NCBI RefSeq assembly: GCF_900143685.1
Contig: NZ_LT671675.1
Span: 223,111 to 287,110 of the forward strand
DNA length: 64,000 nucleotides
From: Parolsenella massiliensis
GTDB lineage: Bacteria > Actinomycetota > Coriobacteriia > Coriobacteriales > Atopobiaceae
Direction: 5' to 3'
Made by a program: the position numbers and the translations under genes. Position 1 is the stretch's first letter, and each line of letters begins with the position of its first letter. Of this stretch, positions 1-64,000 are shown piece after piece. The notes below the pieces were generated by a model. It was not told the origin of the DNA and made no database searches. It saw only the letters and a program-made list of their open reading frames with translations.

Positions 1-617
1 TGATGGACGGGTCTTGAGCTGAGGCGATTCGGACGGAACTTGCCCGAGCGGCGGACGAATGCTTGCGTCTCGTCTTTTTACATTGCAGTTTTTGGCCGTT
101 TACCTCGCGTTTATTGCTATTTAGATACCTTTCAGGGACGCATCCCCCGGTCTCAACCGGTTCGCTGCTATGTTGTGACTCACCACAACCGCGCCTGCTT
201 GCAGGAGCACTCAATTCAATAGCCGCGAGCCTGTTGCCGGGGTCTCTCTATCTCTTCAGCCTCATATCGCCCTATCCCGCTTTCGCGTGCATGCGTTGGC
301 TGTGGCTATGAACTAACGAGCCAAACAAGAGCTGAGGAGACGGGACTATGCAAGTCGAGGGCTATGACGTTGCGATTCGCGTGCATATTACGGATGGGCT
401 TGGGGTGGATACATCCAGGGCAAGATGTTGATCGGTCGACGGAATCTTATGCAGATTACCTCGCTCGATCAAGGGCCTCTCTGACTCGCTGGGCTCACGA
501 TCTCCCAAATCTCGAACTCGAGCGATTCCAAAACCTCTTTCAGAACTTACGACGCAATCAGTGGGATACCAGTACCCGATGATGCTTGTCAAAAGACTCG
601 ACCTGTTTGGTGGATAG
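1..617. other. Left-edge region without a convincing gene
   Basis: This stretch is more AT-rich than most of the window and has short reading frames in all frames but none with a recognisable protein. A small hairpin (GTTGTG, six-base loop, CACAAC) lies near position 175-192. A ribosome-binding-like GAGGAG precedes an ATG at 348. It may hold the promoter of the restriction genes downstream and the remnant of a neighbouring gene, but I cannot name either. Confidence 0.5.
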
Positions 618-631
618 ATGATCAGAATTAA
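348..631 (+). pseudogene. Possible broken gene upstream of mcrB
   Basis: An ATG at 348 sits eight bases after GAGGAG and opens a 27-codon frame that stops at 429-431. Beyond it, protein-like sequence continues in other frames: one frame closes at 582 and another runs into the start of mcrB and closes at 629-631. That pattern fits a frameshifted remnant, but no piece matches a family I know, so chance reading is equally possible. No function is proposed. Confidence 0.2.
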
Positions 632-2459
632 CGAATGGCTCGTTTACGCGGCACTGAGCCTTTTGAATGATAGAAATCCGGAACAAGGTGAATTCAGCCT
701 CAAAACCGTCTACTTTTCGGAATCAGAACTTCTGCTTGAGGCGAACCGCCTCAACCCGGAAAGGAGAAGGGACCTGGTCTCGAAGGACTTCAAGGGGCTC
801 GTCTTCAATGAGGCCGAGTCGCAGGGAGGCGATAGGTTCTTTGTACGTGGCCCGTCGAACATGTCGCTGAACTATCTCAGATTGGCCTCTAGGTCTGAGG
901 CCGACTCTGCATATCTTGGAGTCTTTTCATCGTTTGATCTGGCTGAGCAGGGAGACCGCTCTTTCTTTCTGAACGGATGCCCTCTCGACGCGAATGGCCT
1001 GAGTGCTCTGCTTACGAGCTACTCGGACTTTGTCGAGAAGCAAAAGAGGGCGGGCATTCCTCGTCAGCCGCACTGCAACCTGTCTCCCCAGTGGTCGATC
1101 TATCTTGCTGCCGCCTCGTTTGCCCTTAACGAATTTCTTAGGACGGGGTCAGTGGACGAGGCGTCGTACTGGTTTATCCAGAAGCCAATCGTGGCCGAGG
1201 CAAAACAGCTGTATGGAAGAGAGAACACTTCGTTTCAGGTGTTTATCTCGTCAGCCTTTGCTGACGGGTCGTCAGCGGCTTATAGGTCATATTTCCTGCG
1301 CGGCAGCGAGTTCCAGATGAGAAGACTGTCTTGCCGAGCGGACGAAACCAAGGACGAGAAACGCCCGACTGATCCTCTTGACGACACTCAGATGATCCTG
1401 ACGTTTGACGGCCTGGTTCCGATACGGGAAGTGCTTGAGTTTGTTGACAATGAATACTCAAGCATCATGGAGAATGGCTCTCTCGGGAGCAGAACGGCAT
1501 TTCATTTCACGAGCCCTGGGGCAGACGAAGGGTCGGAAATGTCCGACGAGGAGTCGCTCGGGGCATCTTTGCGCACAACGCCCACTCCCGAAGAGTCTGC
1601 GCAGGCGGGGAATTATGACGACGCGAGCTTTCTCGGTGAAGTCTACATGACCGCTCCCGAGCTGGCTGCGATGCGACGCCTTCTCTTTCGAAAGAAATGT
1701 CTGGTGTTGCAGGGACCTCCTGGTGTTGGTAAGACCTTCTCTGCGACGAGGCTTGCGTACAACATCTTGGGGTCTCGAGACCCCTCGAGAGTGACCATGA
1801 TACAGATGCATCAGAACTACTCGTACGAGGAGTTCATTGAAGGATACTGCCCTACCGAAAACGGATTTGCGCTCAAGGACGGTGTATTGCTTCGTACCTG
1901 TGATGCCGCGAGAGAGGAACCGGATAGGCCGTTCTTTCTGATAATTGACGAAATGAACCGCGGCAATATGAGCAGAGTTTTCGGAGAATCATTTCTCCTG
2001 CTTGAGGTCGATAAGCGTGATTTCGAAATAACCTTGCCCTACTCAGGTAGGCGGTTCTCTGTGCCCGGAAACTTGTTTGTTATCGGGCTTATGAATACCG
2101 CCGACAGGAATCTAGCCTTTCTCGATTTTGCATTCAGGAGGAGATTCGCCTTCTTTGACATGCGCCCGGGATTCGACTCGCCTGGATTCTCTGCATATGC
2201 AAAGCAGCTTGGAGTCTGGTTTGAGCGTTTGGTTGCAACGGCAAAGCGCTTGAACGACGATATTCTGCAAGACGAAAGCCTGGGACGTGGCTTCCAAATT
2301 GGCCATAGCTTCTTCTGTGGCTTGAACGCCGCTAACGCAATGGACCAGATGCGGGATGTCATCCAATTCGAGATAACCCCTCTCCTGAGGGAGTATTGGT
2401 TCGATGACGCTGAGCGCGCCGAGCTCTGGATATCAGAACTGATGGGGTCGTTGCAGTGA
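618..2459 (+). CDS. mcrB: McrB-type AAA+ restriction NTPase
   Basis: Motor subunit of a modification-dependent (McrBC, type IV-like) restriction system; McrB proteins recognise modified DNA through an N-terminal domain and use a C-terminal AAA+ GTPase for translocation with McrC. The 613-residue protein has a Walker A motif GPPGVGKT near residue 366, Walker B with DEMNRG from residue 444, and the McrB signature MNTADRNLAFLDFAFRRRF from residue 492. The first roughly 340 residues match no domain I recognise and probably read the DNA mark. The stop overlaps the mcrC start by four bases. The gene is more AT-rich and uses more A/T-ending codons than the housekeeping genes after 3.6 kb, which suggests horizontal acquisition. 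Confidence 0.9.
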   Translation: MIRINEWLVYAALSLLNDRNPEQGEFSLKTVYFSESELLLEANRLNPERRRDLVSKDFKGLVFNEAESQGGDRFFVRGPSNMSLNYLRLASRSEADSAYLGVFSSFDLAEQGDRSFFLNGCPLDANGLSALLTSYSDFVEKQKRAGIPRQPHCNLSPQWSIYLAAASFALNEFLRTGSVDEASYWFIQKPIVAEAKQLYGRENTSFQVFISSAFADGSSAAYRSYFLRGSEFQMRRLSCRADETKDEKRPTDPLDDTQMILTFDGLVPIREVLEFVDNEYSSIMENGSLGSRTAFHFTSPGADEGSEMSDEESLGASLRTTPTPEESAQAGNYDDASFLGEVYMTAPELAAMRRLLFRKKCLVLQGPPGVGKTFSATRLAYNILGSRDPSRVTMIQMHQNYSYEEFIEGYCPTENGFALKDGVLLRTCDAAREEPDRPFFLIIDEMNRGNMSRVFGESFLLLEVDKRDFEITLPYSGRRFSVPGNLFVIGLMNTADRNLAFLDFAFRRRFAFFDMRPGFDSPGFSAYAKQLGVWFERLVATAKRLNDDILQDESLGRGFQIGHSFFCGLNAANAMDQMRDVIQFEITPLLREYWFDDAERAELWISELMGSLQ

Positions 2460-3481
2460 TTCCGTTAAGAAACGTGTATTACATGCTCGCTTACGCCTTC
2501 CGCGATGTGAGGATGCTGTCAGACGCTGCTTTTGGAGATGAAGCCTTCTCTGGGGTGGAGGACATGTATTGCGAGCTCTTGCTGAGAAGCGCCAACTCGC
2601 TATTAAAACGTGGGCTTGAGACGACGACGCAAAACTGCGTGGAGAAACCGTCGAGGCCAAGAGGCAGGATTAACTTCCCACAGTCTATTCGGTGCCGAGT
2701 GCGTGGCGACCGTTCTTTGGTTTGCGAATACGATGTTACGAGTAGGGACACATATCTAAACGCGATCCTCAAGACAGCGCTTTGCTCACTCGAGAATTGC
2801 GAGATTGAGCAGAATCGGAAGAGGGGTCTGAGGCGTACCATTTCGAGGTTCTTTGAGGTGGGCGCTCTCGACCCGAAAAAGATTGAGTGGCCAGATCAAT
2901 ACCCGCGTTCTTTGGAGTGGTATCGGATCCCAATCGAGCTCAGCCGTTTGGTGCTTATGCATCGGATTCAGTCTGATGGTGGCTCTTCCGTGATGGCGGG
3001 ACTTGTCGATAGTCTGACTATGCCGCGGCTATTCGAACGCTTCGTGTTTGAATACTACAGACGCGAGCACAGGGAATGGGCCGTTTCAGCGCCGTATATA
3101 AAATGGGATATTGATGACGAGAGCACAGACTATCTTCCGATTATGAAAACCGATATTACGCTCCAGCGAGCCAGGCGCTCACTGATTGTTGACACCAAAT
3201 ACTATGAAAACGCAATGCAAGAGCACTTCGGTTCGGTCTCTCAGAGGTCGACGAACCTCTATCAGATATATACGTATGTAAAGAACTACAGAGCCTTTAG
3301 GCCGGCTCATGAGAAAGTGTCGGGCCTTTTGCTCTATGCAAAAACAGATGAGAGCACTTTGCCTGATCAGTTTTATTCAATAAGCGGGAATGAAATCGGC
3401 GTTCGAACCGTTGATCTTTCGGCTTGTTTTGACGACATACGCAAAGAGTTGGACGAAATCCCAAAACGCTATCTAAGCTAG
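2456..3481 (+). CDS. mcrC: McrC-type restriction endonuclease subunit
   Basis: Nuclease partner of McrB. The start is a GTG whose last bases overlap the mcrB stop (GTGA), giving 341 residues and implying translational coupling. The N-terminus MIPLRNVYYMLAYAFRDV is typical of the McrC family. The C-terminal half carries a PD-(D/E)xK-like nuclease core: D233 in MKTDITL, then D246-T-K248 in LIVDTKYY. The known family cleaves DNA after McrB-driven translocation; the target here is unknown. Low GC and codon use match mcrB, so the two probably arrived together. No methylase or other restriction gene is visible alongside, as expected for a type IV system. Confidence 0.9.
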   Translation: MIPLRNVYYMLAYAFRDVRMLSDAAFGDEAFSGVEDMYCELLLRSANSLLKRGLETTTQNCVEKPSRPRGRINFPQSIRCRVRGDRSLVCEYDVTSRDTYLNAILKTALCSLENCEIEQNRKRGLRRTISRFFEVGALDPKKIEWPDQYPRSLEWYRIPIELSRLVLMHRIQSDGGSSVMAGLVDSLTMPRLFERFVFEYYRREHREWAVSAPYIKWDIDDESTDYLPIMKTDITLQRARRSLIVDTKYYENAMQEHFGSVSQRSTNLYQIYTYVKNYRAFRPAHEKVSGLLLYAKTDESTLPDQFYSISGNEIGVRTVDLSACFDDIRKELDEIPKRYLS

Positions 3482-3503
3482 TTTTACGTTCTACGAAATA
3501 CGT

Positions 3504-3551
3504 CCAACGCGCGACGATATTGGCCAAATGGCCGATGACCGTGCGCGTTGG
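3504..3551. other. Stem-loop at right edge of restriction block
   Basis: CCAACGCGC at 3504-3512 pairs exactly with GCGCGTTGG at 3543-3551, and GGCC-AAAT-GGCC at 3522-3533 forms an inner stem. It follows the mcrC stop by 22 bases and has no strong T-run. It could be a terminator or a boundary structure of the acquired block. Confidence 0.5.
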
Positions 3552-3596
3552 GCGTAATCTGTCAGCGTCCGTTCCCGCCGCGCCCCAAGGAGGCCC

Positions 3597-4088
3597 ATGC
3601 ATCGCATCCTGTTCGTCTGCCTCGGTAACATCTGCCGCTCGACCATGGCGCAGTTCGTTATGCAGGACCTCGTGAATCGTGCGGGTCGCGCCGATGAGTT
3701 CGTCATCGACTCGGCGGGCACGAGCGATGAGGAGCATGGCAACCCACCACATCACGGCACCGTCAACAAGCTGCGCTCCGTTGGTGTCCCCGTGCTCAAG
3801 CGTCGTGCCCGCCGCGTTCGAGCGTCCGAGTACGGCGACTGGGACCTCATCGTCTACATGGACGAGGACAACGAGTGGTCGCTCAGCCGCATCTTCTCGG
3901 GAGACCCCGCACACAAGTGCGTGAAGCTGCTCTCCTACATCTCTGAGGACTCGGACTTTCGCCCGCGCGCCCACTTGCACGACGGCTCCGTCCGCGATGT
4001 CGCCGACCCCTGGTGGACGGGCAACTTCGATGACACCTACCGCGACGTCCGTGCCGGCTGCGAGGCCCTGCTCGCGCACCTGAGCTAG
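3597..4088 (+). CDS. Low-molecular-weight protein tyrosine phosphatase
   Basis: A 163-residue cytoplasmic phosphatase of the LMW-PTP/arsenate reductase fold. The catalytic P-loop is at the very N-terminus: C8-L-G-N-I-C-R14-S, matching CX5R(S/T). The expected general-acid aspartate of the DP motif is D137 in ADPWWTGN, followed by the usual acidic helix. AGGAGG lies six bases before the ATG. In Gram-positive bacteria these enzymes dephosphorylate tyrosine or arginine phosphates; which one applies here cannot be read from the sequence. It stands alone between the restriction pair and an aminotransferase. Confidence 0.9.
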   Translation: MHRILFVCLGNICRSTMAQFVMQDLVNRAGRADEFVIDSAGTSDEEHGNPPHHGTVNKLRSVGVPVLKRRARRVRASEYGDWDLIVYMDEDNEWSLSRIFSGDPAHKCVKLLSYISEDSDFRPRAHLHDGSVRDVADPWWTGNFDDTYRDVRAGCEALLAHLS

Positions 4089-4184
4089 GCGCGCCGCCCG
4101 CGCCGCGGCTGCCTGCGGCGTACAATCACTGCTCGTACATATGCGCGCCGCCTGGCACGCCCATGCAACGACGGAGGTTCCACC

Positions 4185-5345
4185 ATGCAGTTCTCAAAGC
4201 GTCTCGACCGATTTGGCGACGAGGTGTTTGCCTCGCTCAACGCCCGACGCATCGAGCTGGAGGCCGCCGGTCGCGAGGTCATCGACCTGTCCGTGGGCAC
4301 GCCCGACTTTGAGCCGCCCGCGCACGTGAAGAACGCGCTCATCGAGGCCGCGAAGGACTCCAACAACTGGAAGTACGCCCTGCATGACCTCCCGGAGCTC
4401 ACCCAGGCCGTCATCGACTACTACGCCGATCGCTTTGGCGTCACCGGCCTCGCTCCCGACATGATCATGAGCTGCAACGGCACGCAGGAGGGCATGGGGC
4501 GCCTGTCCTCGGCGCTCGTCGACGAGGGCGACCTCGTGCTCGTGCCCGACCCCTGCTATCCGCTGTTCCGCGCCTCTGCCCTCATTGCCGGCGCCGAGCT
4601 CGCCTTCTACCCGCTCAACGCCGAGAACAACTTCCTGCCCAGCGTTACCGAGATTCCCGACGACGTGGCCGACCGCGCCAAGTACATGATCGTGTCGCTG
4701 CCTGCCAATCCCGTGGGTTCCGTGGGAACGCCTGAGGTCTACGCGCAGATTATCGAGTTCGCACGTGCGCACGACGTGCTCATCGTCCATGACAATGCCT
4801 ACAGCGACATCATCTACGACGGCGTCGAGGGCCACAGCTTCTTCGAGAACCCCGGCGCCTTCGAGGTGGGCGTCGAGTTCTTCAGCCTGTCGAAGTCCTT
4901 TGACGTCACGGGCGCTCGCGTGAGCTTCCTCGTGGGCCGTCCGGACGTCGTCGCCGCCGTGCGCAAGATCCGCTCCCAGAGCGACTACGGGATGTTCCTG
5001 CCTATCCAGCACGCCGCCATCGCCGCGCTCACCGGTCCCCGCGACTCGGTTCGCGAGCAGGAACGCCGCTACCAGGAGCGTCGCGACGCCCTGTGCGACG
5101 GCCTGGAGGAGATTGGCTGGGAGCGCCCGAACGCCCATGGCTCCATGTTCGTGTGGGCGCGCCTGCCGCATGGCCGCATGGACTCCGTGGCGTTCTGCTC
5201 CGAGTTGATGGAGAAGGCCGGCGTCATCGTGACCCCGGGCGCGAGCTTTGGACCTGCGGGCGAGGGCTTCATGCGCATGGCGCTCGTGCTGCCTCCGGAG
5301 GGGCTGCGCCGTGCGGTTGCGGCCATCAAGGCGGCGGACCTGTAG
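4185..5345 (+). CDS. PLP-dependent class I/II aminotransferase
   Basis: A 386-residue fold-type I aminotransferase of the aspartate/LL-diaminopimelate aminotransferase group. The PLP lysine is K237 in SLSKSFDVTGARVSF; other family landmarks are the substrate-end PDFEPPAHV near the N-terminus, NPVG in the middle and the C-terminal arginine region FMRMAL. The spacing and length fit a full enzyme. GGAGG lies eight bases before the ATG. Substrate is not clear: MalY and AspT-type relatives elsewhere in the window belong to different subfamilies. It is monocistronic by spacing, with a hairpin downstream. Confidence 0.85.
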   Translation: MQFSKRLDRFGDEVFASLNARRIELEAAGREVIDLSVGTPDFEPPAHVKNALIEAAKDSNNWKYALHDLPELTQAVIDYYADRFGVTGLAPDMIMSCNGTQEGMGRLSSALVDEGDLVLVPDPCYPLFRASALIAGAELAFYPLNAENNFLPSVTEIPDDVADRAKYMIVSLPANPVGSVGTPEVYAQIIEFARAHDVLIVHDNAYSDIIYDGVEGHSFFENPGAFEVGVEFFSLSKSFDVTGARVSFLVGRPDVVAAVRKIRSQSDYGMFLPIQHAAIAALTGPRDSVREQERRYQERRDALCDGLEEIGWERPNAHGSMFVWARLPHGRMDSVAFCSELMEKAGVIVTPGASFGPAGEGFMRMALVLPPEGLRRAVAAIKAADL

Positions 5346-5393
5346 CCCGCGCGTCTTGCGCCCTGTGTCAGAAACCAATAAACGGCTGCTCAG

Positions 5394-5428
5394 AGAAGCG
5401 GCGACGTCCCCGTGGCGTCGTCGCTTCT
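5394..5428 (+). terminator. Hairpin after aminotransferase
   Basis: AGAAGCGGCGACG pairs with CGTCGTCGCTTCT across a nine-base loop, with one G-T pair. There is no T-run after it, so termination is a guess from position, 48 bases after the stop. Confidence 0.4.
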
Positions 5429-5539
5429 CGCTATCAGGCGTTCAGAGAGATGTCTAGTTGAACGAGGTCAACCACCCTTGTAAATCGGCGAGCGCTGGAA
5501 TTCTGTAGGCGGTTGGATTTGCAACGGTCGCAGAAAGGT

Positions 5540-5570
5540 ATGACTGCGCAAGAAATGTGCCGGATACAAT
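5540..5570 (+). promoter_or_regulatory. Candidate promoter for alcohol dehydrogenase leader
   Basis: TACAAT at 5565-5570 is a good -10 hexamer. The upstream ATGACT at 5540-5545 is a weak -35 at 19-base spacing. If used, transcription starts near 5577 and produces a leader of about 185 bases. Confidence 0.35.
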
Positions 5571-5576
5571 TCACGT

Positions 5577-5761
5577 TGGATATCCGCGAGCAGGGGCTTT
5601 GGCGCTCGTGGTCCCAGGACGGGTTCAATGGAGGGGCTCCAGAGGCCGGTTCTGAACGTGGCCTCGCGCTTGCGAGGTCCCAAACCGGGGAGAGTCGGCG
5701 GCCCCGCGCCGTCGGACGCCGGCCACAGGGGTGGCCGGAACCATGAATTGGAGGAAACAAC
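5577..5761 (+). promoter_or_regulatory. Structured 5' leader, possible RNA regulator
   Basis: Consecutive hairpins fill the region before the dehydrogenase: CGAGC/GCTCG around 5587-5608; an outer CCGGTT (5646-5651)/AACCGG (5683-5688) enclosing a perfect CCTCGC-GCTT-GCGAGG (5662-5677); GGCGGC/GCCGTC around 5698-5714; and a perfect CCGGCCAC-AGGG-GTGGCCGG (5719-5738) that ends 13 bases before the GGAGG ribosome site. I do not recognise it as a known riboswitch class. A regulatory role is inferred from size, density of stems and closeness to the ribosome site. Confidence 0.4.
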
Positions 5762-6985
5762 ATGGGTCGTTTTACCAATCCGCGTGACCTGTACTTCGGC
5801 GAGGGTGCCCGCCACGAGGTCAAGAACCTCAAGGGCAGCAAGGCTATCATCGTCTCCGGTGGCGGCTCGATGCGCCGTGGCGGCTTCCTTCAGGACATCC
5901 AGAAGGACCTCGAGGACGCCGGCTTTGAGGTCAAGCTGTTCGAGGGCGTCGAGTCCGACCCGTCCATCGAGACGGTCATGAAGGGCGCCGAGGCCATGCG
6001 CGAGTTCGAGCCGGACTGGATCATCGCCCTCGGCGGTGGCTCCCCGATCGACGCCGCCAAGGCCATGTGGGTCTTCTACGAGTACCCCGATGAGTCCTTC
6101 GAGAACATCATCCAGCCGTTCTCCTTCCCCGAGCTGCGCCAGAAGGCCCACTTCTGCGCCATCTCCTCGACCTCCGGCACCGCTACCGAGGTCACCGCGT
6201 TCTCCGTTATCACGGACTACGCCAAGGGCATCAAGTACCCGCTGGCCGACTTCAACATCACCCCTGACGTCGCCATCGTCGACCCCGAGCTCACCTACTC
6301 CATGCCCGCCAAGCTCTGCGCCCACACCGGCATGGATGCCCTGACGCACTGCATGGAGGCCTACGTCTCCACGTTCGCGTCCATGTTCACCGACGCCAAC
6401 GCCCTGCATGGCATCCGCGAGATCGTCGAGTGGCTCCCGAAGTCCTATGAGGGCGACAAGGAGGCCCGTCAGCACATGCACGAGGCCCAGTGCATCGCCG
6501 GCATCGCCTTCTCCTCTGGTCTTCTCGGCATCGTGCACTCCATGGCCCACAAGACCGGTGCCGCCTTCGAGAACGGCCACATCATCCACGGTGCCGCCAA
6601 CGCCATGTACCTCGGCAAGGTCATCCAGTGGAACTCCAAGGACCCGCGTGCCGCCGAGCGCTACGCCTACGTCGCCAAGGAGGTCCTGCACCTTCCCGGC
6701 GAGACGAACGAGGAGCTCATCGCCGCGCTCGTCCAGAAGATCCGCGACCTCAACGACCAGCTCAACATCCCGCAGTCCATCAAGGACTACGCGAACGGCG
6801 GCGTGAAGGTCGACGCTGAGAACCCGCAGATGGTCTCCGAGGAGGAGTTCCTCGCGAAGCTCCCCGAGATCGCCGCGAACGCCGAGCAGGACGCCTGCAC
6901 GCCCGAGAACCCGCGTGAGACGAAGGCCGCCGACTTCGAGAAGATCCTCAAGGCCTGCTACTACGACACGGACATCGACTTCTAA
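5762..6985 (+). CDS. Iron-containing alcohol dehydrogenase
   Basis: A 407-residue group III (Fe-ADH) NAD(P)-dependent dehydrogenase of the butanol dehydrogenase type, which interconverts aldehydes and alcohols in fermentation. The dinucleotide-binding GGGSPIDAAKAM lies near residues 95-106. Metal ligands of the family are visible in the D-x-x-x-H pattern around MDALTHCMEAY, in GIVHSMAHKTGAAF and in GHIIHGAANA. GGAGG precedes the ATG. Codons are strongly biased to C/G-ending forms, even for this genome, which suggests high expression. The gene is alone between a structured leader and a long hairpin. Confidence 0.92.
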   Translation: MGRFTNPRDLYFGEGARHEVKNLKGSKAIIVSGGGSMRRGGFLQDIQKDLEDAGFEVKLFEGVESDPSIETVMKGAEAMREFEPDWIIALGGGSPIDAAKAMWVFYEYPDESFENIIQPFSFPELRQKAHFCAISSTSGTATEVTAFSVITDYAKGIKYPLADFNITPDVAIVDPELTYSMPAKLCAHTGMDALTHCMEAYVSTFASMFTDANALHGIREIVEWLPKSYEGDKEARQHMHEAQCIAGIAFSSGLLGIVHSMAHKTGAAFENGHIIHGAANAMYLGKVIQWNSKDPRAAERYAYVAKEVLHLPGETNEELIAALVQKIRDLNDQLNIPQSIKDYANGGVKVDAENPQMVSEEEFLAKLPEIAANAEQDACTPENPRETKAADFEKILKACYYDTDIDF

Positions 6986-7008
6986 GCTCGCCTCATAGCG
7001 ACCTGACC

Positions 7009-7097
7009 GGAGGCCCGGCCCGGCATCGCACGCAAACGTCCTCGCGCAAGGAGCGCGCTGCGGATTGTTTGCTTAGCGACGCCGGAGCCGGGCCTCC
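7009..7097. terminator. Long hairpin after alcohol dehydrogenase
   Basis: GGAGGCCCGGC (7009-7019) pairs perfectly with GCCGGGCCTCC (7087-7097); inside, GCAAAC (7032-7037) pairs with GTTTGC (7067-7072) and CGCG/CGCG pairs add further stem. The 67-base interior and lack of T-run are unusual for a simple terminator; a repeat element or processed RNA is also possible. Confidence 0.5.
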
Positions 7098-7138
7098 TCG
7101 CGTATGTGGCTGGGTGCTTTACCGGAAAGAAAAAGCGC

Positions 7139-7203
7139 GAGAGCTGCAAATCGGACACTTAGAGGGGGATAACTGCCCCTTAAGTGACCGATTTGCAGCT
7201 CTC
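7139..7203. repeat. 64-65-base inverted repeat, copy 1
   Basis: Arms of 19 bases, starting GAGAGCTGCAAATCGG and ending CCGATTTGCAGCTCTC, enclose about 27 bases. One internal mismatch. The same architecture and related sequence recur at 25962 and 36161. It lies between convergent genes. Confidence 0.85.
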
Positions 7204-7244
7204 AGCGTAATTGGCGAGGAGGGTGGGCGCTCGGGGTCGTCTGC

Positions 7245-8156
7245 CTACTCCTTGGCGGCGAGGAGGCCGCGCATGGCGGAGACCCAGCCGTCGGTGGCGC
7301 GCTTGGTGGAGACGAGGATGTTGTCGCGGGCGGCGAGCTCCTCCTCGGCGCGGTCGTGGCCAAGTCCGTTGCACATGAACAGGAACGTGCCCACGGCATC
7401 TGCGATCACGCAGTCTGCGGGGGAGTCGCCGGCGCCAAGGACCTCCTCGGGGTCAAGGCCGGCGAGCTCCACATAGCGCACGATGCCCGTGCCCTTGCTC
7501 ACGCCTGCGGGCGTCACGTGGTAGGTGTGGATGCCCTGGGGATGTGCGCGGTCGCACGCAAGGGTGCTGTCGCCGGAGATGTGGTCGACCATGCCGTTGT
7601 CGGACAGGTACAGCGGAAGCCCGCAGTGGTCGAGCATGTCCTGCATCTCGTCCTCGGGGGCGTCGCCGCGCATGGCCACCGTGACCTCGCGATACTCGAA
7701 CCCGATGCCGTTGTCGTGGTAGGTCTCGAGGTGCCCGGGCCAGCGCTCGAGCATCTCGTCTATGACGCCCGTCTCCCAGATGACGTCATGGGGCGTCTTT
7801 CCGCAGTCCTCGTCATAGGGCATGCGTCCGCAGAAGTAGTGCCACTCGGGCTGGCTTGCCTGCTTGGTGCACAGCACGCCGCCCATCTCGGCAATCCAGC
7901 CGGGAAATCCCAGCACGCGGGCGTCCTCCATGATCATGGCGCGATTGCGGCCCGTGCAGGGGATCACCGAGACGCCGGCGCGCGTGAGCTCCACGAGGGT
8001 CTCCACGAGCTCTGCGCAGGGCTCTCCGGCCGTGTTGACCGTAGCCTTTGCGCCCGTGAACATCGTGCCGTCGGCGTCGGTGATGACGTAGCGAACCTTG
8101 CGCAGGCGCTCGGCGAGCTCGCCGGTGGGCTTCTCGGGGAAAGTGACGTGGCTCAT
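7245..8156 (-). CDS. HAD-superfamily phosphatase
   Basis: A 303-residue cytoplasmic HAD hydrolase of the Cof/IIB type. Motif I is ITD27-A-D29-GTMF, motif II is CTGRN near residue 76, and the late GAGDSPADCVIADAVG carries the motif IV acidic residues, here with S-P-A-D in place of the more usual GDxxND. Substrate is unknown, but family members hydrolyse sugar or sugar-alcohol phosphates. It begins nine bases after the murE stop on the same strand, so it is probably the second gene of a murE transcript. The start ATG has GGAGC upstream. Confidence 0.8.
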   Translation of the reverse strand: MSHVTFPEKPTGELAERLRKVRYVITDADGTMFTGAKATVNTAGEPCAELVETLVELTRAGVSVIPCTGRNRAMIMEDARVLGFPGWIAEMGGVLCTKQASQPEWHYFCGRMPYDEDCGKTPHDVIWETGVIDEMLERWPGHLETYHDNGIGFEYREVTVAMRGDAPEDEMQDMLDHCGLPLYLSDNGMVDHISGDSTLACDRAHPQGIHTYHVTPAGVSKGTGIVRYVELAGLDPEEVLGAGDSPADCVIADAVGTFLFMCNGLGHDRAEEELAARDNILVSTKRATDGWVSAMRGLLAAKE

Positions 8157-8165
8157 GAGTGCTCC

Positions 8166-9809
8166 CTACAGGTCGATGCCGCGTTCGACGGCGGCGTGGC
8201 GGAACGCGTCCCCGTCCGGAACCATAGGCTGGAACTCGTCTCCGCGATGGATGAGGGTCTCGTCACCCTTGCCCAGAAGGCATACGAGGGCGGGCTCGCC
8301 GTAGGAGAGCGCCACGTCCAGGCAGCGGGCGACGGCCTGCTGGCGGTCGAGCACGTACTCGTGCGTCACGGGCGTGCCGTCCGCGAGCGTGGCGCCCTCG
8401 GGCACGTTGGCGTCCATCTCGCGGCAGATGTCCTCGTTGGAGTCGTGCGCCGGGTCCTCCTCGGTCACGACGATGTGACTGGCCCAGCGGGCGGCCTCGC
8501 GCGGCAGCTCGACGCGTCGCTCGTAGGCCTTGCCGCCCGGGGCGCCGATGAGCGCCACGATGCGCCTGCCGGGGAACTCCTTGGCCATGGAGGCAAAGAA
8601 GCTCTGGTAGGAGAGGGTGTTGTGGGCGTAGTCGACCACGCAGAGCACCTGCGCGTCGGGACTACCGATGAGCTCCATGCGCCCCGGCACGCGGCAGGCC
8701 GCAAGGCCCTCGGCGATGGCCTCGTGGTCGATGCCGAGAAGCTCGGCGCACGCGATGGCCACGAGTGCGTTCTCGACGTTGAACAGGCCCGGGAAGTTGA
8801 TGACCACGGGCAGCTCCCAGGCCTTCTCGGCCGGGTCGTTCGTGGGGTGTCCCCCTGCGGTGGTGCCGTGGGCGACAAACGCGAGCGACGCCCCGCGGGG
8901 CTCGACGTCCGTGGCCCAGATGTCGGGGAAGACCATGTCGCAGCTGCCGCACTCGATGGCGTCGGGACCAGCGGCGGAGACGCACACGAGCTCGGGGGGC
9001 TCGCTTGCCTCGCCGCCGCTGTGCGCCGCGTCGAGCACACGCTCGACGTTGCTCGTGCCCAGGTTCACGACGGCGCGGCGGCACTGCGAGAAGATGCGCA
9101 GCTTGCTTGCGAAGTAGTCCTCGAACGTGGGGTGCTCAACGGGCGAGATGTGGTCGGAGCCGATGTTCAGGAACGCCGCGACGTCGAGCTCTACCCCCAG
9201 CGTGCGGTCGTACTTGAGCGCCTGGCTCGAGACCTCCATGACCATGGCGGCCAGTTGGGCGTCTCGCGCGTTGGCGAGGTGGCGCCACAGGTCGGGCGCC
9301 TCGGGCGTGGTGTTGGTGGACTCGATGTCCTCGACCCCGTCGCACGTGTCGATCGAGCCGATGATGCCGCAGCTTCGGGCCCCGCTCGCCGCATCGATGA
9401 TGGAGCGCAGCATGTAGGCCGTCGTGGACTTGCCCTTCGTGCCGGTGATGCCAACCTGGGGCACGTCGAGGTCGGGTCTGCCGAACGCGGCAGCCGAGAC
9501 GCGGGCCATGGCGATGCGCATGTCGGAAACGACGATGGCGGGCGTCTGGGGCGCGGCCTCGGCGAGCTCGGACGCATGCTGCTCGTCGCAGACGTAGGCC
9601 ACGGCTCCTGCCTCGAGCGCCGAGCTGAGGTAGGCGGGCTTGAACGCCCTTCCCTTGCAGAAGAAGACGTTGCCTGGCCGCACACAGCGCGAGTCGCAGG
9701 CAGCGCCTGTCACGGGGGCGTCATCGCCGGTGGGCACGCCGCGTACCAGGATTCCCAGACCGTCGAGAAGTGAGCAGAGCCCGAGCAGGGTGGTGGGAGC
9801 ACAGGGCAT
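8166..9809 (-). CDS. murE: UDP-MurNAc-tripeptide ligase MurE
   Basis: Mur ligase that adds the third amino acid to UDP-MurNAc-L-Ala-D-Glu in the cytoplasm. The 547 residues show an N-terminal UDP-binding domain, the ATP loop GTKGKSTT at residues 123-130, the central ligase domain with a typical MEVSSQAL, and the C-terminal domain. The specificity region reads EEDPAHDSNED near residue 450 instead of the DNPR motif of diaminopimelate-adding enzymes; it resembles the DNPAND form of lysine-adding enzymes. I infer lysine or ornithine, not diaminopimelate. AAGGAG lies eight to ten bases before the ATG. Confidence 0.9.
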   Translation of the reverse strand: MPCAPTTLLGLCSLLDGLGILVRGVPTGDDAPVTGAACDSRCVRPGNVFFCKGRAFKPAYLSSALEAGAVAYVCDEQHASELAEAAPQTPAIVVSDMRIAMARVSAAAFGRPDLDVPQVGITGTKGKSTTAYMLRSIIDAASGARSCGIIGSIDTCDGVEDIESTNTTPEAPDLWRHLANARDAQLAAMVMEVSSQALKYDRTLGVELDVAAFLNIGSDHISPVEHPTFEDYFASKLRIFSQCRRAVVNLGTSNVERVLDAAHSGGEASEPPELVCVSAAGPDAIECGSCDMVFPDIWATDVEPRGASLAFVAHGTTAGGHPTNDPAEKAWELPVVINFPGLFNVENALVAIACAELLGIDHEAIAEGLAACRVPGRMELIGSPDAQVLCVVDYAHNTLSYQSFFASMAKEFPGRRIVALIGAPGGKAYERRVELPREAARWASHIVVTEEDPAHDSNEDICREMDANVPEGATLADGTPVTHEYVLDRQQAVARCLDVALSYGEPALVCLLGKGDETLIHRGDEFQPMVPDGDAFRHAAVERGIDL

Positions 9810-9862
9810 GGTGCGTCTCTCCTTATGTTGAGCGTGTTGAGCGCGTGTCTTCGTCGCCTACC

Positions 9863-9893
9863 AGTATAGGGTGACACTTGGGGACGAGGTCAA
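9863..9893 (-). promoter_or_regulatory. Candidate murE promoter inside REP-like repeat
   Basis: Read on the minus strand, TATACT (9863-9868) and TTGACC (9888-9893) form a -10/-35 pair at 19-base spacing. The -35 lies within a REP-like element. The long spacing lowers confidence. Confidence 0.35.
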
Positions 9894-9925
9894 ACTGTCA
9901 TCGCCGCCCGGAGCGGCCACGCGGC
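9871..9925. repeat. REP-like element, family A, copy 1
   Basis: Begins with GTGACACTTGGGGACGAGGT followed by CAAACTGTCA and a GC-rich segment. The same opening occurs at 40831 and 48423. The right end is unclear in this copy. Confidence 0.75.
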
Positions 9926-9952
9926 GCCCTGTGCTAAACTTCCGGTGCTTAC

Positions 9953-10028
9953 GGGCGATTGGCGCAGTGGCTAGCGCAGGTGCTTTACACGCACAAGGTC
10001 GGGGGTTCGAATCCCTCATCGCCCACCA
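9953..10028 (+). tRNA. tRNA-Val (anticodon TAC)
   Basis: A 76-base tRNA with acceptor GGGCGAT/ATCGCCC, D-stem GCGC/GCGC, anticodon loop TTTACAC (anticodon TAC, valine), T-loop TTCGAAT and an encoded CCA. The outermost anticodon-stem pair is a G-A mismatch; the other four pair. It is followed 92 bases later by murI. Confidence 0.95.
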
Positions 10029-10120
10029 ACGAGTCCGTGGGTCGAGGGGTGCTTCTCGCTTTCCTCGGCCCCTTTCATATCGCGGGGTCCCAGGCCCCGC
10101 CGCGACACTGGGGAGGTCGC

Positions 10121-11020
10121 ATGTCTCTGAGCAAGCCCATCGGCATCTTTGACTCCGGCCTGGGTGGTCTCACCGTTGCGCGCGCCATCGCCTCCAGGCT
10201 CCCCGACGAGTCCATCTACTACGTGGGTGACACGAAGCGCTGCCCCTATGGCCCGCGTCCGCAGGCCGAGGTGCGCCTGTTCGTGCGCCAGGTTGGCCAT
10301 TGGCTCGAGCGCCACGACGTCAAACTCGTGGTCATTGCGTGCAACACGGCGACAGCCGCGGGCCTCGACGTCATCCAACGCACGCTCTCCGTGCCCGTCA
10401 TCGGCGTCATCGAGCCGGGCGCCCGCGCCGCCATCCAGGCGACGCGCTCCCGCCGCGTTGGCGTGCTCGCCACGCAGGGCACGGTGAGCTCGGGTGCCTA
10501 CGAGCGGGCCATCCACAACCTCGACGCTGGCGTTCACGTGACGCAGGCGCCCGCCGGCAGCTTCGTCGACCTGGTGGAGCGCGAGCTTGCCTCGGGGACG
10601 TACCTGCACGATGACTGGATGGAGAACCCCGAGGTGTTCGACACGGCCGAGGTGCGCGAGCTCGCCTGCGAGAACGTGGCGCCGCTGCTGGGCCACGGGA
10701 TAGACACCGTCGTCCTGGGCTGCACGCACTTCCCGCTGCTTGCGAGGGAGATCTCTGCCGCGCTTGGCCCGGGCGTGCGCACCGTGAGCTCCGCGGAGGA
10801 GACGGCGCGCGAGGTTGCCGAGATTCTCGAGCGCCGAGGCGAGCTCGCCGGCCCGGACACGGCAGACCTTGGCGCCGGCGGCGAGCCGAAGTATCGCTTT
10901 GCCACGACGTCTGACGACATCACGTCGTTCGCCGTTGCCGGCAAGTTCATCTTTGGGCACCCGCTCGACTCCATCGAGCACATCGAGCTCGAGACCCTCG
11001 AGGCCCTGGCCGCTCGCTAG
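10121..11020 (+). CDS. murI: Glutamate racemase
   Basis: Converts L- to D-glutamate for peptidoglycan. The ATG at 10121 was chosen because it follows GGGGAGG and gives the family N-terminus IGIFDSGLGGLTV; upstream in-frame codons run back into tRNA-Val. The 299-residue protein has both catalytic cysteine regions, VIACNTATAAG and LGCTHFPLL, and the substrate motif YVGDTKRCPYG. It heads a murI-rph-rdgB order with short gaps, typical of Gram-positive chromosomes. Confidence 0.95.
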   Translation: MSLSKPIGIFDSGLGGLTVARAIASRLPDESIYYVGDTKRCPYGPRPQAEVRLFVRQVGHWLERHDVKLVVIACNTATAAGLDVIQRTLSVPVIGVIEPGARAAIQATRSRRVGVLATQGTVSSGAYERAIHNLDAGVHVTQAPAGSFVDLVERELASGTYLHDDWMENPEVFDTAEVRELACENVAPLLGHGIDTVVLGCTHFPLLAREISAALGPGVRTVSSAEETAREVAEILERRGELAGPDTADLGAGGEPKYRFATTSDDITSFAVAGKFIFGHPLDSIEHIELETLEALAAR

Positions 11021-11092
11021 CGAGGCACCTCGCGCGTAAGAAAACCACAGGTAGGCAGGCACGCAAGAGCGCCTGCGAGAAGAAAGGCCGCC

Positions 11093-11827
11093 ATGTACAC
11101 GCCAGACGAGCGCCGCCCCGAGGGCCGCGCCAACAACGAGATGCGTCCCGTCAAGCTCACGCGCGACGTGATGAAGAACGCCCATGGCTCGTGCCTCGCC
11201 GAGTTTGGCGACACGCGCGTCATGTGCACCGCCACGATCGAGGAGTCGCTTCCCGCCTGGCGCCGCGCCAGCAGGAAGGGCTGGGTCACGGCCGAGTACG
11301 CCATGCTTCCCGCCTCGACCTCCTCGCGCACGAAGCGCGAGTACAAGGGCCGCAAGGGTCGCTCCATGGAGATCGAGCGCCTCATCGGCCGCAGCCTGCG
11401 CGCGGTGTGCGACCTCGACCACCTCGGCGAGTTCACCATCACGGTGGACTGCGACGTCATCCAGGCCGATGGCGGCACGCGCACGGCAAGCATCACGGGC
11501 GCCTGGGTGGCTCTCCACGACGCGCTCATGAGCTTCGTGGAGCAGGGCAAGATCCGCCGTCTGCCGCTCACGGGCCAGGTCGCGGCCATCTCCGCCGGCA
11601 TCGTTGGCGGCGTGCCCCTGCTCGACCTCGACTATCCCGAGGACAGCCACGCAGACGTCGACCTCAACCTCGTGGGCACCGCCGACGGCGGCCTCGTGGA
11701 GATCCAGGGCACCGGCGAGCGCTCGACGCTCACGCGCGCCCAGCTGAACGACCTGCTCGACATGGCAGAGCCCGCCATCGCGCGCCTGTGCGCCCTGCAG
11801 GACGAGGTCACGGGCTTTTCCGCCTAG
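11093..11827 (+). CDS. rph: Ribonuclease PH
   Basis: A 244-residue phosphate-dependent 3'-5' exoribonuclease that trims tRNA 3' ends. Family landmarks are RPVKLTRDVMKNAHGS, GWVTAEYAMLPAST, the arginine-rich RKGRSMEIERLIGRSLR and the catalytic-site CDVIQADGGTRTASITG. AGAAAGG precedes the ATG. It lies 72 bases after murI and 67 before rdgB, likely one transcript. Confidence 0.95.
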   Translation: MYTPDERRPEGRANNEMRPVKLTRDVMKNAHGSCLAEFGDTRVMCTATIEESLPAWRRASRKGWVTAEYAMLPASTSSRTKREYKGRKGRSMEIERLIGRSLRAVCDLDHLGEFTITVDCDVIQADGGTRTASITGAWVALHDALMSFVEQGKIRRLPLTGQVAAISAGIVGGVPLLDLDYPEDSHADVDLNLVGTADGGLVEIQGTGERSTLTRAQLNDLLDMAEPAIARLCALQDEVTGFSA

Positions 11828-11894
11828 CGGTGACAACGCCGCCGAGGCCAGATGTCACCGCCCCGGCCGTTCTCGACATAGCAAAGGAGCTCCC

Positions 11895-12521
11895 ATGCCC
11901 ACCATCGACATCGCCTCGCTCGACCCCGCCACCACCGTCGTCGTGGCCACGGGCAACGCCCACAAGGTCACCGAGATCGAGGCCATTCTCGCCCCGGTCA
12001 TGCCGGGCACCTCGTTCTATGCCCTGGGCGAGCTCGGTGACTTCCCCGAGCCGGTCGAGAACGGCGACTCGTTCACCGAGAACGCCATCATCAAGGCGCA
12101 GGCCGCCTGCGAGCAGACGGGCCTTCCCGCCGTGGCCGACGACTCCGGCCTCGTCGTGGACGCGCTGTCTGGCGAGCCGGGCATCATGAGCGCCCGCTGG
12201 GCCGGCGTCCACGGGGACGACGCGCGCAACAACGCTAAGCTCATGCGCGAGATGGAGGGTGTGGCCGACGAGGACCGCACGGCCCGCTTCCACTCGAGCG
12301 TCGTGCTCATCTACCCGGACGGCTCGGTGCTCACGGGCGAGGGAGACTGCGAGGGCATGATCGGCCGCGAGCCCAAGGGCGAGAACGGCTTTGGCTATGA
12401 CCCGCTGTTCTGGCCCGCCGAGACGCCCGGTCGCACGATGGCCGAGCTCGAGCCTGCCGAGAAGAACGCCATCTCGCACCGTGGCTACGCGCTTGCCGAC
12501 CTGGCGCGTCAGCTCTCGTAG
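11895..12521 (+). CDS. rdgB: XTP/dITP pyrophosphatase (RdgB/HAM1)
   Basis: A 208-residue house-cleaning enzyme that hydrolyses non-canonical purine nucleoside triphosphates. The N-terminal ATGNAHKVTEIEAIL matches the family nucleotide-binding start, and FPEPVENGDSFTENAIIKA, the SGLVVDALSGEPGIMSARWAG region (residues near 80-100) and GFGYDPLFWP are all conserved family blocks. GGAG lies before the ATG. It shares strand and short spacing with rph. Confidence 0.95.
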   Translation: MPTIDIASLDPATTVVVATGNAHKVTEIEAILAPVMPGTSFYALGELGDFPEPVENGDSFTENAIIKAQAACEQTGLPAVADDSGLVVDALSGEPGIMSARWAGVHGDDARNNAKLMREMEGVADEDRTARFHSSVVLIYPDGSVLTGEGDCEGMIGREPKGENGFGYDPLFWPAETPGRTMAELEPAEKNAISHRGYALADLARQLS

Positions 12522-12850
12522 CAGGAGCTTTTGGCGGCATTGCTCGCGCCCCAAACGCCCTGGTGCTTTTGGGATGCTTGCGCTGCCCTGGCCCAAAGGG
12601 CGCTGACCCCTTTGGGCCCATGCCGTTCGCCCAATCGGGCTTGAACGGCCCGCCGAATCGCGGCATGATGACACTTGTCTGGGACATCGTCTCAGGCCGC
12701 CGTGGACGGGCAGGGGCCCCGACGCGGTGAGACATCCTCATAGCTGCGCGACCTCGCCCTGGTGGCCGCGTCTCACGTTGGTTGCGGCCGACGCGGGCCG
12801 CATGGCGAGGCGCAAGACGCGCCCTCGCCACACAAGAGAAGGGACGCGCC
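12522..12850. other. Intergenic region with palindromes before nagB
   Basis: Contains a perfect 11-base inverted repeat, GGCCCAAAGGG (12590-12600) with CCCTTTGGGCC (12608-12618), which may end the rdgB transcript, and a REP-like GACACTTGTCTGGGACATCG near 12670-12689 with a partial inverse, TGAGACATC, about 40 bases further. No gene is seen. The nagB promoter presumably lies in the last 100 bases but I see no clear hexamers. Confidence 0.55.
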
Positions 12851-13588
12851 ATGAGAATCATCAACTGCCACACCTATGAGGCCATGAGCCGCAAGGCCGC
12901 CGACATCCTCGCCGCCCAGATCCAGCTCAAGCCCAACTGCGTGCTTGGCCTTGCCACGGGCACCACGCCCATCGGCGCCTACAAGGGCCTCATCAAGAAG
13001 TACGAGTCTGGCTCCCTGGACTTCTCCGAGGTCCGCACCTACAACCTTGACGAGTACCGCGGGCTCACGCACGAGGACCCGCAGAGCTATCACTACTTCA
13101 TGAACGACCAGCTCTTCAACCACGTCAACATCGACCCGGCCAACGTCCACGTGCCCGATGGCGCCAACGCCGACGCGGACGCCGCCTGCGCCGCCTATGA
13201 CCGCATGGTTGCCGAGGCCGGCTACTGCGACCTGCAGCTCTTGGGCATTGGTCGCAACGGCCACATCGGCTTCAACGAGCCGGACTCCGAGTTCTCCAAG
13301 GGCACGCACTGCGTCGACCTCACGGAGAGCACCATCGAGGCCAACTCCCGTCTGTTCGAGAAGGAGGAGGACGTCCCGCGCCAGGCCTACACCATGGGCA
13401 CGCAGACCATCATGAACGCGCGCTGCATCCTCATGGTCGCCAACGGCGAGAACAAGGCTCAGGCCGTCTATGACATGTGCTTTGGCCCCATCGTTCCCAC
13501 CTGCCCCGCTTCGATCCTGCAGCTGCACCCCAATGTGTTCGTCGTGGCCGACGACGCCGCGCTCTCCAAGTGCGAGGGCCTCTACTAG
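12851..13588 (+). CDS. nagB: Glucosamine-6-phosphate deaminase
   Basis: Converts glucosamine-6-phosphate to fructose-6-phosphate and ammonia in amino-sugar catabolism. The ATG at 12851 gives the standard N-terminus MRII; 245 residues match the family. Conserved blocks are LGLATGTTPIGAYKGL, TYNLDEYRGL, and the active-site GIGRNGHIGFNEP near residues 135-147, ending with the ring-opening region. A strong terminator follows the stop. No nagA or NAG transporter is adjacent, so it works here as a single unit. Confidence 0.95.
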   Translation: MRIINCHTYEAMSRKAADILAAQIQLKPNCVLGLATGTTPIGAYKGLIKKYESGSLDFSEVRTYNLDEYRGLTHEDPQSYHYFMNDQLFNHVNIDPANVHVPDGANADADAACAAYDRMVAEAGYCDLQLLGIGRNGHIGFNEPDSEFSKGTHCVDLTESTIEANSRLFEKEEDVPRQAYTMGTQTIMNARCILMVANGENKAQAVYDMCFGPIVPTCPASILQLHPNVFVVADDAALSKCEGLY

Positions 13589-13613
13589 AATCAGGGCACG
13601 CAACTGACCTGCT

Positions 13614-13646
13614 GGCCCGGGGCGTCTGCGCGTCTCGGGCCTTTTT
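13614..13646 (+). terminator. Rho-independent terminator after nagB
   Basis: GGCCCG and CGGGCC flank a 16-base loop and are followed directly by TTTTT. Confidence 0.8.
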
Positions 13647-13663
13647 CTCGCGAGGGGGCACAC

Positions 13664-14452
13664 GTGGCAATCAAGGCCATCTTTCTTGACATCGACGGGA
13701 CGCTCGTCCGCTTCAACGAGAAGCGCATGAACGAGCGCACGCTCGCGGCGCTTGAGGCCGCTCGCGAGCGCGGCGTCTCGCTGTTCATCGTCACCGGCCG
13801 CTACAAGGACGGCATCGGCGTCGACGCCATGTTCGACTTCGACGGCTACTCCACCGCAAACGGCGAGTACTGCTTCATGGCAGACGGCGAGGTCATCCAC
13901 ATGTCGCCGATGGACCCGGGTGACGTCCATGCGTTTGCCAGCGCCTGCGAGCGCCGTGGCCTGGCCGCGACGTTCACCGAGCCCGACGACATCTACTTCT
14001 GCGGATCGGAAGCCGAGCTCGAGAAGTCCGGCCGCTACCAGTCTTGGCGCGGCGATCGCGACGGGCGCGTGCGCGACTGGTCCGTCGTGGGCGCAAACCC
14101 CGTGCTCCAGATGGTCGTGGACTGCGACCCCTCGTATGACGCCGAGCTGCTCGAGGGCATTCCCGGCCTCGAGAGCGCCCGCTGGTCCCCCGACTTCATG
14201 GACGTGGTGGAGCGCGGCCGCGGCAAGGGCGACGCCATCGACGCCTTCTGCGAGCGCCTGGGCATCACGCCGGCCGAGTGCATGGCCATCGGAGACGGCG
14301 GCAACGACGTGCACATGCTCGTGCATGCCGGCATCGGCGTCGCCATGGGCCAGGCGGCCGACGACGTCAAGCAGGCCGCAGACGTCGTGGCGCCCCCGTG
14401 CTCCGAGGACGGCGCCGCCTGGGCCATCGAGAAGTACGTGCTTGGGGCATAG
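13664..14452 (+). CDS. Cof-type HAD phosphatase
   Basis: A 262-residue HAD-IIB hydrolase. Starts at a GTG after GAGGGGG. Motif I is FLD9-I-D11-GTLV, motif II is FIVTGR near residue 41, and motif IV is GDGGNDVHML near residues 209-218, preceded by the lysine region GKGDAID. It probably dephosphorylates a sugar phosphate or flavin-like cofactor, as known Cof proteins do. It lies between two terminators and so is expressed alone. Confidence 0.85.
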   Translation: MAIKAIFLDIDGTLVRFNEKRMNERTLAALEAARERGVSLFIVTGRYKDGIGVDAMFDFDGYSTANGEYCFMADGEVIHMSPMDPGDVHAFASACERRGLAATFTEPDDIYFCGSEAELEKSGRYQSWRGDRDGRVRDWSVVGANPVLQMVVDCDPSYDAELLEGIPGLESARWSPDFMDVVERGRGKGDAIDAFCERLGITPAECMAIGDGGNDVHMLVHAGIGVAMGQAADDVKQAADVVAPPCSEDGAAWAIEKYVLGA

Positions 14453-14482
14453 CGTGCCCGCGCGAGCGCATTGACACCAGAG

Positions 14483-14512
14483 GGGGCGAGACGAACGTGA
14501 CGTCTCGTCCCC
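14483..14512. terminator. Bidirectional terminator
   Basis: GGGGCGAGACG pairs with CGTCTCG-T-CCCC across seven bases, followed by TTCTTGTT on the plus strand. It separates the HAD gene from the convergent M24 peptidase. Confidence 0.7.
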
Positions 14513-14542
14513 TTCTTGTTGTGCGACCCTGCGCTGCCTGCG

Positions 14543-15694
14543 CTAGTCGATGACGGTGAGCTGTTTGGGGTAGGCGTTCATGACCTCGCAGCCGTCCTGC
14601 GTGACGATGACGAGGTCCTCGATGCGCACGCCCATCTCGCCCGGCAGGTAGATGCCCGGCTCGATGGAGAAGCACTGGCCGGGACGCACCGGCTCGTCGT
14701 GCGTGGAGGAGACGTCGCCGGGCTCGTGGTCCTCGAGGCCGATCTGGTGCCCCAGGCGGTGTGTGAAGTACTCGCCGTAGCCGGCCTCCTCGATGACGCT
14801 GCGCGCGGCGCGGTCAATCTCTGCAAACGTGACGCCGGGGGCCACGAGGGCCTCCGCGGCCTCGTTGGCGCGGCGTACTGCCTCGTAGACCTTGCGGTCG
14901 CGCTCGCTGGGCTCGCCGCCAAAGAAGAACGTGCGCGTCATGTCCGAGCAGTACGAGCTGCGCTTGCAGCCCACGTCGAACAGCACCACGTCGCCAGCGC
15001 AAAGGCGCGTGCCGTCGGGCTCGTGGTGCGGGTCTGCGGCGTTTGCGCCAAAGCTCACGATGGGGGAGAAGCTGTGCTCCTGGGCGCCGAGGCGGCGATA
15101 CTCGGCCAGAAGCCCGCTCGCAATCTCGTGCTCCGTGACGCCCTCGTGCAGCTGGGCGCGCAGCCATGCCATGGCTTGGTCGTTCACGGACGAGGCGGCA
15201 CGCATGAGGTCGAGCTCGTGGGCGTCCTTGATGGAGCGCGCGTCGTCCACGGCTGGCGAGCCTAGACGAAACTCGCTGGCCACGTGCGCGTCCATGAGGG
15301 GCAGCAGCCAACGGGCGGCGAGCACCTTGTCGACGCCGAGCGGCTCGTCATGACATGCGGTCGCGGAAACGAGGGGGATGGGATCCTCCGTGTCGTCGAA
15401 GGTGACGACGCGCGCACCCGTCGAGGTGGCGTCGGGGAAGAGCCGGTTGCAGAACATCGTGGCCTCGATGGCGTCCGCTTCATTCGTGCGCGCGAGGTAG
15501 AGGCCGTAGAAGCGCTCGTAGGGCACGTTCCAGTAGCCCGTAAGGTACCAGATGGACATGGGGTCGGCGATGAGGACCTGCCGCATGCCGAGCTTCTCGA
15601 GGTTGTCCATGACGCGCGTGGCGCGCGCGAGGTCGAGCGTGCCCGTCTTGGCGACGGGTCTCGCGGCGTTGCCGCTGGTAGGCTCCGTGTTCAT
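14543..15694 (-). CDS. M24 family Xaa-Pro aminopeptidase-like protein
   Basis: A 383-residue cytoplasmic metallopeptidase with an N-terminal creatinase-like domain and a C-terminal pita-bread domain. The dinuclear metal ligands are visible: two aspartates in FDVGCKRSSYCSDMTRTFFF, histidine in HRLGHQIGLEDHE, glutamate in FSIEPGIYLPGEMGVRIED and a final glutamate in the same block. Family members cleave the bond before proline in dipeptides or short peptides. Two bidirectional features isolate it; the start ATG has AAAGGA upstream. Confidence 0.88.
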   Translation of the reverse strand: MNTEPTSGNAARPVAKTGTLDLARATRVMDNLEKLGMRQVLIADPMSIWYLTGYWNVPYERFYGLYLARTNEADAIEATMFCNRLFPDATSTGARVVTFDDTEDPIPLVSATACHDEPLGVDKVLAARWLLPLMDAHVASEFRLGSPAVDDARSIKDAHELDLMRAASSVNDQAMAWLRAQLHEGVTEHEIASGLLAEYRRLGAQEHSFSPIVSFGANAADPHHEPDGTRLCAGDVVLFDVGCKRSSYCSDMTRTFFFGGEPSERDRKVYEAVRRANEAAEALVAPGVTFAEIDRAARSVIEEAGYGEYFTHRLGHQIGLEDHEPGDVSSTHDEPVRPGQCFSIEPGIYLPGEMGVRIEDLVIVTQDGCEVMNAYPKQLTVID

Positions 15695-15845
15695 TCTGCG
15701 GTTCCTTTCTCGAGAGCCTTGAGGGCTTCATTTCTGCACAGTACGATAGCTGTTCGTATGAATGCAAAATGCGGTAGTCTGCCGATTTTGCCCCGTGTCA
15801 TTTGGCGCGGCTGGCCTTGGCGTGCCGCGGGATAGAGAGCATGGC

Positions 15846-16145
15846 ATGGAAACCGAAGTTCCTTCCGTCAACAGGGTCGACGAGATCCACGAGAAGCTTG
15901 CGAGCCTGCAGGGCGAGCGCCTGAGGGTCAAGGCCAACATGGGCCGCTCCCGCATCGTGGAGCGTACGGGCACGCTCGTCATGGCCTACCCGTCCCTGTT
16001 CCAGCTCGAGGTTGACGAGCGCCGCGGCCGCAAGGCCCGCCAGTCCTATCAGTACGTCGACGTCCTCACGGGCACGGTCGAGCTGTTCGACGCCGAGACG
16101 GGCGAGCGCCTGTTCGACTACGTCGCCGCCGAGACCGAGGAGTAG
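15846..16145 (+). CDS. veg: Veg family protein
   Basis: A 99-residue protein of the Veg (DUF1021) family, small SH3-like proteins of Gram-positive bacteria linked in Bacillus to biofilm control. The core block LQGERLRVKANMGRSRIVER and the following VMAYPSLFQLEV match. The ATG at 15846 gives the usual length. The stop is nine bases before ispE, the same neighbour order as in Bacillus (veg near ispE), which supports the call. Confidence 0.88.
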   Translation: METEVPSVNRVDEIHEKLASLQGERLRVKANMGRSRIVERTGTLVMAYPSLFQLEVDERRGRKARQSYQYVDVLTGTVELFDAETGERLFDYVAAETEE

Positions 16146-16154
16146 CGACCGCGC

Positions 16155-17039
16155 GTGTCGGGCCGCCAGGTCATAGAGACGCCGTGCAAGGTCAACCTGC
16201 ACCTGGGGATTCACCGGGGCAGGGACGAGCGCGGCTACCACCAGGTCGACTCGGTCATGGTGCCCGTGAGCCTGTTTGACACCATCACGGTGGAGGATGC
16301 CTCCGAGCTTGTGGTCTGCCACGAGCCCGCGCTCGAGGTTGCCCCCGAGAAGACGACCGTCTGGCGTGCCGCCACGATGCTTGCTGAGGCGCTGGGCGTG
16401 GAGCCAAACGTGCGCATCGACGTCGTGGCCCGCATTCCCGAGAAGGCGGGGCTCGGTGGCTCGTCCGCAGACGCCGGCGCCGTCCTGCGTGCGCTGGCGC
16501 AGCGCTGGGGCGTGCCTGTGGATGACGAGCGCGTCGTCTCCGTGGCCCGGCGCGTGGGTGCCGACGTGGCCTTCTTCCTCGACTGCCGCCCGGGCCTCTA
16601 CCTTGGTGCCGGTGACGTGCTCGAGAGGATATTTCCCGAGTTCGACGTTCCCGTGGCACTTGTGATGCCCGCTGCCGACGGCGTCTCCACCAAGGAGGCG
16701 TACGACGAGTTCGATGCCTCTGGCGAGGAGCCTGCGAGCTACGCCTCCGTGTGCGCGGCGCTCGAGCGCGGCGACGTGGGCGCAATGGCTGCCGCGTTGT
16801 ACAACAACCTCGCGCCCGCAGCGAAGCTTCTGTGCGCAGACGTCATGGCCGCGAGCGAGTGGCTTGCCGCGCAGCCGGGCGTTCTGGCCTCGCAGGTCAC
16901 GGGGTCTGGCGCGTGCTCGTTCGCGCTGTGCGAGAGCGACGAGGCAGCCAAGGCGATCGCGGCATCCGCTCGAGACACCCATGGATGGCGCGCCTGGGTG
17001 GCGCATGCGGGCGGCGCGGGCATGTGCGAGAACTCATAG
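16155..17039 (+). CDS. ispE: 4-diphosphocytidyl-2-C-methyl-D-erythritol kinase
   Basis: A GHMP-family kinase of the non-mevalonate isoprenoid pathway; 294 residues from a GTG start. The N-terminal PCKVNLHLGIHRGRDERGYH and the ATP-binding GLGGSSADAGAVLRAL near residue 100 are diagnostic; the C-terminal VTGSGACSFAL is the third GHMP motif. It probably shares a transcript with veg. With the polyprenyl synthase at 37-38 kb it shows the cell makes isoprenoids by the MEP route. Confidence 0.95.
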   Translation: MSGRQVIETPCKVNLHLGIHRGRDERGYHQVDSVMVPVSLFDTITVEDASELVVCHEPALEVAPEKTTVWRAATMLAEALGVEPNVRIDVVARIPEKAGLGGSSADAGAVLRALAQRWGVPVDDERVVSVARRVGADVAFFLDCRPGLYLGAGDVLERIFPEFDVPVALVMPAADGVSTKEAYDEFDASGEEPASYASVCAALERGDVGAMAAALYNNLAPAAKLLCADVMAASEWLAAQPGVLASQVTGSGACSFALCESDEAAKAIAASARDTHGWRAWVAHAGGAGMCENS

Positions 17040-17089
17040 AAGTTCCCGTTTGCGTTTGAGGGCAAGTCTGGTAAACTACACTCCTGCAT

Positions 17090-17166
17090 CGGGTTGTGGC
17101 TCAGTTTGGTAGAGCACCGCGTTCGGGACGCGGGGGTCGCTGGTTCGAATCCAGTCAACCCGACCA
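17090..17166 (+). tRNA. tRNA-Pro (anticodon CGG)
   Basis: A 77-base tRNA with acceptor CGGGTTG/CAACCCG, D-stem GCTC/GAGC, anticodon stem CCGCG/CGCGG around the loop TTCGGGA (anticodon CGG, proline), T-arm GCTGG/CCAGT with TTCGAAT and encoded CCA. A strong terminator follows. Confidence 0.96.
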
Positions 17167-17176
17167 TGAACTGTCA

Positions 17177-17206
17177 GGCCGTCGGCATTGCGCCGACGGC
17201 CTTTTT
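17177..17206 (+). terminator. Rho-independent terminator after tRNA-Pro
   Basis: Perfect ten-base stem GGCCGTCGGC/GCCGACGGCC with five-base loop, followed by TTTTT. Confidence 0.92.
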
Positions 17207-17292
17207 CTTTCTCGCGCGGGCTTTGCTTGCCTGTGCCCCATATCCTTCGGAGAAACCGATTGACGGCGCCGCCCGCATAGATACAAAGCTTT

Positions 17293-17318
17293 GATAGTTA
17301 GACAAACATCTAATTATC
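17293..17318 (+). promoter_or_regulatory. Operator dyad before sdpR-like gene
   Basis: GATAgTTAGA, six bases, then TCTAAtTATC form a near-perfect AT-rich dyad that ends 17 bases before the GTG start. It is in the right place for an autoregulatory site of the ArsR-type protein it precedes. Confidence 0.6.
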
Positions 17319-17335
17319 GAGTTGAGGAGGGAAGT

Positions 17336-17632
17336 GTGGCAGGAGAGGGATTCAAGGCCCTGAGTGACCCCACGCGCAGGCGCATCCTGGAGCTGCTCCG
17401 TGATGGGGACAAGACCGCCGGCGAGCTCGCCGAGCACTTCGACATCAGCAAGCCGTCACTCAGCCACTATCTGGCCACCCTTCGCTCCGCGGGCCTCGTG
17501 AGCGACGAGCGCCACGGTCAGAACATCGTCTACAGCCTCAACACCACCGTCATGCAGGATCTCATCGGGTGGTTCATGAGGTTTGTCTCGCCCAATCAGG
17601 ACGAGGCCCCAAAGAAGGAGTCCGAGAAATGA
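17336..17632 (+). CDS. ArsR-family regulator, SdpR-like
   Basis: A 98-residue winged-helix repressor. The GTG at 17336 was chosen because GAGGAGG lies five bases upstream and gives the family start before FKALSDPTRRRILELLRDG. The recognition helix region is DISKPSLSHYLATLRSAGLV. No metal-binding cysteine pair is present, which fits the SdpR branch rather than metal sensors. The stop overlaps the next gene by four bases (ATGA), and that gene encodes an SdpI-like membrane protein, the same pairing as Bacillus sdpR-sdpI, where the membrane protein sequesters the repressor. Confidence 0.85.
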   Translation: MAGEGFKALSDPTRRRILELLRDGDKTAGELAEHFDISKPSLSHYLATLRSAGLVSDERHGQNIVYSLNTTVMQDLIGWFMRFVSPNQDEAPKKESEK

Positions 17633-18306
17633 AGCAGAACGTCAATCCCGTGAGCCGCGGGTGCTGGCTGGCGCTTCTGGCCCTGTGCCTTGTGAGCCTC
17701 GTTGCTCACCTTGTCGTCTATCCGCAGCTTCCTGACGTCGTTCCCACGCACTGGGACGTGGGTGGGGAGGTGGACGGCTGGGCGCCCAAGGCCCAGTCGT
17801 TGCTCATCGACGTGCTGCCGCTTGTGCTTCTCGCGCTTCTGAGGGTTGTGCCGAGCCTTGACCCCAAGGGACACGCCTACCTGAGGTCGGGCCGCGTGTA
17901 CGAGGGGTTCACGGTGCTCATCACCGTGTTCATCGCGGCCATGACGTGGCTTCCCGAGGCAACCGTCTTTGGATGGCTCCCTCAAGGGGTGAGCACGGGC
18001 CTTTTGGTGCCCGTGCTGCTGGGCGTCATCTTCGTGGCCATGGGCAACTACATGCCCCGGATCAGGCAGAACTACACGTTTGGCATCAAGACGCCCTGGA
18101 CGCTCGACAACCCCGAGAACTGGAGGAAAACACAGCGCGTGGGTGGCGTCTGGTTCATCGTGACGGGGATTGCGTTCATTGCGGCCGGGCTTCTCGGCGG
18201 AGGCGCGCTGTGGTTTGGCGTGGCGATCGCCGTCTGCGTGCTGGGACTTCCGGTGACGCTGGGCTACTCCTACGCCCTGTGGCGCAAGGCAAGGCAGGGC
18301 GAGTAG
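17629..18306 (+). CDS. SdpI-like membrane protein (DUF1648)
   Basis: A 225-residue protein with about six membrane segments. The N-terminal DUF1648 block PQLPDVVPTHWDVGGEVDGW and the later GNYMPRIRQNYTFGIKTPWTL with NPENWRKTQRVGG match the SdpI family. In Bacillus, SdpI gives immunity to a secreted toxin and signals to SdpR. No sdpC-like toxin gene is seen nearby, so here the pair may sense a foreign toxin or another membrane stress; that is inference. Confidence 0.85.
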   Translation: MKQNVNPVSRGCWLALLALCLVSLVAHLVVYPQLPDVVPTHWDVGGEVDGWAPKAQSLLIDVLPLVLLALLRVVPSLDPKGHAYLRSGRVYEGFTVLITVFIAAMTWLPEATVFGWLPQGVSTGLLVPVLLGVIFVAMGNYMPRIRQNYTFGIKTPWTLDNPENWRKTQRVGGVWFIVTGIAFIAAGLLGGGALWFGVAIAVCVLGLPVTLGYSYALWRKARQGE

Positions 18307-18340
18307 TCGCGCGTCAGCGTCCCCCCGTGTCAGCGTGCCG

Positions 18341-18664
18341 CTAGATGAGGGAGAGCGCGAGGTAGGTCACGACGCCGCCCACGCAGCACCACATGAGCGA
18401 ACCCGTCTTTCTGGCGATGGCGAACACGATGGCCGCGGCGACCACGGGCATGAGTCCGGGCCAGATGCCATTCGCGAACATCGTGGGCGAGAACAGGTCG
18501 TTGGCGACAAGGGCCGCAAAGGCCGCCGGCGGGATGAAGTTCAGCGCCTCGACGACGCGCGGCGGCAGAGCGCGCCCGCGCAGCGCAAAGATGGGGATGG
18601 CTCGGCAGGCGAACGCCGCGACAAACGTGCCCGCCCAGATGACGAGAAAGTCCTGCGTGCTCAT
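18341..18664 (-). CDS. azlD: AzlD-type branched-chain amino acid transport subunit
   Basis: A 107-residue protein with three to four membrane helices and the family pattern GTFVAAFACRAIPIFALRGR plus FIPPAAFAALV. AzlD works with AzlC in export of branched-chain amino acids. Its ATG overlaps the azlC stop by four bases. The start within the longer minus-strand frame was set by that overlap and by family length. Confidence 0.85.
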   Translation of the reverse strand: MSTQDFLVIWAGTFVAAFACRAIPIFALRGRALPPRVVEALNFIPPAAFAALVANDLFSPTMFANGIWPGLMPVVAAAIVFAIARKTGSLMWCCVGGVVTYLALSLI

Positions 18665-19365
18665 GCGGCATCGCCCCTCGTGGCCACCTCGGCGTCTGCC
18701 GGCGCGTTCCCGGCGGCGGCAATGGCCGCGGCCACGCCGATGATGGCGGCGAACGGCACCGCGACGCTCGCGAGCCCCACGAGCTTGAGCACGATGACGG
18801 AGGCGGCGGCCGCGATGGCGGCAACGACGTTTCCGCGGCTCGTGAGCTGCGAGGATGTGAGGCAGATGAACAGCGCCGTCATGACGAAGCCCGCAAGGGC
18901 CGTGGGGATGTCGAGCACCGCGCCGATGGCGCTGCCCGCGACAACGGAGACCGCCCACGTGAGGATCGTGACGATGTTGAGGGCAAGGGCGTTGCCAAGC
19001 GTCCAGCTCTTCTCGCCCTCGGAGAGCTTGGAGAGCGTGACGCCGTAGGGCTCCTCAATGAGCGTGTAGGACAGGGCGAGCGACATGCGCTTGCTTGCCT
19101 TTTGCAGGTAGGGCGACAGAGACGCCGAGTAGAGCGCGAAGCGAAGCGACACCGCGGCCACCGAGGCCACGATGGAGAACGCGGGAAGGCTCGCAAGCCA
19201 CAGGTTGCTGATCATGAACTGGCCGCTGCCCGTGATGAGCGTGACGCTCATGAGAAAGCCCATGAGCGGGTTGATGCCGCACTTGCTTGCAAGGACTCCG
19301 CAGGCAAGGCCGAGCGGGACGTAGGACAACATGATGGGCCAGGCAACGGCCAGTACCTTCTTCAT
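18661..19365 (-). CDS. azlC: AzlC-type branched-chain amino acid exporter
   Basis: A 234-residue membrane protein. The ATG at 19365 gives the usual short N-terminus MKKVLAVAWPIMLSYVPLGL and the conserved GVLASKCGINPLMGFLMSV and ITGSGQFM blocks. It pairs with AzlD. No Lrp-type regulator is adjacent. The hairpin upstream separates it from the DUF362 gene. Confidence 0.88.
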   Translation of the reverse strand: MKKVLAVAWPIMLSYVPLGLACGVLASKCGINPLMGFLMSVTLITGSGQFMISNLWLASLPAFSIVASVAAVSLRFALYSASLSPYLQKASKRMSLALSYTLIEEPYGVTLSKLSEGEKSWTLGNALALNIVTILTWAVSVVAGSAIGAVLDIPTALAGFVMTALFICLTSSQLTSRGNVVAAIAAAASVIVLKLVGLASVAVPFAAIIGVAAAIAAAGNAPADAEVATRGDAA

Positions 19366-19418
19366 GGGCAAACACCGAGCTTTGTGGGGTTGGTTCGAGC
19401 GAATTGGTCGAAATGATA

Positions 19419-19454
19419 GCACCCCGCGACGCCTGTGAGGCGAGCGCGGGGTGC
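19419..19454 (-). terminator. Hairpin between DUF362 gene and azlCD
   Basis: GCACCCCGCG pairs perfectly with CGCGGGGTGC, with GCCT/AGGC inside. On the minus strand TATCATTT follows, so it probably ends the DUF362 transcript before azlC. Confidence 0.65.
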
Positions 19455-19507
19455 TTGTCTGAGAGGCGGGAATGTCGGTCGCGACGTACGGGCGCGACCC
19501 TTCTGCT

Positions 19508-20692
19508 CTACTTGACCTTGATGAGCTCGTACTCGTGCGTGCCTAGGCCGATCTTCTCGGCGTGGTCGATGCAGCTCTTCCAGTCGGTGTCGGGGTGCGT
19601 CACGTAGAACTTGTCGTGGGCGTGGGCGTCATCGAGCTCGCCTGCGGCTTCGAGCTTGGCCTGCATGCGCGTGAGCTCGGTGTCGGGAAGCGCGGGCTGG
19701 GCCATGACGGCGTCGATGCACGCCTGGTCGAGGGCGACAGGGTCAAAGCTGGCGAAGAACCCGATGTCGCCCACGATGGGCTTGTCGTTCTCGTCGTGGC
19801 AGTCACAGTTGGGCGAGACGTCGATGGCAAGCGAGATGTGGAAGCTCGGGCGCCCGTCGACGACGGCCTTCGTGTACTCGGCGATCTTGTAGTTGAGCAC
19901 CTCCACGGCGGCGTCGTAGTCGGGGCTGATGGCGTCCTGGTTGCACACGGCGATGCAGCGGCCGCAGCCCACGCACTTGTCGTGGTCGATGGAGGCCACG
20001 TTGACCTCGCGCACCTTGCCGTTGGAAAATTCGTGCTCGTGCGTCTGCTCGAACGAGAAGGCGTCGTGCGCACAAATCTTGGCGCACTGGCGGCAGCCGA
20101 TGCAGACGTCCGTGTTGACGCTGGGCTTGCCGGCCGCGTGCTGCTCCATCTTGCCGGCGCGAGAGCCTCCGCCCATGCCGATGTTCTTCATGGCGCCGCC
20201 AAAGCCGGCCTGCTCGTGGCCCTTGAAGTGCGTGAGGCTGATGACGATGTCCGCGTCCATGAGGGCACGGCCGATCTTGGCGTTCTTGACGTACTCGCCG
20301 CCCTCGACGGGCACCTCAACCTCGTCGAGGCCCTTGAGGCCGTCGGCGATGATCGTGTGGCAGCCGGTCTGGAACGGGTTGAAGCCGTTGGCGTAGGCGC
20401 TGTCGAGATGATCGAGCGCGTTCTTGCGGCCGCCCACGTAGAGCGTGTTGCAGTCGGTGATGAAGGGCTTGCCGCCCAGCTCGCGAACGACGTCAACGAC
20501 GGCGCGGGCGTAGTTGGGGCGCAGGAAGCTGAGGTTTCCCGGCTCGCCCAGGTGCATCTTGATGGCGACGAACTTGTTCTCGAAGTCGATTTGCTCGATG
20601 CCCGCCTTCTTGATGAGGCGCTTGAGCTTGTTGGGCAGGCCGTCTCCCATGTGGGTGTGCAGGTCGCAGAAGTAGACCTTTGAGGGTTCCAT
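19508..20692 (-). CDS. DUF362 4Fe-4S protein
   Basis: A 394-residue cytoplasmic protein with an N-terminal DUF362 domain (MHLGEPGNLSFLRP, HFKGHEQAGFGGAMKNIGMG) and two ferredoxin-type clusters, CIGCRQCAKICAHDAF and CVGCGRCIAVCNQDAI. DUF362 proteins are redox or chaperone-like proteins common in anaerobes; the reaction is not established. The ATG at 20692 follows AAGGAGAGG. Its presence supports an anaerobic lifestyle. The upstream region has a nine-base GC hairpin in the probable leader. Confidence 0.85.
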   Translation of the reverse strand: MEPSKVYFCDLHTHMGDGLPNKLKRLIKKAGIEQIDFENKFVAIKMHLGEPGNLSFLRPNYARAVVDVVRELGGKPFITDCNTLYVGGRKNALDHLDSAYANGFNPFQTGCHTIIADGLKGLDEVEVPVEGGEYVKNAKIGRALMDADIVISLTHFKGHEQAGFGGAMKNIGMGGGSRAGKMEQHAAGKPSVNTDVCIGCRQCAKICAHDAFSFEQTHEHEFSNGKVREVNVASIDHDKCVGCGRCIAVCNQDAISPDYDAAVEVLNYKIAEYTKAVVDGRPSFHISLAIDVSPNCDCHDENDKPIVGDIGFFASFDPVALDQACIDAVMAQPALPDTELTRMQAKLEAAGELDDAHAHDKFYVTHPDTDWKSCIDHAEKIGLGTHEYELIKVK

Positions 20693-21035
20693 GGCTTCCT
20701 CTCCTTGCAGATACGGGCGCCGGCGCGATTCCCCGCGCGCCGGCCGATGGTTGGGATTATCCGCGTTGCGTGATGCCAATACAAGCGACGCAGCGTCATT
20801 TATTTGCAACCGGTCAAGCCATCGGCCTCAGCGCACGTCGTCTACCAGCGATTATGCAAAGCCGGTCCGTCACGCTTTCGCTCCTTCGATGTTTGACGAG
20901 GCAAACGGCGCCCACTCTCGCCCCCGGCGCAGCCACTCACGGCCAAAGAGGCGCCGCTTGGCTCGCCGCGGGAGGGGCCGCGGAGAAGAATGACAGCAAC
21001 AGGAAGCGCAGAGGCGCGACAGAAGGGAGAGCGGC
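20693..21035. other. Divergent intergenic region
   Basis: Separates the minus-strand DUF362 gene from the plus-strand permease. A perfect GCCGGCGCG/CGCGCCGGC stem lies at 20719-20744, in the DUF362 leader. The rest shows no gene and no hexamers I can defend, although both promoters must lie here. Confidence 0.5.
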
Positions 21036-22487
21036 ATGGCAGGGAACCCAGCGCAGGCCGGCGGTATGAAGAAGGAGCTCACGCTGTTCAACTTCTTCAC
21101 CATCGGCTTTGGCGCAATCATCGGCACCGGATGGGTGCTGCTCGTGGGCGACTGGATGGTGCTGGGCGGAGGCCCCGTGCCCGCCATGATTGCCTTTGCG
21201 ATCGGCGCGCTGTTTCTCGTGCCCATTGGCATGTGCTTTGGCGAGCTCACGGCGGCCATCCCCATCTCGGGCGGCATCATCGAGTACGTGGACCGCACGT
21301 TTGGCCGCAAGATGGGCTTCATCACCGGCTGGATGCTCCTTTTGGGCAACGCCCCGCTTTGCCCCTGGGAGGCCATCGCCATCTCGACGCTGCTCACGGA
21401 CCGCTTCGCGGAGTTCCCGGCCCTTGCGTGGCTGCGCAGCGTCAAGCTCTACACGATCCTGGGCGCAGACGTCTACCTGTGGCCCACGGTCATAGCCCTG
21501 GCGTTTGCGGCGCTCGTCATCTTCCTGAACCTGCGCGGCGCGGGCGCGGCGGCAAAGCTGTCGAGCTTCCTTACCAAGGCGCTGCTCGCGGGCATGGTGC
21601 TCGCCATGGTCATCAGCTTCATGACGGGCTCGCCTGACAACGCCATGCCGGTGTTCTCGCAGGTTGCCGATGCGGCGGGCGGCAGCGCCACCGAGGCCAC
21701 GAGCCTTCTGGGCGGCATCGTGGCGGTGCTCGTCATGACGCCGTTCTTCTATGCGGGCTTCGACACCATCCCCCAGCAGGCCGAGGAGGCCTCCGAGAAC
21801 ATCGACTGGAAGAAGTTCGGCCTCATCCCGGCCATCGCGCTTCTCGCGTCGGGCGTGTTCTACCTCGTGTGCATCTACAGCTTTGGCACCATCGTGGACT
21901 GGCATGAGTTCGTGCGCAGCTCCGTGCCGGCGCTGGCCGTGCTCGAGCGCATCAACGTCTTCTTCTACGTCGCGATGCTCATCATCGCCACGCTTGGTCC
22001 CCTGGGCCCCATGAACTCGTTCTTTGGCGCCTCGAGCCGCCTCATGCTCGCCATGGGCCGCAAGGAGATGCTGCCGGAGAGCTTCGCCCAGATCGACCCG
22101 AAGTCCGGCGTCCCCAAGAAGGCCATCGTGGTCATGAGCGTGCTGACGCTCGTGGGCCCGTTCCTGGGCCGCAACATGCTCGTGCCGCTCACGAACGTGG
22201 CGTCGCTCGGCTTCATCTTCGCCTGCACCATGGCCGGCTTCGCGTGCTGGAAGCTGCGCCGCACCGAGCCCGACCTGCCGCGCCCCTACAAGGTCAACGG
22301 CGGCAAGGCGGGCATCGGCTGCGCCATCGTCGCGGGACTGGCCATCATCGCGCTCATGGTGGTGCCCTTCTCGCCGGCGGCGCTGTCGGGCATTGAGTGG
22401 GCCATCACGATCGGCTGGCTTGTCGCGGGCTTCGCGATCCTGGCGCTGTTTGGGTCGAAGCGCAAGGCGGCCACGGAAGAGCAATGA
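21036..22487 (+). CDS. APC-family amino acid permease
   Basis: A 483-residue permease with about 12 membrane helices. The first helix has the family IGFGAIIGTGWVLLVGDW (substrate-contacting GxG), followed by the conserved PISGGIIEYVDRTFG loop and, later, FGASSRLMLAMGRKEMLP. GGGAGAG precedes the ATG. The next gene, 81 bases on, encodes an amidohydrolase, so the transported compound may be an amino acid, peptide or amide that the second enzyme hydrolyses. Confidence 0.88.
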   Translation: MAGNPAQAGGMKKELTLFNFFTIGFGAIIGTGWVLLVGDWMVLGGGPVPAMIAFAIGALFLVPIGMCFGELTAAIPISGGIIEYVDRTFGRKMGFITGWMLLLGNAPLCPWEAIAISTLLTDRFAEFPALAWLRSVKLYTILGADVYLWPTVIALAFAALVIFLNLRGAGAAAKLSSFLTKALLAGMVLAMVISFMTGSPDNAMPVFSQVADAAGGSATEATSLLGGIVAVLVMTPFFYAGFDTIPQQAEEASENIDWKKFGLIPAIALLASGVFYLVCIYSFGTIVDWHEFVRSSVPALAVLERINVFFYVAMLIIATLGPLGPMNSFFGASSRLMLAMGRKEMLPESFAQIDPKSGVPKKAIVVMSVLTLVGPFLGRNMLVPLTNVASLGFIFACTMAGFACWKLRRTEPDLPRPYKVNGGKAGIGCAIVAGLAIIALMVVPFSPAALSGIEWAITIGWLVAGFAILALFGSKRKAATEEQ

Positions 22488-22568
22488 GGCAACGTGCACG
22501 CCGCATCCCGGCACGCAGGCAATAAATCGCAGGTAGCAAGTAGAAACGTCGTGTTTGGAGGAATCATC

Positions 22569-23816
22569 ATGGGCAAGTACGCATTCGTGGGTGGCAGGCT
22601 CGTCGATGGTACCGGCGCCGCGCCGGTGGACGATTCGCTCGTCCTCGTCGACGACAAGAAGATCGTCTACGCGGGCCCGCGCACCGAGGTGCCGGCCGGC
22701 TATGACGTCGAGGACTGCACGGGCAAGACGGTCATGCCCGGCCTCATCGACACGCACCTGCACTTCTCGGGCAACCTCACCGATGACGACAACGACTGGG
22801 TCATCGAGACGCCCGCCCAGAAGCAAGCCTGCGCCGTCAAGCAGTCCTACGACGCGCTCACCCACGGCCTCACCACCGTGTGCGAGATCGGCCGCAACGG
22901 CATCGCCATCCGTGACCTCGTGAACATGGGCGTCATGAAGGGCCCGCGCATCTACGCCACGGGCCTGGGCTTCTGCCGCACCGCCGGCCACGGTGACTCC
23001 CACAAGCTGCCGCTGCAGGTCAGCAAGGACTCCCACCCCTGGGGCGACCAGGTGGACGGCCCGTGGGAGCTTCGCCACGCCGTGCGCCTGCGCCTGCGCG
23101 AGAACCCCGACGCCATCAAGATCTGGGCCACGGGCGGCGGCATCTGGCGCTGGGACTCCGGCCGCAGGCAGCTCATGAGCACCGAGGAGATCCAGGCCGT
23201 GGCCGAGGAGTGCAAGCTCACGGGCATCCCGCTGTGGAGCCACTCCTACAACTCGGTGAGCGCCGCCTATGACTCCGTGCGCTTTGGCGCCGAGCAGCTC
23301 ATTCACGGCTTCGAGCTCGACGACAAGACCATGAACCTCATGGCCGAGCAGGGCACGTTCTTCACGCCCACCATCGGCTTCCTCCCCACCTGGTACGCCA
23401 CCTACCCGCCCGAGGAGTCCGAGGCCAACGCCAAGTTCCCCGGCGACACCGTGGTGGAGCGCGAGCTGCAGCGCACCTACGCCAACCTGCGCCGCGCCAA
23501 CGAGCTGGGCGTCACGCTCACCATCGGCTCCGACTCCTTCTCCTTCGTGACGCCGTATGGCTACGTCACGATCGACGAGATGTATGACTTCGTGGACAAG
23601 GCCGGCATCCCGGTGCTCGAGACGATCAAGGCCGCCACGCTCAACGGCGCCAAGATGGTCCATCACGAGGACGAGTTCGGCTCGCTCGAGGCCGGCAAGC
23701 TCGCCGACCTGCTCGTGGTCAAGGGCGACGTCGCCCGCAACATCCATGACCTCACGCCCGACAACATGGACGTCATCATGAAGGAGGGCGACAAGGTCAT
23801 CAAGGGCGCCCTGTAG
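22569..23816 (+). CDS. Amidohydrolase (imidazolonepropionase-like)
   Basis: A 415-residue metal-dependent TIM-barrel hydrolase. All metal-site elements are visible: DTHLHF (HxH), the probable carboxylated lysine in IKIWATGGG, histidines in PLWSHSY and LIHGFELD, and the aspartate in TIGSDSFSF. The closing GSLEAGKLADLLVVKGD is typical of cyclic amidases and Xaa-Pro/Xaa-Arg dipeptidases of this group. GGAGG precedes the ATG at 22569. It is probably co-transcribed with the permease. Confidence 0.85.
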   Translation: MGKYAFVGGRLVDGTGAAPVDDSLVLVDDKKIVYAGPRTEVPAGYDVEDCTGKTVMPGLIDTHLHFSGNLTDDDNDWVIETPAQKQACAVKQSYDALTHGLTTVCEIGRNGIAIRDLVNMGVMKGPRIYATGLGFCRTAGHGDSHKLPLQVSKDSHPWGDQVDGPWELRHAVRLRLRENPDAIKIWATGGGIWRWDSGRRQLMSTEEIQAVAEECKLTGIPLWSHSYNSVSAAYDSVRFGAEQLIHGFELDDKTMNLMAEQGTFFTPTIGFLPTWYATYPPEESEANAKFPGDTVVERELQRTYANLRRANELGVTLTIGSDSFSFVTPYGYVTIDEMYDFVDKAGIPVLETIKAATLNGAKMVHHEDEFGSLEAGKLADLLVVKGDVARNIHDLTPDNMDVIMKEGDKVIKGAL

Positions 23817-23905
23817 CGCCCGTCGGCTGCGGCTACCCCCTTCGCCGCATGCCGCAGCGGCCTCGTTGGCCGCATGGGGACGCGAACGTCCGCTCGCGTC
23901 CCTGT

Positions 23906-23948
23906 GGCTCCCCGTCGCGGAATCGTCTGCGGCGGGGAGCCTCTTTGT
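23906..23948 (+). terminator. Terminator after amidohydrolase
   Basis: GGCTCCCCGtCGC pairs with GCGgCGGGGAGCC across ten bases, followed by TCTTTGT. Confidence 0.7.
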
Positions 23949-24006
23949 GGGTACAGACGCCATTGCGTGCGGGCAGACCGGGCCCGTCCCTATGGTGTGG
24001 AGGGGT

Positions 24007-24852
24007 ATGGAATCCAGCGTTCAGAAGGTTCGTGCGTTCGAGGCCGCGGCTCGCCTGGGCAGCATGTCTCGCGCCGCCGAGGAGCTTGGCGTGGCGCAGT
24101 CGACGCTCAGCCGCTCGGTGGCAAGTCTGGAGCAGTCCTGGGGCGTGCGACTGTTCGACCGTCATGGGCCCATGCTCGCCCTCACGCGTGACGGCGAGCG
24201 GCTGCTTCCGGACGCCCGTGCCGTCTGCGAGGCGAGCGCGGCGCTGGCCCGTCACGTCTCGCGCATGAGCGCGCTGGAAGACGGCTGCGTGAGCATGGCG
24301 GCGCCGTCGAGCGTGGTGGCCATGCGCCTGCCCGGGCCGCTCGGGCGCTTCTCGGCAGAGCACCCCGGCGTCGAGGTGAGCATTTGCGAGTGCACGTACG
24401 GAGAGGCGGAGCGCCTGCTGCTGAACGGCACCGTTGAGCTGGCGTTCATTCCCAATCGCCTTGAGGAGCAGGGCTACATCTCCACCGTCTACGACAAGGA
24501 CGAGATCGTGGTCGTGGCTCCCCGGGGCCACTTTGCGCCCGACTCCTCGAACATCCCGGTGGAGACGCTTCTCGGCGAGCGCTTCATCGCGGACACGGAG
24601 ACCGCGCCCCTGCTCCAGCGCGAGCTCAGGGCCCCCTGCATCCACTGCGAGACGAGCAACATCACGGCTATCCTCGCCATGGTCGAGGCGGGCCTTGGCG
24701 TGTCGCTGCTGCCGAGCCTTGCGCTCGAGCGCACGGGATTCTCGCTTGACGTCCGCCACCTGGCCACGCCGGCGCATCGCGAGCTGTACCTGGTGCGCAG
24801 GCGCACGGCAGACCTGAGCCTCGCGGCGCAGGCGTTTCTCGGCTACCTGTAG
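24007..24852 (+). CDS. LysR-family transcriptional regulator
   Basis: A 281-residue regulator: N-terminal winged helix with VRAFEAAARLGSMSRAAEELG and QSTLSRSVASLEQSWG (residues about 6-45) and a periplasmic-binding-like effector domain. The ATG at 24007 follows GGAGGGG. It lies directly after the permease/amidohydrolase pair on the same strand but beyond a terminator; it may regulate that pair. Confidence 0.9.
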   Translation: MESSVQKVRAFEAAARLGSMSRAAEELGVAQSTLSRSVASLEQSWGVRLFDRHGPMLALTRDGERLLPDARAVCEASAALARHVSRMSALEDGCVSMAAPSSVVAMRLPGPLGRFSAEHPGVEVSICECTYGEAERLLLNGTVELAFIPNRLEEQGYISTVYDKDEIVVVAPRGHFAPDSSNIPVETLLGERFIADTETAPLLQRELRAPCIHCETSNITAILAMVEAGLGVSLLPSLALERTGFSLDVRHLATPAHRELYLVRRRTADLSLAAQAFLGYL

Positions 24853-24876
24853 GGCATGCGCTCCCGTGTACAATGA

Positions 24877-24887
24877 GTAACCGTTAC
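24877..24887 (+). promoter_or_regulatory. Candidate LacI-type operator before its own gene
   Basis: GTAACCGTTAC is an exact palindrome around its central C, 44 bases before the lacI-type start. It resembles the GTAAWCGWTTAC sites at 26.05-26.14 kb. Confidence 0.5.
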
Positions 24888-24930
24888 CGCAGCTGAGCGC
24901 CACGCGCTCGCGAGCAGCGTTGGGGGAGCC

Positions 24931-25947
24931 ATGGGCAAAGACGGCGTCACCGTCAAGGACATTGCGCAGATGGCGGGCGTTTCCGTGGCCACGGTCTCGC
25001 GCGTCATCAACCAGAACGGGCGCTTCTCGCCCGAGACGGAGCGACGCGTGCGCGAGGTCATCGAGAAGTGCAACTACCAGCCCAACCAGCTTGCCAAGGG
25101 CCTGCGGCAGCACAGGACCGCCTCGGTGGGCGTTGTGGTGCCAAACATCGCCAACGAGTTCTTCTCGTCCATGATCCTGGCGATGCAGACCGAGCTGTTC
25201 GCCCACGACTTCGCCTGCGTCATCTACAACACGAACGCCTCGCTCGACCTCGAGCGCCAGTGCCAGTCGCTGCTCGCCGCCCAGAGCGTGGCGGGCGTCA
25301 TCGCCGTGAACAGCCTCGACGACGTGAGAAGCGCGCTCAAGCGCCCCGTTCCCACCGTCTACGTGGATCGCTTCGTGGACGACGACGGGGGAGGAAAGGT
25401 TGCCTGCATCTCCTCGGACAACGAGCTCAGTGGACACCTTGCCGCCCGCGAGCTGCTGCGGGGCGGCTGCCGCCGGCCAGCGCTCATCGAGGCGCGTGCG
25501 GACTCGCCCATCACGCGCCTGCGCACGAGGGGGTTCGTCGACGAGCTCGCGGTTGCCGGCGTCGAGCTCGACGAGGGCAACGTCAAATCCAGCGCCGTGA
25601 CGTCGTTCGAGCGGGGGCATGCGCTCGTGAGCGAGCTCATCGAGGAGGGCCGCGAGTTCGACGGCGTCTTCTGCCAGGCGGACTGGCTTGCGATGGGAGC
25701 CCTCGAGGCGCTGCGCGAGCATGGCCTCTCGGTGCCGGGGGACGTGTGCGTCGTGGGACACGACGACATCTCCATCGCCAGGTTTGGGCGCCCGCCCATC
25801 ACGACGATTCGCCAGGAGCCGGGCGTGCTTGGAAGGCGCGCGGCCGAGCTTCTCGTCCAGATGATGGCTGGCCAGGCGCCCGATGAGCAGCGGACCACCG
25901 TGCCCGTCAAGCTCGAGCGCCGCGAGTCGACGCGGACTGCTCGCTAG
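24931..25947 (+). CDS. LacI-family transcriptional regulator
   Basis: A 338-residue repressor. The N-terminal helix-turn-helix and hinge are canonical: VTVKDIAQMAGVSVATVSRV, then NQNGRFSPETERRVREVI and YQPNQLAKGLRQ. The effector domain carries VGVVVPNIANEFFSSMI and VVGHDDISIARFGRPPITTI. It most likely binds the three palindromes in front of the epimerase gene 180 bases downstream and regulates that operon and itself. GGGGGAG precedes the ATG. Confidence 0.93.
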   Translation: MGKDGVTVKDIAQMAGVSVATVSRVINQNGRFSPETERRVREVIEKCNYQPNQLAKGLRQHRTASVGVVVPNIANEFFSSMILAMQTELFAHDFACVIYNTNASLDLERQCQSLLAAQSVAGVIAVNSLDDVRSALKRPVPTVYVDRFVDDDGGGKVACISSDNELSGHLAARELLRGGCRRPALIEARADSPITRLRTRGFVDELAVAGVELDEGNVKSSAVTSFERGHALVSELIEEGREFDGVFCQADWLAMGALEALREHGLSVPGDVCVVGHDDISIARFGRPPITTIRQEPGVLGRRAAELLVQMMAGQAPDEQRTTVPVKLERRESTRTAR

Positions 25948-25961
25948 GGCGACATAACGCC

Positions 25962-26025
25962 GAGTGCTGCAAATCAGTCAGATAGAGGGTGCAAAGGGGC
26001 CCAAAGTGACTGATTTGCAGCGCTC
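25962..26025. repeat. 64-65-base inverted repeat, copy 2
   Basis: Nineteen-base arms GAGTGCTGCAAATCAGTCA and TGACTGATTTGCAGCGCTC enclose 26 bases; the only non-Watson-Crick pair is T-G. It starts 15 bases after the lacI-type stop. Confidence 0.88.
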
Positions 26026-26053
26026 GCGGATGGTTGATCCGCCGGTCGATTGG

Positions 26054-26143
26054 GTAATCGTTTACACAATTTGTCGAAATTGGCTTGCCTCTTGTTGCGT
26101 AAACGATTACCCTAAGAGCCAAGGAGGGTGAGTAAACGATTAC
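26054..26143 (+). promoter_or_regulatory. Three operators for the LacI-type regulator
   Basis: GTAATCGTTTAC at 26054-26065 and its reverse complement GTAAACGATTAC at 26099-26110 and 26132-26143. Centre-to-centre distances are 45 and 33 bases. The last site ends 48 bases before the epimerase ATG. Multiple sites suggest cooperative or looped repression. Confidence 0.8.
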
Positions 26144-26191
26144 TCACCACCACGAACAGCAGCACAAGCAGCCATTCGATAGGAGCACACC

Positions 26192-26899
26192 ATGACCCGT
26201 CCGAAGATCGCCCCGTCGCTCATGTGCATGAACCCCATGAACGTCCAGCGAGACATCGAGGTGATGGACCGGGAGTTCGACCTGTACCACGTGGACATCA
26301 TGGACGCGCACTTCTGCCCCAACATGGCCCTGACGCCGGCATTCACCAACGAGCTGCGCCGCCACAGCACGCTTCCCATCGACGTCCACCTCATGGTGGA
26401 GGACCCCGTCATGTTCACCGAGATGCTCGACCTGGGACCCCAGGACACCTACTCCTACCAGGCCGAGACGATCGAGCGCAACGCCTTCAGGCTCTCGAGC
26501 CGCGTGGCCGACAAGGGCAGCAAGTTCGGCGTGGTCCTGAGCCCGTCGACGCCGCTCGCCGCGATCGAGGGCTACAAGGAGCGCATCGACCTGCTCACGA
26601 TCATGACCGTGGACACGGGCTTTGCCGGCCAGAAGTTCATCCCGGAGATGCTGCTCAAGATCAAGCAGGCCGTGGAGCTGCGCCGCGAGTACGGCCTCAA
26701 GTACCAGATCCAGCTCGACGGCGCCTGCAACCGCTCGACGTTCCGCGTGCTCAACAACACGGGCGCCGACATCCTCATCGTGGGCAACTCGGGCCTGTTC
26801 TCGCTTGCGCCCACGCTCCCCGAGGCCATCGACGAGTTCCGCGCGCAGTTCCTCGCCGAGACGGGCGTGGACCTCACTCCTCGCGACCGCGCCGCCTAG
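26192..26899 (+). CDS. alsE: D-allulose-6-phosphate 3-epimerase-like protein
   Basis: A 235-residue TIM-barrel epimerase of the ribulose-phosphate 3-epimerase family. It resembles AlsE more than Rpe: PSLMCMNPMNVQ at the start, YHVDIMDAHFCPNM, TVDTGFAGQKFIPEML and LDGACNRSTF. Metal and catalytic residues are in HVDIMD and in the LDGACN aspartate. It likely interconverts allulose-6-phosphate (or a related ketose phosphate) and fructose-6-phosphate. Control by the upstream LacI protein is strongly implied. AGGAG lies before the ATG. Confidence 0.82.
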   Translation: MTRPKIAPSLMCMNPMNVQRDIEVMDREFDLYHVDIMDAHFCPNMALTPAFTNELRRHSTLPIDVHLMVEDPVMFTEMLDLGPQDTYSYQAETIERNAFRLSSRVADKGSKFGVVLSPSTPLAAIEGYKERIDLLTIMTVDTGFAGQKFIPEMLLKIKQAVELRREYGLKYQIQLDGACNRSTFRVLNNTGADILIVGNSGLFSLAPTLPEAIDEFRAQFLAETGVDLTPRDRAA

Positions 26900-26954
26900 G
26901 TGGAGCTCTCGAGTACGATAGTCGCGACACTTTGCAATCGTACTTGGAGGCTTC

Positions 26955-27422
26955 ATGTCTAACTGCCAGCACGAGGTGCTCTCGCCGGTCGACGGCGCGT
27001 ACGTGCCCATCGAGTCCGTCGCCGACCCGGCGTTTGCCCAGAAGATGATGGGGGACGGCTTTGCCGTGGCGCCCTCGTCCGACGTGGTCGTGGCGCCGGT
27101 TGCCGGCGAGGTCGTGGCGAAGTGCCCCACGGGCCATGCCTTTGGCCTGCGCACGGACAACGGCCTGGAGCTCATCGTCCACGTGGGCATCGACACGGTC
27201 AACGAGGGCGGTGCCGGGTTCTCCTCCAAGGTCGAGAAGGGCCAGCGCGTTGCCGTGGGCGACGTCCTTGTCGAGTTCGACCGCGCGGCGCTTGCCGAGA
27301 AGGGCTACGACACGTCCGTGATCGTGGTGCTGCTCGCGGTGCCCGAGGGTCCCGGCGTCCAGAAGCCCGCCGCTGCGGGCGAGGCGATGGAGGCCGGCAA
27401 GACCGTTGCCGTCACGTTCTAG
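26955..27422 (+). CDS. PTS glucose-type EIIA domain protein
   Basis: A free-standing 155-residue EIIA of the Glc family. The phosphorylated histidine is H76 in LIVHVGIDTV, with the partner histidine in PTGHAFGL; the start LSPVDGAYVPIESVADPAFA is typical. It passes phosphate from HPr to an EIIB. No EIIBC is in the operon, so the partner permease is elsewhere or missing. It lies 55 bases after the epimerase and before a strong terminator. Confidence 0.92.
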   Translation: MSNCQHEVLSPVDGAYVPIESVADPAFAQKMMGDGFAVAPSSDVVVAPVAGEVVAKCPTGHAFGLRTDNGLELIVHVGIDTVNEGGAGFSSKVEKGQRVAVGDVLVEFDRAALAEKGYDTSVIVVLLAVPEGPGVQKPAAAGEAMEAGKTVAVTF

Positions 27423-27446
27423 CAGCCGTATGTTGCGCTGATTGCG

Positions 27447-27479
27447 GGGCCGTCCTTGGGGGAGGACGGCCCTTTTTTT
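27447..27479 (+). terminator. Rho-independent terminator after EIIA
   Basis: GGGCCGTCCT/AGGACGGCCC stem, six-base loop and seven T residues. Confidence 0.95.
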
Positions 27480-27495
27480 GTCCCGAGGGACGTGC

Positions 27496-28344
27496 TTATG
27501 AGCGGGTGACGCGCCCGTGCCACTCGTGACCGGCAAGCGGCTCGCAGCCGCTCGCAACCAGGTCGACGTCGCTTGCGACCAGCGTGTTGTTGCCGGGGTG
27601 CGCAGGCTCGTCGGGATACTCGGACACGAGCCAGACGTGGGCGAACTCGCGGGCGAACGTCTCGATGGTCTCGTACATGCTCGCGCTGGTACGTCCCTTA
27701 AGGGGAAAGCGCAGCGTGGCGAGGTAGCTGCCATCGCTCGCGAGATGCTCGTGGATGACGCGTGCCCCCTCGTCGCAGGCGAGCGGCCCCAGCGGCTTTC
27801 TGCCCGTGAACGCCTCGTTCACGATGAGGTCGAACGGCTCTGTCTGGCGGCGCAGCCATGCCCAGCCATCGTCGCAGGCGAGCGCGAAGCGCCCCGTCCC
27901 CGCGTACTCGCGCTCGAGGCGGTCGAGGCCAAACGACTCGCGGGCGATGTCGATGATCTTCTCGTCGATCTCTACGACGCTTACGCACACGGGCGGAAGA
28001 TGCGTCACGAGCCACTTGGGAAACGAGAAGCCGCCGCCTCCGATGACGGCCGCACGAGAGAGCCGGGGCAGCTCGCTCACGATGCGCGCCTGCTCGCGCT
28101 GGTACTCGCAGGCAAGCTCGCTCCACAGCTCGTCGGTGGCATAGGCGACGCTTTGGAACGCGCCGTTGACGTTGAGCATGCGCACGGGCGTCCCGTCGTC
28201 GTCTGCGGTGTCGAACAGCAGCGTGAGGCCGAACTTCGTGCGCCTCACCGTGACGCCGCGCCAGGCGAGGATGCGCATGCACAGGACGTGGACGAGAAGC
28301 CCCGCGACCGTGAGGGCGATGAAGACGATGAGGGCCGTGGGCAT
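27496..28344 (-). CDS. Membrane-anchored spermidine synthase-like protein
   Basis: A 282-residue protein with one N-terminal membrane helix (about residues 3-22) and a Rossmann methyltransferase-fold domain like spermidine synthase: AAVIGGGGFSFPKWLV for the SAM-like ligand, VVEIDEKIIDIARESFG for the acidic ribose contact and DLIVNEAFTG. The catalytic aspartate pattern of true spermidine synthases is not obvious, so it may be a methyltransferase-like relative. No polyamine genes are adjacent. The ATG at 28344 was chosen because it starts the membrane helix. Confidence 0.65.
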   Translation of the reverse strand: MPTALIVFIALTVAGLLVHVLCMRILAWRGVTVRRTKFGLTLLFDTADDDGTPVRMLNVNGAFQSVAYATDELWSELACEYQREQARIVSELPRLSRAAVIGGGGFSFPKWLVTHLPPVCVSVVEIDEKIIDIARESFGLDRLEREYAGTGRFALACDDGWAWLRRQTEPFDLIVNEAFTGRKPLGPLACDEGARVIHEHLASDGSYLATLRFPLKGRTSASMYETIETFAREFAHVWLVSEYPDEPAHPGNNTLVASDVDLVASGCEPLAGHEWHGRVTRS

Positions 28345-28463
28345 GTGACTCCTGTCGTTTCCGGGGGCGCGCAAGGCCCAAGGGGCTCGCCGCAACGCCT
28401 GCGGATTTGGATGCATGGAATGCGGGGGTATCGGGTACACGCCAACCAACATGGAAATTGCGA

Positions 28464-28519
28464 GCCCGAGGCACGTTCGTCAACTTTGCAGCCCCGAACG
28501 TGCTTCGGGCTAGTATACT
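28464..28519 (+). promoter_or_regulatory. Palindrome and -10 element upstream of tatA
   Basis: A 16-base arm GCCCGAGGCACGTTCG (28464-28479) pairs with CGAACGTGCTTCGGGC (28495-28510), one G-T pair, and is followed three bases later by TATACT (28514-28519). No -35 at standard spacing is evident, and the right arm covers where it should be, so this could be an operator for a factor that controls tatA. Confidence 0.5.
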
Positions 28520-28604
28520 TTCAAAGTTGCACTGGCGTACCGTGTGACGGACGCCCGCAGTTTGCATCAACACGACCGAGTGTCTGTCCGGAGAGGAATT
28601 CACA

Positions 28605-28934
28605 ATGTTTCTTGGATTGGGTGCCCCTGAGCTCATCTTCATTCTGATCGTCGTCCTCGTGATCTTTGGCCCGAAGAACCTCCCGAAGCTCGGCAAGTCC
28701 TTCGGCCAGACCGTCAAGGGCATCCGCGAGGGCATGGAGGGCGAGGACAAGCCCGCCAAGGCCGACGCCACCGCCGAGTCCAAGCCTGCCGAGGACGTCG
28801 TCGTTGAGCACGTCGACGCTGACGACGAGGACGCCCCCGCCGCCGCGGAGGGCAAGAAGTTCTGCGGCAGCTGCGGCGCCGAGAACCCCGCCGACAACAA
28901 GTTCTGCAAGTCCTGCGGCGCCAAGCTGGACTAG
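28605..28934 (+). CDS. tatA: TatA translocase subunit with C-terminal zinc ribbon
   Basis: A 109-residue protein. Residues 1-40 are a standard TatA: short helix with GLGAPELIFILIVVLVIFG, the FGPKNLPKLG hinge and an amphipathic helix. A charged, alanine-rich linker follows. The last 25 residues form a zinc ribbon, CGSCGAENPADNKFCKSCG, two CxxC pairs twelve residues apart. TatA normally ends in a disordered charged tail; the ribbon should sit on the cytoplasmic side and may bind a partner or substrate. The gene is alone, while tatB and tatC are at 57.0-58.3 kb. GAGAGG precedes the ATG. Confidence 0.9.
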   Translation: MFLGLGAPELIFILIVVLVIFGPKNLPKLGKSFGQTVKGIREGMEGEDKPAKADATAESKPAEDVVVEHVDADDEDAPAAAEGKKFCGSCGAENPADNKFCKSCGAKLD

Positions 28935-28941
28935 CACCGAC

Positions 28942-28962
28942 GGCACACCCTCGCGGTGTGCC
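28942..28962 (+). terminator. Short hairpin between tatA and greA
   Basis: GGCACACC/GGTGTGCC with a five-base loop, followed by TT only. A weak terminator or attenuator. Confidence 0.4.
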
Positions 28963-29001
28963 TTCGCATGTACGTACCGCCCTTAAGCAAGAAAGCGAAC
29001 C

Positions 29002-29478
29002 ATGGCTGACAACGAGATCATCCTTACTCCCGAAGGCCGTCAGAAGCTCGTCGAGGAGCTCGCCTGGCGCGAGGGAGAGCACGACGCCGAGATCATCGAG
29101 CGCATCAAGGTAGCCCGAGACTTCGGCGACCTGTCCGAGAACTCCGAGTACGATGACGCCAAGGAGGAGCAGTCCAAGAACGCCTCCCGCATCGCCGAGA
29201 TTCGCAAGATCCTCTCCACCGCCAAGGTGTCCGCCGGCGCCGTCCACGTCATGGCCGTCTCCATCGGCTGCACGGTCGAGATCCAGGAGCAGGGCAAGGA
29301 CAAGACGATGGCCTTCACCATCGTGGGCACGACGGAGACCAACTCCCTCGAGCACAAGATTTCCAACGAGAGCCCCGTTGGCGCTGCGCTCATGGGCCAC
29401 GCCAAGGGCGACGTCATCGAGGTCACGAGCCCTGCTGGCGCCACGCGCCACTACACGATCGTCAAAATCTCGCGTTAG
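29002..29478 (+). CDS. greA: Transcription elongation factor GreA
   Basis: A 158-residue protein: N-terminal coiled coil with the catalytic tip acidic residues in ARDFGDLSENSEYDDAK (about residues 36-53) and C-terminal FKBP-like domain ending GATRHYTIVKI. It rescues backtracked RNA polymerase by stimulating transcript cleavage. It is followed by lysS after a terminator, the same gene order as in many Actinobacteria. Confidence 0.96.
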   Translation: MADNEIILTPEGRQKLVEELAWREGEHDAEIIERIKVARDFGDLSENSEYDDAKEEQSKNASRIAEIRKILSTAKVSAGAVHVMAVSIGCTVEIQEQGKDKTMAFTIVGTTETNSLEHKISNESPVGAALMGHAKGDVIEVTSPAGATRHYTIVKISR

Positions 29479-29527
29479 GGCGAGATTGGTTCGCTCGCAG
29501 GCTGCCGCCTGCGAATAGGTCCTTATC

Positions 29528-29562
29528 GCGCCCCTTCCGTGCTGATGCGGAGGGGCGCTTTT
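29528..29562 (+). terminator. Terminator between greA and lysS
   Basis: GCGCCCCTTCCG and CGGAGGGGCGC pair across eight bases, followed by TTTT. Confidence 0.8.
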
Positions 29563-29622
29563 ACGTATAGAGAGGCAGGCGAGCGGAAACGCTCCCGCCC
29601 GCCCGTGCAGAAGGAGCCATGC

Positions 29623-31587
29623 ATGTCTGAGGAGACCACCACCGAGGCCACGCTCAACGACGAGCGTGCCACGCGCCTCGCGCGCCGCCAGGCCATCATC
29701 GATGCCGGCGACAACCCCTATCCCGAGCACTGCGACGTGACCGACCACGTGGCAGACCTCGCCGCCCGCTATGCCGAGCTGGGCGAGGACGACGTGGACG
29801 GCGAGACTCACACGGTCGCCGGCCGTATCCGCGCCAAGCGCGGCCAGGGCAAGGTCGCCTTCGTCGTGCTCCAGGACGCCACGGACAGGATGCAGCTGTT
29901 CTGCCGCGTCGACAACCTGGGCGAGGAGGGCATGGCGGCCCTGCGCAAGATGGACCTGGGCGACATCGTCGAGGCCACCGGCTCCATGATGCGCACCAAG
30001 CGTGGCGAGCTGTCGCTGGCGCCCACCTCCGTGCGCCTGCTCTCCAAGTCCGTGCGCCCGCTTCCCGACAAGTTCCACGGCCTGTCCGACAAGGAGACGC
30101 GCTATCGCCAGCGCTACGTCGACCTCATCGTGAACGACGACGTGCGCGAGACGTTCCGCAAGCGCTCCGCCATCGTCGCCGCCTTCCGCCGCTACATGGA
30201 GCAGGATGCCTACATGGAGGTGGAGACGCCCATCCTGCAGACGATCCAGGGCGGCGCCACGGCCAAGCCGTTCATCACGCACTTCAACGCGCTCAACCAG
30301 GAGTGCTTCCTGCGCATCGCCACCGAGCTGCCGCTGAAGCGCCTGCTCGTGGGCGGCTTCGAGCGCGTGTACGAGATCGGCCGCATCTTCCGCAACGAGG
30401 GCATGGACCAGACGCACAACCCCGAGTTCACCACGATGGAGGCCTATCGCGCCTACAGCGACCTCGAGGGCATGAAGGAGCTCGCCGAGGGCGTCATCAA
30501 GGCCGCGAACGCCGCCATCGGCAACCCCGAGCAGATCGAGTACCAGGGCCAGACCATCGACCTGTCCGGCACCTGGCCGTCCATCCCCATGACGAAGGTC
30601 GTCTCGAACGCCCTGGGCGTCGACGTCGACCTCGACACGCCCGTCGAGCGCCTCGTGGAGCTCTGCCACGAGAACGACATCGAGACCAAGCCCGAGTGGG
30701 GTGCCGGCAAGCTCATCGCCGAGCTGTACGACGAGATTGGCGAGCCGTCCCTCGTGAACCCGACGTTCGTCTGCGACTACCCGGTCGAGGTGAGCCCGCT
30801 TGCCAAGCGCTACGAGGACGAGCCGCGCCTGACGCACCGCTTCGAGCTCGTCATCGCAGGCCACGAGTACGCCAACGCGTTCTCCGAGCTCAACGACCCC
30901 GTTGACCAGGCTGACCGCTTCCACGCCGAGATTGCCGAGCGCGACTCCGGCGACGACGAGGCCATGCAGTTCGACGCTGACTACGTGCGCGCCCTCGAGT
31001 ACGGCATGCCTCCCGCGGGCGGCATCGGTATCGGCATCGACCGCGTGGTCATGCTGCTCACGAACCAGCCGGCCATCCGTGACGTGCTGCTGTTCCCGCA
31101 CATGAAGCCCGAGGCCGGCGCCAAGAACGGCGCCGCGGAGGCCAAGGCCGCCGAGGAGGCCGCCGCCGGTGCGGCCGGAGCCGCCTATGCCGCCAACAAG
31201 CAGCCCACGCTCGACCTCTCCAAGGTTGCCATCGAGCCGCTGTTCGAGGACTACGTGGACTTCGACACGTTCAGCAAGTCTGACTTCCGCGCCGTGAAGG
31301 TCAAGGCGTGCGAGGCCGTCAAGAAGTCCAAGAAGCTCCTCAACTTCACGCTCGATGACGGTACGGGCACCGACCGCACGATTCTCTCGGGCATTCGCGC
31401 GTTCTACGAGCCCGAGGACCTCGTGGGCAAGACGCTCGTTGCCATCACGAACCTGCCGCCGCGAGCCATGATGGGCATCGACTCCTGCGGCATGCTGCTC
31501 TCGGCCATCCACACCGAGGACGGCGAGGAGCGCCTGAACCTCCTGCAGCTGGACGACAGCATCCCGGCGGGTGCCAAGCTCTACTAG
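29623..31587 (+). CDS. lysS: Lysyl-tRNA synthetase fused to EMAP II-type tRNA-binding domain
   Basis: A 654-residue class II synthetase. The ATG at 29623 follows AAGGAG. Residues about 60-160 form the OB anticodon-binding domain; motif 2 is FRNEGMDQTHNPEFTTME near residue 256; motif 3 is GIGIGIDRVVML near residue 467. The normal enzyme ends about residue 500. An alanine-rich linker then joins a domain from residue 545 with the EMAP II/MetG C-terminal pattern: FSKSDFRAVKVKACEAV, ILSGIRAFYEPEDLVGK and MGIDSCGMLLSA. That domain is usual on methionyl-tRNA synthetase, not on LysRS, and should increase general tRNA affinity. Confidence 0.92.
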   Translation: MSEETTTEATLNDERATRLARRQAIIDAGDNPYPEHCDVTDHVADLAARYAELGEDDVDGETHTVAGRIRAKRGQGKVAFVVLQDATDRMQLFCRVDNLGEEGMAALRKMDLGDIVEATGSMMRTKRGELSLAPTSVRLLSKSVRPLPDKFHGLSDKETRYRQRYVDLIVNDDVRETFRKRSAIVAAFRRYMEQDAYMEVETPILQTIQGGATAKPFITHFNALNQECFLRIATELPLKRLLVGGFERVYEIGRIFRNEGMDQTHNPEFTTMEAYRAYSDLEGMKELAEGVIKAANAAIGNPEQIEYQGQTIDLSGTWPSIPMTKVVSNALGVDVDLDTPVERLVELCHENDIETKPEWGAGKLIAELYDEIGEPSLVNPTFVCDYPVEVSPLAKRYEDEPRLTHRFELVIAGHEYANAFSELNDPVDQADRFHAEIAERDSGDDEAMQFDADYVRALEYGMPPAGGIGIGIDRVVMLLTNQPAIRDVLLFPHMKPEAGAKNGAAEAKAAEEAAAGAAGAAYAANKQPTLDLSKVAIEPLFEDYVDFDTFSKSDFRAVKVKACEAVKKSKKLLNFTLDDGTGTDRTILSGIRAFYEPEDLVGKTLVAITNLPPRAMMGIDSCGMLLSAIHTEDGEERLNLLQLDDSIPAGAKLY

Positions 31588-31617
31588 AGCCTCGCTTTAC
31601 AGAATCGTCCCATGAGA

Positions 31618-31647
31618 CCCGTCCTGGCCGGAATCGGCTGGGGCGGG
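31618..31647 (+). terminator. Hairpin after lysS
   Basis: Thirteen base pairs, including G-T pairs, from CCCGTCCTGGCCG and CGGCTGGGGCGGG around GAAT; followed by CCTCTCTATCT, not a T-run. Confidence 0.55.
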
Positions 31648-31664
31648 CCTCTCTATCTCGATGT

Positions 31665-31694
31665 TTGTTACTTTACATAAGACGGTGCTAGCAT
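31665..31694 (+). promoter_or_regulatory. Candidate promoter for ThrE-like gene
   Basis: TTGTTA (31665-31670), an 18-base spacer and TAGCAT (31689-31694), about 70 bases before the start codon in a locally AT-rich patch. Confidence 0.4.
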
Positions 31695-31764
31695 GACCGC
31701 GGGCTAGCCCCGCCAGGGGGCGGGCGGCCAGCACGGAAACCTTCACGGTGCGGGGGATAGACGC

Positions 31765-33351
31765 ATGCGAGCATCACGGCGAGACGATGCGGACGAGGAC
31801 CTAGCGCAAGAGCGCGAGGAGATTCTCGAGAGCATCAACTTCTTTGACGAGGCGGACGACGATGACGAGGACGACCTGCCTGGCAGGCGCGTCCCCGAGA
31901 CGCTCGACAGCTTCAACCTCGTGGAAGACGAGGACGAGCCCGATGCCGGCAGGGAGGTGGTGCCACCCGCGCCCGAGGCCCATCCGCTCGTTCACCATCA
32001 TGGCGTCCGTACGAACGCCCTGCACATGAAGACCGTGTGGCGCGACGTGGTGACGGCGGGAGACTCGCCGGCCTACAAGGCGCCCCTGCCCGACAAGTCG
32101 ACGATCATCTGCCGCACCGGCATGCTGATGCTCGCAAGTGGGACGGGTGCCTGGCGCGTGCGCGACACGATGAACCGCGTGGCGAGCGCCCTTGGCGTCA
32201 CCATCCATGTGGACCTCAGCCTGCTGTCGTTCGAGTGCACGTGCATCGAGGGGCACCACATCTTCAACGAGGTCGTGAGCCTGCCCACGACCGGCGTGAA
32301 TACCCATCGAATCTGGATGATGGAGAACTTCCTGCGTGAGATCGAGACGTACGGGCGCTCCTTCACCGTGCACGAGTACCACGAGATGCTCTCCGTCGTG
32401 GAGGGTACGAAGCCCGACTATCGACCGGTCCAGCAGGGCCTTGCCGCGGGTGCCGCCTGTGGGGCCTTCGTGTTCTTGCTCGGGGGAGGTTCGGTCGAGA
32501 TGCTTGGCGCCTTCGTGGGCGCCGGCATCGGCAACTTCGCGCGGTCGAGCATGCTGTCGCGAAAAATCGGGCAGTTCAGCGCGCTTGCGGTGGGCGTGGC
32601 CGTTGCCTGCGTCTGCTACCTGCTTGCGCTTCTCGGCCTCAGCCACTTTGACGCGACTGCCCTGCAGCACCAGGAGGGCTACATTGGGGCCATGCTCTTT
32701 GTGATTCCGGGGTTCCCGCTCATCACGGCGGGTCTCGACATCTCCAAGCTCGACATGCGCAGCGGCATCGAGCGGCTCACCTATGCCGTGGCCATCATCG
32801 TGGTGGCGACGCTCGTGGGTTGGATGGTCGCCGAGTGCGTGGGGCTGGCGCCAGACGACTTTGCCCCGCTTGGCCTCTCTAGCGTGCAACTGACGGCCCT
32901 GAGGGCGCTCATGAGCTTCGTTGGGGTGTTTGGCTTCTCGATCATGTTCAACAGCCCGGTTCGCATGGCGGCCGCGGCGGGATGCATCGGCGCCGTGTCG
33001 AACACGCTGCGCCTGTCGCTCGTCGACCTCAACGTGCTTGTGCCCACGCTGGGCCTTGCCGGTGGCGTCCCGCCCGAGGCGGCCGCCTTCATCGGCGCCG
33101 TGGTCTCGGGCCTTCTCGCAAGCGTCGTGGAGCTCAAGCTGACGTTTCCGCGCATCGCGCTCACGGTGCCGTCCATCGTCATCATGGTGCCTGGCCTGTA
33201 CCTGTACCGCGCCATGTACTACATGTGCGTCTTCGACACGGTGAACATGCTGAGCTGGTTCGTGCGTGCCGTCCTCATCGTGGCGTTCCTGCCCGTGGGT
33301 CTGGGCATCGCCCGAACGCTCACCGACCCGCGCTGGCGCCACACGTCTTAG
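31765..33351 (+). CDS. ThrE-family threonine/serine exporter-like protein
   Basis: A 528-residue membrane protein. Residues 1-100 are acidic and probably cytoplasmic; the ThrE (DUF1212) domain starts near ICRTGMLMLASGTGAWRVRDTM, and roughly ten helices follow, covering both the ThrE and ThrE_2 halves in one chain. In Corynebacterium the family exports threonine and serine. GGGGGATAG precedes the ATG. The gene has its own likely promoter between lysS and clpC. Confidence 0.82.
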   Translation: MRASRRDDADEDLAQEREEILESINFFDEADDDDEDDLPGRRVPETLDSFNLVEDEDEPDAGREVVPPAPEAHPLVHHHGVRTNALHMKTVWRDVVTAGDSPAYKAPLPDKSTIICRTGMLMLASGTGAWRVRDTMNRVASALGVTIHVDLSLLSFECTCIEGHHIFNEVVSLPTTGVNTHRIWMMENFLREIETYGRSFTVHEYHEMLSVVEGTKPDYRPVQQGLAAGAACGAFVFLLGGGSVEMLGAFVGAGIGNFARSSMLSRKIGQFSALAVGVAVACVCYLLALLGLSHFDATALQHQEGYIGAMLFVIPGFPLITAGLDISKLDMRSGIERLTYAVAIIVVATLVGWMVAECVGLAPDDFAPLGLSSVQLTALRALMSFVGVFGFSIMFNSPVRMAAAAGCIGAVSNTLRLSLVDLNVLVPTLGLAGGVPPEAAAFIGAVVSGLLASVVELKLTFPRIALTVPSIVIMVPGLYLYRAMYYMCVFDTVNMLSWFVRAVLIVAFLPVGLGIARTLTDPRWRHTS

Positions 33352-33466
33352 GCGACGTGGTATCACCTACCTCGCATGAGGGTATAAGCTTACAGAGTGC
33401 CCGTGCCGCCAAGTGGTGCGCACGGGCACCTTGGTTTTGCTGGAACGACCGAGGGGGAACCTTCGC

Positions 33467-36079
33467 ATGTTCGACAAGTTCACCGACAAGGCGCGTAAGG
33501 TCATGAGCCTCGCGCAGGACGAGGCGCGCTCGCTGGGCCAGATGTACGTGGGCACCGAGCACCTGCTCCTTGCGCTCATCAAGGAGGGGGAGGGCATCGC
33601 CGCCCAGGCCCTCGCCAGCCTCGACATCACCTATGACGAGACGGTCGAGACGGTCCGGGAGGTCACGGAGCGCTCGAGCGAGCCCGTCCCCGGCGGCCAC
33701 ATCCCGTTCACGCCGCGCGCCAAGCGCGTGCTCGAGGGCGCCTATCGCGAGACGATGAGCCGCGGCGCCACCTACATCTCCACCGAGCACCTGCTGCTGG
33801 GCATCGTACGTGAGGGCAACGGCGTGGCCATGGAGACGCTCGCGCGCATGGGCGTCTCGGCAGATGCCGTCCGCAACGCCGTGGACGCGCTCATCGAGAA
33901 GAACTCGCCGGCAGACGCCGCCCCGCAGGTCCAGGAGGTGCGCATCGGGCCCGAGGGCGTGTCCGTTGGTCCCGCCCGCTCCGCCGCCTCCGCAGACGAC
34001 GGCTCGATGCTCGAGCAGTACGGCCGCAACCTCACGGTCATTGCTGCCGAGGGCAAGCTCGACCCCGTCATTGGCCGCGACCGCGAGGTCGAGCGCGTCA
34101 TGCAGGTGCTCGCGCGCCGCCAGAAGAACAACCCGCTCATCCTGGGAGACCCGGGCGTGGGCAAGACGGCCATCGTCGAGGGCCTCGCCCAGCTCGTGGC
34201 CGCCGGCACCGTGCCCGACATGCTGCGCGGCAAGCAGATCTGGACGCTTGACGTCTCCGCACTCGTCGCCGGCTCCAAGTACCGCGGCGAGTTCGAGGAC
34301 CGCCTCAAGAAGGTCATCGCCGAGGTCGAGAAGGACGGCAACGTCATCCTATTCATCGACGAGATGCACACGATCATCGGCGCCGGCTCCGCCGAGGGCT
34401 CCATCGACGCCGCCAGCATCCTGAAGCCGCCCCTCTCGCGCGGAGAGATCCAGGTCATCGGCGCCACGACGGCCGAGGAGTACCGCAAGCACATCGAGAA
34501 GGACTCGGCGCTCGAGCGCCGCTTCCAGCCCGTGAACATCAATGAGCCGAGCGTCGCCGACACGCTCGAGATCATCCGTGGCCTCGAGCCTGCCTACGAG
34601 AAGCACCACCACGTCCGCTACACGCCCGAGGCCCTGAAGGCCGCCGTCACGCTGTCGGACCGCTACATCCAGGATCGCTTCCTGCCCGACAAGGCCATCG
34701 ACGTCATCGACGAGGCCGGTGCGCGCACGCGCGTCCACAACATGGTGCTGCCGCCAGAGATCTCTGCGGTGGACGAGGACCTCAAGCACGTCCGCGCCGA
34801 GAAGCGCGACATGGTGAGCGCCCAGGAGTTCGAGCAGGCCGCCCGCCTGCGCGACCGCGAGAAGGAGCTTCTCGCCCATCGCGACGAGCTTGAGGACGCC
34901 TGGCACGAGCGTATGGAGGGCAACGTCGTCACCGTTGACGAGAACGTCATCGCAGACGTGGTCTCGTCTATCACCGGCGTGCCGGTCTCGAACCTCTCCG
35001 AGGCAGAGGCCTCGAAGCTCCTGCGCTGCGAGAGCGTGCTCCACGAGCGCGTCATTGGCCAGGACGAGGCCGTGAGCGCCGTGGCCCGCGCCATCCGCCG
35101 CAGCCGCTCGCCGCTCAAGGACCCGCGCCGCCCCGGCGGCTCGTTCGTGTTCCTCGGCCCCTCGGGTGTGGGCAAGACCGAGCTGGCCAAGTCGCTCGCC
35201 GAGTTCCTGTTTGGCTCCCAGGACGCCCTCATCACGTTCGACATGAGCGAGTTCATGGAGAAGTTCGCGGTGAGCAAGCTCGTGGGTGCCCCTCCGGGAT
35301 ACGTGGGCTACGACGAGGGCGGAGAGCTCACGAAGGCCGTGCGCCGCAGGCCCTACTCCGTCGTCCTGTTCGACGAGATCGAGAAGGCCCACCCCGACGT
35401 CTTCAACATCCTGCTGCAGATCCTGGACGAGGGTAGGCTCACGGACGGCCAGGGCCGCAAGGTGGACTTCTCCAACACCGTGATCATCATGACGAGCAAC
35501 GTTGGTGCCCGAGAGATTGCAAAGCCCGGGACCATGGGCTTTGGCGCGAGCGCCGGGCAGCTTTCGGACGCAGAGATCAAGAGCCGTGCCATGGGCGAGC
35601 TCAAGAAGCTCTTCCGTCCGGAGTTCCTGAACCGTGTGGACGAGATCGTGGTCTTCAAGTCCCTCACGGGCGAGCAGATTCGCGGCATCGTCGACCTCAT
35701 GGTGGGCGAGCTGCGCAACAGGCTCATTGGTCAGGGTATGTCCATCGAGCTCACGGACGCGGCGAAGGACCTGCTTGCCAAGGAGGGAACCGACCCGGTC
35801 TATGGCGCGCGCCCGCTGCGCCGTGCCATCCAGACGCTCATCGAGGACCCGCTTGCCGAGCAGCTGCTCGAGAATGGCTGGGGCGCCGGAGACATCGTGC
35901 TCGTGGACGTGGGCGAGGATGGCAAGCTCGCGTTCTCGAAGGGCGCAGGTGCCATTCCCGAGCGCACGGAGCGCGAGCACATGGACCTTCCCGCCGCCAC
36001 GGGAACCTGGGCGGCTCCCGCGGGCGGTGGCTCTTCTCGCACTGAGGGCAGCTCCGGCACCGCTGCGGCTGGGAACTAG
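33467..36079 (+). CDS. clpC: ClpC-type AAA+ chaperone subunit
   Basis: An 870-residue HSP100 unfoldase that feeds ClpP. The ATG at 33467 follows GAGGGGG and gives [20 protein letters not shown]. Two Clp-N repeats occupy about residues 1-145, AAA-1 has GDPGVGKTA near residue 227, the M-domain has a UVR motif [15 protein letters not shown] near residue 453, and AAA-2 has GPSGVGKTE near residue 564. No CtsR gene and no CIRCE or CtsR box are visible; a TATAAG at 33383-33388 may be the -10. The C-terminus is Ser/Gly/Ala-rich and acidic. Confidence 0.95.
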
Positions 36080-36107
36080 CGAGAGGCAAACGCACGCACA
36101 TAAACAA

Positions 36108-36144
36108 GGCGGCCGCCATCCGATCGGGTGGCGGCCGCCTTTTT
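36108..36144 (+). terminator. Rho-independent terminator after clpC
   Basis: Fourteen-pair stem starting GGCGGCCGCCATCC with loop GATC, followed by TTTTT. Confidence 0.95.
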
Positions 36145-36160
36145 GCGTCGAGCATGTCGC

Positions 36161-36224
36161 GAGTGTGGGTATTTGGTCAAATACGGGGTTCTTTGGCGTC
36201 TGAACTGACCGATTATCTACGCTC
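36161..36224. repeat. 64-65-base inverted repeat, copy 3 (diverged)
   Basis: Arms GAGTGTGGGTATTTGGTCA and TGACCGATTATCTACGCTC, 26 bases apart. The arm sequence differs from copies 1 and 2 in the middle, yet 18 of 19 positions still pair when G-T is allowed. It lies just after the clpC terminator, between convergent genes. Confidence 0.75.
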
Positions 36225-36250
36225 GCGAGCCTGGGTGGGCGGAAGAGCCG

Positions 36251-37156
36251 CTATGCCAGGGCGGAGCAGAGGGCGTCGATGAGCGAGACGGCGAGCATCT
36301 GCGAGTCGTTCACGGTGAACGAGCCGTCGTAAGAGCCCGCGGGAAGCTCGATGCGAATGACGGGCGGCTTGGAGCGGGAGCTCTCGAGCGCCGTGCGCAG
36401 ACGCAGCGCAAGGTCGTCATCCTCGCCTATCGAGACGTTCACGATGTTGGACACGGCGGGGCGCGGAGTCGTGGCGAGCACGAGAACGGCGTCGTCGGCG
36501 GGCGTGGCGGCGTCTGCGCTCTCGATGAGGTGCAGGCCCGTGTGCTCGGATGTTGCGCTGGCGATGTTCCAGATGCGGCCGGCGACGTTGCGCGAGATGG
36601 GGTCCTCGGCCGTCAGGGCGAGGTGGGCGTCGTCGAGCACGAGGGCCGCGCGGGCAAAGCCCATGCCGCTCTGCGGGTGCGGGCCGTTGGCGGGCTTGCC
36701 AGCCCATACGTGGCGCAGGCGCTCGAGGGCATCGAACGTGTCGGAGAAGGCGATGCCATCGGCGAGCATGCCCACGTTCTCCTGGAACATCTTGACGGCG
36801 CCCTCGGTGTGCGGGCCATAGTAGCCGTCGACCTCGCCGCACGAGAAGCCCAGCACGTTCAGGGCGTTCTGCAGGCAGCGGACGTCGTTGCCATGGAAGT
36901 TGGGGAGACGCAGGTAGAGCGTGCGGTCGCCCATCTGGTAGGACTCGTCCACGAGCGACGACCAGCAGGCCACGTCCACCTCGGTGGAGAGCGACAGGCC
37001 ATGCTCGAGGCGGAAGCGCGCAACGGCGTTGGCCGTCGAGGCGCCAAACTGCGAGGCGCTTCGCTCGTCATCGGCGATCTCGTAGCCAAGCGAGGCCAGG
37101 CGCTCCTGAACGTCTTCGACGGCGGTTCCCGTCATGCCCTCACGTATGGGTTCCAT
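36251..37156 (-). CDS. Peptidoglycan-binding protein with amidase-like C-terminus
   Basis: A 301-residue protein without a signal peptide. Two PG_binding_1 repeats are seen: residues about 3-65 (GMTGTAVEDVQERLASLGYE ... FGASTANAVARFRLEHGL) and about 80-145 (NDVRCLQNALNVLGFSCGEV ... GYYGPHTEGAVKMFQ). The C-terminal third has an amidase_3-like layout, but the zinc-binding His/Glu residues of that family are not seen. That architecture resembles CwlM, a regulatory, inactive amidase homologue of Actinobacteria. I call it CwlM-like with caution. Confidence 0.6.
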   Translation of the reverse strand: MEPIREGMTGTAVEDVQERLASLGYEIADDERSASQFGASTANAVARFRLEHGLSLSTEVDVACWSSLVDESYQMGDRTLYLRLPNFHGNDVRCLQNALNVLGFSCGEVDGYYGPHTEGAVKMFQENVGMLADGIAFSDTFDALERLRHVWAGKPANGPHPQSGMGFARAALVLDDAHLALTAEDPISRNVAGRIWNIASATSEHTGLHLIESADAATPADDAVLVLATTPRPAVSNIVNVSIGEDDDLALRLRTALESSRSKPPVIRIELPAGSYDGSFTVNDSQMLAVSLIDALCSALA

Positions 37157-37227
37157 CTGTGTCTCCTCGGTGTCGTCGCAGGCATGCGTCTGCGGCTTTG
37201 CGGGCGCGTGCCCGCGCTTGTCAACGT

Positions 37228-38277
37228 CTAACTCGAGCGCCTCACGAAGAACCGCGCCATGGCGCAGAGCAGCTCGGCGGCCTCGTGCGTGATGAGGCCC
37301 TTGTCCGCGAGCGTGCGGGCGCCCTGCTCGGCGCGCGCGGCCTCCCTGTCTGCGAGCTGCTCGCAGTGGGCGATGCCGCCGCCTGCCTCGATGAGCTCGA
37401 CGGCACGTGCGAGCTTGTCATCCTCGGTCGTTGTGCTCTCGAGAATGGCGACGAGCTCGGCGCGCTCGGCCTCTGCCAGGTTTGCGAGGGCGTAGACCAC
37501 GGCGAGCGTTCGCTTGCCCTCGGTGATGTCGCTTCTGAAGTCCTTGCCCTGGGCCTCGGCGTCGCCGACGAGGTTGAGCAGGTCGTCCTGCAGCTGGAAG
37601 GCTATGCCAGCACTCACGCCCACCTGCCGCAGGCCCTCGACCGCCTCTCTCGTGGCGCCAGCCGCCACGGCGCCGATGGCGAGGGGGGAGGCGGCCGTGT
37701 AGTGGGCCGTCTTGCTCGTCACCATGTAGAGGTAGTCGGCCTCGGTGACGTCCCAGCGGCCGTCGCGCGCCCAGCCCAGGTCGAGCGCTTGGCCCTCGAG
37801 AGTGTGGCGCTCCATGGAGACGAGCTCGGCAAGGACGCTTGCCTTGCGCTCGGCGGGTAGCGCCGCGTCGCCGAGAACGACCTCGAACACCTGCGTGAGG
37901 GCGAGGTCTCCCATGTTGGTGGCGAGCCCCGTGCCCTCCGTGAGGTACAGGCAGGGCGCTCCGCGGCGCAGCTCGCTCTCGTCGGCTATGTCGTCGTGGA
38001 TGAGCGCGGCGCTCTGGAACAGCTCGATGCCCACCGCCGGCGCCAGGGCAAGGCTCGCCTTGCCGCCCGTGGCCTCTGCGCTGAGAAGGCACAGGACGGG
38101 GCGGACGCGCTTGCCGCCACCCTTGGTGAAGCCGGCGAGAGGCGCGTACAGGTAGCGCTCGAGGTCGGCCTCAGGCTCGATCTTGCTGGCGAGGGGACGC
38201 GCCGCCGCGCCGTCGAGCGCGGACTCGACGAGCGGGAGGCGCTCCTTGAGGTAGGCGACGAAGGGGTTCTCGCTCAC
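37228..38277 (-). CDS. Polyprenyl diphosphate synthase
   Basis: A 349-residue trans-prenyltransferase that lengthens allylic diphosphates for quinone or carrier lipids. GGGKRVRPVL and the first aspartate motif D95-D-I-A-D99 are intact. The second aspartate motif reads DDLLN followed by LVGD rather than DDxxD, a variation seen in some Gram-positive members. It lies three bases downstream of galE on the same strand, so translation may be coupled. Confidence 0.9.
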   Translation of the reverse strand: MSENPFVAYLKERLPLVESALDGAAARPLASKIEPEADLERYLYAPLAGFTKGGGKRVRPVLCLLSAEATGGKASLALAPAVGIELFQSAALIHDDIADESELRRGAPCLYLTEGTGLATNMGDLALTQVFEVVLGDAALPAERKASVLAELVSMERHTLEGQALDLGWARDGRWDVTEADYLYMVTSKTAHYTAASPLAIGAVAAGATREAVEGLRQVGVSAGIAFQLQDDLLNLVGDAEAQGKDFRSDITEGKRTLAVVYALANLAEAERAELVAILESTTTEDDKLARAVELIEAGGGIAHCEQLADREAARAEQGARTLADKGLITHEAAELLCAMARFFVRRSS

Positions 38278-38280
38278 GAG

Positions 38281-39336
38281 CTACTCCTCGAAGCCGTTCG
38301 GGTTCTTGGACTGCCAGTTCCAGGAGTCGCGGCACATGTCGTCGATGTCGTACTTGGCCTCCCAGCCCATCTGCTCCTTGGCCTTGGTGCAGTCGGCGTA
38401 GTTCTCGGCCACGTCGCCGGGACGGCGCGGGTCGATGACGTAGGGGACCTCGTGGCCGCAGGCCTTCGAGAAGGCGGCGATGATCTCGAGCACGGAGGTG
38501 CCGCGGCCGGTGCCGAGGTTGAAGACCTCGACGCCCTCGCGGCCGTTCATCCACGCAAGGGCGGCGGCGTGGCCGCTTGCCAGGTCGCAGACGTGGATGT
38601 AGTCACGCACGCCCGTGCCGTCGGGCGTGGGGTAGTCGTTGCCAAAGACGTGGACCTCGCTGCGCTTGCCGATGGCCGTCTGGGCCACGTAGGGCAGCAG
38701 GTTGTTGGGGATGCCCTTGGGGTCCTCGCCCATGAGTCCGCTGGGGTGGGCTCCGATGGGGTTGAAGTAGCGGAGCAGCACGACGTTCCACTCGGGGTCG
38801 GCCGTGTGGAGGTCCGTGAGGATCTGCTCGATCATCCACTTGGTCCAGCCGTAGGGGTTCGTGGCCATCTTCTTGGGGCTGGCCTCGGTGAGGGGCAGCG
38901 AGTCCGGGTCGCCGTAGACCGTGGCGGAGCTGGAGAAGATGATGGACTTGCAGCCGTGCTCGCGCATGACGTCGACGAGCGTGAGCGTGTTGCCCAGGTT
39001 GTTCGTGTAGTACTCGATGGGCTTGGAGACGGACTCGCCCACGGCCTTGAAGCCGGCGAAGTGAATCACGCGGTCGATGTCGTTCTCGTCAAAGATGCAC
39101 TCGAGGGCCTCGCGGTCGTTCACGTCGGCGCGGTAGAAGGTGAGGCGCGAGGAGGCCTCTTCGCCCACGATGGTGTCGATGCGATCGAGGACCTTCTCGG
39201 AGGCGTTGGAGAGGTCGTCGACGATGACGACCTGGTAGCCGTCCTGGAGCAGCTCGACGACGGTGTGGGAGCCGATGAAGCCGGCGCCGCCGGTGACGAG
39301 CACGCACGTGTCCTTGGGTTCGATCTTTTCGCTCAT
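38281..39336 (-). CDS. galE: UDP-glucose 4-epimerase
   Basis: A 351-residue short-chain dehydrogenase/reductase. The ATG at 39336 was chosen by AGGAAC upstream and by the family N-terminus CVLVTGGAGFIGSHT. NAD binds through GxxGxxG; the catalytic pair is Y162-x-x-x-K166 in ATNPYGWTKWM with SSSATVYG just before. Interconverts UDP-glucose and UDP-galactose for surface polysaccharides. It is upstream of the polyprenyl synthase, possibly one transcript. Confidence 0.95.
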   Translation of the reverse strand: MSEKIEPKDTCVLVTGGAGFIGSHTVVELLQDGYQVVIVDDLSNASEKVLDRIDTIVGEEASSRLTFYRADVNDREALECIFDENDIDRVIHFAGFKAVGESVSKPIEYYTNNLGNTLTLVDVMREHGCKSIIFSSSATVYGDPDSLPLTEASPKKMATNPYGWTKWMIEQILTDLHTADPEWNVVLLRYFNPIGAHPSGLMGEDPKGIPNNLLPYVAQTAIGKRSEVHVFGNDYPTPDGTGVRDYIHVCDLASGHAAALAWMNGREGVEVFNLGTGRGTSVLEIIAAFSKACGHEVPYVIDPRRPGDVAENYADCTKAKEQMGWEAKYDIDDMCRDSWNWQSKNPNGFEE

Positions 39337-39469
39337 GGGAGTTCCTTTCGCCCAGGCGTTGCGATGTGTGTGATGGTGCGGGCTGGCATTGGGTGCCGCG
39401 GCCGCGCCAACCCCAAAGTATATAGCTCGAGGTGCCCTGAGCTGTGGAGCAGTGGTGTGCCGCAAGGAA

Positions 39470-39503
39470 GGACCCGCCGGCGAGCGAGGTCGCGGGCGGG
39501 TCC
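39470..39503 (-). terminator. Terminator of the CHAP-protein gene
   Basis: GGACCCGCC/GGCGGGTCC stem; on the minus strand TTCCTT follows. It separates the peptidase gene from galE. Confidence 0.65.
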
Positions 39504-39531
39504 TGAGGTCTTGCGACATGTTGGGTGCAGG

Positions 39532-40725
39532 CTATGCGGCCCAGCCCCAGCGCGGGGTGACGGTTGTGCCGTAGGTGTTGATCCAGGCGTCGAGCCCCAT
39601 GGTCTGGATGGAGCCCACGTTGTGCATGACCATGCCGCCGCCGATGTAGATGCCCACATGCCCGTAGATCCTGCCGGCAGACGTGCCGGTCCACGTGGAG
39701 ACGGCGATGATCATGCCCGGCTGCAGGTCGCCCTTGTTGGAGCTCGTGCAGTAGTTCCAGTACATGTTGTTGGCGTTGCCGCCCGGATAGCCGTAGCCGG
39801 CGCGCGAGTAGACCTGCGAGACCCACATGGCGCACAGGCCGCTGCCCGGCGAGCCCACCTGGTAGCAGGCGTTGACGATGGCCTGGCCCTTTGAGCTGGC
39901 GTTGCCCGAGCTGATGGTGCCGCTGACGCCGGAGCTGCCGGAGCTTGCGCTTGCGGCGGCAGCCTTGCGGGCCGCCTCGGCGGCCGCGGCCTGGCGCTTC
40001 TCCTCCTCGGCGGCGGCGAGAACCTCGGCGTCGCGCTTCTCCATGAGGGCGCGCACGTCGTCGGAGAGGTTCGCGACGACGGCCGATGCCTCGTCCTGCT
40101 TCGCCTGGACGGCGGCGAGCTCCTGGCTCTGCTGCTCCTTGAGCTGCTCGAGGTCGGCCTTCTGGCTCTCGAGCTGGGCCTTCTGGGCGTCGAGCTCGGC
40201 CTTGGCCTGCTTGACGTCGTTGATGAGCTGCTCGTCGCTCGCGTTGATCTTGCCGAGGTAGAACAGGTTGTTGGAGAGCTCCTCGAAGCTGGAGGCGTTC
40301 AGGATGAGCGACAGGAAGTCGGCGTTGCCGGTCTTGTAGCTGCTGGAGATGCGGCTGGCGAGGACGTCCTGCTTGTCGGCGATGTCTGCCTGCTTGGCCT
40401 CGATCTGCGACTGGGTGTCGTCGATGCTTGCCTGGACCTGCTCGATCTGGCTCACGGTGTCGTTGAGCTGCTCGTTCAGGGAGACGAACTCGTCGGAGAT
40501 GGCGTCGAGCTTCTTCTGCGCCTCGTCGAGCTGCGCCTGCGCGGAGTTGAGGGCCTCCGTGGTTTCGCGGGACGCCTCGGCGGCGAGGGCGCGCAGCGGG
40601 CTGGAGACGAGGCCGGCCGTCACGGCCGTGATGCCAAGCATCGCCTTGAGGGCGGCGCGGCGGGTCATGAGGCCGCTGGGTGCTATGGAATCGCCCTTGT
40701 GGGAGCGGTCGGGGGTTCGTGACAT
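39532..40725 (-). CDS. Tat-exported coiled-coil CHAP/NlpC-type wall hydrolase
   Basis: A 397-residue surface protein. It has a twin-arginine signal, MTRRAALKAM (R22-R23, with K27), then a hydrophobic run and an ALA-A cleavage site near residue 48. Residues about 50-250 form a long coiled coil rich in Q, D, E and K. A Ser/Gly/Ala linker leads to a C-terminal cysteine-peptidase domain with C in GSGLCAMWVSQVYSRAG and H in GHVGIYIGGGMVMHN, the CHAP/NlpC layout. The coiled coil resembles that of FtsX-activated hydrolases (PcsB/RipC type). GGAG precedes the ATG at 40725. Confidence 0.85.
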   Translation of the reverse strand: MSRTPDRSHKGDSIAPSGLMTRRAALKAMLGITAVTAGLVSSPLRALAAEASRETTEALNSAQAQLDEAQKKLDAISDEFVSLNEQLNDTVSQIEQVQASIDDTQSQIEAKQADIADKQDVLASRISSSYKTGNADFLSLILNASSFEELSNNLFYLGKINASDEQLINDVKQAKAELDAQKAQLESQKADLEQLKEQQSQELAAVQAKQDEASAVVANLSDDVRALMEKRDAEVLAAAEEEKRQAAAAEAARKAAAASASSGSSGVSGTISSGNASSKGQAIVNACYQVGSPGSGLCAMWVSQVYSRAGYGYPGGNANNMYWNYCTSSNKGDLQPGMIIAVSTWTGTSAGRIYGHVGIYIGGGMVMHNVGSIQTMGLDAWINTYGTTVTPRWGWAA

Positions 40726-40829
40726 GGTTGCTCCAATTGAGATGCGGTTTCGTGTCACTTGCGTATGGAAGAGGATAACCCAACGGGTCGCAAAACAAGG
40801 GAACTACACGCTGCCAATGGGCGGGCGGC

Positions 40830-40893
40830 GGTGACACTTGGGGACGGGGTCAAACTGCCACCGCGGCCGGGCGTCGGGGGTCAACCGTCACCG
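40830..40893. repeat. REP-like element, family A, copy 2
   Basis: Begins GGTGACACTTGGGGACGGGG, then TCAAACTGCCACC, and closes with GGGGGTCAACCGTCACC. Outer GGTGAC and GTCACC are inverted copies. It ends seven bases before the stop of the flavoprotein gene. Confidence 0.8.
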
Positions 40894-40899
40894 GCGACG

Positions 40900-41322
40900 C
40901 TACAGGTCGAGCGGCTGCCACTCATCGTGGTTGCAGATCCAGGCCTGGGACTCCTCGACGCTGAAGAACGTGAGGGTGGGGTCACTCGGCCCGTCGTAGT
41001 GCTCGCCCAGTCCCTCGAGATGGCGCCAGCCCGCCTCACGCATCTGCGGGTTCGCGTGGTCCTCAAGTCCGGCGCGGCCGCGCAGAATGAGCCAGCCGTG
41101 CCCCGGCCACCAAGACGTTGCCTCGAAGCGCTGGTTTTGGGTGAGCTCGTCCCAGACGTCCTTCGTGGTGGCGGTGCAGAACCAGAGCCTGCCGTCCTGG
41201 ATGGCGGCGAAGGAGAAGGGGCGCACGTGCGGCTGGCCGTCGACGGAGGTGGCCAGGTACCACGCCGGAACCGACGTGAGGTAGGTGAGCGCGGTCTCAA
41301 GGCCGGCCTTGGTTGAGTCCAT
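40900..41322 (-). CDS. Pyridoxamine 5'-phosphate oxidase-like flavoprotein
   Basis: A 140-residue split-barrel protein. The N-terminal VPAWYLATSVDGQPHVRPFS and the strand LWFCTATTKDVWDEL match the PNPOx-like (general stress) group that binds FMN or F420. The exact substrate is unknown. It follows ecfT by 42 bases on the same strand, at the end of the riboflavin-transporter cluster, so it may be on the FMN-riboswitch transcript. AAGGA lies before the ATG. Confidence 0.82.
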   Translation of the reverse strand: MDSTKAGLETALTYLTSVPAWYLATSVDGQPHVRPFSFAAIQDGRLWFCTATTKDVWDELTQNQRFEATSWWPGHGWLILRGRAGLEDHANPQMREAGWRHLEGLGEHYDGPSDPTLTFFSVEESQAWICNHDEWQPLDL

Positions 41323-41364
41323 GGCGCTTCCTTTCGGTTGCTTGTGGGGGCTGCCGACGGCGTG

Positions 41365-42165
41365 TCAGCAGACGGCGTTGATGGCGAGCGTCGCCGCGAG
41401 AAGGGCGACGTAGACGAGTACGGCTATGGCGTCTCGCGCGTGAAGGCGAAGGGGGCGAAGGCTCGTCGTTCCAAGCTGCCCGTGGTAGCAGCGGGCATCC
41501 ATGGCCTCGCTCAGCGTCTCGGCGTGTCGGAACACGCCCGCCATGAGCGGCACGGCCACGCTCGAGACCTGGCGGATGCCCCTCACGGGACTTCCCGAGA
41601 GGCGGGCCCCGCGGCTTTGCTGGGCCAGGCGGATGTCGTTCATCTCGGAGACGAGCTGGGGAACGAAGCGCAGGGCGATGCCGGCGATCATGCCGAGCTC
41701 GTGCGCCGGCACGCCGAAGCGCGCCAGGGGCGAGAGGAGGCTCTCGAGCGCCTTCGTGAGGTCGAGCGTGGGCGTGACCATCGTGACGAGGGCCATTCCC
41801 ATCATCATGAGCGCGATGCGCACGGCCGTGAGCGAGGCCGCGTGCAGGCTGCCCGTGCTGATCTGCACGATGCCCCAGCTCACGAGCATGGTGCCTCCCT
41901 GCTGCGTGAAGAGCCTGAGCAGGGAGACGAGCACGACGATGCCCAGCGTGGGCGCAAGGGCGCGGAGTGCCTGGGCGGGTGAGATGCGCGCCCAGGCGTA
42001 CAGGACGACGATGGCCGCAAGCGTGGGCACGAGCCCGGTGAAGTCGCGCGCCTGGAGCGTGAGCACGAGAAACGCGATGCCCAGCAAGAGCTTCGTTCTG
42101 GGGTCGAGGCGGTGGAGCGCAGACGTCCCGGGGACGTAGCTGCCAAACGTGAACGTCGTGCTCAT
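41365..42165 (-). CDS. ecfT: ECF transporter transmembrane component EcfT
   Basis: A 266-residue membrane protein with about five to six helices and the coupling helices characteristic of EcfT: QQSRGARL and MDARCYHG, the two A-R-G-like motifs that contact the ATPases. The start MSTTFTFGSYVPGTSALHRLDPRTK with LDPRTKLL is diagnostic. Its ATG overlaps the ecfA stop by four bases. It joins RibU and the fused ATPase to import riboflavin. Confidence 0.93.
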   Translation of the reverse strand: MSTTFTFGSYVPGTSALHRLDPRTKLLLGIAFLVLTLQARDFTGLVPTLAAIVVLYAWARISPAQALRALAPTLGIVVLVSLLRLFTQQGGTMLVSWGIVQISTGSLHAASLTAVRIALMMMGMALVTMVTPTLDLTKALESLLSPLARFGVPAHELGMIAGIALRFVPQLVSEMNDIRLAQQSRGARLSGSPVRGIRQVSSVAVPLMAGVFRHAETLSEAMDARCYHGQLGTTSLRPLRLHARDAIAVLVYVALLAATLAINAVC

Positions 42166-43919
42166 CGGCGCACCTCCTCGACATGCAGGGTGCCTGCCGC
42201 GTGTTGTGCGCCGACGCCAAGGCAGGCGCGGAGGCCGTCGATAAGCGCGTCGGGCGTGTAGAGCCTGCCGCGCTCCAGCGACCAGCCGCGCTCGATGAGG
42301 CGGCGAGCCATCTCTTGCGCGTCCGGGATGCCCAGGCCCACCCGGCGCAGCTCGTCTGCCTGCGAGAAGACCTCCGTGGGCGTGCCGTCGAGCAGCACAC
42401 TGCCGTGGTCGAGGACGACGAGCCGGTCGCACAGCTCGGCGGCGTCGTCCATGTTGTGCGACGTCATGACGATGGTGCGGCCCTGCGCGTGGAGCTTGCG
42501 CAAAAGCCTTATGAACTCGCGGCGGCTTCGGGGGTCGAGCCCGGCGACGGGCTCGTCGAACACGAGGACGTCGGGCTCCATGGCAAGTACGCCGGCAAAC
42601 GCGATGCGGCGCTGCTGGCCACCGGACAGCGCGAAGGGAGAGACGTCTCCCACGACGTCGGGGTTGAGGCCGACGCCACGGATGGCGCCGTCGACGCGCG
42701 CCGCGAGCTCGTCTCCCGTGACGCCGAGGTTTCTCGGGCCAAAGGCTACGTCCTCGCGGACGGTGCGGGCGAACAGCTGGCGCTCGGGATACTGGAACAC
42801 GACGCCCACGCGGTTCCACGCGCGTGCGCGGCGCCCGGCGCCTTCGGCCCCTCCGATCAGGACGCGACCGCTCGCGGGCCTCTCGAGCCCGGCCATGAGC
42901 TGGACGAGCGTGGACTTTCCCGAGCCCGTGTGGCCGAGAAGCCCCACGAGCTCCCCCTCGCGCACCGACACCGACACGTCGCGCAGCGCCAGGTCCCCGT
43001 GCCTCTCATAGCCGAACGAGACCTTCTCGACCTCCAGCACCGGCTGCCCCATTGGGGACGTAGCCCTTTGGGACGGCGCGGCCGCAGGGGTGCCCAAGGG
43101 ACTACGTCCCCTTTGGGACTCGAGCTCGTCGAGCATCGCGTCGATGGTGAGACGCGGGGTGAGACTTAGCACCTCTCGCCTTAGCGCGAGGCCCACGTGG
43201 TAGGGGAAGGGGACGTCGAGGCCGAGGCGGGCCAGCACGTCTGCCTGGGAGAAGACCGCTTCCGGGGCTCCGTCGAGGGCCACGCGGCCATGATCGAGCA
43301 CGACGATGCGCCCGGCCTCGGCGGCCTCCTCCATGAAGTGGGTGATCATGACGATGGTCATGCCCTGCTCGTGGAGCCTTCTGCATGCGCGCATGAGCGC
43401 GGCGCGCCCGCGGGGGTCGAGCATCGCGGTTGCCTCGTCGAGCACGAGCGTGCGCGGGCGCATGGCGAGCACGCCCGCAAGCGCGAGCCGCTGCTTCTGG
43501 CCGCCGGAAAGGCTCGACGTCTCGCGGCGCTCGAAGCCGGAGAGCCCCACGAGTGAGAGCGCCTCGGTCACGCGGGCGCGCAGCTCGTCGGTGGGCACGC
43601 CGAGGTTCTCGGGCCCAAACGCCACGTCGTCCTCGACGGTCCCGGCCACGATCTGGTCGTCGGGATTCTGGAACACGAGGCCCACGCGGCTGCGGATGTC
43701 GTAGACGTTCCTGCGCCCCGCCGTGTCCAGCCCGTCGACCGTCACGGTGCCGAAGCTGGGGACGAGCAGGGCGTCGAGGTGGCGCGCCAGCGTGGACTTG
43801 CCCGAGCCGTTGCCGCCCAGGACGCTCACGAACTCGCCGTCGGCGACGGAGAGGCTCACGCCGTCAAGCGCGTCGTGCTCGCCGTCGTAGGAGAAGTGGA
43901 CGTCGGTGCACGCTATCAT
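42162..43919 (-). CDS. ecfA: Fused double ATPase of ECF transporter (EcfA1-EcfA2)
   Basis: A 585-residue protein with two complete ABC ATPase domains. Domain 1 has GGNGSGKST, Q-loop FQNPDDQ, signature LSGGQKQRLA and LDEATAMLDPRG. Domain 2, from about residue 295, has GHTGSGKST, QYPERQLF, ALSGGQQRRIAFAG and FDEPVAGLDPRS. ATG at 43919 overlaps the ribU stop by four bases. EcfA1 and EcfA2 are usually separate genes; here the linker is encoded partly by a palindromic repeat (43054-43111). Both sites look catalytically intact. Confidence 0.93.
   Translation of the reverse strand: MIACTDVHFSYDGEHDALDGVSLSVADGEFVSVLGGNGSGKSTLARHLDALLVPSFGTVTVDGLDTAGRRNVYDIRSRVGLVFQNPDDQIVAGTVEDDVAFGPENLGVPTDELRARVTEALSLVGLSGFERRETSSLSGGQKQRLALAGVLAMRPRTLVLDEATAMLDPRGRAALMRACRRLHEQGMTIVMITHFMEEAAEAGRIVVLDHGRVALDGAPEAVFSQADVLARLGLDVPFPYHVGLALRREVLSLTPRLTIDAMLDELESQRGRSPLGTPAAAPSQRATSPMGQPVLEVEKVSFGYERHGDLALRDVSVSVREGELVGLLGHTGSGKSTLVQLMAGLERPASGRVLIGGAEGAGRRARAWNRVGVVFQYPERQLFARTVREDVAFGPRNLGVTGDELAARVDGAIRGVGLNPDVVGDVSPFALSGGQQRRIAFAGVLAMEPDVLVFDEPVAGLDPRSRREFIRLLRKLHAQGRTIVMTSHNMDDAAELCDRLVVLDHGSVLLDGTPTEVFSQADELRRVGLGIPDAQEMARRLIERGWSLERGRLYTPDALIDGLRACLGVGAQHAAGTLHVEEVRR
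43054..43111. repeat. REP-like palindrome inside ecfA linker
   Basis: GGGGACGTAGCCCTTTGGG (43054-43072) and CCCAAGGGACTACGTCCCC (43093-43111) are inverted 19-base arms with two mismatches. They lie in the coding sequence, in frame, between the two ATPase domains and encode a Pro/Ser/Gly/Arg-rich linker. Confidence 0.85.
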
Positions 43920-44533
43920 GCGCGGCCGCTGCCCTTCTCGGGGTCGATGAGGGCGGCGAGTGACTTGAACGCAACGAGCGCGAGCACCGAGTTCAGGATG
44001 GTCTTCACCAGGTTGAACGGCAGCACGGCGGGCAGGACGAGCGGCATGATGACGTCTGCCGAGCCGTACCAGAACGCCACGCCGATCGTGAGGTTCGCGA
44101 CGATGGAGCCGGCCGTCGCGAGCACGACGCCCAGGGCCAGGCCGCCAATCGCCCCGGCGTTGCTGTGGGCGCGCGCATAGACGAGCGCGGCGGGCGCCAC
44201 GTAGCAGACGGTGGCGACGACGTTCATGAGCGAGCCCACCCACTCGCCGGTGACGAGGCCGTGCAGGCACGCGGTGAGGATGCCCACGACAAGGCCAGGG
44301 CCCGTCCCAAAGGCAAGGCCGCTCACCATGGCGGGCACGAGCGAGGGGTCGTACGTGAGGAACGGTGCCGCGGGGATGAGCGGGATTTGGACGAACGAGA
44401 AGACCGTGCCGAGTGCGCACATGAGCGCCATCGTGACGAGCTCGCGCGTTGACCAGCGGTTCGTGTTCTCGAACTCGAGGTGCTCGCGCGCCTGTGCGGA
44501 GCCGTTGCGTGACTGATGCGTGGAAGTGGCCAT
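43916..44533 (-). CDS. ribU: Riboflavin ECF substrate-binding protein RibU
   Basis: A 205-residue S-component with about six helices: RWSTRELVTMALMCALGTVF, then IPLIPAAPFLTYDPSLVPA, a RibU-like pattern. The direct FMN riboswitch upstream fixes the substrate as riboflavin with good confidence. The ATG at 44533 gives a hydrophilic N-terminus of about 25 residues. Operon order ribU-ecfA-ecfT with four-base overlaps makes this a dedicated transporter rather than a shared module. Confidence 0.9.
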   Translation of the reverse strand: MATSTHQSRNGSAQAREHLEFENTNRWSTRELVTMALMCALGTVFSFVQIPLIPAAPFLTYDPSLVPAMVSGLAFGTGPGLVVGILTACLHGLVTGEWVGSLMNVVATVCYVAPAALVYARAHSNAGAIGGLALGVVLATAGSIVANLTIGVAFWYGSADVIMPLVLPAVLPFNLVKTILNSVLALVAFKSLAALIDPEKGSGRA

Positions 44534-44544
44534 GGGTGGCCTCC

Positions 44545-44678
44545 GTTTCTTCCATCCGGACTGTGACCGTTGGCCCCGGACTCTCACCGGATCAGCCGCG
44601 TATCCGCGGGTCGCGGGCTTCTGGGGGCTATCGCCTGCCCAGTTACCGCCAGTGGGGAATCTCACCCCGCCCTGAAAC
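44545..44678 (-). promoter_or_regulatory. FMN riboswitch (RFN element)
   Basis: On the minus strand the closing P1 is GTTTC/GAAAC. Hallmark segments are present in order: AGGGCGGGGTGAGATTCCCC, ACTGGCGGTAACTGGG, AGAAGCCCGCGACCCG, GATCCGGTGAGAGTCCGG and ACAGTCCGGATGGAAGAA. FMN binding should switch off ribU expression. The aptamer ends 11 bases before the start codon, so control of translation (ribosome-site sequestration) is more likely than termination. Confidence 0.95.
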
Positions 44679-44688
44679 TGACACGTCT

Positions 44689-44716
44689 AGGCTAGCACGC
44701 GCCCGCCCGCCGTCAA
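44689..44716 (-). promoter_or_regulatory. Promoter of the riboflavin transporter operon
   Basis: On the minus strand TTGACG (44711-44716), a 16-base spacer and TAGCCT (44689-44694), preceded by TGC as an extended -10. Start of transcription would fall about ten bases before the riboswitch. Confidence 0.6.
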
Positions 44717-44766
44717 TGGGTACGCTAGGATTGTTCAGACGAAACCGAGGCACGCAAGGAGAAGGC

Positions 44767-45711
44767 ATGTCACTGGACCGAGAAAGACTTGATGCGCTTG
44801 CGAGCGCCCTTGAGAGTGTCGTGGGCTCAGACGCCGTGCGCCGCGACGAGCCGATGAGCGCCCACACCACGTTTTGCGTGGGCGGCCCGGCAGACCTGTT
44901 CGTGTCGCCGGCGACCGAGGACGAGCTCGTGCGCGTCGTGCGTGCCTGCCGTGACACGGGCGTGCCGCACTTCCTGCTTGGCCTGGGCTCCGACCTGCTC
45001 GTGGGCGACGGTGGCTACCGTGGCGTCATGATCGACTGCGCGGGCGCTCTCGACGACATCCTCATGCTCGGCGACCCACGCGAGCGCTGCCAGATCGTGT
45101 GCGAGGCCGGCGCCGCCATCGCCGACGCCTCCGCGCTCGCGACCTCGCTTGGGCTCACGGGCCTCGAGTTTGCCTGCGGCATCCCCGGCAGCGTGGGCGG
45201 CGCCGTGTTCATGAACGCCGGCGCCTACGACGGCTGCTGCGCCGACGTCCTCGAGAGCGTCCGCTGCCTCATGCCCAGCGGCTTTGTCGAGGAGATCCCC
45301 GTCGCCGAGCTCGAGATGGGCTACCGCACGAGTCGCGTGCGCACGGAGGGGCTCGTCGTCCTGTCTGCCACGTTTGCGCTCGAGCCGGGCGATGCGGCCG
45401 CGATCTCTGCTCGCGTCGACGAGCTCACGCAGGCCCGCGAGAGCAAGCAGCCCCTGGAGCTGCCGAGCGCAGGCTCCACGTTCAAGCGCCCGGAGGGTCA
45501 CTTTGCCGGCAAACTCATCACCGATGCCGGCCTCAAGGGCTACCAGGTGGGAGGCGCCGCCGTCTCCAAGAAGCACGCGGGGTTCGTGGTGAACGTGGGC
45601 GGGGCCACGGCCGCGGACGTGCGTGCCGTCATCTCCCACGTGCAGGACGAGGTCAAGCGCCAGTTTGACGTGGCGCTCGAACCCGAGGTGCGCTTCGTGG
45701 GCGAGTTCTAG
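44767..45711 (+). CDS. murB: UDP-N-acetylenolpyruvoylglucosamine reductase
   Basis: A 314-residue FAD enzyme that makes UDP-MurNAc. The ATG at 44767 follows AAGGAGAAG. The N-terminal FAD domain shows HTTFCVGGPADLF and GLGSDLLVGDGGYRG; CGIPGSVGGAVFMNAGAYDG is the family block; the proton-donating serine lies in LPSAGSTFKRP, and YQVGGAAVSKKHAGFVVN closes the substrate site, the type I/II hybrid layout common in Gram-positives. It diverges from ribU. Confidence 0.95.
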   Translation: MSLDRERLDALASALESVVGSDAVRRDEPMSAHTTFCVGGPADLFVSPATEDELVRVVRACRDTGVPHFLLGLGSDLLVGDGGYRGVMIDCAGALDDILMLGDPRERCQIVCEAGAAIADASALATSLGLTGLEFACGIPGSVGGAVFMNAGAYDGCCADVLESVRCLMPSGFVEEIPVAELEMGYRTSRVRTEGLVVLSATFALEPGDAAAISARVDELTQARESKQPLELPSAGSTFKRPEGHFAGKLITDAGLKGYQVGGAAVSKKHAGFVVNVGGATAADVRAVISHVQDEVKRQFDVALEPEVRFVGEF

Positions 45712-45740
45712 CGAAGGCTGGCGAGGGGATGGTCCCCTCG

Positions 45741-46769
45741 TCAGCTCATCTGTGCGTGAAGCTCGAGCAGGGGCAGGATGACGCTTGCCGTTGCCGGGAA
45801 GTCGATGGGCGACGTGGTCATCACGGCGATGACGACGTCGCCCGTCTGCGTTCGCACGACGCCGGCGTCCACCGTGGTGGCAAAGCTCGAGGCATCGTCT
45901 GGGTACCAGCCGGCCTTGGCCCACGTCGTGCCCCAGGCGCGGCCCACGTGGGAGAGCGAGGAGATCTCTGGCGCCTGCAGCTCGCCGGCGAGCCATGCCG
46001 CGCCCGGCTCGCCTGACTCCAAAAACATCCGGCACTGGTCCCACATCGCCACCATCTGGGCGGGCGTGAGGAACTCGTAGTGGTTGTCGGCGATGCTCGG
46101 GGCGCTCTGCAGCTCCGCGGCCGCCGCCACCTCCTCGTTTATCCCCTCGCTGGGCAGCTGCTCGGCGCCGGCGGCGTCCACGAGGGCCCTCATCGGGTCG
46201 TTGCCGTACTGGTTCCTGAGCGAGGCGTAGGCCTCGTTGTCCGAGTAGCGAAGGATTGCGTCGAAGCGCCCGTCACCCTGGGCGGCATCTCCCAAGACGT
46301 TGCTCACCACGCTTGCGACGTAGGGCCCTTTGATGGAGCTTGCCGAGTAGAACGAGCGGTCCGCGTGGTAGCCCACGGTGGCGCCCGTCTGCGCGTCGAG
46401 CATGAGAAAGCCGACGTCGTGGCCGTCTGCCTCGACGGCATCGATGACAGCGTCGAGCTCTGCAAGCGCGGACGTGTCAACCGTGGTGCCCGCCACCTCT
46501 ATGCGTGAGCTTTCCTCGGGCTGGGTCGTCAGCGGGTCGAGAATCTCCTCGGCGAAGGGGCGCGCGTCGCCGGAGGCGGCCGTCTCGATGCTGGCGCCGA
46601 CCACTTGGGCACCCGGCTGCTGTTCGGGGGCCTGCGAGGGGACCTGTGCCGGGGCCATGAGAACGGTGACGAGAACCGCGATGGCGGCGATCGCGAGCGC
46701 GATGGACGCGACCGCGCCAAAGTGGTCCGTGCCGTCTGGCTCCCTCAGGTGCTCGCCCTTGCCCCTCAT
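45741..46769 (-). CDS. Membrane-anchored class A beta-lactamase-like serine hydrolase
   Basis: A 342-residue protein with one N-terminal membrane helix (about residues 19-40), a linker and a penicillin-recognising domain. The catalytic S-x-x-K is S144-S-I-K147, the SDN motif is in YSDNEAYASL, and a KAG replaces the usual KTG. The Glu166 region of real class A beta-lactamases is not obvious. It is probably an envelope-bound peptidase or lactamase-like protein. Convergent with murB, 29 bases apart. Confidence 0.78.
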   Translation of the reverse strand: MRGKGEHLREPDGTDHFGAVASIALAIAAIAVLVTVLMAPAQVPSQAPEQQPGAQVVGASIETAASGDARPFAEEILDPLTTQPEESSRIEVAGTTVDTSALAELDAVIDAVEADGHDVGFLMLDAQTGATVGYHADRSFYSASSIKGPYVASVVSNVLGDAAQGDGRFDAILRYSDNEAYASLRNQYGNDPMRALVDAAGAEQLPSEGINEEVAAAAELQSAPSIADNHYEFLTPAQMVAMWDQCRMFLESGEPGAAWLAGELQAPEISSLSHVGRAWGTTWAKAGWYPDDASSFATTVDAGVVRTQTGDVVIAVMTTSPIDFPATASVILPLLELHAQMS

Positions 46770-46871
46770 CGTTTCCGTCTCCGCTCTCGGTTTGAAATCT
46801 TATGACAAGTAAGGATAGCCACCGAGGGGTTCCGGGCAAGGGCGTCGCCCCCTCGCTCCTAGGATTTGCAC

Positions 46872-46900
46872 AAAAAAGGACCGGCGACATGGCCGGCCCC
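46872..46900 (-). terminator. Terminator after UPF0210 gene
   Basis: On the minus strand GGGGCCGGC/GCCGGTCC with a six-base loop is followed by TTTTTT. Confidence 0.85.
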
Positions 46901-46970
46901 TTGGGTTTCTTGGCGAGACACGCGTCTCGTGCGTCTGACGCGCGGCGTCCTCGGCCGGCGCGCCTGCCCG

Positions 46971-48335
46971 CTAGTTCTTGAGCGAGTTGAGCGGCGCCGG
47001 GAAGCGGCCCCCGCGGTGCGCGAGCACGGTGCCCGCGTTGGGGTTCACGTGCATGACCGGAGCGCGGCCGAACAGCCCGCCGAACTCCACGGAGTCGCCC
47101 TCGGACTTGCCGATGGCGGGGATGAGGCGAACGGCTGTGGTCTTGTTGTTGATGACGCCGATGGCCATCTCGTCGGCGATGATGCCGGCGATCGCCTCGA
47201 CGGGCGTGTCGCCGGGCACGGCGATCATGTCGAGGCCCACGGAGCACACGCAGGTCATGGCCTCGAGCTTCTCGAGCGAGAGGGCTCCCGCCTCCGCGGC
47301 GTCGATCATGCCGGCGTCCTCGGACACGGGGATGAAGGCGCCAGACAGGCCGCCCACGCTGGAGCTCGCCATGACGCCGCCCTTCTTCACGGCGTCGTTG
47401 AGCATGGCCAGGGCGCACGTGGTGCCGGGGCCTCCGCACTGGCCCACGCCGATGATCTCCAGGATGCGGGCCACGGAGTCGCCGATGGCGGGCGTGGGCG
47501 CCAGCGACAGGTCCACGATGCCCTTCTCCTTGCCAAGGCGGCGTGCCGCCTCGCGGCTCATGAGCTCGCCGGCGCGCGTGATCTTGAAGGCCGTCTGCTT
47601 GATGCGCTCGGCCACGTCCATCATGCTTGCCGTCTCGGGCAGCTCCTCGAGCGCCGCGGCCATGACGCCGGGGCCCGAGACGCCCACGTTGATGACGGCG
47701 TCCGCCTCGCCTGAGCCGTGCGTGGCGCCGGCCATGAACGGCGAGTCCTCGACCATGTTCGAGAACACGACGAACTTGCTTGCGCCAATGGAGTCCTGGT
47801 CTGCCGTGAGGCGCGCGCAGTCGAGCACCGTCTGGGCCACCATGAGCACGGCGTCCATGTTGATGCCGGCGCGCAGGCTCGCGACGTTGACGCTCGAGCA
47901 CACGCGGCTCGTGTTGGCGAGGGCCTCGGGGATGCAGTTGATGAGGCGGCGGTCGGCGTCGCCGATGCCCTTGTGGACGAGGGCGGAGTAGCCGCCGAGG
48001 TAGTCGATGCCTAGCGTCTCTGCCGCGCGGTCGAGCGCGTGGGCCAGCGGCACAAGGTCCGTGTCGGGGCAAGCCGCGGCGATCTGTGCAATAGGCGTCA
48101 CGGAGACGCGCTTGTTCACGATGGGGATGCCGTACTCGCGCTCGAGGCTCTCGGCGATGGGGACGAGGTTCTCGGCCGTTCTCGTAATGTGGTCGTAGAC
48201 CTTGGTGCACATGCGGTCGAGGTCGGAGTCCGCGCAGCCCATGAGGTTGATGCCCATGGTGATCGTGCGGATGTCGAGGTGCTGCTCGGTGACCATGTTG
48301 AGGGTCTCGGCGACCTCTTCTGCGGTGATTGCCAC
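46971..48335 (-). CDS. UPF0210/PFL-family protein
   Basis: A 454-residue protein of the UPF0210 (DUF711) family; the biochemical function is not known. A GTG at 48335 was chosen because AGGGAGA lies eight bases upstream and it gives the standard start [15 protein letters not shown] (GTG read as Met). Conserved blocks include [46 protein letters not shown]-like [16 protein letters not shown] at the end. The usual small ACT-domain neighbour is not found here. It lies downstream of degV. Confidence 0.88.
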
Positions 48336-48422
48336 GAATGTCTCCCTAGCTCTCGCCTGTACGGTTGCGTCCATTATGCACGGATGGCAAGCGAGGATCC
48401 TAGATATTAGCGAGCTGTTTAC

Positions 48423-48492
48423 GTGACACTTGGGGACGGGGTCAAACTGTCGCCGTGCCGGCGGTGGCAATGGCGCCGGGGTCAGCTGACGG
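48423..48492. repeat. REP-like element, family A, copy 3
   Basis: Begins GTGACACTTGGGGACGGGGT, then CAAACTGTCGCC, and closes with CCGGGGTCAGCTGACGG. It stops just before the degV stop codon, the same position relative to the neighbouring gene as copy 2. Confidence 0.8.
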
Positions 48493-48497
48493 CTCCG

Positions 48498-49358
48498 CTA
48501 GCGCCAGGTGGGCTGGACGGCCATGCCCACGAGGCTCGCGCCCGTGTGGACGATGAGGTCGGGCGAGATGCCGCTCGTCACGATGTCTGCCACATTGGGA
48601 ATCGTCTCGCGGATGCGCTCGGAGAGCTCCTCGAGGCGGTCCTCGGCCTTTGTGCAGCACACGGCGCAGATGACCTTCTCGTAGCGCTTGGCCTGCTCCT
48701 GGACAAACGACAGCTCGGCGGAAAGCGCCTTCTCCCAGCCGCGGGCCTTCTTGACCGTGGCGTACTTGCCCTGCTCGTCGCAGAAGAAGACGGGCTTGAT
48801 GTTGAGCGCGCTGCCCAGGCGATACGTTGCCTCGTTGATGCGGCCGCCGTGGCGCAGGTACTTGAGCTCGCGCACCGTGAAGTAGACGCGCGTGTGCTCG
48901 GAGAGGTCGGCGAGCCTGGGACCCAGCTCGTCGAAGGGTACGCCCGCCTCGACCATCTCGGTGGCGGCCATGACGACGAGGCCCGCCGCCACGCCGATGC
49001 TCTTCGTGTCCACGACGGTGACGGGGAAGCCCTCCATCTGGCTCGCGACGAGCTCGACGGTCTGGTTCGTGGCCGACAGCCCCGAGCTGATCGTGACGAA
49101 CACGGCGCGCTCGTAGCCGTCTGCTCGCGCGGCCTCGAGGGCGGCCTGGATGTCTGAGGGGGAGGGCAGGCTCGTCGTGGGAATCTCGGTCTCGAAGCGG
49201 TCGATGACCTCGTCGGTCGTGATGTCAACGCCCGAGCGGAACGAGCCGTCGGAGTAGTTGACGACAAGCGACACGTTGCGCACGTCGTGGGCGGCGGCGA
49301 AGTCCGCGGGGACGTTCGTGCCCGTGTCCGTGAGAATGGCGATGCGCTGGTCGTTCAT
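48498..49358 (-). CDS. DegV family fatty-acid-binding protein
   Basis: A 286-residue protein with the DegV fold. It has the N-terminal IAILTDTGTNVPADFAA, VFVTISSGLSATNQTVE, VVDTKSIGVAAGL and KYLRHGGRINEA, all family blocks. DegV/FakB proteins bind fatty acids for phosphorylation by FakA; no fakA is in the window. AAGGAGCAC precedes the ATG. Confidence 0.92.
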   Translation of the reverse strand: MNDQRIAILTDTGTNVPADFAAAHDVRNVSLVVNYSDGSFRSGVDITTDEVIDRFETEIPTTSLPSPSDIQAALEAARADGYERAVFVTISSGLSATNQTVELVASQMEGFPVTVVDTKSIGVAAGLVVMAATEMVEAGVPFDELGPRLADLSEHTRVYFTVRELKYLRHGGRINEATYRLGSALNIKPVFFCDEQGKYATVKKARGWEKALSAELSFVQEQAKRYEKVICAVCCTKAEDRLEELSERIRETIPNVADIVTSGISPDLIVHTGASLVGMAVQPTWR

Positions 49359-49520
49359 GCGTGCTCCTTGCGTGTCGAGTGGGGCGAGGCGTGCCGTGGC
49401 TGGCCTCGCGTCCGCGTCTTTCTCGTCCTATTCTATCTAGTATTCAAAACTAGATGCACACGTATCGATAATGTGTAAACTTGCCACCAGACGGACACGC
49501 CGGGCATGACGGGAGGGGAC

Positions 49521-50072
49521 ATGACGCTTGACGAGGACAACGAGCGCGCCCTGGCCCGCCGCATGCGCGAGGCCCACATCATGCGCATCGACGAGCTACC
49601 GAGGATCGAGCTCTACCTCGACCAGGTGCTCACGCTTGTATCGCAGAGCCTCTCGTTCATGGCCTCGCCGGGCGAGGACATCATCACGGGCTCCATGGTG
49701 AACAACTACGTGAAGCAGCACGTGGTTCCCGCGCCGCAGCGCCGTCGCTACACGCGCCGACACGTGGCCACGCTCACGTATGTCTGCGCGTTCAAGTGCG
49801 TCTTCTCCATCAACGAGATAAAGGCGCTGTACGAGGCATGCGTCGACGCGGGTGTCAACGTGAGCCTTGCCTACGACGAGCTCGCCGCCTCGCTCGAGCG
49901 CGCACTCGCCAGCCGCTTTGGGGGTGCTGAGCCCGTCGCCGCCCCCAGCGTGCGGCTGCTCGGCGCGTCGGGCGTCGAAGTGGCCCCGGAGCTCTCGCGC
50001 ATCATGGGCGCGGCCGTGGAGGCCGTGGCCGACAAGGTCTTCGTGGAACAGAGCCTCTCGCTCATGCGTTAA
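49521..50072 (+). CDS. DUF1836 domain protein
   Basis: A 183-residue protein of a Firmicutes/Actinobacteria family of unknown function with a MerR-like helix-turn-helix: ITGSMVNNYVKQHVVP followed by RRYTRRHVATLTYVC. The start at 49521 is favoured over the ATG at 49506 because GGGAGGGG lies directly before it. Divergent from degV; may be a regulator. Confidence 0.8.
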   Translation: MTLDEDNERALARRMREAHIMRIDELPRIELYLDQVLTLVSQSLSFMASPGEDIITGSMVNNYVKQHVVPAPQRRRYTRRHVATLTYVCAFKCVFSINEIKALYEACVDAGVNVSLAYDELAASLERALASRFGGAEPVAAPSVRLLGASGVEVAPELSRIMGAAVEAVADKVFVEQSLSLMR

Positions 50073-50077
50073 CGCAG

Positions 50078-50141
50078 CGTGCCATTGGGGACGGGTTCCA
50101 GTGGCACCCTCGTGCCAGAGGAACCCGTCCCCAATGGCACG
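50078..50141. repeat. REPIN-like perfect palindrome
   Basis: Perfect 22-base arms beginning CGTGCCATTGGGGACGGG enclose an inner perfect TGGCAC-CCTC-GTGCCA. Five bases after the DUF1836 stop. Two head-to-head REP units of the TTGGGGACGGGTTC type. Confidence 0.9.
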
Positions 50142-50188
50142 ACTGATGGGCTATCGTGGTTGTACTTGACTCCAGAGAGGATGCAACC

Positions 50189-51397
50189 ATGACCTACGAC
50201 TTCACGAGCAACATGGACCGGCGCGGCAAGGACGCCCTCGCCATCGACGGGCTGGGGACGGTGCCTGGCTTCCCCACGCCGCCGCGCGAGGGCTTCGACC
50301 AGATTCCCATGTGGGTGGCGGACATGAACTTCCCCACGTGCCCCACGATCACCCAAGCCGTTGCCGAGCGCCTCGCGCACCCCGCGTTTGGCTACTTCGA
50401 CCCCAGCGACGAGTACTTTGACGCCATCATCGGCTGGCAGCGCGACCGCAACGGCGTCGCGGGCCTGTCTCGCGAGCACATCGGCTACGAGAACGGCGTG
50501 CTGGGCGGTGCCGTCTCCGTGTTGCGCGCCATGGCGCTGCCGGGAGACGCCGTGCTCGTGCACAGCCCCACCTACATCGGCTTCACCAAGACGCTCGAGC
50601 GCAACGGCTACAAGATCGTGCTCTCCCCGCTCGTGCGCGACGAGGCCGGCGTGTGGCGCATGGACTACGAGGACATGGCCGCAAAGCTCGAGGAGAGCCG
50701 CGCGCACGTCGCCATCTTCTGCTCCCCGCACAACCCGAGCGGCCGCGTGTGGGAGCGTGCCGAGATCGAGCGTGCCATGGAGGTCTACGCCGCCCATGAC
50801 TGCGTCGTCATCTCCGACGAGATCTGGAGCGACATCATCCTGCCCGGCCACACGCACATACCCACGCAGCAGGTGAGCGACGAGGCGCGCCGGCGCACCG
50901 TGGCCCTCTACGCGCCGAGCAAGACGTTCAACCTCGCCGGCCTCATCGGCAGCTACCACGTCATCTACGACGACTACCTGCGCGACCGCGTGGATGCCGC
51001 CGCGGCCAAGACCGGCTACAACCACATGAACGTGCTCTCCATGCACGCACTCGTGGGCGCCTACACGCCCGAGGGCCGCGCGTGGGTCGACGAGCTCACA
51101 CGGGTGCTCGATGGCAACGTCGCCTGGGCGGTGGACTTCATCCGCGAGCACTTCGAGGGCGTGGAGCTTGCGCGTCCGCAGGGCACCTACATGCTGTTCC
51201 CCGACTGCGGGGCGTGGTGCGCCAAGCACGGCAAGACCGTGGACGACATTCTGTCCGCCGCCTGGGACGTGGGCGTCGACATCCAGGACGGCAGGCCGTT
51301 CCATGGCCCCAACCACGTGCGCATCAACCTGGCGCTGCCGCTCTCGCGCGTGCAGGAGGGCTTCGAGCGCCTGGACCGCTACGTGTTCAACGCGTGA
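50189..51397 (+). CDS. MalY/PatB-type PLP aminotransferase-lyase
   Basis: A 402-residue fold-type I enzyme. It has the MalY/PatB landmarks: IPMWVADMNFPTCPTI near the N-terminus, the SPTYIGF loop, SPHNPSGRVW, ISDEIWSDI and the PLP lysine K245 in YAPSKTFNLAG. Family members are cystathionine beta-lyases that release homocysteine or hydrogen sulfide. GAGAGG precedes the ATG. A single gene between the REPIN and ppaC. Confidence 0.9.
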   Translation: MTYDFTSNMDRRGKDALAIDGLGTVPGFPTPPREGFDQIPMWVADMNFPTCPTITQAVAERLAHPAFGYFDPSDEYFDAIIGWQRDRNGVAGLSREHIGYENGVLGGAVSVLRAMALPGDAVLVHSPTYIGFTKTLERNGYKIVLSPLVRDEAGVWRMDYEDMAAKLEESRAHVAIFCSPHNPSGRVWERAEIERAMEVYAAHDCVVISDEIWSDIILPGHTHIPTQQVSDEARRRTVALYAPSKTFNLAGLIGSYHVIYDDYLRDRVDAAAAKTGYNHMNVLSMHALVGAYTPEGRAWVDELTRVLDGNVAWAVDFIREHFEGVELARPQGTYMLFPDCGAWCAKHGKTVDDILSAAWDVGVDIQDGRPFHGPNHVRINLALPLSRVQEGFERLDRYVFNA

Positions 51398-51530
51398 GCG
51401 CACGGGCGCGGACATCGCGCGCATGCCCTGAGCTAGTACAATGAAATGCTGTGCATACTGCGGGCGCCCCTGGGGCGTCCGCTCTCATGAGCGCCCAGGA
51501 GCGGGCCTCGCAGGATACGAAGGAGTGTCA

Positions 51531-52457
51531 ATGAGCACGGTCTACGTCTTTGGTCACAAGAACCCCGACAACGACGCCATCATGAGCGCCGTCGTCCTGT
51601 CCCAGCTGCTCAACCAGGTGAACTACGACGGCAACGAGTACAAGGCCTGCGCCCTTGGCGCGCTGCCCGCTGAGTCCGCGAAGCTGCTTGCCGAGGCCGG
51701 CATCGCCGAGCCCGAGCAGATCGAGAGCGTCGAGGAGGGCCAGCTCGTCGTGCTCACGGACCACAACGAGTCCGCCCAGTCCGTCGAGGGCCTGAAGGGT
51801 GCCGTCGTCGCCGGCGTCGTTGACCACCACCGCATCGGCGACTTCGAGACGCCCGCGCCGCTGCACTACATCTGCCTTCCCTGGGGCTCCAGCTGCACGA
51901 TCGTCGCCAAGCTGTTCGAGGTCCTGGGTCAGCAGCCCACGGACACCCAGGCGAAGCTGTTGCTCTCTGCCATGATGACCGACACGCTCATGCTCAAGAG
52001 CCCCACGACGACCGACGTGGACCGTGCCATGGCCGCCAAGCTCGGCGAGCAGCTCGGCCTCGACCCCGTCAAGTTCGGCATGGAGGTCTTCCTGTCCCGT
52101 CCGTCCGGCTCCTTCACGGCCGCCGAGATGGTGGGCAACGACATCAAGATGTTCGAGCCGGCCGGCAGCAAGCTCCTCATCGGCCAGTACGAGACGGTCG
52201 ACAAGACTCGCGCCCTCGGCATGATCGACGAGATCCGCGAGGCCATGCGCGCCTACGCCGCCGAGAAGGGCGCCGACGGCATCGTCCTGTGCGTCACCGA
52301 CATCATGGAGGAGGGCTCCCAGGTCCTGTTCGAGGGCAACACCGAGCTCGCCCAGAAGGGCCTCGGCATCGCCGACGAGCATGATGGCGTCTGGATGCCC
52401 GGCGTGCTCTCCCGCAAGAAGCAGGTTGCCGCCCCGATCCTGGCTGCCGCCGAGTAG
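51531..52457 (+). CDS. ppaC: Manganese-dependent (family II) inorganic pyrophosphatase
   Basis: A 308-residue DHH-superfamily enzyme. Metal ligands: FGHKNPDNDAIMSA at the N-terminus and D98-H-H100 in GVVDHHRIGD. The C-terminal DHHA2 domain shows LSRKKQVAAPIL, where S-R-K-K binds pyrophosphate. The ATG at 51531 follows AAGGAG. Drives biosynthesis by removing pyrophosphate. Confidence 0.95.
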   Translation: MSTVYVFGHKNPDNDAIMSAVVLSQLLNQVNYDGNEYKACALGALPAESAKLLAEAGIAEPEQIESVEEGQLVVLTDHNESAQSVEGLKGAVVAGVVDHHRIGDFETPAPLHYICLPWGSSCTIVAKLFEVLGQQPTDTQAKLLLSAMMTDTLMLKSPTTTDVDRAMAAKLGEQLGLDPVKFGMEVFLSRPSGSFTAAEMVGNDIKMFEPAGSKLLIGQYETVDKTRALGMIDEIREAMRAYAAEKGADGIVLCVTDIMEEGSQVLFEGNTELAQKGLGIADEHDGVWMPGVLSRKKQVAAPILAAAE

Positions 52458-52554
52458 GGCCGTCACCCAAAAGTTGCGGATGATTTGCGTAACCGCCGAG
52501 TAACGCCCAGGACTGGCGTTTCTGCAAGGGTATACATTTTGTAGCAAGCCAAGG

Positions 52555-52587
52555 GGCCGCCGGTGCGCACGAGCGCCGGCGGCCTTT
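52555..52587 (+). terminator. Terminator between ppaC and nhaA
   Basis: GGCCGCCGGTGC/GCGCCGGCGGCC, one T-G pair, followed by TTTCT. A TATACA at 52531 lies just before it. Confidence 0.7.
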
Positions 52588-52621
52588 CTGAGAAGCGGGC
52601 GCAAGCCCAGAACGGAGTGAC

Positions 52622-54022
52622 ATGGCCCAGACCCCTGAGTCCATCATCGACGAGGAGATCATCGGCGTTGACGCCGTGGCGCGCAGGCTCGAGAAGCGCG
52701 ACTCGCTGCACGAGATCACCTCGAACGGAACGATCGCCGCGGCCGTCATGGTGCTCGCCGCCATCCTCGCCGTCATCGTGGCGAACACGCCGGCCTACGA
52801 GGCGGTGCACCACTTCTTCGAGACGGGCGTGACCTTTGGCATCGGCTCGTGGTCTGCGACGCTCACGCTCGAGCAGTTCGTGAACGACTTCCTCATGTCC
52901 ATCTTCTTTTTGCTCGTGGGCATCGAGCTCAAGTACGAGATGACGGTGGGCCAGCTGCGCCGCCCGAGGCAGGCGGCCCTCCCCATGCTCGCCGCCGTTG
53001 GTGGCGTCGCCGTGCCGTCGATCATCTACATGCTGCTCAACCTCGGCGCCAATGGCGCCCCGCACGGCTGGGCCGTCCCCATGGCCACCGACATCGCGTT
53101 TGCGCTTGGCATCATGTCGCTTCTGGGAGACCGCGTGGCACCGGCGACCAAGGTGTTCTTCTCGACGCTTGCCATTGCCGACGACATCCTCGCCATCATC
53201 GTCATTGCGGTGTTCTACGGGCAGACGCCGAGCATCCCGTGGGTCGCGGCGTCACTTGGCTGCATCGTCGTGCTCGCGGCGCTTCACCGTTGCCACGTGT
53301 GCTCTGCGCGCTGGTACATCGTCGTGGGTCTCGTGCTGTGGGTCTGCATGTTCAACTCCGGCATCCACGCCACGCTCGCCGGCGTCATCCTCGCGCTGTT
53401 TCTGCCCGCCCGCTCCGACATCCAGCTCGACGCGCTTCGCGACTGGCTGGGCGACAAGGCCGTCGTGCTCGACGACGCCTATGACGAGGACTCCCACGTG
53501 CTGGGCCAGCACGACTTCACGGTGGCCGCCGAGGGCGTCGAGCGCGTCATGCACCACGTGACGCCGCCGCTCCAGCGCGTCGAGCACTCCATCTCCGTGC
53601 TCGTGAACTTCTGCATCCTGCCGCTGTTCGCCTTCGTGAACGCGCAGGTGTGCCTCGTGGGCGCCGACCCCGCGGCCATCATCGCCGACCCGGTCACGCG
53701 CGGCGTGTTCCTGGGTGCGTTTCTCGGCAAGCCCATCGGCATCATCGGCGTGACGTTCGTGCTCGTGAAGATCGGCTTTGCCAAGCTTCCGCGCGGCGTC
53801 GACTGGAAGCAGATCGTGGGCGTGGGCCTCATGGGCGGCCTGGGCTTCACGATGTCGATCCTCATCGCCGGCCTTGCGTTCAGCGTGGAGAGCGAGGTGC
53901 TGGCCGCCAAGTGCGCCATCCTGGCGTGCTCCGTGGCAAGCGCCGTCGTGGGCAGCGCCTTCATCCTCGTGGCCACGCACAAGCCCGAGGCGGACGAGGA
54001 GAGCGGCGAGAGAGTCGCCTAA
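52622..54022 (+). CDS. nhaA: Na+/H+ antiporter NhaA
   Basis: A 466-residue antiporter with about 12 helices. The ion-binding pair is D187-D188 in LAIADDILAIIVIA; the earlier block DFLMSIFFLLVGIELKYE and later GVGLMGGLGFTMSILIAGLA are family signatures. A long cytoplasmic loop (about residues 280-315) is acidic and larger than in E. coli NhaA, and the C-terminal tail is acidic. It exports sodium and regulates pH. Confidence 0.95.
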   Translation: MAQTPESIIDEEIIGVDAVARRLEKRDSLHEITSNGTIAAAVMVLAAILAVIVANTPAYEAVHHFFETGVTFGIGSWSATLTLEQFVNDFLMSIFFLLVGIELKYEMTVGQLRRPRQAALPMLAAVGGVAVPSIIYMLLNLGANGAPHGWAVPMATDIAFALGIMSLLGDRVAPATKVFFSTLAIADDILAIIVIAVFYGQTPSIPWVAASLGCIVVLAALHRCHVCSARWYIVVGLVLWVCMFNSGIHATLAGVILALFLPARSDIQLDALRDWLGDKAVVLDDAYDEDSHVLGQHDFTVAAEGVERVMHHVTPPLQRVEHSISVLVNFCILPLFAFVNAQVCLVGADPAAIIADPVTRGVFLGAFLGKPIGIIGVTFVLVKIGFAKLPRGVDWKQIVGVGLMGGLGFTMSILIAGLAFSVESEVLAAKCAILACSVASAVVGSAFILVATHKPEADEESGERVA

Positions 54023-54027
54023 CGGCG

Positions 54028-54288
54028 CTACTCGACCGTGCTGAAGCGCTGCGTCCAGCCGTGGGCGGCGAGCGCGGAGTTGAACTGGTCTGCGATGCGG
54101 GCGCGCTCGTACAGGCCGCTCGGCAGCATTGAGACGATCTCGATGAGGTCCTCGGGCAGGTCGAACGTCTGCGCCATGACCTGCACGTCGAGGTTGTCCA
54201 CGAGCGTCTCGGAGGCGTACAGCGCGTCGACGAAGCGCTGGAGCTCTCCGTACTCGTCCGAGTTGGGAATGTAGGGCGGCTTTTCCAT
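54028..54288 (-). CDS. Small conserved-type hypothetical protein
   Basis: An 86-residue soluble, acidic protein with no membrane segment or known motif. Start at ATG 54288 on the minus strand with CGCATG context; the region LDVQVMAQTFDLPEDLIEIV looks like a helix-turn-helix or helical hairpin but is not assignable. Its reading frame avoids the shadow pattern of neighbouring genes and it fills the gap between nhaA and the next aminotransferase. Function unknown. Confidence 0.6.
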   Translation of the reverse strand: MEKPPYIPNSDEYGELQRFVDALYASETLVDNLDVQVMAQTFDLPEDLIEIVSMLPSGLYERARIADQFNSALAAHGWTQRFSTVE

Positions 54289-54372
54289 GCGGCCTATGGT
54301 AGCGCATGTGCGCATATACTCTTTCGCGACGGGCGCGCGAGCGCATCGGACAGACGGCGGATGGGAGACCAC

Positions 54373-55665
54373 ATGGCAAGCGTCTACGAGGCAATGGACA
54401 CCGAGGAGCTGGACGCGCAGATTGCGCAGCTTAAGGCCGACGTCGAGGAGCTCAGGGCTCGCGGCCTGTCGCTCGACATGGCGAGGGGCAAGCCCTCTCC
54501 CGAGCAGGTCGACCTCTCCCGCCCGATGCTCGACGTCCTCACGTCCGACTCGGACCTCACCGACTCCGGCGTTGACGCCGGCAACTACGGCTGCCCCGAC
54601 GGCCTTCCCGGCGCCCGCGCCCTCATGGCAGACATCCTGGGGGTCGACGCGGCAAACGTCGTGCTTGGCGGGTCGTCGAGCCTCAACATCATGAGCGACG
54701 TCGTGCTGCACGGCTGGGTGAAGGGCGTGCGCGGCCATGAGCCCCAGGTCCTGCAGGCCCAGCGCTCCACGCTCAAGTTCCTGTGCCCGAGCCCTGGCTA
54801 TGACCGCCACTTTGCCGTCTCCGCCAACGTCGGCTTCGAGAACGTGCCGGTTGCCATGGGCCCGGACGGCCCCGACATGGACGAGGTCGAGCGCCTCGTC
54901 GAGTCTGACCCAACCGTCAAGGGCATCTGGTGCGTCCCCAAGTACTCCAACCCCACGGGCATCACCTACTCCGACGAGACGGTGCGCCGCATGGCCGCGC
55001 TCAAGCCTGCCGCCCCCGACTTCCGCGTCTTCTGGGACAACGCCTACGTCGTGCATGACCTCACGGACGACCCCGACGAGCTGCTCGAGGTCTTCGGCGC
55101 CATCTCCGAGGCGGGCGGCAGCGACCTCGTCTACGAGTTTGCCTCGACGAGCAAGGTGACGTTCCCGGGCAGCGGCATCGCCTGCGTGGCCGCGAGCGCC
55201 GCCGACGCCGACGACCTGCGCGCCTGGTTTGGCGTCGAGCGCGTGTGCTGCGACAAGATCAGCCAGCTCATGCACGAGCGCTGGCTGCCCGACGCCGCGG
55301 CCGTTCGCGCCCACATGGCAAAGCAGGCCCGCGTGCTGCGTCCCCGCTTCGAGCTCGTGGAGAAGAAGCTCACCGAGGGCCTCGGCGAGCTGGGCTGCGC
55401 CACGTGGTCTCACCCCAAGGGCGGCTACTTCGTCTCGTTCGACGGCCCCGAGGGCTCGGCGAAGGCCATCGTCTCGCTTGCGGCCGAGCTTGGCGTCAAG
55501 ATGACGGGGGCCGGCGCCACGTGGCCCTATGGCGAGGACCCGCACGACACGAACATCCGCATCGCCCCGTCCTACCCCTCGCTCGCGGACCTCGAGGCGG
55601 CGCTCGACGTCTTCGTCGCCTGCGTGAAGCTCGTCTCGGCCCGTCTGGCCAGGGCGGCAAGGTAG
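54373..55665 (+). CDS. MocR-like (AspT-type) aminotransferase
   Basis: A 430-residue aminotransferase of the actinobacterial aspartate aminotransferase group. The start has the subfamily signature SLDMARGKPSPEQVDLS, and the PLP lysine is K261 in FASTSKVTFPGSGIA. Residues RIAPSYPSL near the end hold the substrate carboxylate arginine. The ATG at 54373 follows GGGAG. Probably supplies or removes aspartate/glutamate amino groups. It ends before a strong terminator. Confidence 0.88.
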   Translation: MASVYEAMDTEELDAQIAQLKADVEELRARGLSLDMARGKPSPEQVDLSRPMLDVLTSDSDLTDSGVDAGNYGCPDGLPGARALMADILGVDAANVVLGGSSSLNIMSDVVLHGWVKGVRGHEPQVLQAQRSTLKFLCPSPGYDRHFAVSANVGFENVPVAMGPDGPDMDEVERLVESDPTVKGIWCVPKYSNPTGITYSDETVRRMAALKPAAPDFRVFWDNAYVVHDLTDDPDELLEVFGAISEAGGSDLVYEFASTSKVTFPGSGIACVAASAADADDLRAWFGVERVCCDKISQLMHERWLPDAAAVRAHMAKQARVLRPRFELVEKKLTEGLGELGCATWSHPKGGYFVSFDGPEGSAKAIVSLAAELGVKMTGAGATWPYGEDPHDTNIRIAPSYPSLADLEAALDVFVACVKLVSARLARAAR

Positions 55666-55684
55666 GACAAAGCCGCAACGACAT

Positions 55685-55730
55685 GGGCGGGGCCTCTGGC
55701 GCTTGGCGGGCCAGAGGTCCCGCCCCCTTT
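55685..55730 (+). terminator. Terminator after AspT-type aminotransferase
   Basis: Sixteen-pair stem starting GGGCGGGGCCTCTGGC, one G-T pair, nine-base loop and CCTTT. Confidence 0.75.
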
Positions 55731-55857
55731 GGCTCTCGGATGGTTATTTGGTGGCTTGGGGTAGAATGTCCGCCATGTGTCCAGTTTGCCCCTAGGGTTG
55801 ACGCAGGGACATACTAATAAGTAACGGTGTCCGATCGTTGGGCAGGAAGGTCACGGC

Positions 55858-56619
55858 ATGGCATCCAAGGCCAAGAAGAGCGACAAGGAAATGGACGCGG
55901 ACGAGCAGTCCGAGCGTGCGGTCAACCCCGCGTCGCGCAGGCCGTTCGTGCTCGTTGCCGTCATCCTCGTGTCCGTCATCATGGTGGGCTCCATCCTGCT
56001 GCCGTCGCTGTCTGCCATCGTGTCGGGCATGCGGGCCTCGTCGAGCTCGTCTGACAGCTCGCAGGACGCGGCGTCTGCCGCAACCGAGGCGGCAACGACG
56101 AGCTCCTACATGGACCAGCTCGACAGCCGCTACTCGTCCACGGCCTCTGCGCTCGAGAGCAAGCTCGAGAGCAACCCCGATGACGCCGCGACGCTCATCA
56201 ATCTCGCGAACAACTACCTCACCTGGGGCGACATGGCCCGTAACTACGCCACCACCGACGACGACCAGGCCCACGTAAAAGACCTTCTCGAGAAGGCCGA
56301 GGGCTACTACGACCGTTACCTTGAGAACAACGATGCCAACGCGGCGCACGTGAACCGTGCGCTGTGCCAGTACTACCTTGGCGACACGGACGGCGCCATC
56401 GCTGCGCTCGAGCAGTTCTGCCGGGGCGTGGGAGACTACGCGCCCGCCTGGGCAAACCTTGGCATGATCTACGAGGATGCCGGCGAGACGGACAAGGCCA
56501 CGGACGCCTACAACAAGGCGCTCGAGGTCGACCCGGACGACACGTGCGGCATGAAGAGCTTCGTCACCTCGAAGCTGCAGTCCATTACGAACTCGGCTGC
56601 CACCACGGCCGCCGAGTAG
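55858..56619 (+). CDS. Membrane-anchored TPR protein
   Basis: A 253-residue protein with a charged N-terminus, one membrane helix (about residues 28-58), a Ser/Asp-rich linker and about four TPR units with the typical A-x-x-N-L-x-x-x-Y and W-A-N-L-G-M-I-Y-x-x-A-G patterns. The TPR face would lie outside the membrane. It sits just before a STAS protein and the tat genes; spacing suggests one operon. Function inferred only as protein-protein scaffold. Confidence 0.8.
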   Translation: MASKAKKSDKEMDADEQSERAVNPASRRPFVLVAVILVSVIMVGSILLPSLSAIVSGMRASSSSSDSSQDAASAATEAATTSSYMDQLDSRYSSTASALESKLESNPDDAATLINLANNYLTWGDMARNYATTDDDQAHVKDLLEKAEGYYDRYLENNDANAAHVNRALCQYYLGDTDGAIAALEQFCRGVGDYAPAWANLGMIYEDAGETDKATDAYNKALEVDPDDTCGMKSFVTSKLQSITNSAATTAAE

Positions 56620-56635
56620 CGAAAAGGGGATGGAC

Positions 56636-56947
56636 ATGGACCTTTCCATCAAGACGACCAACGACGGCGGCACGACCCTCGTGTCCGTCGTGGGCGAGGT
56701 AGACGTCTCGAACGCCTCCGAGCTCCGCGAGGCGCTCGACGCCGCACTCGCACAAGAGCCCGCTGGCATCACCGCAGACCTGGCGCAGGTTGCCTACATC
56801 GACTCGACGGGCATCGGCGTGCTCGTGGGCGCCGCCACCCGCAGTGCCGAGGCGGGCGTGGCGTTTGCCGTCGCCAACCCGCAGCCCAACGTCAGGCGCG
56901 TGCTCGGTCTTCTGGGCGTCGAGGGGCAACTGAACATCACCGACTAG
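56636..56947 (+). CDS. STAS-domain anti-sigma factor antagonist
   Basis: A 103-residue SpoIIAA/RsbV-like protein. The phosphorylatable serine is S57 in IDSTGIGVLVG, and VVGEVDVSNASELREAL starts the STAS fold. The ATG at 56636 is preferred over 56630 because the AAGGGG site is six bases upstream. No anti-sigma kinase or sigma factor is adjacent; that partner lies outside the window. Confidence 0.9.
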   Translation: MDLSIKTTNDGGTTLVSVVGEVDVSNASELREALDAALAQEPAGITADLAQVAYIDSTGIGVLVGAATRSAEAGVAFAVANPQPNVRRVLGLLGVEGQLNITD

Positions 56948-57001
56948 TGAAACCGTCGCGCCAGGTGATGCGCCTGGCGCGCGACGCCCAAGGAGGCATT
57001 C

Positions 57002-57466
57002 GTGTTCGGCATCGGAGACCAAGAGCTCGTACTCATTCTTTTGTTTGCATTCCTGCTGTTCGGCCCGGACAAGCTCCCGGGCATGGGCCGCACCATCGGC
57101 CGTGCGCTGCGTCAGTTCCGCACGGCGTCCGAGGGCGTGACGAAGGTCGTGCAGTCAGAGATCATCGACCCCATCCAGAACGCCGCGGACACGCCCGCCG
57201 GCAAGGCTGCCGCCAAGGCGCAGGAGGAGGACGCCGACCTCACGGAGGAGGAGGTGGCCGCCGCCAAGCCCGCCGAGACGTTCGCCGAGCGCCGCGCTCG
57301 CCTCGCCGCCGAGAAGGCCGCGTCCGAGAAGGCCAAGGACGCCAAGCCCGCCGCGGAGGCCGCGGCCAACCCCGACTCCGACGAGGACGCCGGCGCCGCC
57401 CCCGAGGAGGCTGGCGAGCCGCAGGAGGCCCCCAAGCCCGAGCCCGCCCCTGTATGGCCTCGATGA
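57002..57466 (+). CDS. tatB: TatA/TatB-type translocase subunit, apparent 3' frameshift
   Basis: A 154-residue Tat component: short N-terminal helix FGIGDQELVLILLFAFLLFG, then GPDKLPGMGRTIG and an amphipathic helix, then a long Ala/Glu/Lys-rich tail. Start is a GTG after AAGGAGG. GPDKLP favours TatB. The frame ends at a TGA (57464) soon after a C4 run (57447-57450). Skipping one base there gives an acidic end, LYGLDDEDDDDEEDA, with TAA at 57495 that overlaps the tatC start (TAATG). Either the sequence has a one-base insertion, the gene is mutated, or a +1 frameshift is used. Confidence 0.88.
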   Translation: MFGIGDQELVLILLFAFLLFGPDKLPGMGRTIGRALRQFRTASEGVTKVVQSEIIDPIQNAADTPAGKAAAKAQEEDADLTEEEVAAAKPAETFAERRARLAAEKAASEKAKDAKPAAEAAANPDSDEDAGAAPEEAGEPQEAPKPEPAPVWPR

Positions 57467-57496
57467 CGAAGATGACGATGACGAGGAGGACGCGTA

Positions 57497-58288
57497 ATGC
57501 CCGTCGGACCCGCAAGAATGCCGCTGCTCGATCACCTGAGCGAACTGAGGCGGCGCCTCACCATCATCGTCATGTGCGTCCTCGTGACCACGCTCGTCAT
57601 CTACATGGCCTCGCCGACGCTCATCCAGCTGCTCATCGACCCAATCAGGCAGTTCATGCCCGACGGCGGCCAGCTCTACGTCACCACGGCGCTCGGCGGC
57701 TTCACGCTGAGGTTCAAGGTGTCGGCGTTCTTCGCCGTCATCGTGTGCTGCCCCATCATCATCTTCCAGGTGCTTGGCTTCTTCATGCCGGCCCTGAAGC
57801 CCAGCGAGCAGAAGTGGGTCGCGCCTACGGTGGGCGCCCTCGTCTTCCTGTTCTTCTTTGGCATGCTCTTCTGCTACTTCGTCATCCTGCAGGCGACGTT
57901 TGGCTGGATGCTCGAGCAGACGAACGACTTCGCCGCGGTCTTTGCCAACGCCGAGGACTACATCAACATCATCACGCTGCTGGAGCTCGGCTTCGGCGCG
58001 TCGTTCGAACTGCCTCTCATCATCTTCTACCTGCTCGTGTTCCACCTCGTGCCGTACAAGACGATGCGCGAGCAGTGGCGCTACATCTACGTGGGCATGC
58101 TCATCGCGAGCGCCGTCGTGACGCCCGACGCGAGCCCCATCACCATGTTCCTGATGTTCGCCGCCGTCATCGTCCTGTACGAGGCCTCCCTGTTCGTCGC
58201 GCGCCGTGTGCTCATTGCCCGAGACGGCAAGGAGTCGCTCAAGTGGACGCGCGAGGAGTACTCGGAGCACAAGTTCAACGAGGAATAA
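57497..58288 (+). CDS. tatC: Twin-arginine translocase TatC
   Basis: A 263-residue protein with six membrane helices. The conserved N-terminal MPLLDHLSELRRRL, the loop FMPALKPSEQKW and the family FELPLIIFYLL are intact. TatC binds the RR signal and assembles with TatA/TatB. ATG overlaps the predicted in-frame TAA of the tatB tail. It supports the Tat signal on the 40.7 kb wall hydrolase. Confidence 0.96.
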   Translation: MPVGPARMPLLDHLSELRRRLTIIVMCVLVTTLVIYMASPTLIQLLIDPIRQFMPDGGQLYVTTALGGFTLRFKVSAFFAVIVCCPIIIFQVLGFFMPALKPSEQKWVAPTVGALVFLFFFGMLFCYFVILQATFGWMLEQTNDFAAVFANAEDYINIITLLELGFGASFELPLIIFYLLVFHLVPYKTMREQWRYIYVGMLIASAVVTPDASPITMFLMFAAVIVLYEASLFVARRVLIARDGKESLKWTREEYSEHKFNEE

Positions 58289-58291
58289 CCC

Positions 58292-60877
58292 ATGAAGCTC
58301 GTCATCACCGAGAAGAACGACGCAGCCGAGAAGATCGCCGCGCTGCTGTCCGAGGCCGGGAAGCCCAAGAAGGACAAGGTCTACGACACGCCCGTCTATC
58401 GCTTCACGCGCGACGGTGAGGAGTGGGTGACGATCGGTCTGCGCGGCCACATCCTCGCCCCCGACTTCCCGACGGAGCTCAAGTTCAACGACAGGCAGGG
58501 ATGGTTCGCCGTCTCCGAGGAGGGGGAGGTCCTTCCGGCCGACGTGCCGGACGGCCTGCCCCGCCCTCCGTTCAAGAAGAAGAAGCCGTTCCTCGAGGAC
58601 GGCGTCGACATCAAGGGCTGGAAGGTTCCGAGCCTGCCCTACCTCGTGTGGGCGCCCGTCGAGAAGCTTCCCGCTGAGAAGGGCATCATCCGCTCGCTCA
58701 AGAACCTCGCCAAGAAGGCCGACTCCGTCGTCATCGGCACGGACTTCGACCGCGAGGGCGAGCTCATCGGCTCGGACGCGCTGGCCCAGGTGCTCGAGGT
58801 GAACCCTGACGTCCCGGTGTCTCGCGCCCGCTACTCCGCCTACACCCGCGGTGAGATCGAGCATGCGTTCGCGAACCTCGTCGACCTCGACCAGAACCTG
58901 GCAGACGCTGGCGAGAGCCGCCAGTACATCGACCTCATCTGGGGCGCGGCCCTCACGCGTTACCTCACGATGGCGCGCTTCGGCGGCTTTGGCAACGTGC
59001 GCAGCGCCGGCCGCGTGCAGACCCCCACGCTCGCCCTCGTCGTCGAGCGCGAGCGCGAGCGCATGGCCTTCGTGCCCGAGGACTACTGGATCATCAACGG
59101 CCGCGCCTCCGAGCAGGGCGCCGACGAGGACTCCTCGTTCAAGATCTCCCACGCCAAGGGCCGCTTCTCGGTCGAGGACGAGGCAAACGAGGCCTTCTCC
59201 CACGTCAAGGACGCGGCGCAGGGCACCGTGACCTCGGTGACGAAGCGCTCGCGCACCCAGCGCCCGCCCGCGCCGTTCAATACGACGAGCCTGCAGGCCG
59301 CTGCCGCCGCCGAGGGCCTCTCGCCCGCGCGCACGATGCGCCTGGCCGAGAGCCTCTACATGGACGGCCTCATCTCCTACCCGCGCGTGGACAACACGGT
59401 CTACCCGCCCTCCCTTGACCTGCGCGCCACGGCAAAGATGCTCGCGGGCGTGCCGCAGTACGCCCCCTACGTGGCCAAGCTCACGGCGGCGCCTGAGCTG
59501 CACGCCACGCGCGGCAAGCAGTTCGACACGGACCACCCACCCATCTACCCCACGGGCGTGGGCGACCCCTCCAAGCTGCAGCCCGCCGAGTGGAAGCTGT
59601 ACAACCTCATCGCGCGGCGCTTCCTCGCCACGCTGTCCGACCCCGCGACCATCGAGGGCACCAAGCTTGCCATCGACGTTGCCGGCGAGCCGTTCGTGGC
59701 GTCCGGAGACGTGCTCAAGGTCCCGGGATTCCGTGCCATCTACCCGTTTGGCCTCAAGCGAGACGAGCAGCTCCCGGCACTAGCCGAGGGAGACGTCGTG
59801 GACGTGCGCGACCTTGCGCTCGAGGCGAAGCAGACCGAGCCGCCCGCGCGCTATAGCCAGGGCAAGCTCATCCAAGAGATGGAGAAGCGCGGGCTTGGCA
59901 CCAAGTCGACGCGCGCGAGCATCATCGAGCGCCTCTACACGGTGAAGTACCTCAAGAACGACCCGGTGGAGCCCAGCCAGCTTGGCATGGCCATCATCGA
60001 CGCGCTGCACACCTATGCCCCGCGCATCACGACGCCCGACATGACGAGTGAGCTCGAGCAGGACATGACGAAGGTGGCCGAGGGCACCGACACGCAGGAC
60101 CAGGTGGTCTACCACTCGCGTGCCCTTCTCGCTGGCATGCTTGATGCGCTCATCGAGCACAAGGACGACCTTGGCGAGGCCATCGCCGACGCCGTCACGG
60201 CCGACGCGCGCGTGGGCGCCTGCCCCAAGTGCGGCCGTGACCTCGTCATCAAGTCGAGCGCCAAGACGCGTGGCAGCTTCGTGGGCTGCATGGGCTGGCC
60301 CGACTGCGACGTCACCTACCCGCTGCCGAGCGGCGTGCGCTACGAGGCCATCGAGGGCGAGGCAGGCGTGTGCCCGGAGTGCGGAGCCCCGCGCATCAAG
60401 TGCAAGCCGTTCCGCGCCAAGGCCTACGAGATGTGCATCAACCCCAAGTGCCCCACCAACTATGAGCCCGACCTCAAGGTGGGCGAGTGCAAGGTGTGCG
60501 CCGAGGCGGGACGTCACGGAGACCTCATCGCCCACAAGAGCGAGCGCTCGGGCAAGCGCTTCATCCGCTGCACGAACTACGACGAGTGCGGCGTGAGCTA
60601 CCCCCTGCCCGCCCGCGGCAAGCTCACGGCCACCGACGAGACGTGCCCGGAGTGCGGCGCGCCCATGATCGTCGTGGAGACGGCGCGCGGCCCGTGGAAG
60701 AAGTGCGTGAACATGGACTGCCCCACGAACGAGCGCAAGACGCCCGCCCGCGGGCGTGGCCGTGCCGCGGCCGGGAAGGCCGCCACGAAGAAGGCGGCTG
60801 CCAAGAAGCCCGCCGCAAAGAAGACGACCTCCAAGCGCTCGAGCACGAAGAAGGGCTCGAGCGAGGCGAGCGAGTAG
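58292..60877 (+). CDS. topA: Type IA DNA topoisomerase I
   Basis: An 861-residue topoisomerase that relaxes negative supercoils. The Toprim domain has LVITEKNDAA at the start and FDREGEL; the active-site tyrosine is Y363 in LISYPRVDNTVYP. From residue about 640 come four zinc-ribbon modules (CPKCG, CPECG...CINPKCP, CKVC, CPECG...CVNMDCP) and a Lys/Ala-rich tail from about residue 829. The N-terminal pattern MKLVITEKNDAAEKIA resembles archaeal topoisomerase I more than E. coli TopA. Only three bases separate it from tatC. Confidence 0.92.
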   Translation: MKLVITEKNDAAEKIAALLSEAGKPKKDKVYDTPVYRFTRDGEEWVTIGLRGHILAPDFPTELKFNDRQGWFAVSEEGEVLPADVPDGLPRPPFKKKKPFLEDGVDIKGWKVPSLPYLVWAPVEKLPAEKGIIRSLKNLAKKADSVVIGTDFDREGELIGSDALAQVLEVNPDVPVSRARYSAYTRGEIEHAFANLVDLDQNLADAGESRQYIDLIWGAALTRYLTMARFGGFGNVRSAGRVQTPTLALVVERERERMAFVPEDYWIINGRASEQGADEDSSFKISHAKGRFSVEDEANEAFSHVKDAAQGTVTSVTKRSRTQRPPAPFNTTSLQAAAAAEGLSPARTMRLAESLYMDGLISYPRVDNTVYPPSLDLRATAKMLAGVPQYAPYVAKLTAAPELHATRGKQFDTDHPPIYPTGVGDPSKLQPAEWKLYNLIARRFLATLSDPATIEGTKLAIDVAGEPFVASGDVLKVPGFRAIYPFGLKRDEQLPALAEGDVVDVRDLALEAKQTEPPARYSQGKLIQEMEKRGLGTKSTRASIIERLYTVKYLKNDPVEPSQLGMAIIDALHTYAPRITTPDMTSELEQDMTKVAEGTDTQDQVVYHSRALLAGMLDALIEHKDDLGEAIADAVTADARVGACPKCGRDLVIKSSAKTRGSFVGCMGWPDCDVTYPLPSGVRYEAIEGEAGVCPECGAPRIKCKPFRAKAYEMCINPKCPTNYEPDLKVGECKVCAEAGRHGDLIAHKSERSGKRFIRCTNYDECGVSYPLPARGKLTATDETCPECGAPMIVVETARGPWKKCVNMDCPTNERKTPARGRGRAAAGKAATKKAAAKKPAAKKTTSKRSSTKKGSSEASE

Positions 60878-60889
60878 GAGAGGAAAGAC

Positions 60890-61732
60890 ATGTTTGAGGT
60901 GAGCCCGCAACCGGCAGACCTCGGCCGCGTGCGGCTTGCCGTGACCGACCTCGACGGCTCGCTGCTACTTAATGACAGTTCGGTTCCCGAGGGCGTCGAG
61001 CAGCGCATCAAGGCGCTCGAGAGCGTGGGGGCGGAGTTCGCCATCGCGAGCGGCCGGCCCCTGTACACGCTGCGCGACAACTTCGGCGACCTTCTCGACG
61101 AGCTCATGGTCGTGGCCGACAACGGAGGCCTGGTCGTGGACCACGGCAAGGTCATCTACAAGGCCGACATGCCCGCCGAGGCGTACCGGCACATGGCGAG
61201 CGTCACCGCCGACATGGGCGACTGCGGCTTCATCTGCGGCCTCGATGGCTGCTATGTGGACGCGAAGGCCAAGCCCTACGAGGACTTCATCAGGACGTTC
61301 TACAAGAAGTGCGAGTTCGTCGACGACCTCACGAAGGTAGACGTGCCCGCCAACAAGTTCACGGTGCTGTTCCCCAACAACGACGCGCTCGACCGCATCG
61401 ACACCTATCGCGAGCGCATCGGGGGCAGCTTCCAGTACTGCTGCGGCGGCATCATGTGGATCGACATCATGCCCGAGGGCGTGAGCAAGGGCTCGGCCCT
61501 TGAGCGCGCCTCCCAGATCATGGGCATCGACACGGCGGATATGGCGGCGTTCGGCGACGCCCCCAACGACGCCGAGATGCTCGACACCGTGGGCTTTGGC
61601 TACATGATGGCAAACGCCGTGCCCGAGATGCGCGAGCACGCCCGCTACGTGGCCCCCAGCAACGAGGACCGCGGCGTGCTCACGGTCATCGACCAGATAG
61701 TCGCCGCCAGGAGGGAGATGCTTGATGCCTAG
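60890..61732 (+). CDS. Cof-type HAD phosphatase
   Basis: A 280-residue HAD-IIB hydrolase with motif I TD20-L-D22-GSLL, motif II AIASGRP and motif IV GDAPNDAEML; GVSKGSALERA is the motif III lysine. Substrate unknown. Its stop overlaps the tmk start by eight bases, so it is co-translated with tmk-holB. Confidence 0.85.
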   Translation: MFEVSPQPADLGRVRLAVTDLDGSLLLNDSSVPEGVEQRIKALESVGAEFAIASGRPLYTLRDNFGDLLDELMVVADNGGLVVDHGKVIYKADMPAEAYRHMASVTADMGDCGFICGLDGCYVDAKAKPYEDFIRTFYKKCEFVDDLTKVDVPANKFTVLFPNNDALDRIDTYRERIGGSFQYCCGGIMWIDIMPEGVSKGSALERASQIMGIDTADMAAFGDAPNDAEMLDTVGFGYMMANAVPEMREHARYVAPSNEDRGVLTVIDQIVAARREMLDA

Positions 61733-62375
61733 CGCACGCGGCACGTTTGTCACGCTCGAGGGAGTCGACGGCTCGGGCAAGTCCACGCAGGCGTCGCTTC
61801 TCGTGGAGCGCCTGCGCCAGGAGGGTCGCGAGGTCGTGGCCCTGCGCGAGCCGGGCGGCACGCCCATCTCCGAGAAGATCCGTGCCCTTCTGCTCGACCC
61901 GGAAAACGCAGAGATGGCAGACGAGTGCGAGCTCCTGCTGTATGAGGCCTCGCGGGCCCAGCTCGTGCGCGAGGTCATCGAGCCTGCGCTCCAGCGTGGG
62001 GCCATCGTGGTGTGCGACCGCTTCTACGACTCGACGCACGCCTACCAGCACGGGGGCCGTGGCCTGTCCGATGCACTCGTGAGCCGGGCCAACGAGCTTG
62101 GTTGCTGTGGCCTGTCCCCGAACGTGACGCTCGTGCTCGACATCGACCCTGCGGCTGCCCTCGCGCGCGCCACGGCGCAGGGTGCAGACCGCCTCGAGGC
62201 GGAGGGCCTGGCGTTTCAGCAGCGCGTGCGAAAGGACTACCTGGCCCTCGCGAAGGCAGACCCCGCCCGCGTGCGCGTCATCGATGCTGCGGGCGATCCT
62301 GGGCTGGTTGCGGGCCGCATCGACGCCGCGCTCGCGCGTGCGGGCGTCTCGGCCGGCGAGGTCTCCCATGGCTAG
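61725..62375 (+). CDS. tmk: Thymidylate kinase
   Basis: A 216-residue P-loop kinase: FVTLEGVDGSGKSTQ at the start, the DR motif CDRFYDSTHAYQ, and the lid region with EAEGLAFQQRVRKDYL. Makes dTDP from dTMP. The ATG at 61725 follows GGAGGGAG. The order tmk-holB-ricT is conserved in many Gram-positives. Confidence 0.95.
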   Translation: MPSARGTFVTLEGVDGSGKSTQASLLVERLRQEGREVVALREPGGTPISEKIRALLLDPENAEMADECELLLYEASRAQLVREVIEPALQRGAIVVCDRFYDSTHAYQHGGRGLSDALVSRANELGCCGLSPNVTLVLDIDPAAALARATAQGADRLEAEGLAFQQRVRKDYLALAKADPARVRVIDAAGDPGLVAGRIDAALARAGVSAGEVSHG

Positions 62376-63516
62376 CGGCGAGCCGGTGCCGGCGGCGCTC
62401 AGGCGCATCGAGGGCCAGCCTCGCGTGAGGGAGTTTCTCGCGGCCGCTGTGCGCGAGAAAAGGCTCTCGCACGCCTATCTGTTCCTGGGCGCGCCGGGCT
62501 CGGGCCAGGGCGAGGCGGCCCTTGGGCTCGCCGAGTGCATCGTGTGCCCGTCCGGCGGATGCGACGCCTGCGACGAGTGCATACGCGTGGCCCACCGAAC
62601 GCACCCGGACGTCCACTGGATCGTCCCCGAGGGGACGAGCGGCTACGTCGTGGAGCAGGTCCGTTCGCTCATAGCCGACGTCTCGCTTGCGCCCGTGCGC
62701 GCCAAGGCCAAGGTCTACATCCTCGACCGCGTGGAGACGCTGCGGGACTCCTCGGCAAACGCCCTGCTCAAGACCATCGAGGAGCCGCCCGAGGGCGTCG
62801 TGTTCATCCTGATGGCCCGAACGGCCGACGCCGTGCTCCCCACGATCGTTTCACGCTGCCAGCTCGTGCCGTTTCGCGTCTCGAATCCCGCCGAGACCGC
62901 CCGAAGGGTGGCACTCGCCTGCGGGGTGGACCCGAGCGACACGGCCGCCCGCGTGGCCCTGGCCATCGCGGGCACGCCGGAGCGCGCCGTTGACTTTCTC
63001 GGCAGCCCGGCCCGCAGGGAGGCGCGCCGGCTCATGGTCCGCTCGCTCGACGCACTTGCCCGTGACGACGCCTGGGACGTGCTCTGCGCCGCCCGCGACC
63101 TTGTCGTGGCGGCAAAGGCCCCGCTTGACGACGTGCGTGCGAGCCAGGACGAGCAGGCCACCCAGGACGCCGACTACCTGTCGAGCAAGGCCATGAAGCT
63201 CGTGGAGCAGCGCAACAAGCGCGCCCTCTCGGCCCAGGAGCGTTCGGGTATGATGGAACTTCTAGCAGCGGCGAGCTCGCTGCTTCGCGACTGCCTCATG
63301 CGCCTCGAGGGCGTGGCCGAGCCGGTCGTGAACGCCGACGCGGCAGACGTCGTCGAGCGCATCGCCGCAAAGGCGAGTCCCGCCGGCGTGCTGGCGGCCC
63401 TCTCGGCCGTGGACCGCGCTGCGGACGACCTCGCCCATAACGTATCCCCCCAGCTGGCCCTCGAGGTCATGCTGTGCTCTTGCAAGGAGGCACTATGCCC
63501 ACCGTCATTCCGGTGA
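62368..63516 (+). CDS. holB: DNA polymerase III delta-prime subunit
   Basis: A 382-residue clamp-loader subunit. The P-loop is degenerate, GAPGSGQGEA, lysine replaced by Q, as expected for the non-catalytic delta-prime. A zinc module CIVCPSGGCDACDEC follows near residue 60, and SSANALLKTIEEPPEGVVFI and SRCQLVPF are clamp-loader family blocks. ATG at 62368 overlaps the tmk stop by eight bases. Confidence 0.92.
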   Translation: MASGEPVPAALRRIEGQPRVREFLAAAVREKRLSHAYLFLGAPGSGQGEAALGLAECIVCPSGGCDACDECIRVAHRTHPDVHWIVPEGTSGYVVEQVRSLIADVSLAPVRAKAKVYILDRVETLRDSSANALLKTIEEPPEGVVFILMARTADAVLPTIVSRCQLVPFRVSNPAETARRVALACGVDPSDTAARVALAIAGTPERAVDFLGSPARREARRLMVRSLDALARDDAWDVLCAARDLVVAAKAPLDDVRASQDEQATQDADYLSSKAMKLVEQRNKRALSAQERSGMMELLAAASSLLRDCLMRLEGVAEPVVNADAADVVERIAAKASPAGVLAALSAVDRAADDLAHNVSPQLALEVMLCSCKEALCPPSFR

Positions 63517-64000
63517 AGTTTGCCTATGCCACGCGCGACCTGTGGTTTGACCCCAAGAACTCCGACGCGGTCGAGGGCGACCACGTCATCTGCTCCACGG
63601 AGCGCGGTACGGAGATGGGCCTGGCCACGGGCGACCCCATGGAGGTCGACCAGACCGAGCTCAACCGCAAGACCGACGGCGCCGCGCTCAAGCCGGTGCT
63701 GCGCGTTGCCACCGACGCGGACTTTGAGCTCGCAGACCGCCTGGCCGAGAAGGGCGAGCGCGCGTTCCCGACGTTTCGCCGGCTCGTCTCCAAGAGCGGC
63801 CTGGACATGAAGCCCGTGGCCGTCGAGTATCTGCTCGGCGGCGAGAAGTGCGTGTGCTACTTCTCGGCAGACGAGCGCATCGACTTCCGTCAGCTCGTGC
63901 GAGACCTCTCCCGCGAGCTGCACGAGCGCGTCGACATGCGCCAGATCGGCGTGCGCGAGGAGGCTGCGCTCATGGGCGGCTTTGGCCACTGCGGCCAGGA
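63495..64000 (+). CDS. ricT: PSP1/RicT-type protein, cut by window end
   Basis: The first 168 residues of a PSP1-domain protein related to Bacillus RicT (YaaT). VKFAYATRDLWFDPKNSDAV, DHVICSTERGTEMG, the KPVAVEYLLGGEKCVCYFSA block and IDFRQLVRDLSREL are family features, and RQIGVREEAALMGGFG is the start of the iron-sulfur-binding region. In Bacillus the Ric complex affects biofilm and sporulation and supports RNase Y. Its ATG lies inside holB, with AGGAGG upstream; 22-base overlap. The C-terminus is missing. Confidence 0.88.
   Translation, partial: MPTVIPVKFAYATRDLWFDPKNSDAVEGDHVICSTERGTEMGLATGDPMEVDQTELNRKTDGAALKPVLRVATDADFELADRLAEKGERAFPTFRRLVSKSGLDMKPVAVEYLLGGEKCVCYFSADERIDFRQLVRDLSRELHERVDMRQIGVREEAALMGGFGHCGQ

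What the first reader, a model, noticed from the sequence alone, without database searches (positions are those of the whole stretch)
5577..5761. Dense, unrecognised structured leader before an iron-type alcohol dehydrogenase
At least four consecutive hairpins, two of them perfect, fill about 185 bases between a -10 element and the ribosome site. Size and layout are those of a riboswitch or protein-bound leader, yet it matches no class I know. The gene appears highly expressed, so regulation by redox state, NAD(H), metal or alcohol is possible.
Basis: partly seen in the sequence, partly recalled or inferred. Interest (0 to 1): 0.6.

Follow-up and report, generated by a model that had tools for sequence, protein, structure and literature searches.

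The report
Conserved hairpin leader of alcohol-dehydrogenase gene
The stretch before this gut bacterium's alcohol-dehydrogenase gene is an RNA leader packed with hairpins; the last two hairpins are kept across a whole bacterial family although their letters keep changing, so the structure itself is selected, most likely to protect the message and shape ribosome access rather than to bind a small molecule.

Summary
Five hairpins fill 5584-5738 between TACAAT (5565-5570) and the ribosome site; two have perfect stems. Folding energy alone is unremarkable (z -1.46). Comparison is decisive. In 97 non-redundant leaders of orthologous genes, a hairpin just before the ribosome site occurs in 79 (shuffles 18%) and a tandem pair in 59 (shuffles 4%); it is present in 22 of 25 family genera, tandem in 17. 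Stems differ in sequence (55 distinct last hairpins); 14 of 15 modelled pairs change on both sides (structure-fitted alignment). The model built from relatives' leaders hit 33 of 140 family genomes, always before this gene. The three upstream hairpins of the window are supported only by one congener (p about 0.02-0.04). No Rfam family, no terminator, no CsrA. Loops are not conserved, which argues against a metabolite riboswitch. The host encodes RNase J, and no RNase E/G was detected. Best reading: an mRNA-protecting, ribosome-site-presenting leader of a strongly codon-biased gene. In Collinsella, Olsenella and another lineage, a conserved element before the hairpins could pair with the start codon or ribosome site, so translational control remains possible. 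Not experimentally tested.

The parts
5565..5570 (+). -10-like element TACAAT; likely start of transcription about 5577
   Evidence: sequence; conserved in congener G001; no consensus hit in scan
5584..5611 (+). hairpin H1 near the presumed 5' end
   Evidence: two G-C/G-U exchanges preserve its stem in G001
5615..5653 (+). hairpin H2 with inner stem TGGAG/CTCCA
   Evidence: one compensatory pair and one broken pair in its outer stem vs G001
5662..5677 (+). hairpin H3, perfect stem; sequence rewritten in congener, hairpin kept
5694..5717 (+). hairpin H4, counterpart of P1 of the family-wide tandem
   Evidence: model hit 5695-5764 of 16.4 bits, E 0.07
5719..5738 (+). hairpin H5 = P2, perfect 8 bp, 23 nt before the start codon
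   Evidence: conserved in 22 of 25 genera
5747..5757 (+). ribosome-binding site (AATTGGAGGAA), predicted mostly unpaired
   Evidence: unpaired probability 0.72, higher than in 97% of own-genome leaders
5762..6985 (+). iron-type alcohol dehydrogenase, 407 aa
   Evidence: Pfam PF00465 and PF25137; resembles the C-terminal ADH part of AdhE

Best explanation
A lineage-conserved structured 5' leader of the adh mRNA. Shown: a tandem of hairpins (P1, P2) directly before an exposed ribosome site, kept across Atopobiaceae and Coriobacteriaceae by compensatory change, hardly any conserved loop sequence, one copy per genome, always on this gene. Inferred: the hairpins shield the 5' region of an abundant mRNA from the 5'-end-dependent RNase J and keep the ribosome site free of other pairing, giving a long-lived, well-translated message. 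In the window's genus three further hairpins extend the shield to the presumed 5' end.
For: P2 in 79/97 leaders vs 87/485 shuffles; P1+P2 in 59/97 vs 19/485; P2 ends most often 21 nt before ATG, 7-bp stem, 4-nt loop. 55 distinct P2 sequences, loop composition close to control loops: structure kept, letters not. 14/15 pairs with changes on both sides, 94.5% of cells paired vs 40-50% in slid controls. In a group of relatives (L153, L155, L156) P1 lies at the presumed transcription start, the position of known 5' stabilisers. Window SD open 0.72, top 3% of own-genome leaders. ADH codon bias rank 9/305. RNase J present, no RNase E/G found. A hairpin or ribosome site at or near the 5' end stabilises long downstream mRNA regions in Bacillus, where RNase J is 5'-dependent (PMC3997798).
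Against: No half-life, 5'-end or expression data. In the own genome SD-proximal hairpins do not rise with codon bias, so this is not a general feature of highly expressed genes. P1 and P2 lie far from the presumed 5' end in many species. AUG itself is predicted mostly paired in the window (0.23-0.31 open). In other genera the SD is predicted largely paired (0.21-0.25 open in Olsenella and group g4). Conserved short elements before P1 in three lineages suggest more than passive shielding.
Confidence: 0.45

Rival explanations
1. Translational switch: P1 and P2 are the arms of a junction closed by a helix between a pyrimidine-rich element before P1 and the ribosome site or start codon; a protein, perhaps ADH itself, or a condition opens or closes it.
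For: Just before P1, Collinsella/Enorma keep GGTCC (11 of 12), Olsenella keep GTTCC, group g4 keeps a CTTCTC-like element while flanking hairpins are rewritten; these are complementary to ATGGGAC or GAGGAGTG and appear paired in several predicted folds. The leader is single-copy and gene-specific, as for autogenous control.
Against: No excess of pairing to SD/start over shuffles in 97 leaders (mean z -0.05; 4% at p<=0.05); in the window's genus pairing is weaker than in shuffles and the window SD is open.
Confidence: 0.25
2. Metabolite riboswitch, sensing NAD(H), metal or alcohol.
For: Length, position and dense structure.
Against: No conserved loop or junction sequence across orthologues; no terminator in the window leader; no Rfam match in the window or 20 related loci; hairpins are simple and serial.
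Confidence: 0.06
3. CsrA/Rsm-type protein-binding leader (hairpins with GGA/GGGG loops).
For: Weak RsmY match, 14.6 bits, E 0.3; G-rich loops in H1, H2 and H5.
Against: CsrA not found in 30 genomes including the own one, while E. coli, B. subtilis and T. maritima controls are positive; P2 loops have GG in 45% vs 41% of control loops.
Confidence: 0.02
4. Leader-peptide attenuator.
For: An ORF opens at 5628 in the leader.
Against: Its start lies in another frame relative to adh in the congener (indels), and the frame that continues through the leader there has no ATG; it runs into adh in the wrong frame; no terminator.
Confidence: 0.02
5. The window's upstream hairpins H1-H3 are by-products of a GC-rich untranslated region; only P1/P2 are selected.
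For: Folding z only -1.46; 11 of 20 changed pairs kept vs 9.5 expected; only one congener; these hairpins have no counterpart in sequence elsewhere.
Against: Congener folds into the same series; more shared pairs than simulated relatives (p 0.037 exact, 0.022 near).
Confidence: 0.2

Closest known systems
ompA-type 5' UTR mRNA stabilisers (E. coli ompA, papA; references in PMC3997798)
   Same: Hairpins in the 5' untranslated region of an mRNA, followed by a single-stranded ribosome site; P1 at the presumed transcript start in some relatives
   Different: No RNase E/G found in this host, RNase J present; in the window the leader is longer with five hairpins; no half-life data; one family-wide gene-specific lineage of leaders
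aprE leader stabiliser of Bacillus subtilis (reference in PMC3997798)
   Same: 5' stem-loop plus ribosome binding in an organism with RNase J
   Different: More hairpins, different gene and phylum; stability not measured
Autogenous ribosomal-protein leaders and the thousands of candidate leaders in human-microbiome screens (PMC8040213)
   Same: Uncharacterised structured RNA directly upstream of one gene in gut bacteria incl. Collinsella
   Different: Those named there for Collinsella precede L7/L12; the main text never mentions alcohol dehydrogenase; its supplementary tables were not searchable here
Collinsella-1 RNA (RF01700)
   Same: Structured RNA of Actinobacteria of the human gut
   Different: No Rfam match at or above threshold at any of these leaders; listed there without a gene-control role

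Membership tests
5' mRNA-stabilising leader (ompA/aprE type) | Stable hairpin(s) in the 5' leader before a free ribosome site | tested here: met
   for the window; less free SD in some relatives
5' mRNA-stabilising leader (ompA/aprE type) | Hairpin at or within a few nt of the mapped 5' end | tested here: inconclusive
   H1 starts about 7 nt after the presumed start; 5' end not mapped; no promoter consensus in scan
5' mRNA-stabilising leader (ompA/aprE type) | Leader prolongs mRNA half-life | not testable with these tools
   needs an experiment
Riboswitch | Conserved aptamer nucleotides across orthologous leaders | tested here: not met
   loops and linkers vary; no Rfam match
Riboswitch | Expression platform (terminator or SD capture) | tested here: not met
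   no terminator, SD open in window; possible SD/start capture only in other lineages
CsrA/Rsm-bound leader | CsrA encoded in the genome | tested here: not met
   0 of 30 genomes incl. own; controls positive
Autogenous or other protein-bound leader | A protein binds the leader and changes expression | not testable with these tools
   only single-copy gene specificity shown

The most novel reading that the evidence does not exclude
A family-wide regulatory RNA junction on the adh mRNA of Coriobacteriia, with a start-codon or SD-capturing helix plus two fast-evolving hairpins, bound by a dedicated protein (possibly ADH itself), setting alcohol dehydrogenase output; the window's genus has re-engineered it with extra 5' hairpins.
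Probability: 0.15. Interest if true: 0.65.

Novelty: new member of a known kind. Interest (0 to 1): 0.38.

Why it matters
It documents an uncatalogued structured mRNA leader conserved across common gut Actinobacteria (Collinsella, Olsenella and relatives) whose structure persists while the sequence is rewritten; RNA families defined by sequence-anchored alignment miss such elements (MAFFT plus RNAalifold gave no pair here). If it sets the stability or translation of the alcohol dehydrogenase, it bears on fermentation end-products in the gut, and it offers a ready-made high-output leader for genetic tools in this poorly tractable class.

Tried and rejected
Rfam at gathering and relaxed thresholds: no match, only a chance-level RsmY score. 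CsrA/Rsm: no CsrA. Terminator or attenuator: none. Leader peptide: start not in the same frame in the congener. General SD/start sequestration: no excess over shuffles. G-rich loops as a binding motif: close to control loops. General feature of codon-biased genes: no trend by quartile, although gap in both genomes and eno in one meet the same SD-proximal criterion and pfl has an interrupted hairpin there. MAFFT plus RNAalifold on diverse leaders: zero pairs because stems are mis-registered, and a first pair count on an unfitted alignment was uninformative; the covariance model solved this, at the price of an alignment that leans to the structure. Window-to-congener pair count alone: weak. Paper search for Coriobacteriia plus riboswitch: none.

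Full report
What is there. The window lies in a 2.0-Mb single-contig genome (G000) whose relatives by protein match are Olsenella, Collinsella and other Coriobacteriia. Between TACAAT (5565-5570) and the ribosome site of an iron-type alcohol dehydrogenase (5762-6985; PF00465 and PF25137; similar to the C-terminal half of AdhE) the RNA folds into five serial hairpins. Two have perfect stems. As pure folding energy this is only mildly unusual (z -1.46; 9th of 123 own-genome leaders).

Comparative test. Orthologues were collected from 80 loci and from 140 genomes of the family, and their leaders fetched, giving 97 non-redundant leaders. A fixed criterion for an SD-proximal hairpin (at least 5 bp, -7 kcal/mol or better, 3' end 9-30 nt before the start codon) is met by 79 of 97 leaders against 18% of dinucleotide shuffles; a second hairpin just upstream is also present in 59 of 97 against 4%. 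In the own genome the same criteria are met by 26% and 10% of 183 leaders (shuffles 17% and 5%). Counting by genus to limit relatedness, 22 of 25 genera have the last hairpin and 17 the tandem. The exceptions are mainly two genera (g48, g49).

Sequence changes, structure stays. There are 55 distinct last hairpins among the leaders, from CCGTCGC-GGGG-GCGACGG to CAAGCC-GAGAGA-GGCTTG. A covariance model built from ten leaders of one relative group matched 43 places in 58 sources, nearly all of them adh leaders, including the window at 5695-5764 (16.4 bits, E 0.07, weak on its own). On the resulting alignment 94.5% of cells pair, against 40-61% for slid partners here and in the unfitted alignment, and 14 of 15 pairs have changes on both sides, with 0 of 500 shuffles as high. 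That alignment is fitted to the structure, which inflates these numbers; the unfitted tests do not have this bias. Searched through 140 whole genomes the model gave 34 hits in 33 genomes; those at listed adh genes abut their start codons, and the six others were fetched and all precede the same MGRF... adh gene. It is thus a cis element of this gene.

The window's own extra hairpins. Only one congener genome exists in the collection. Its leader is 82% identical and folds independently into the same series of hairpins, although H3 is rewritten and H2 partly so. Shared pairs exceed simulated relatives (28 exact vs 11.5; 43 near vs 15.9; p 0.037 and 0.022), but counting pair by pair on the sequence alignment gives 11 kept and 9 broken, little better than the null except for fewer broken pairs (p 0.05). 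H1-H3 are therefore probable, not proven.

Mechanism. No terminator, no conserved upstream reading frame, no CsrA, no Rfam class. P2 loops show no common motif. The ribosome site of the window is predicted open (0.72, top 3% of own-genome leaders), though the start codon is not. The gene has strong codon bias (9th of 305). The genus encodes RNase J and no RNase E/G was detected; in RNase J organisms a hairpin or ribosome site near the 5' end protects long downstream regions (PMC3997798). This points to a protective, ribosome-presenting leader. The step from anatomy to mRNA protection is inference. Against a purely generic role: SD-proximal hairpins do not rise with codon bias in this genome, and the leader is tied to one gene.

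An unresolved hint. Directly before P1, Collinsella and Enorma keep GGTCC, Olsenella keep GTTCC, and group g4 keeps a CTTCTC-like element, while the hairpins beside them change. These match the start region ATGGGAC or the SD GAGGAGTG in complement, and the SD is predicted mostly closed in Olsenella and g4. A global test of such pairing over 97 leaders was negative, and the window's genus lacks it. Translational control in those lineages is thus open.

Verdict. Kind: known (structured 5' leader); this member: new as far as Rfam and the searchable papers show.

Noticed in passing
window 7139-7203: Near-perfect palindrome (28-nt arms, 89%) between the convergent adh and a HAD-like phosphatase gene; at least four further copies with the same arms (GCGCTGCAAATCGG...CACT) and variable loops lie elsewhere in this genome: a dispersed intergenic palindrome.
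   Followed up: partly
window 44540-44683 (-): FMN riboswitch, 102 bits; another FMN riboswitch sits just downstream of adh in L061 at 3345-3514.
   Followed up: no
L009 1920-2000 (relative, 99% identical ADH): The last hairpin CCGGCACGGGGGTGCCGG is present twice in tandem, as if the hairpin itself had duplicated.
   Followed up: no
L198 13430-13540 (own genome): A ribosomal-protein (rplA-like, my reading of the sequence) leader also has tandem hairpins and the same GGAGGAAACAAC ribosome site; probably a ribosomal protein L1 site.
   Followed up: no
L205/L206, pfl leaders of both congeners: Hairpin GCGCCGAGACTGCCCAGCAGCGGCGC directly before the pfl ribosome site; the apical loop differs in the congener while the stem is kept.
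   Followed up: partly
window 5393-5429: Strong inverted repeat (14-nt arms, 93%) after the upstream aminotransferase, terminator-like but without a T run.
   Followed up: no
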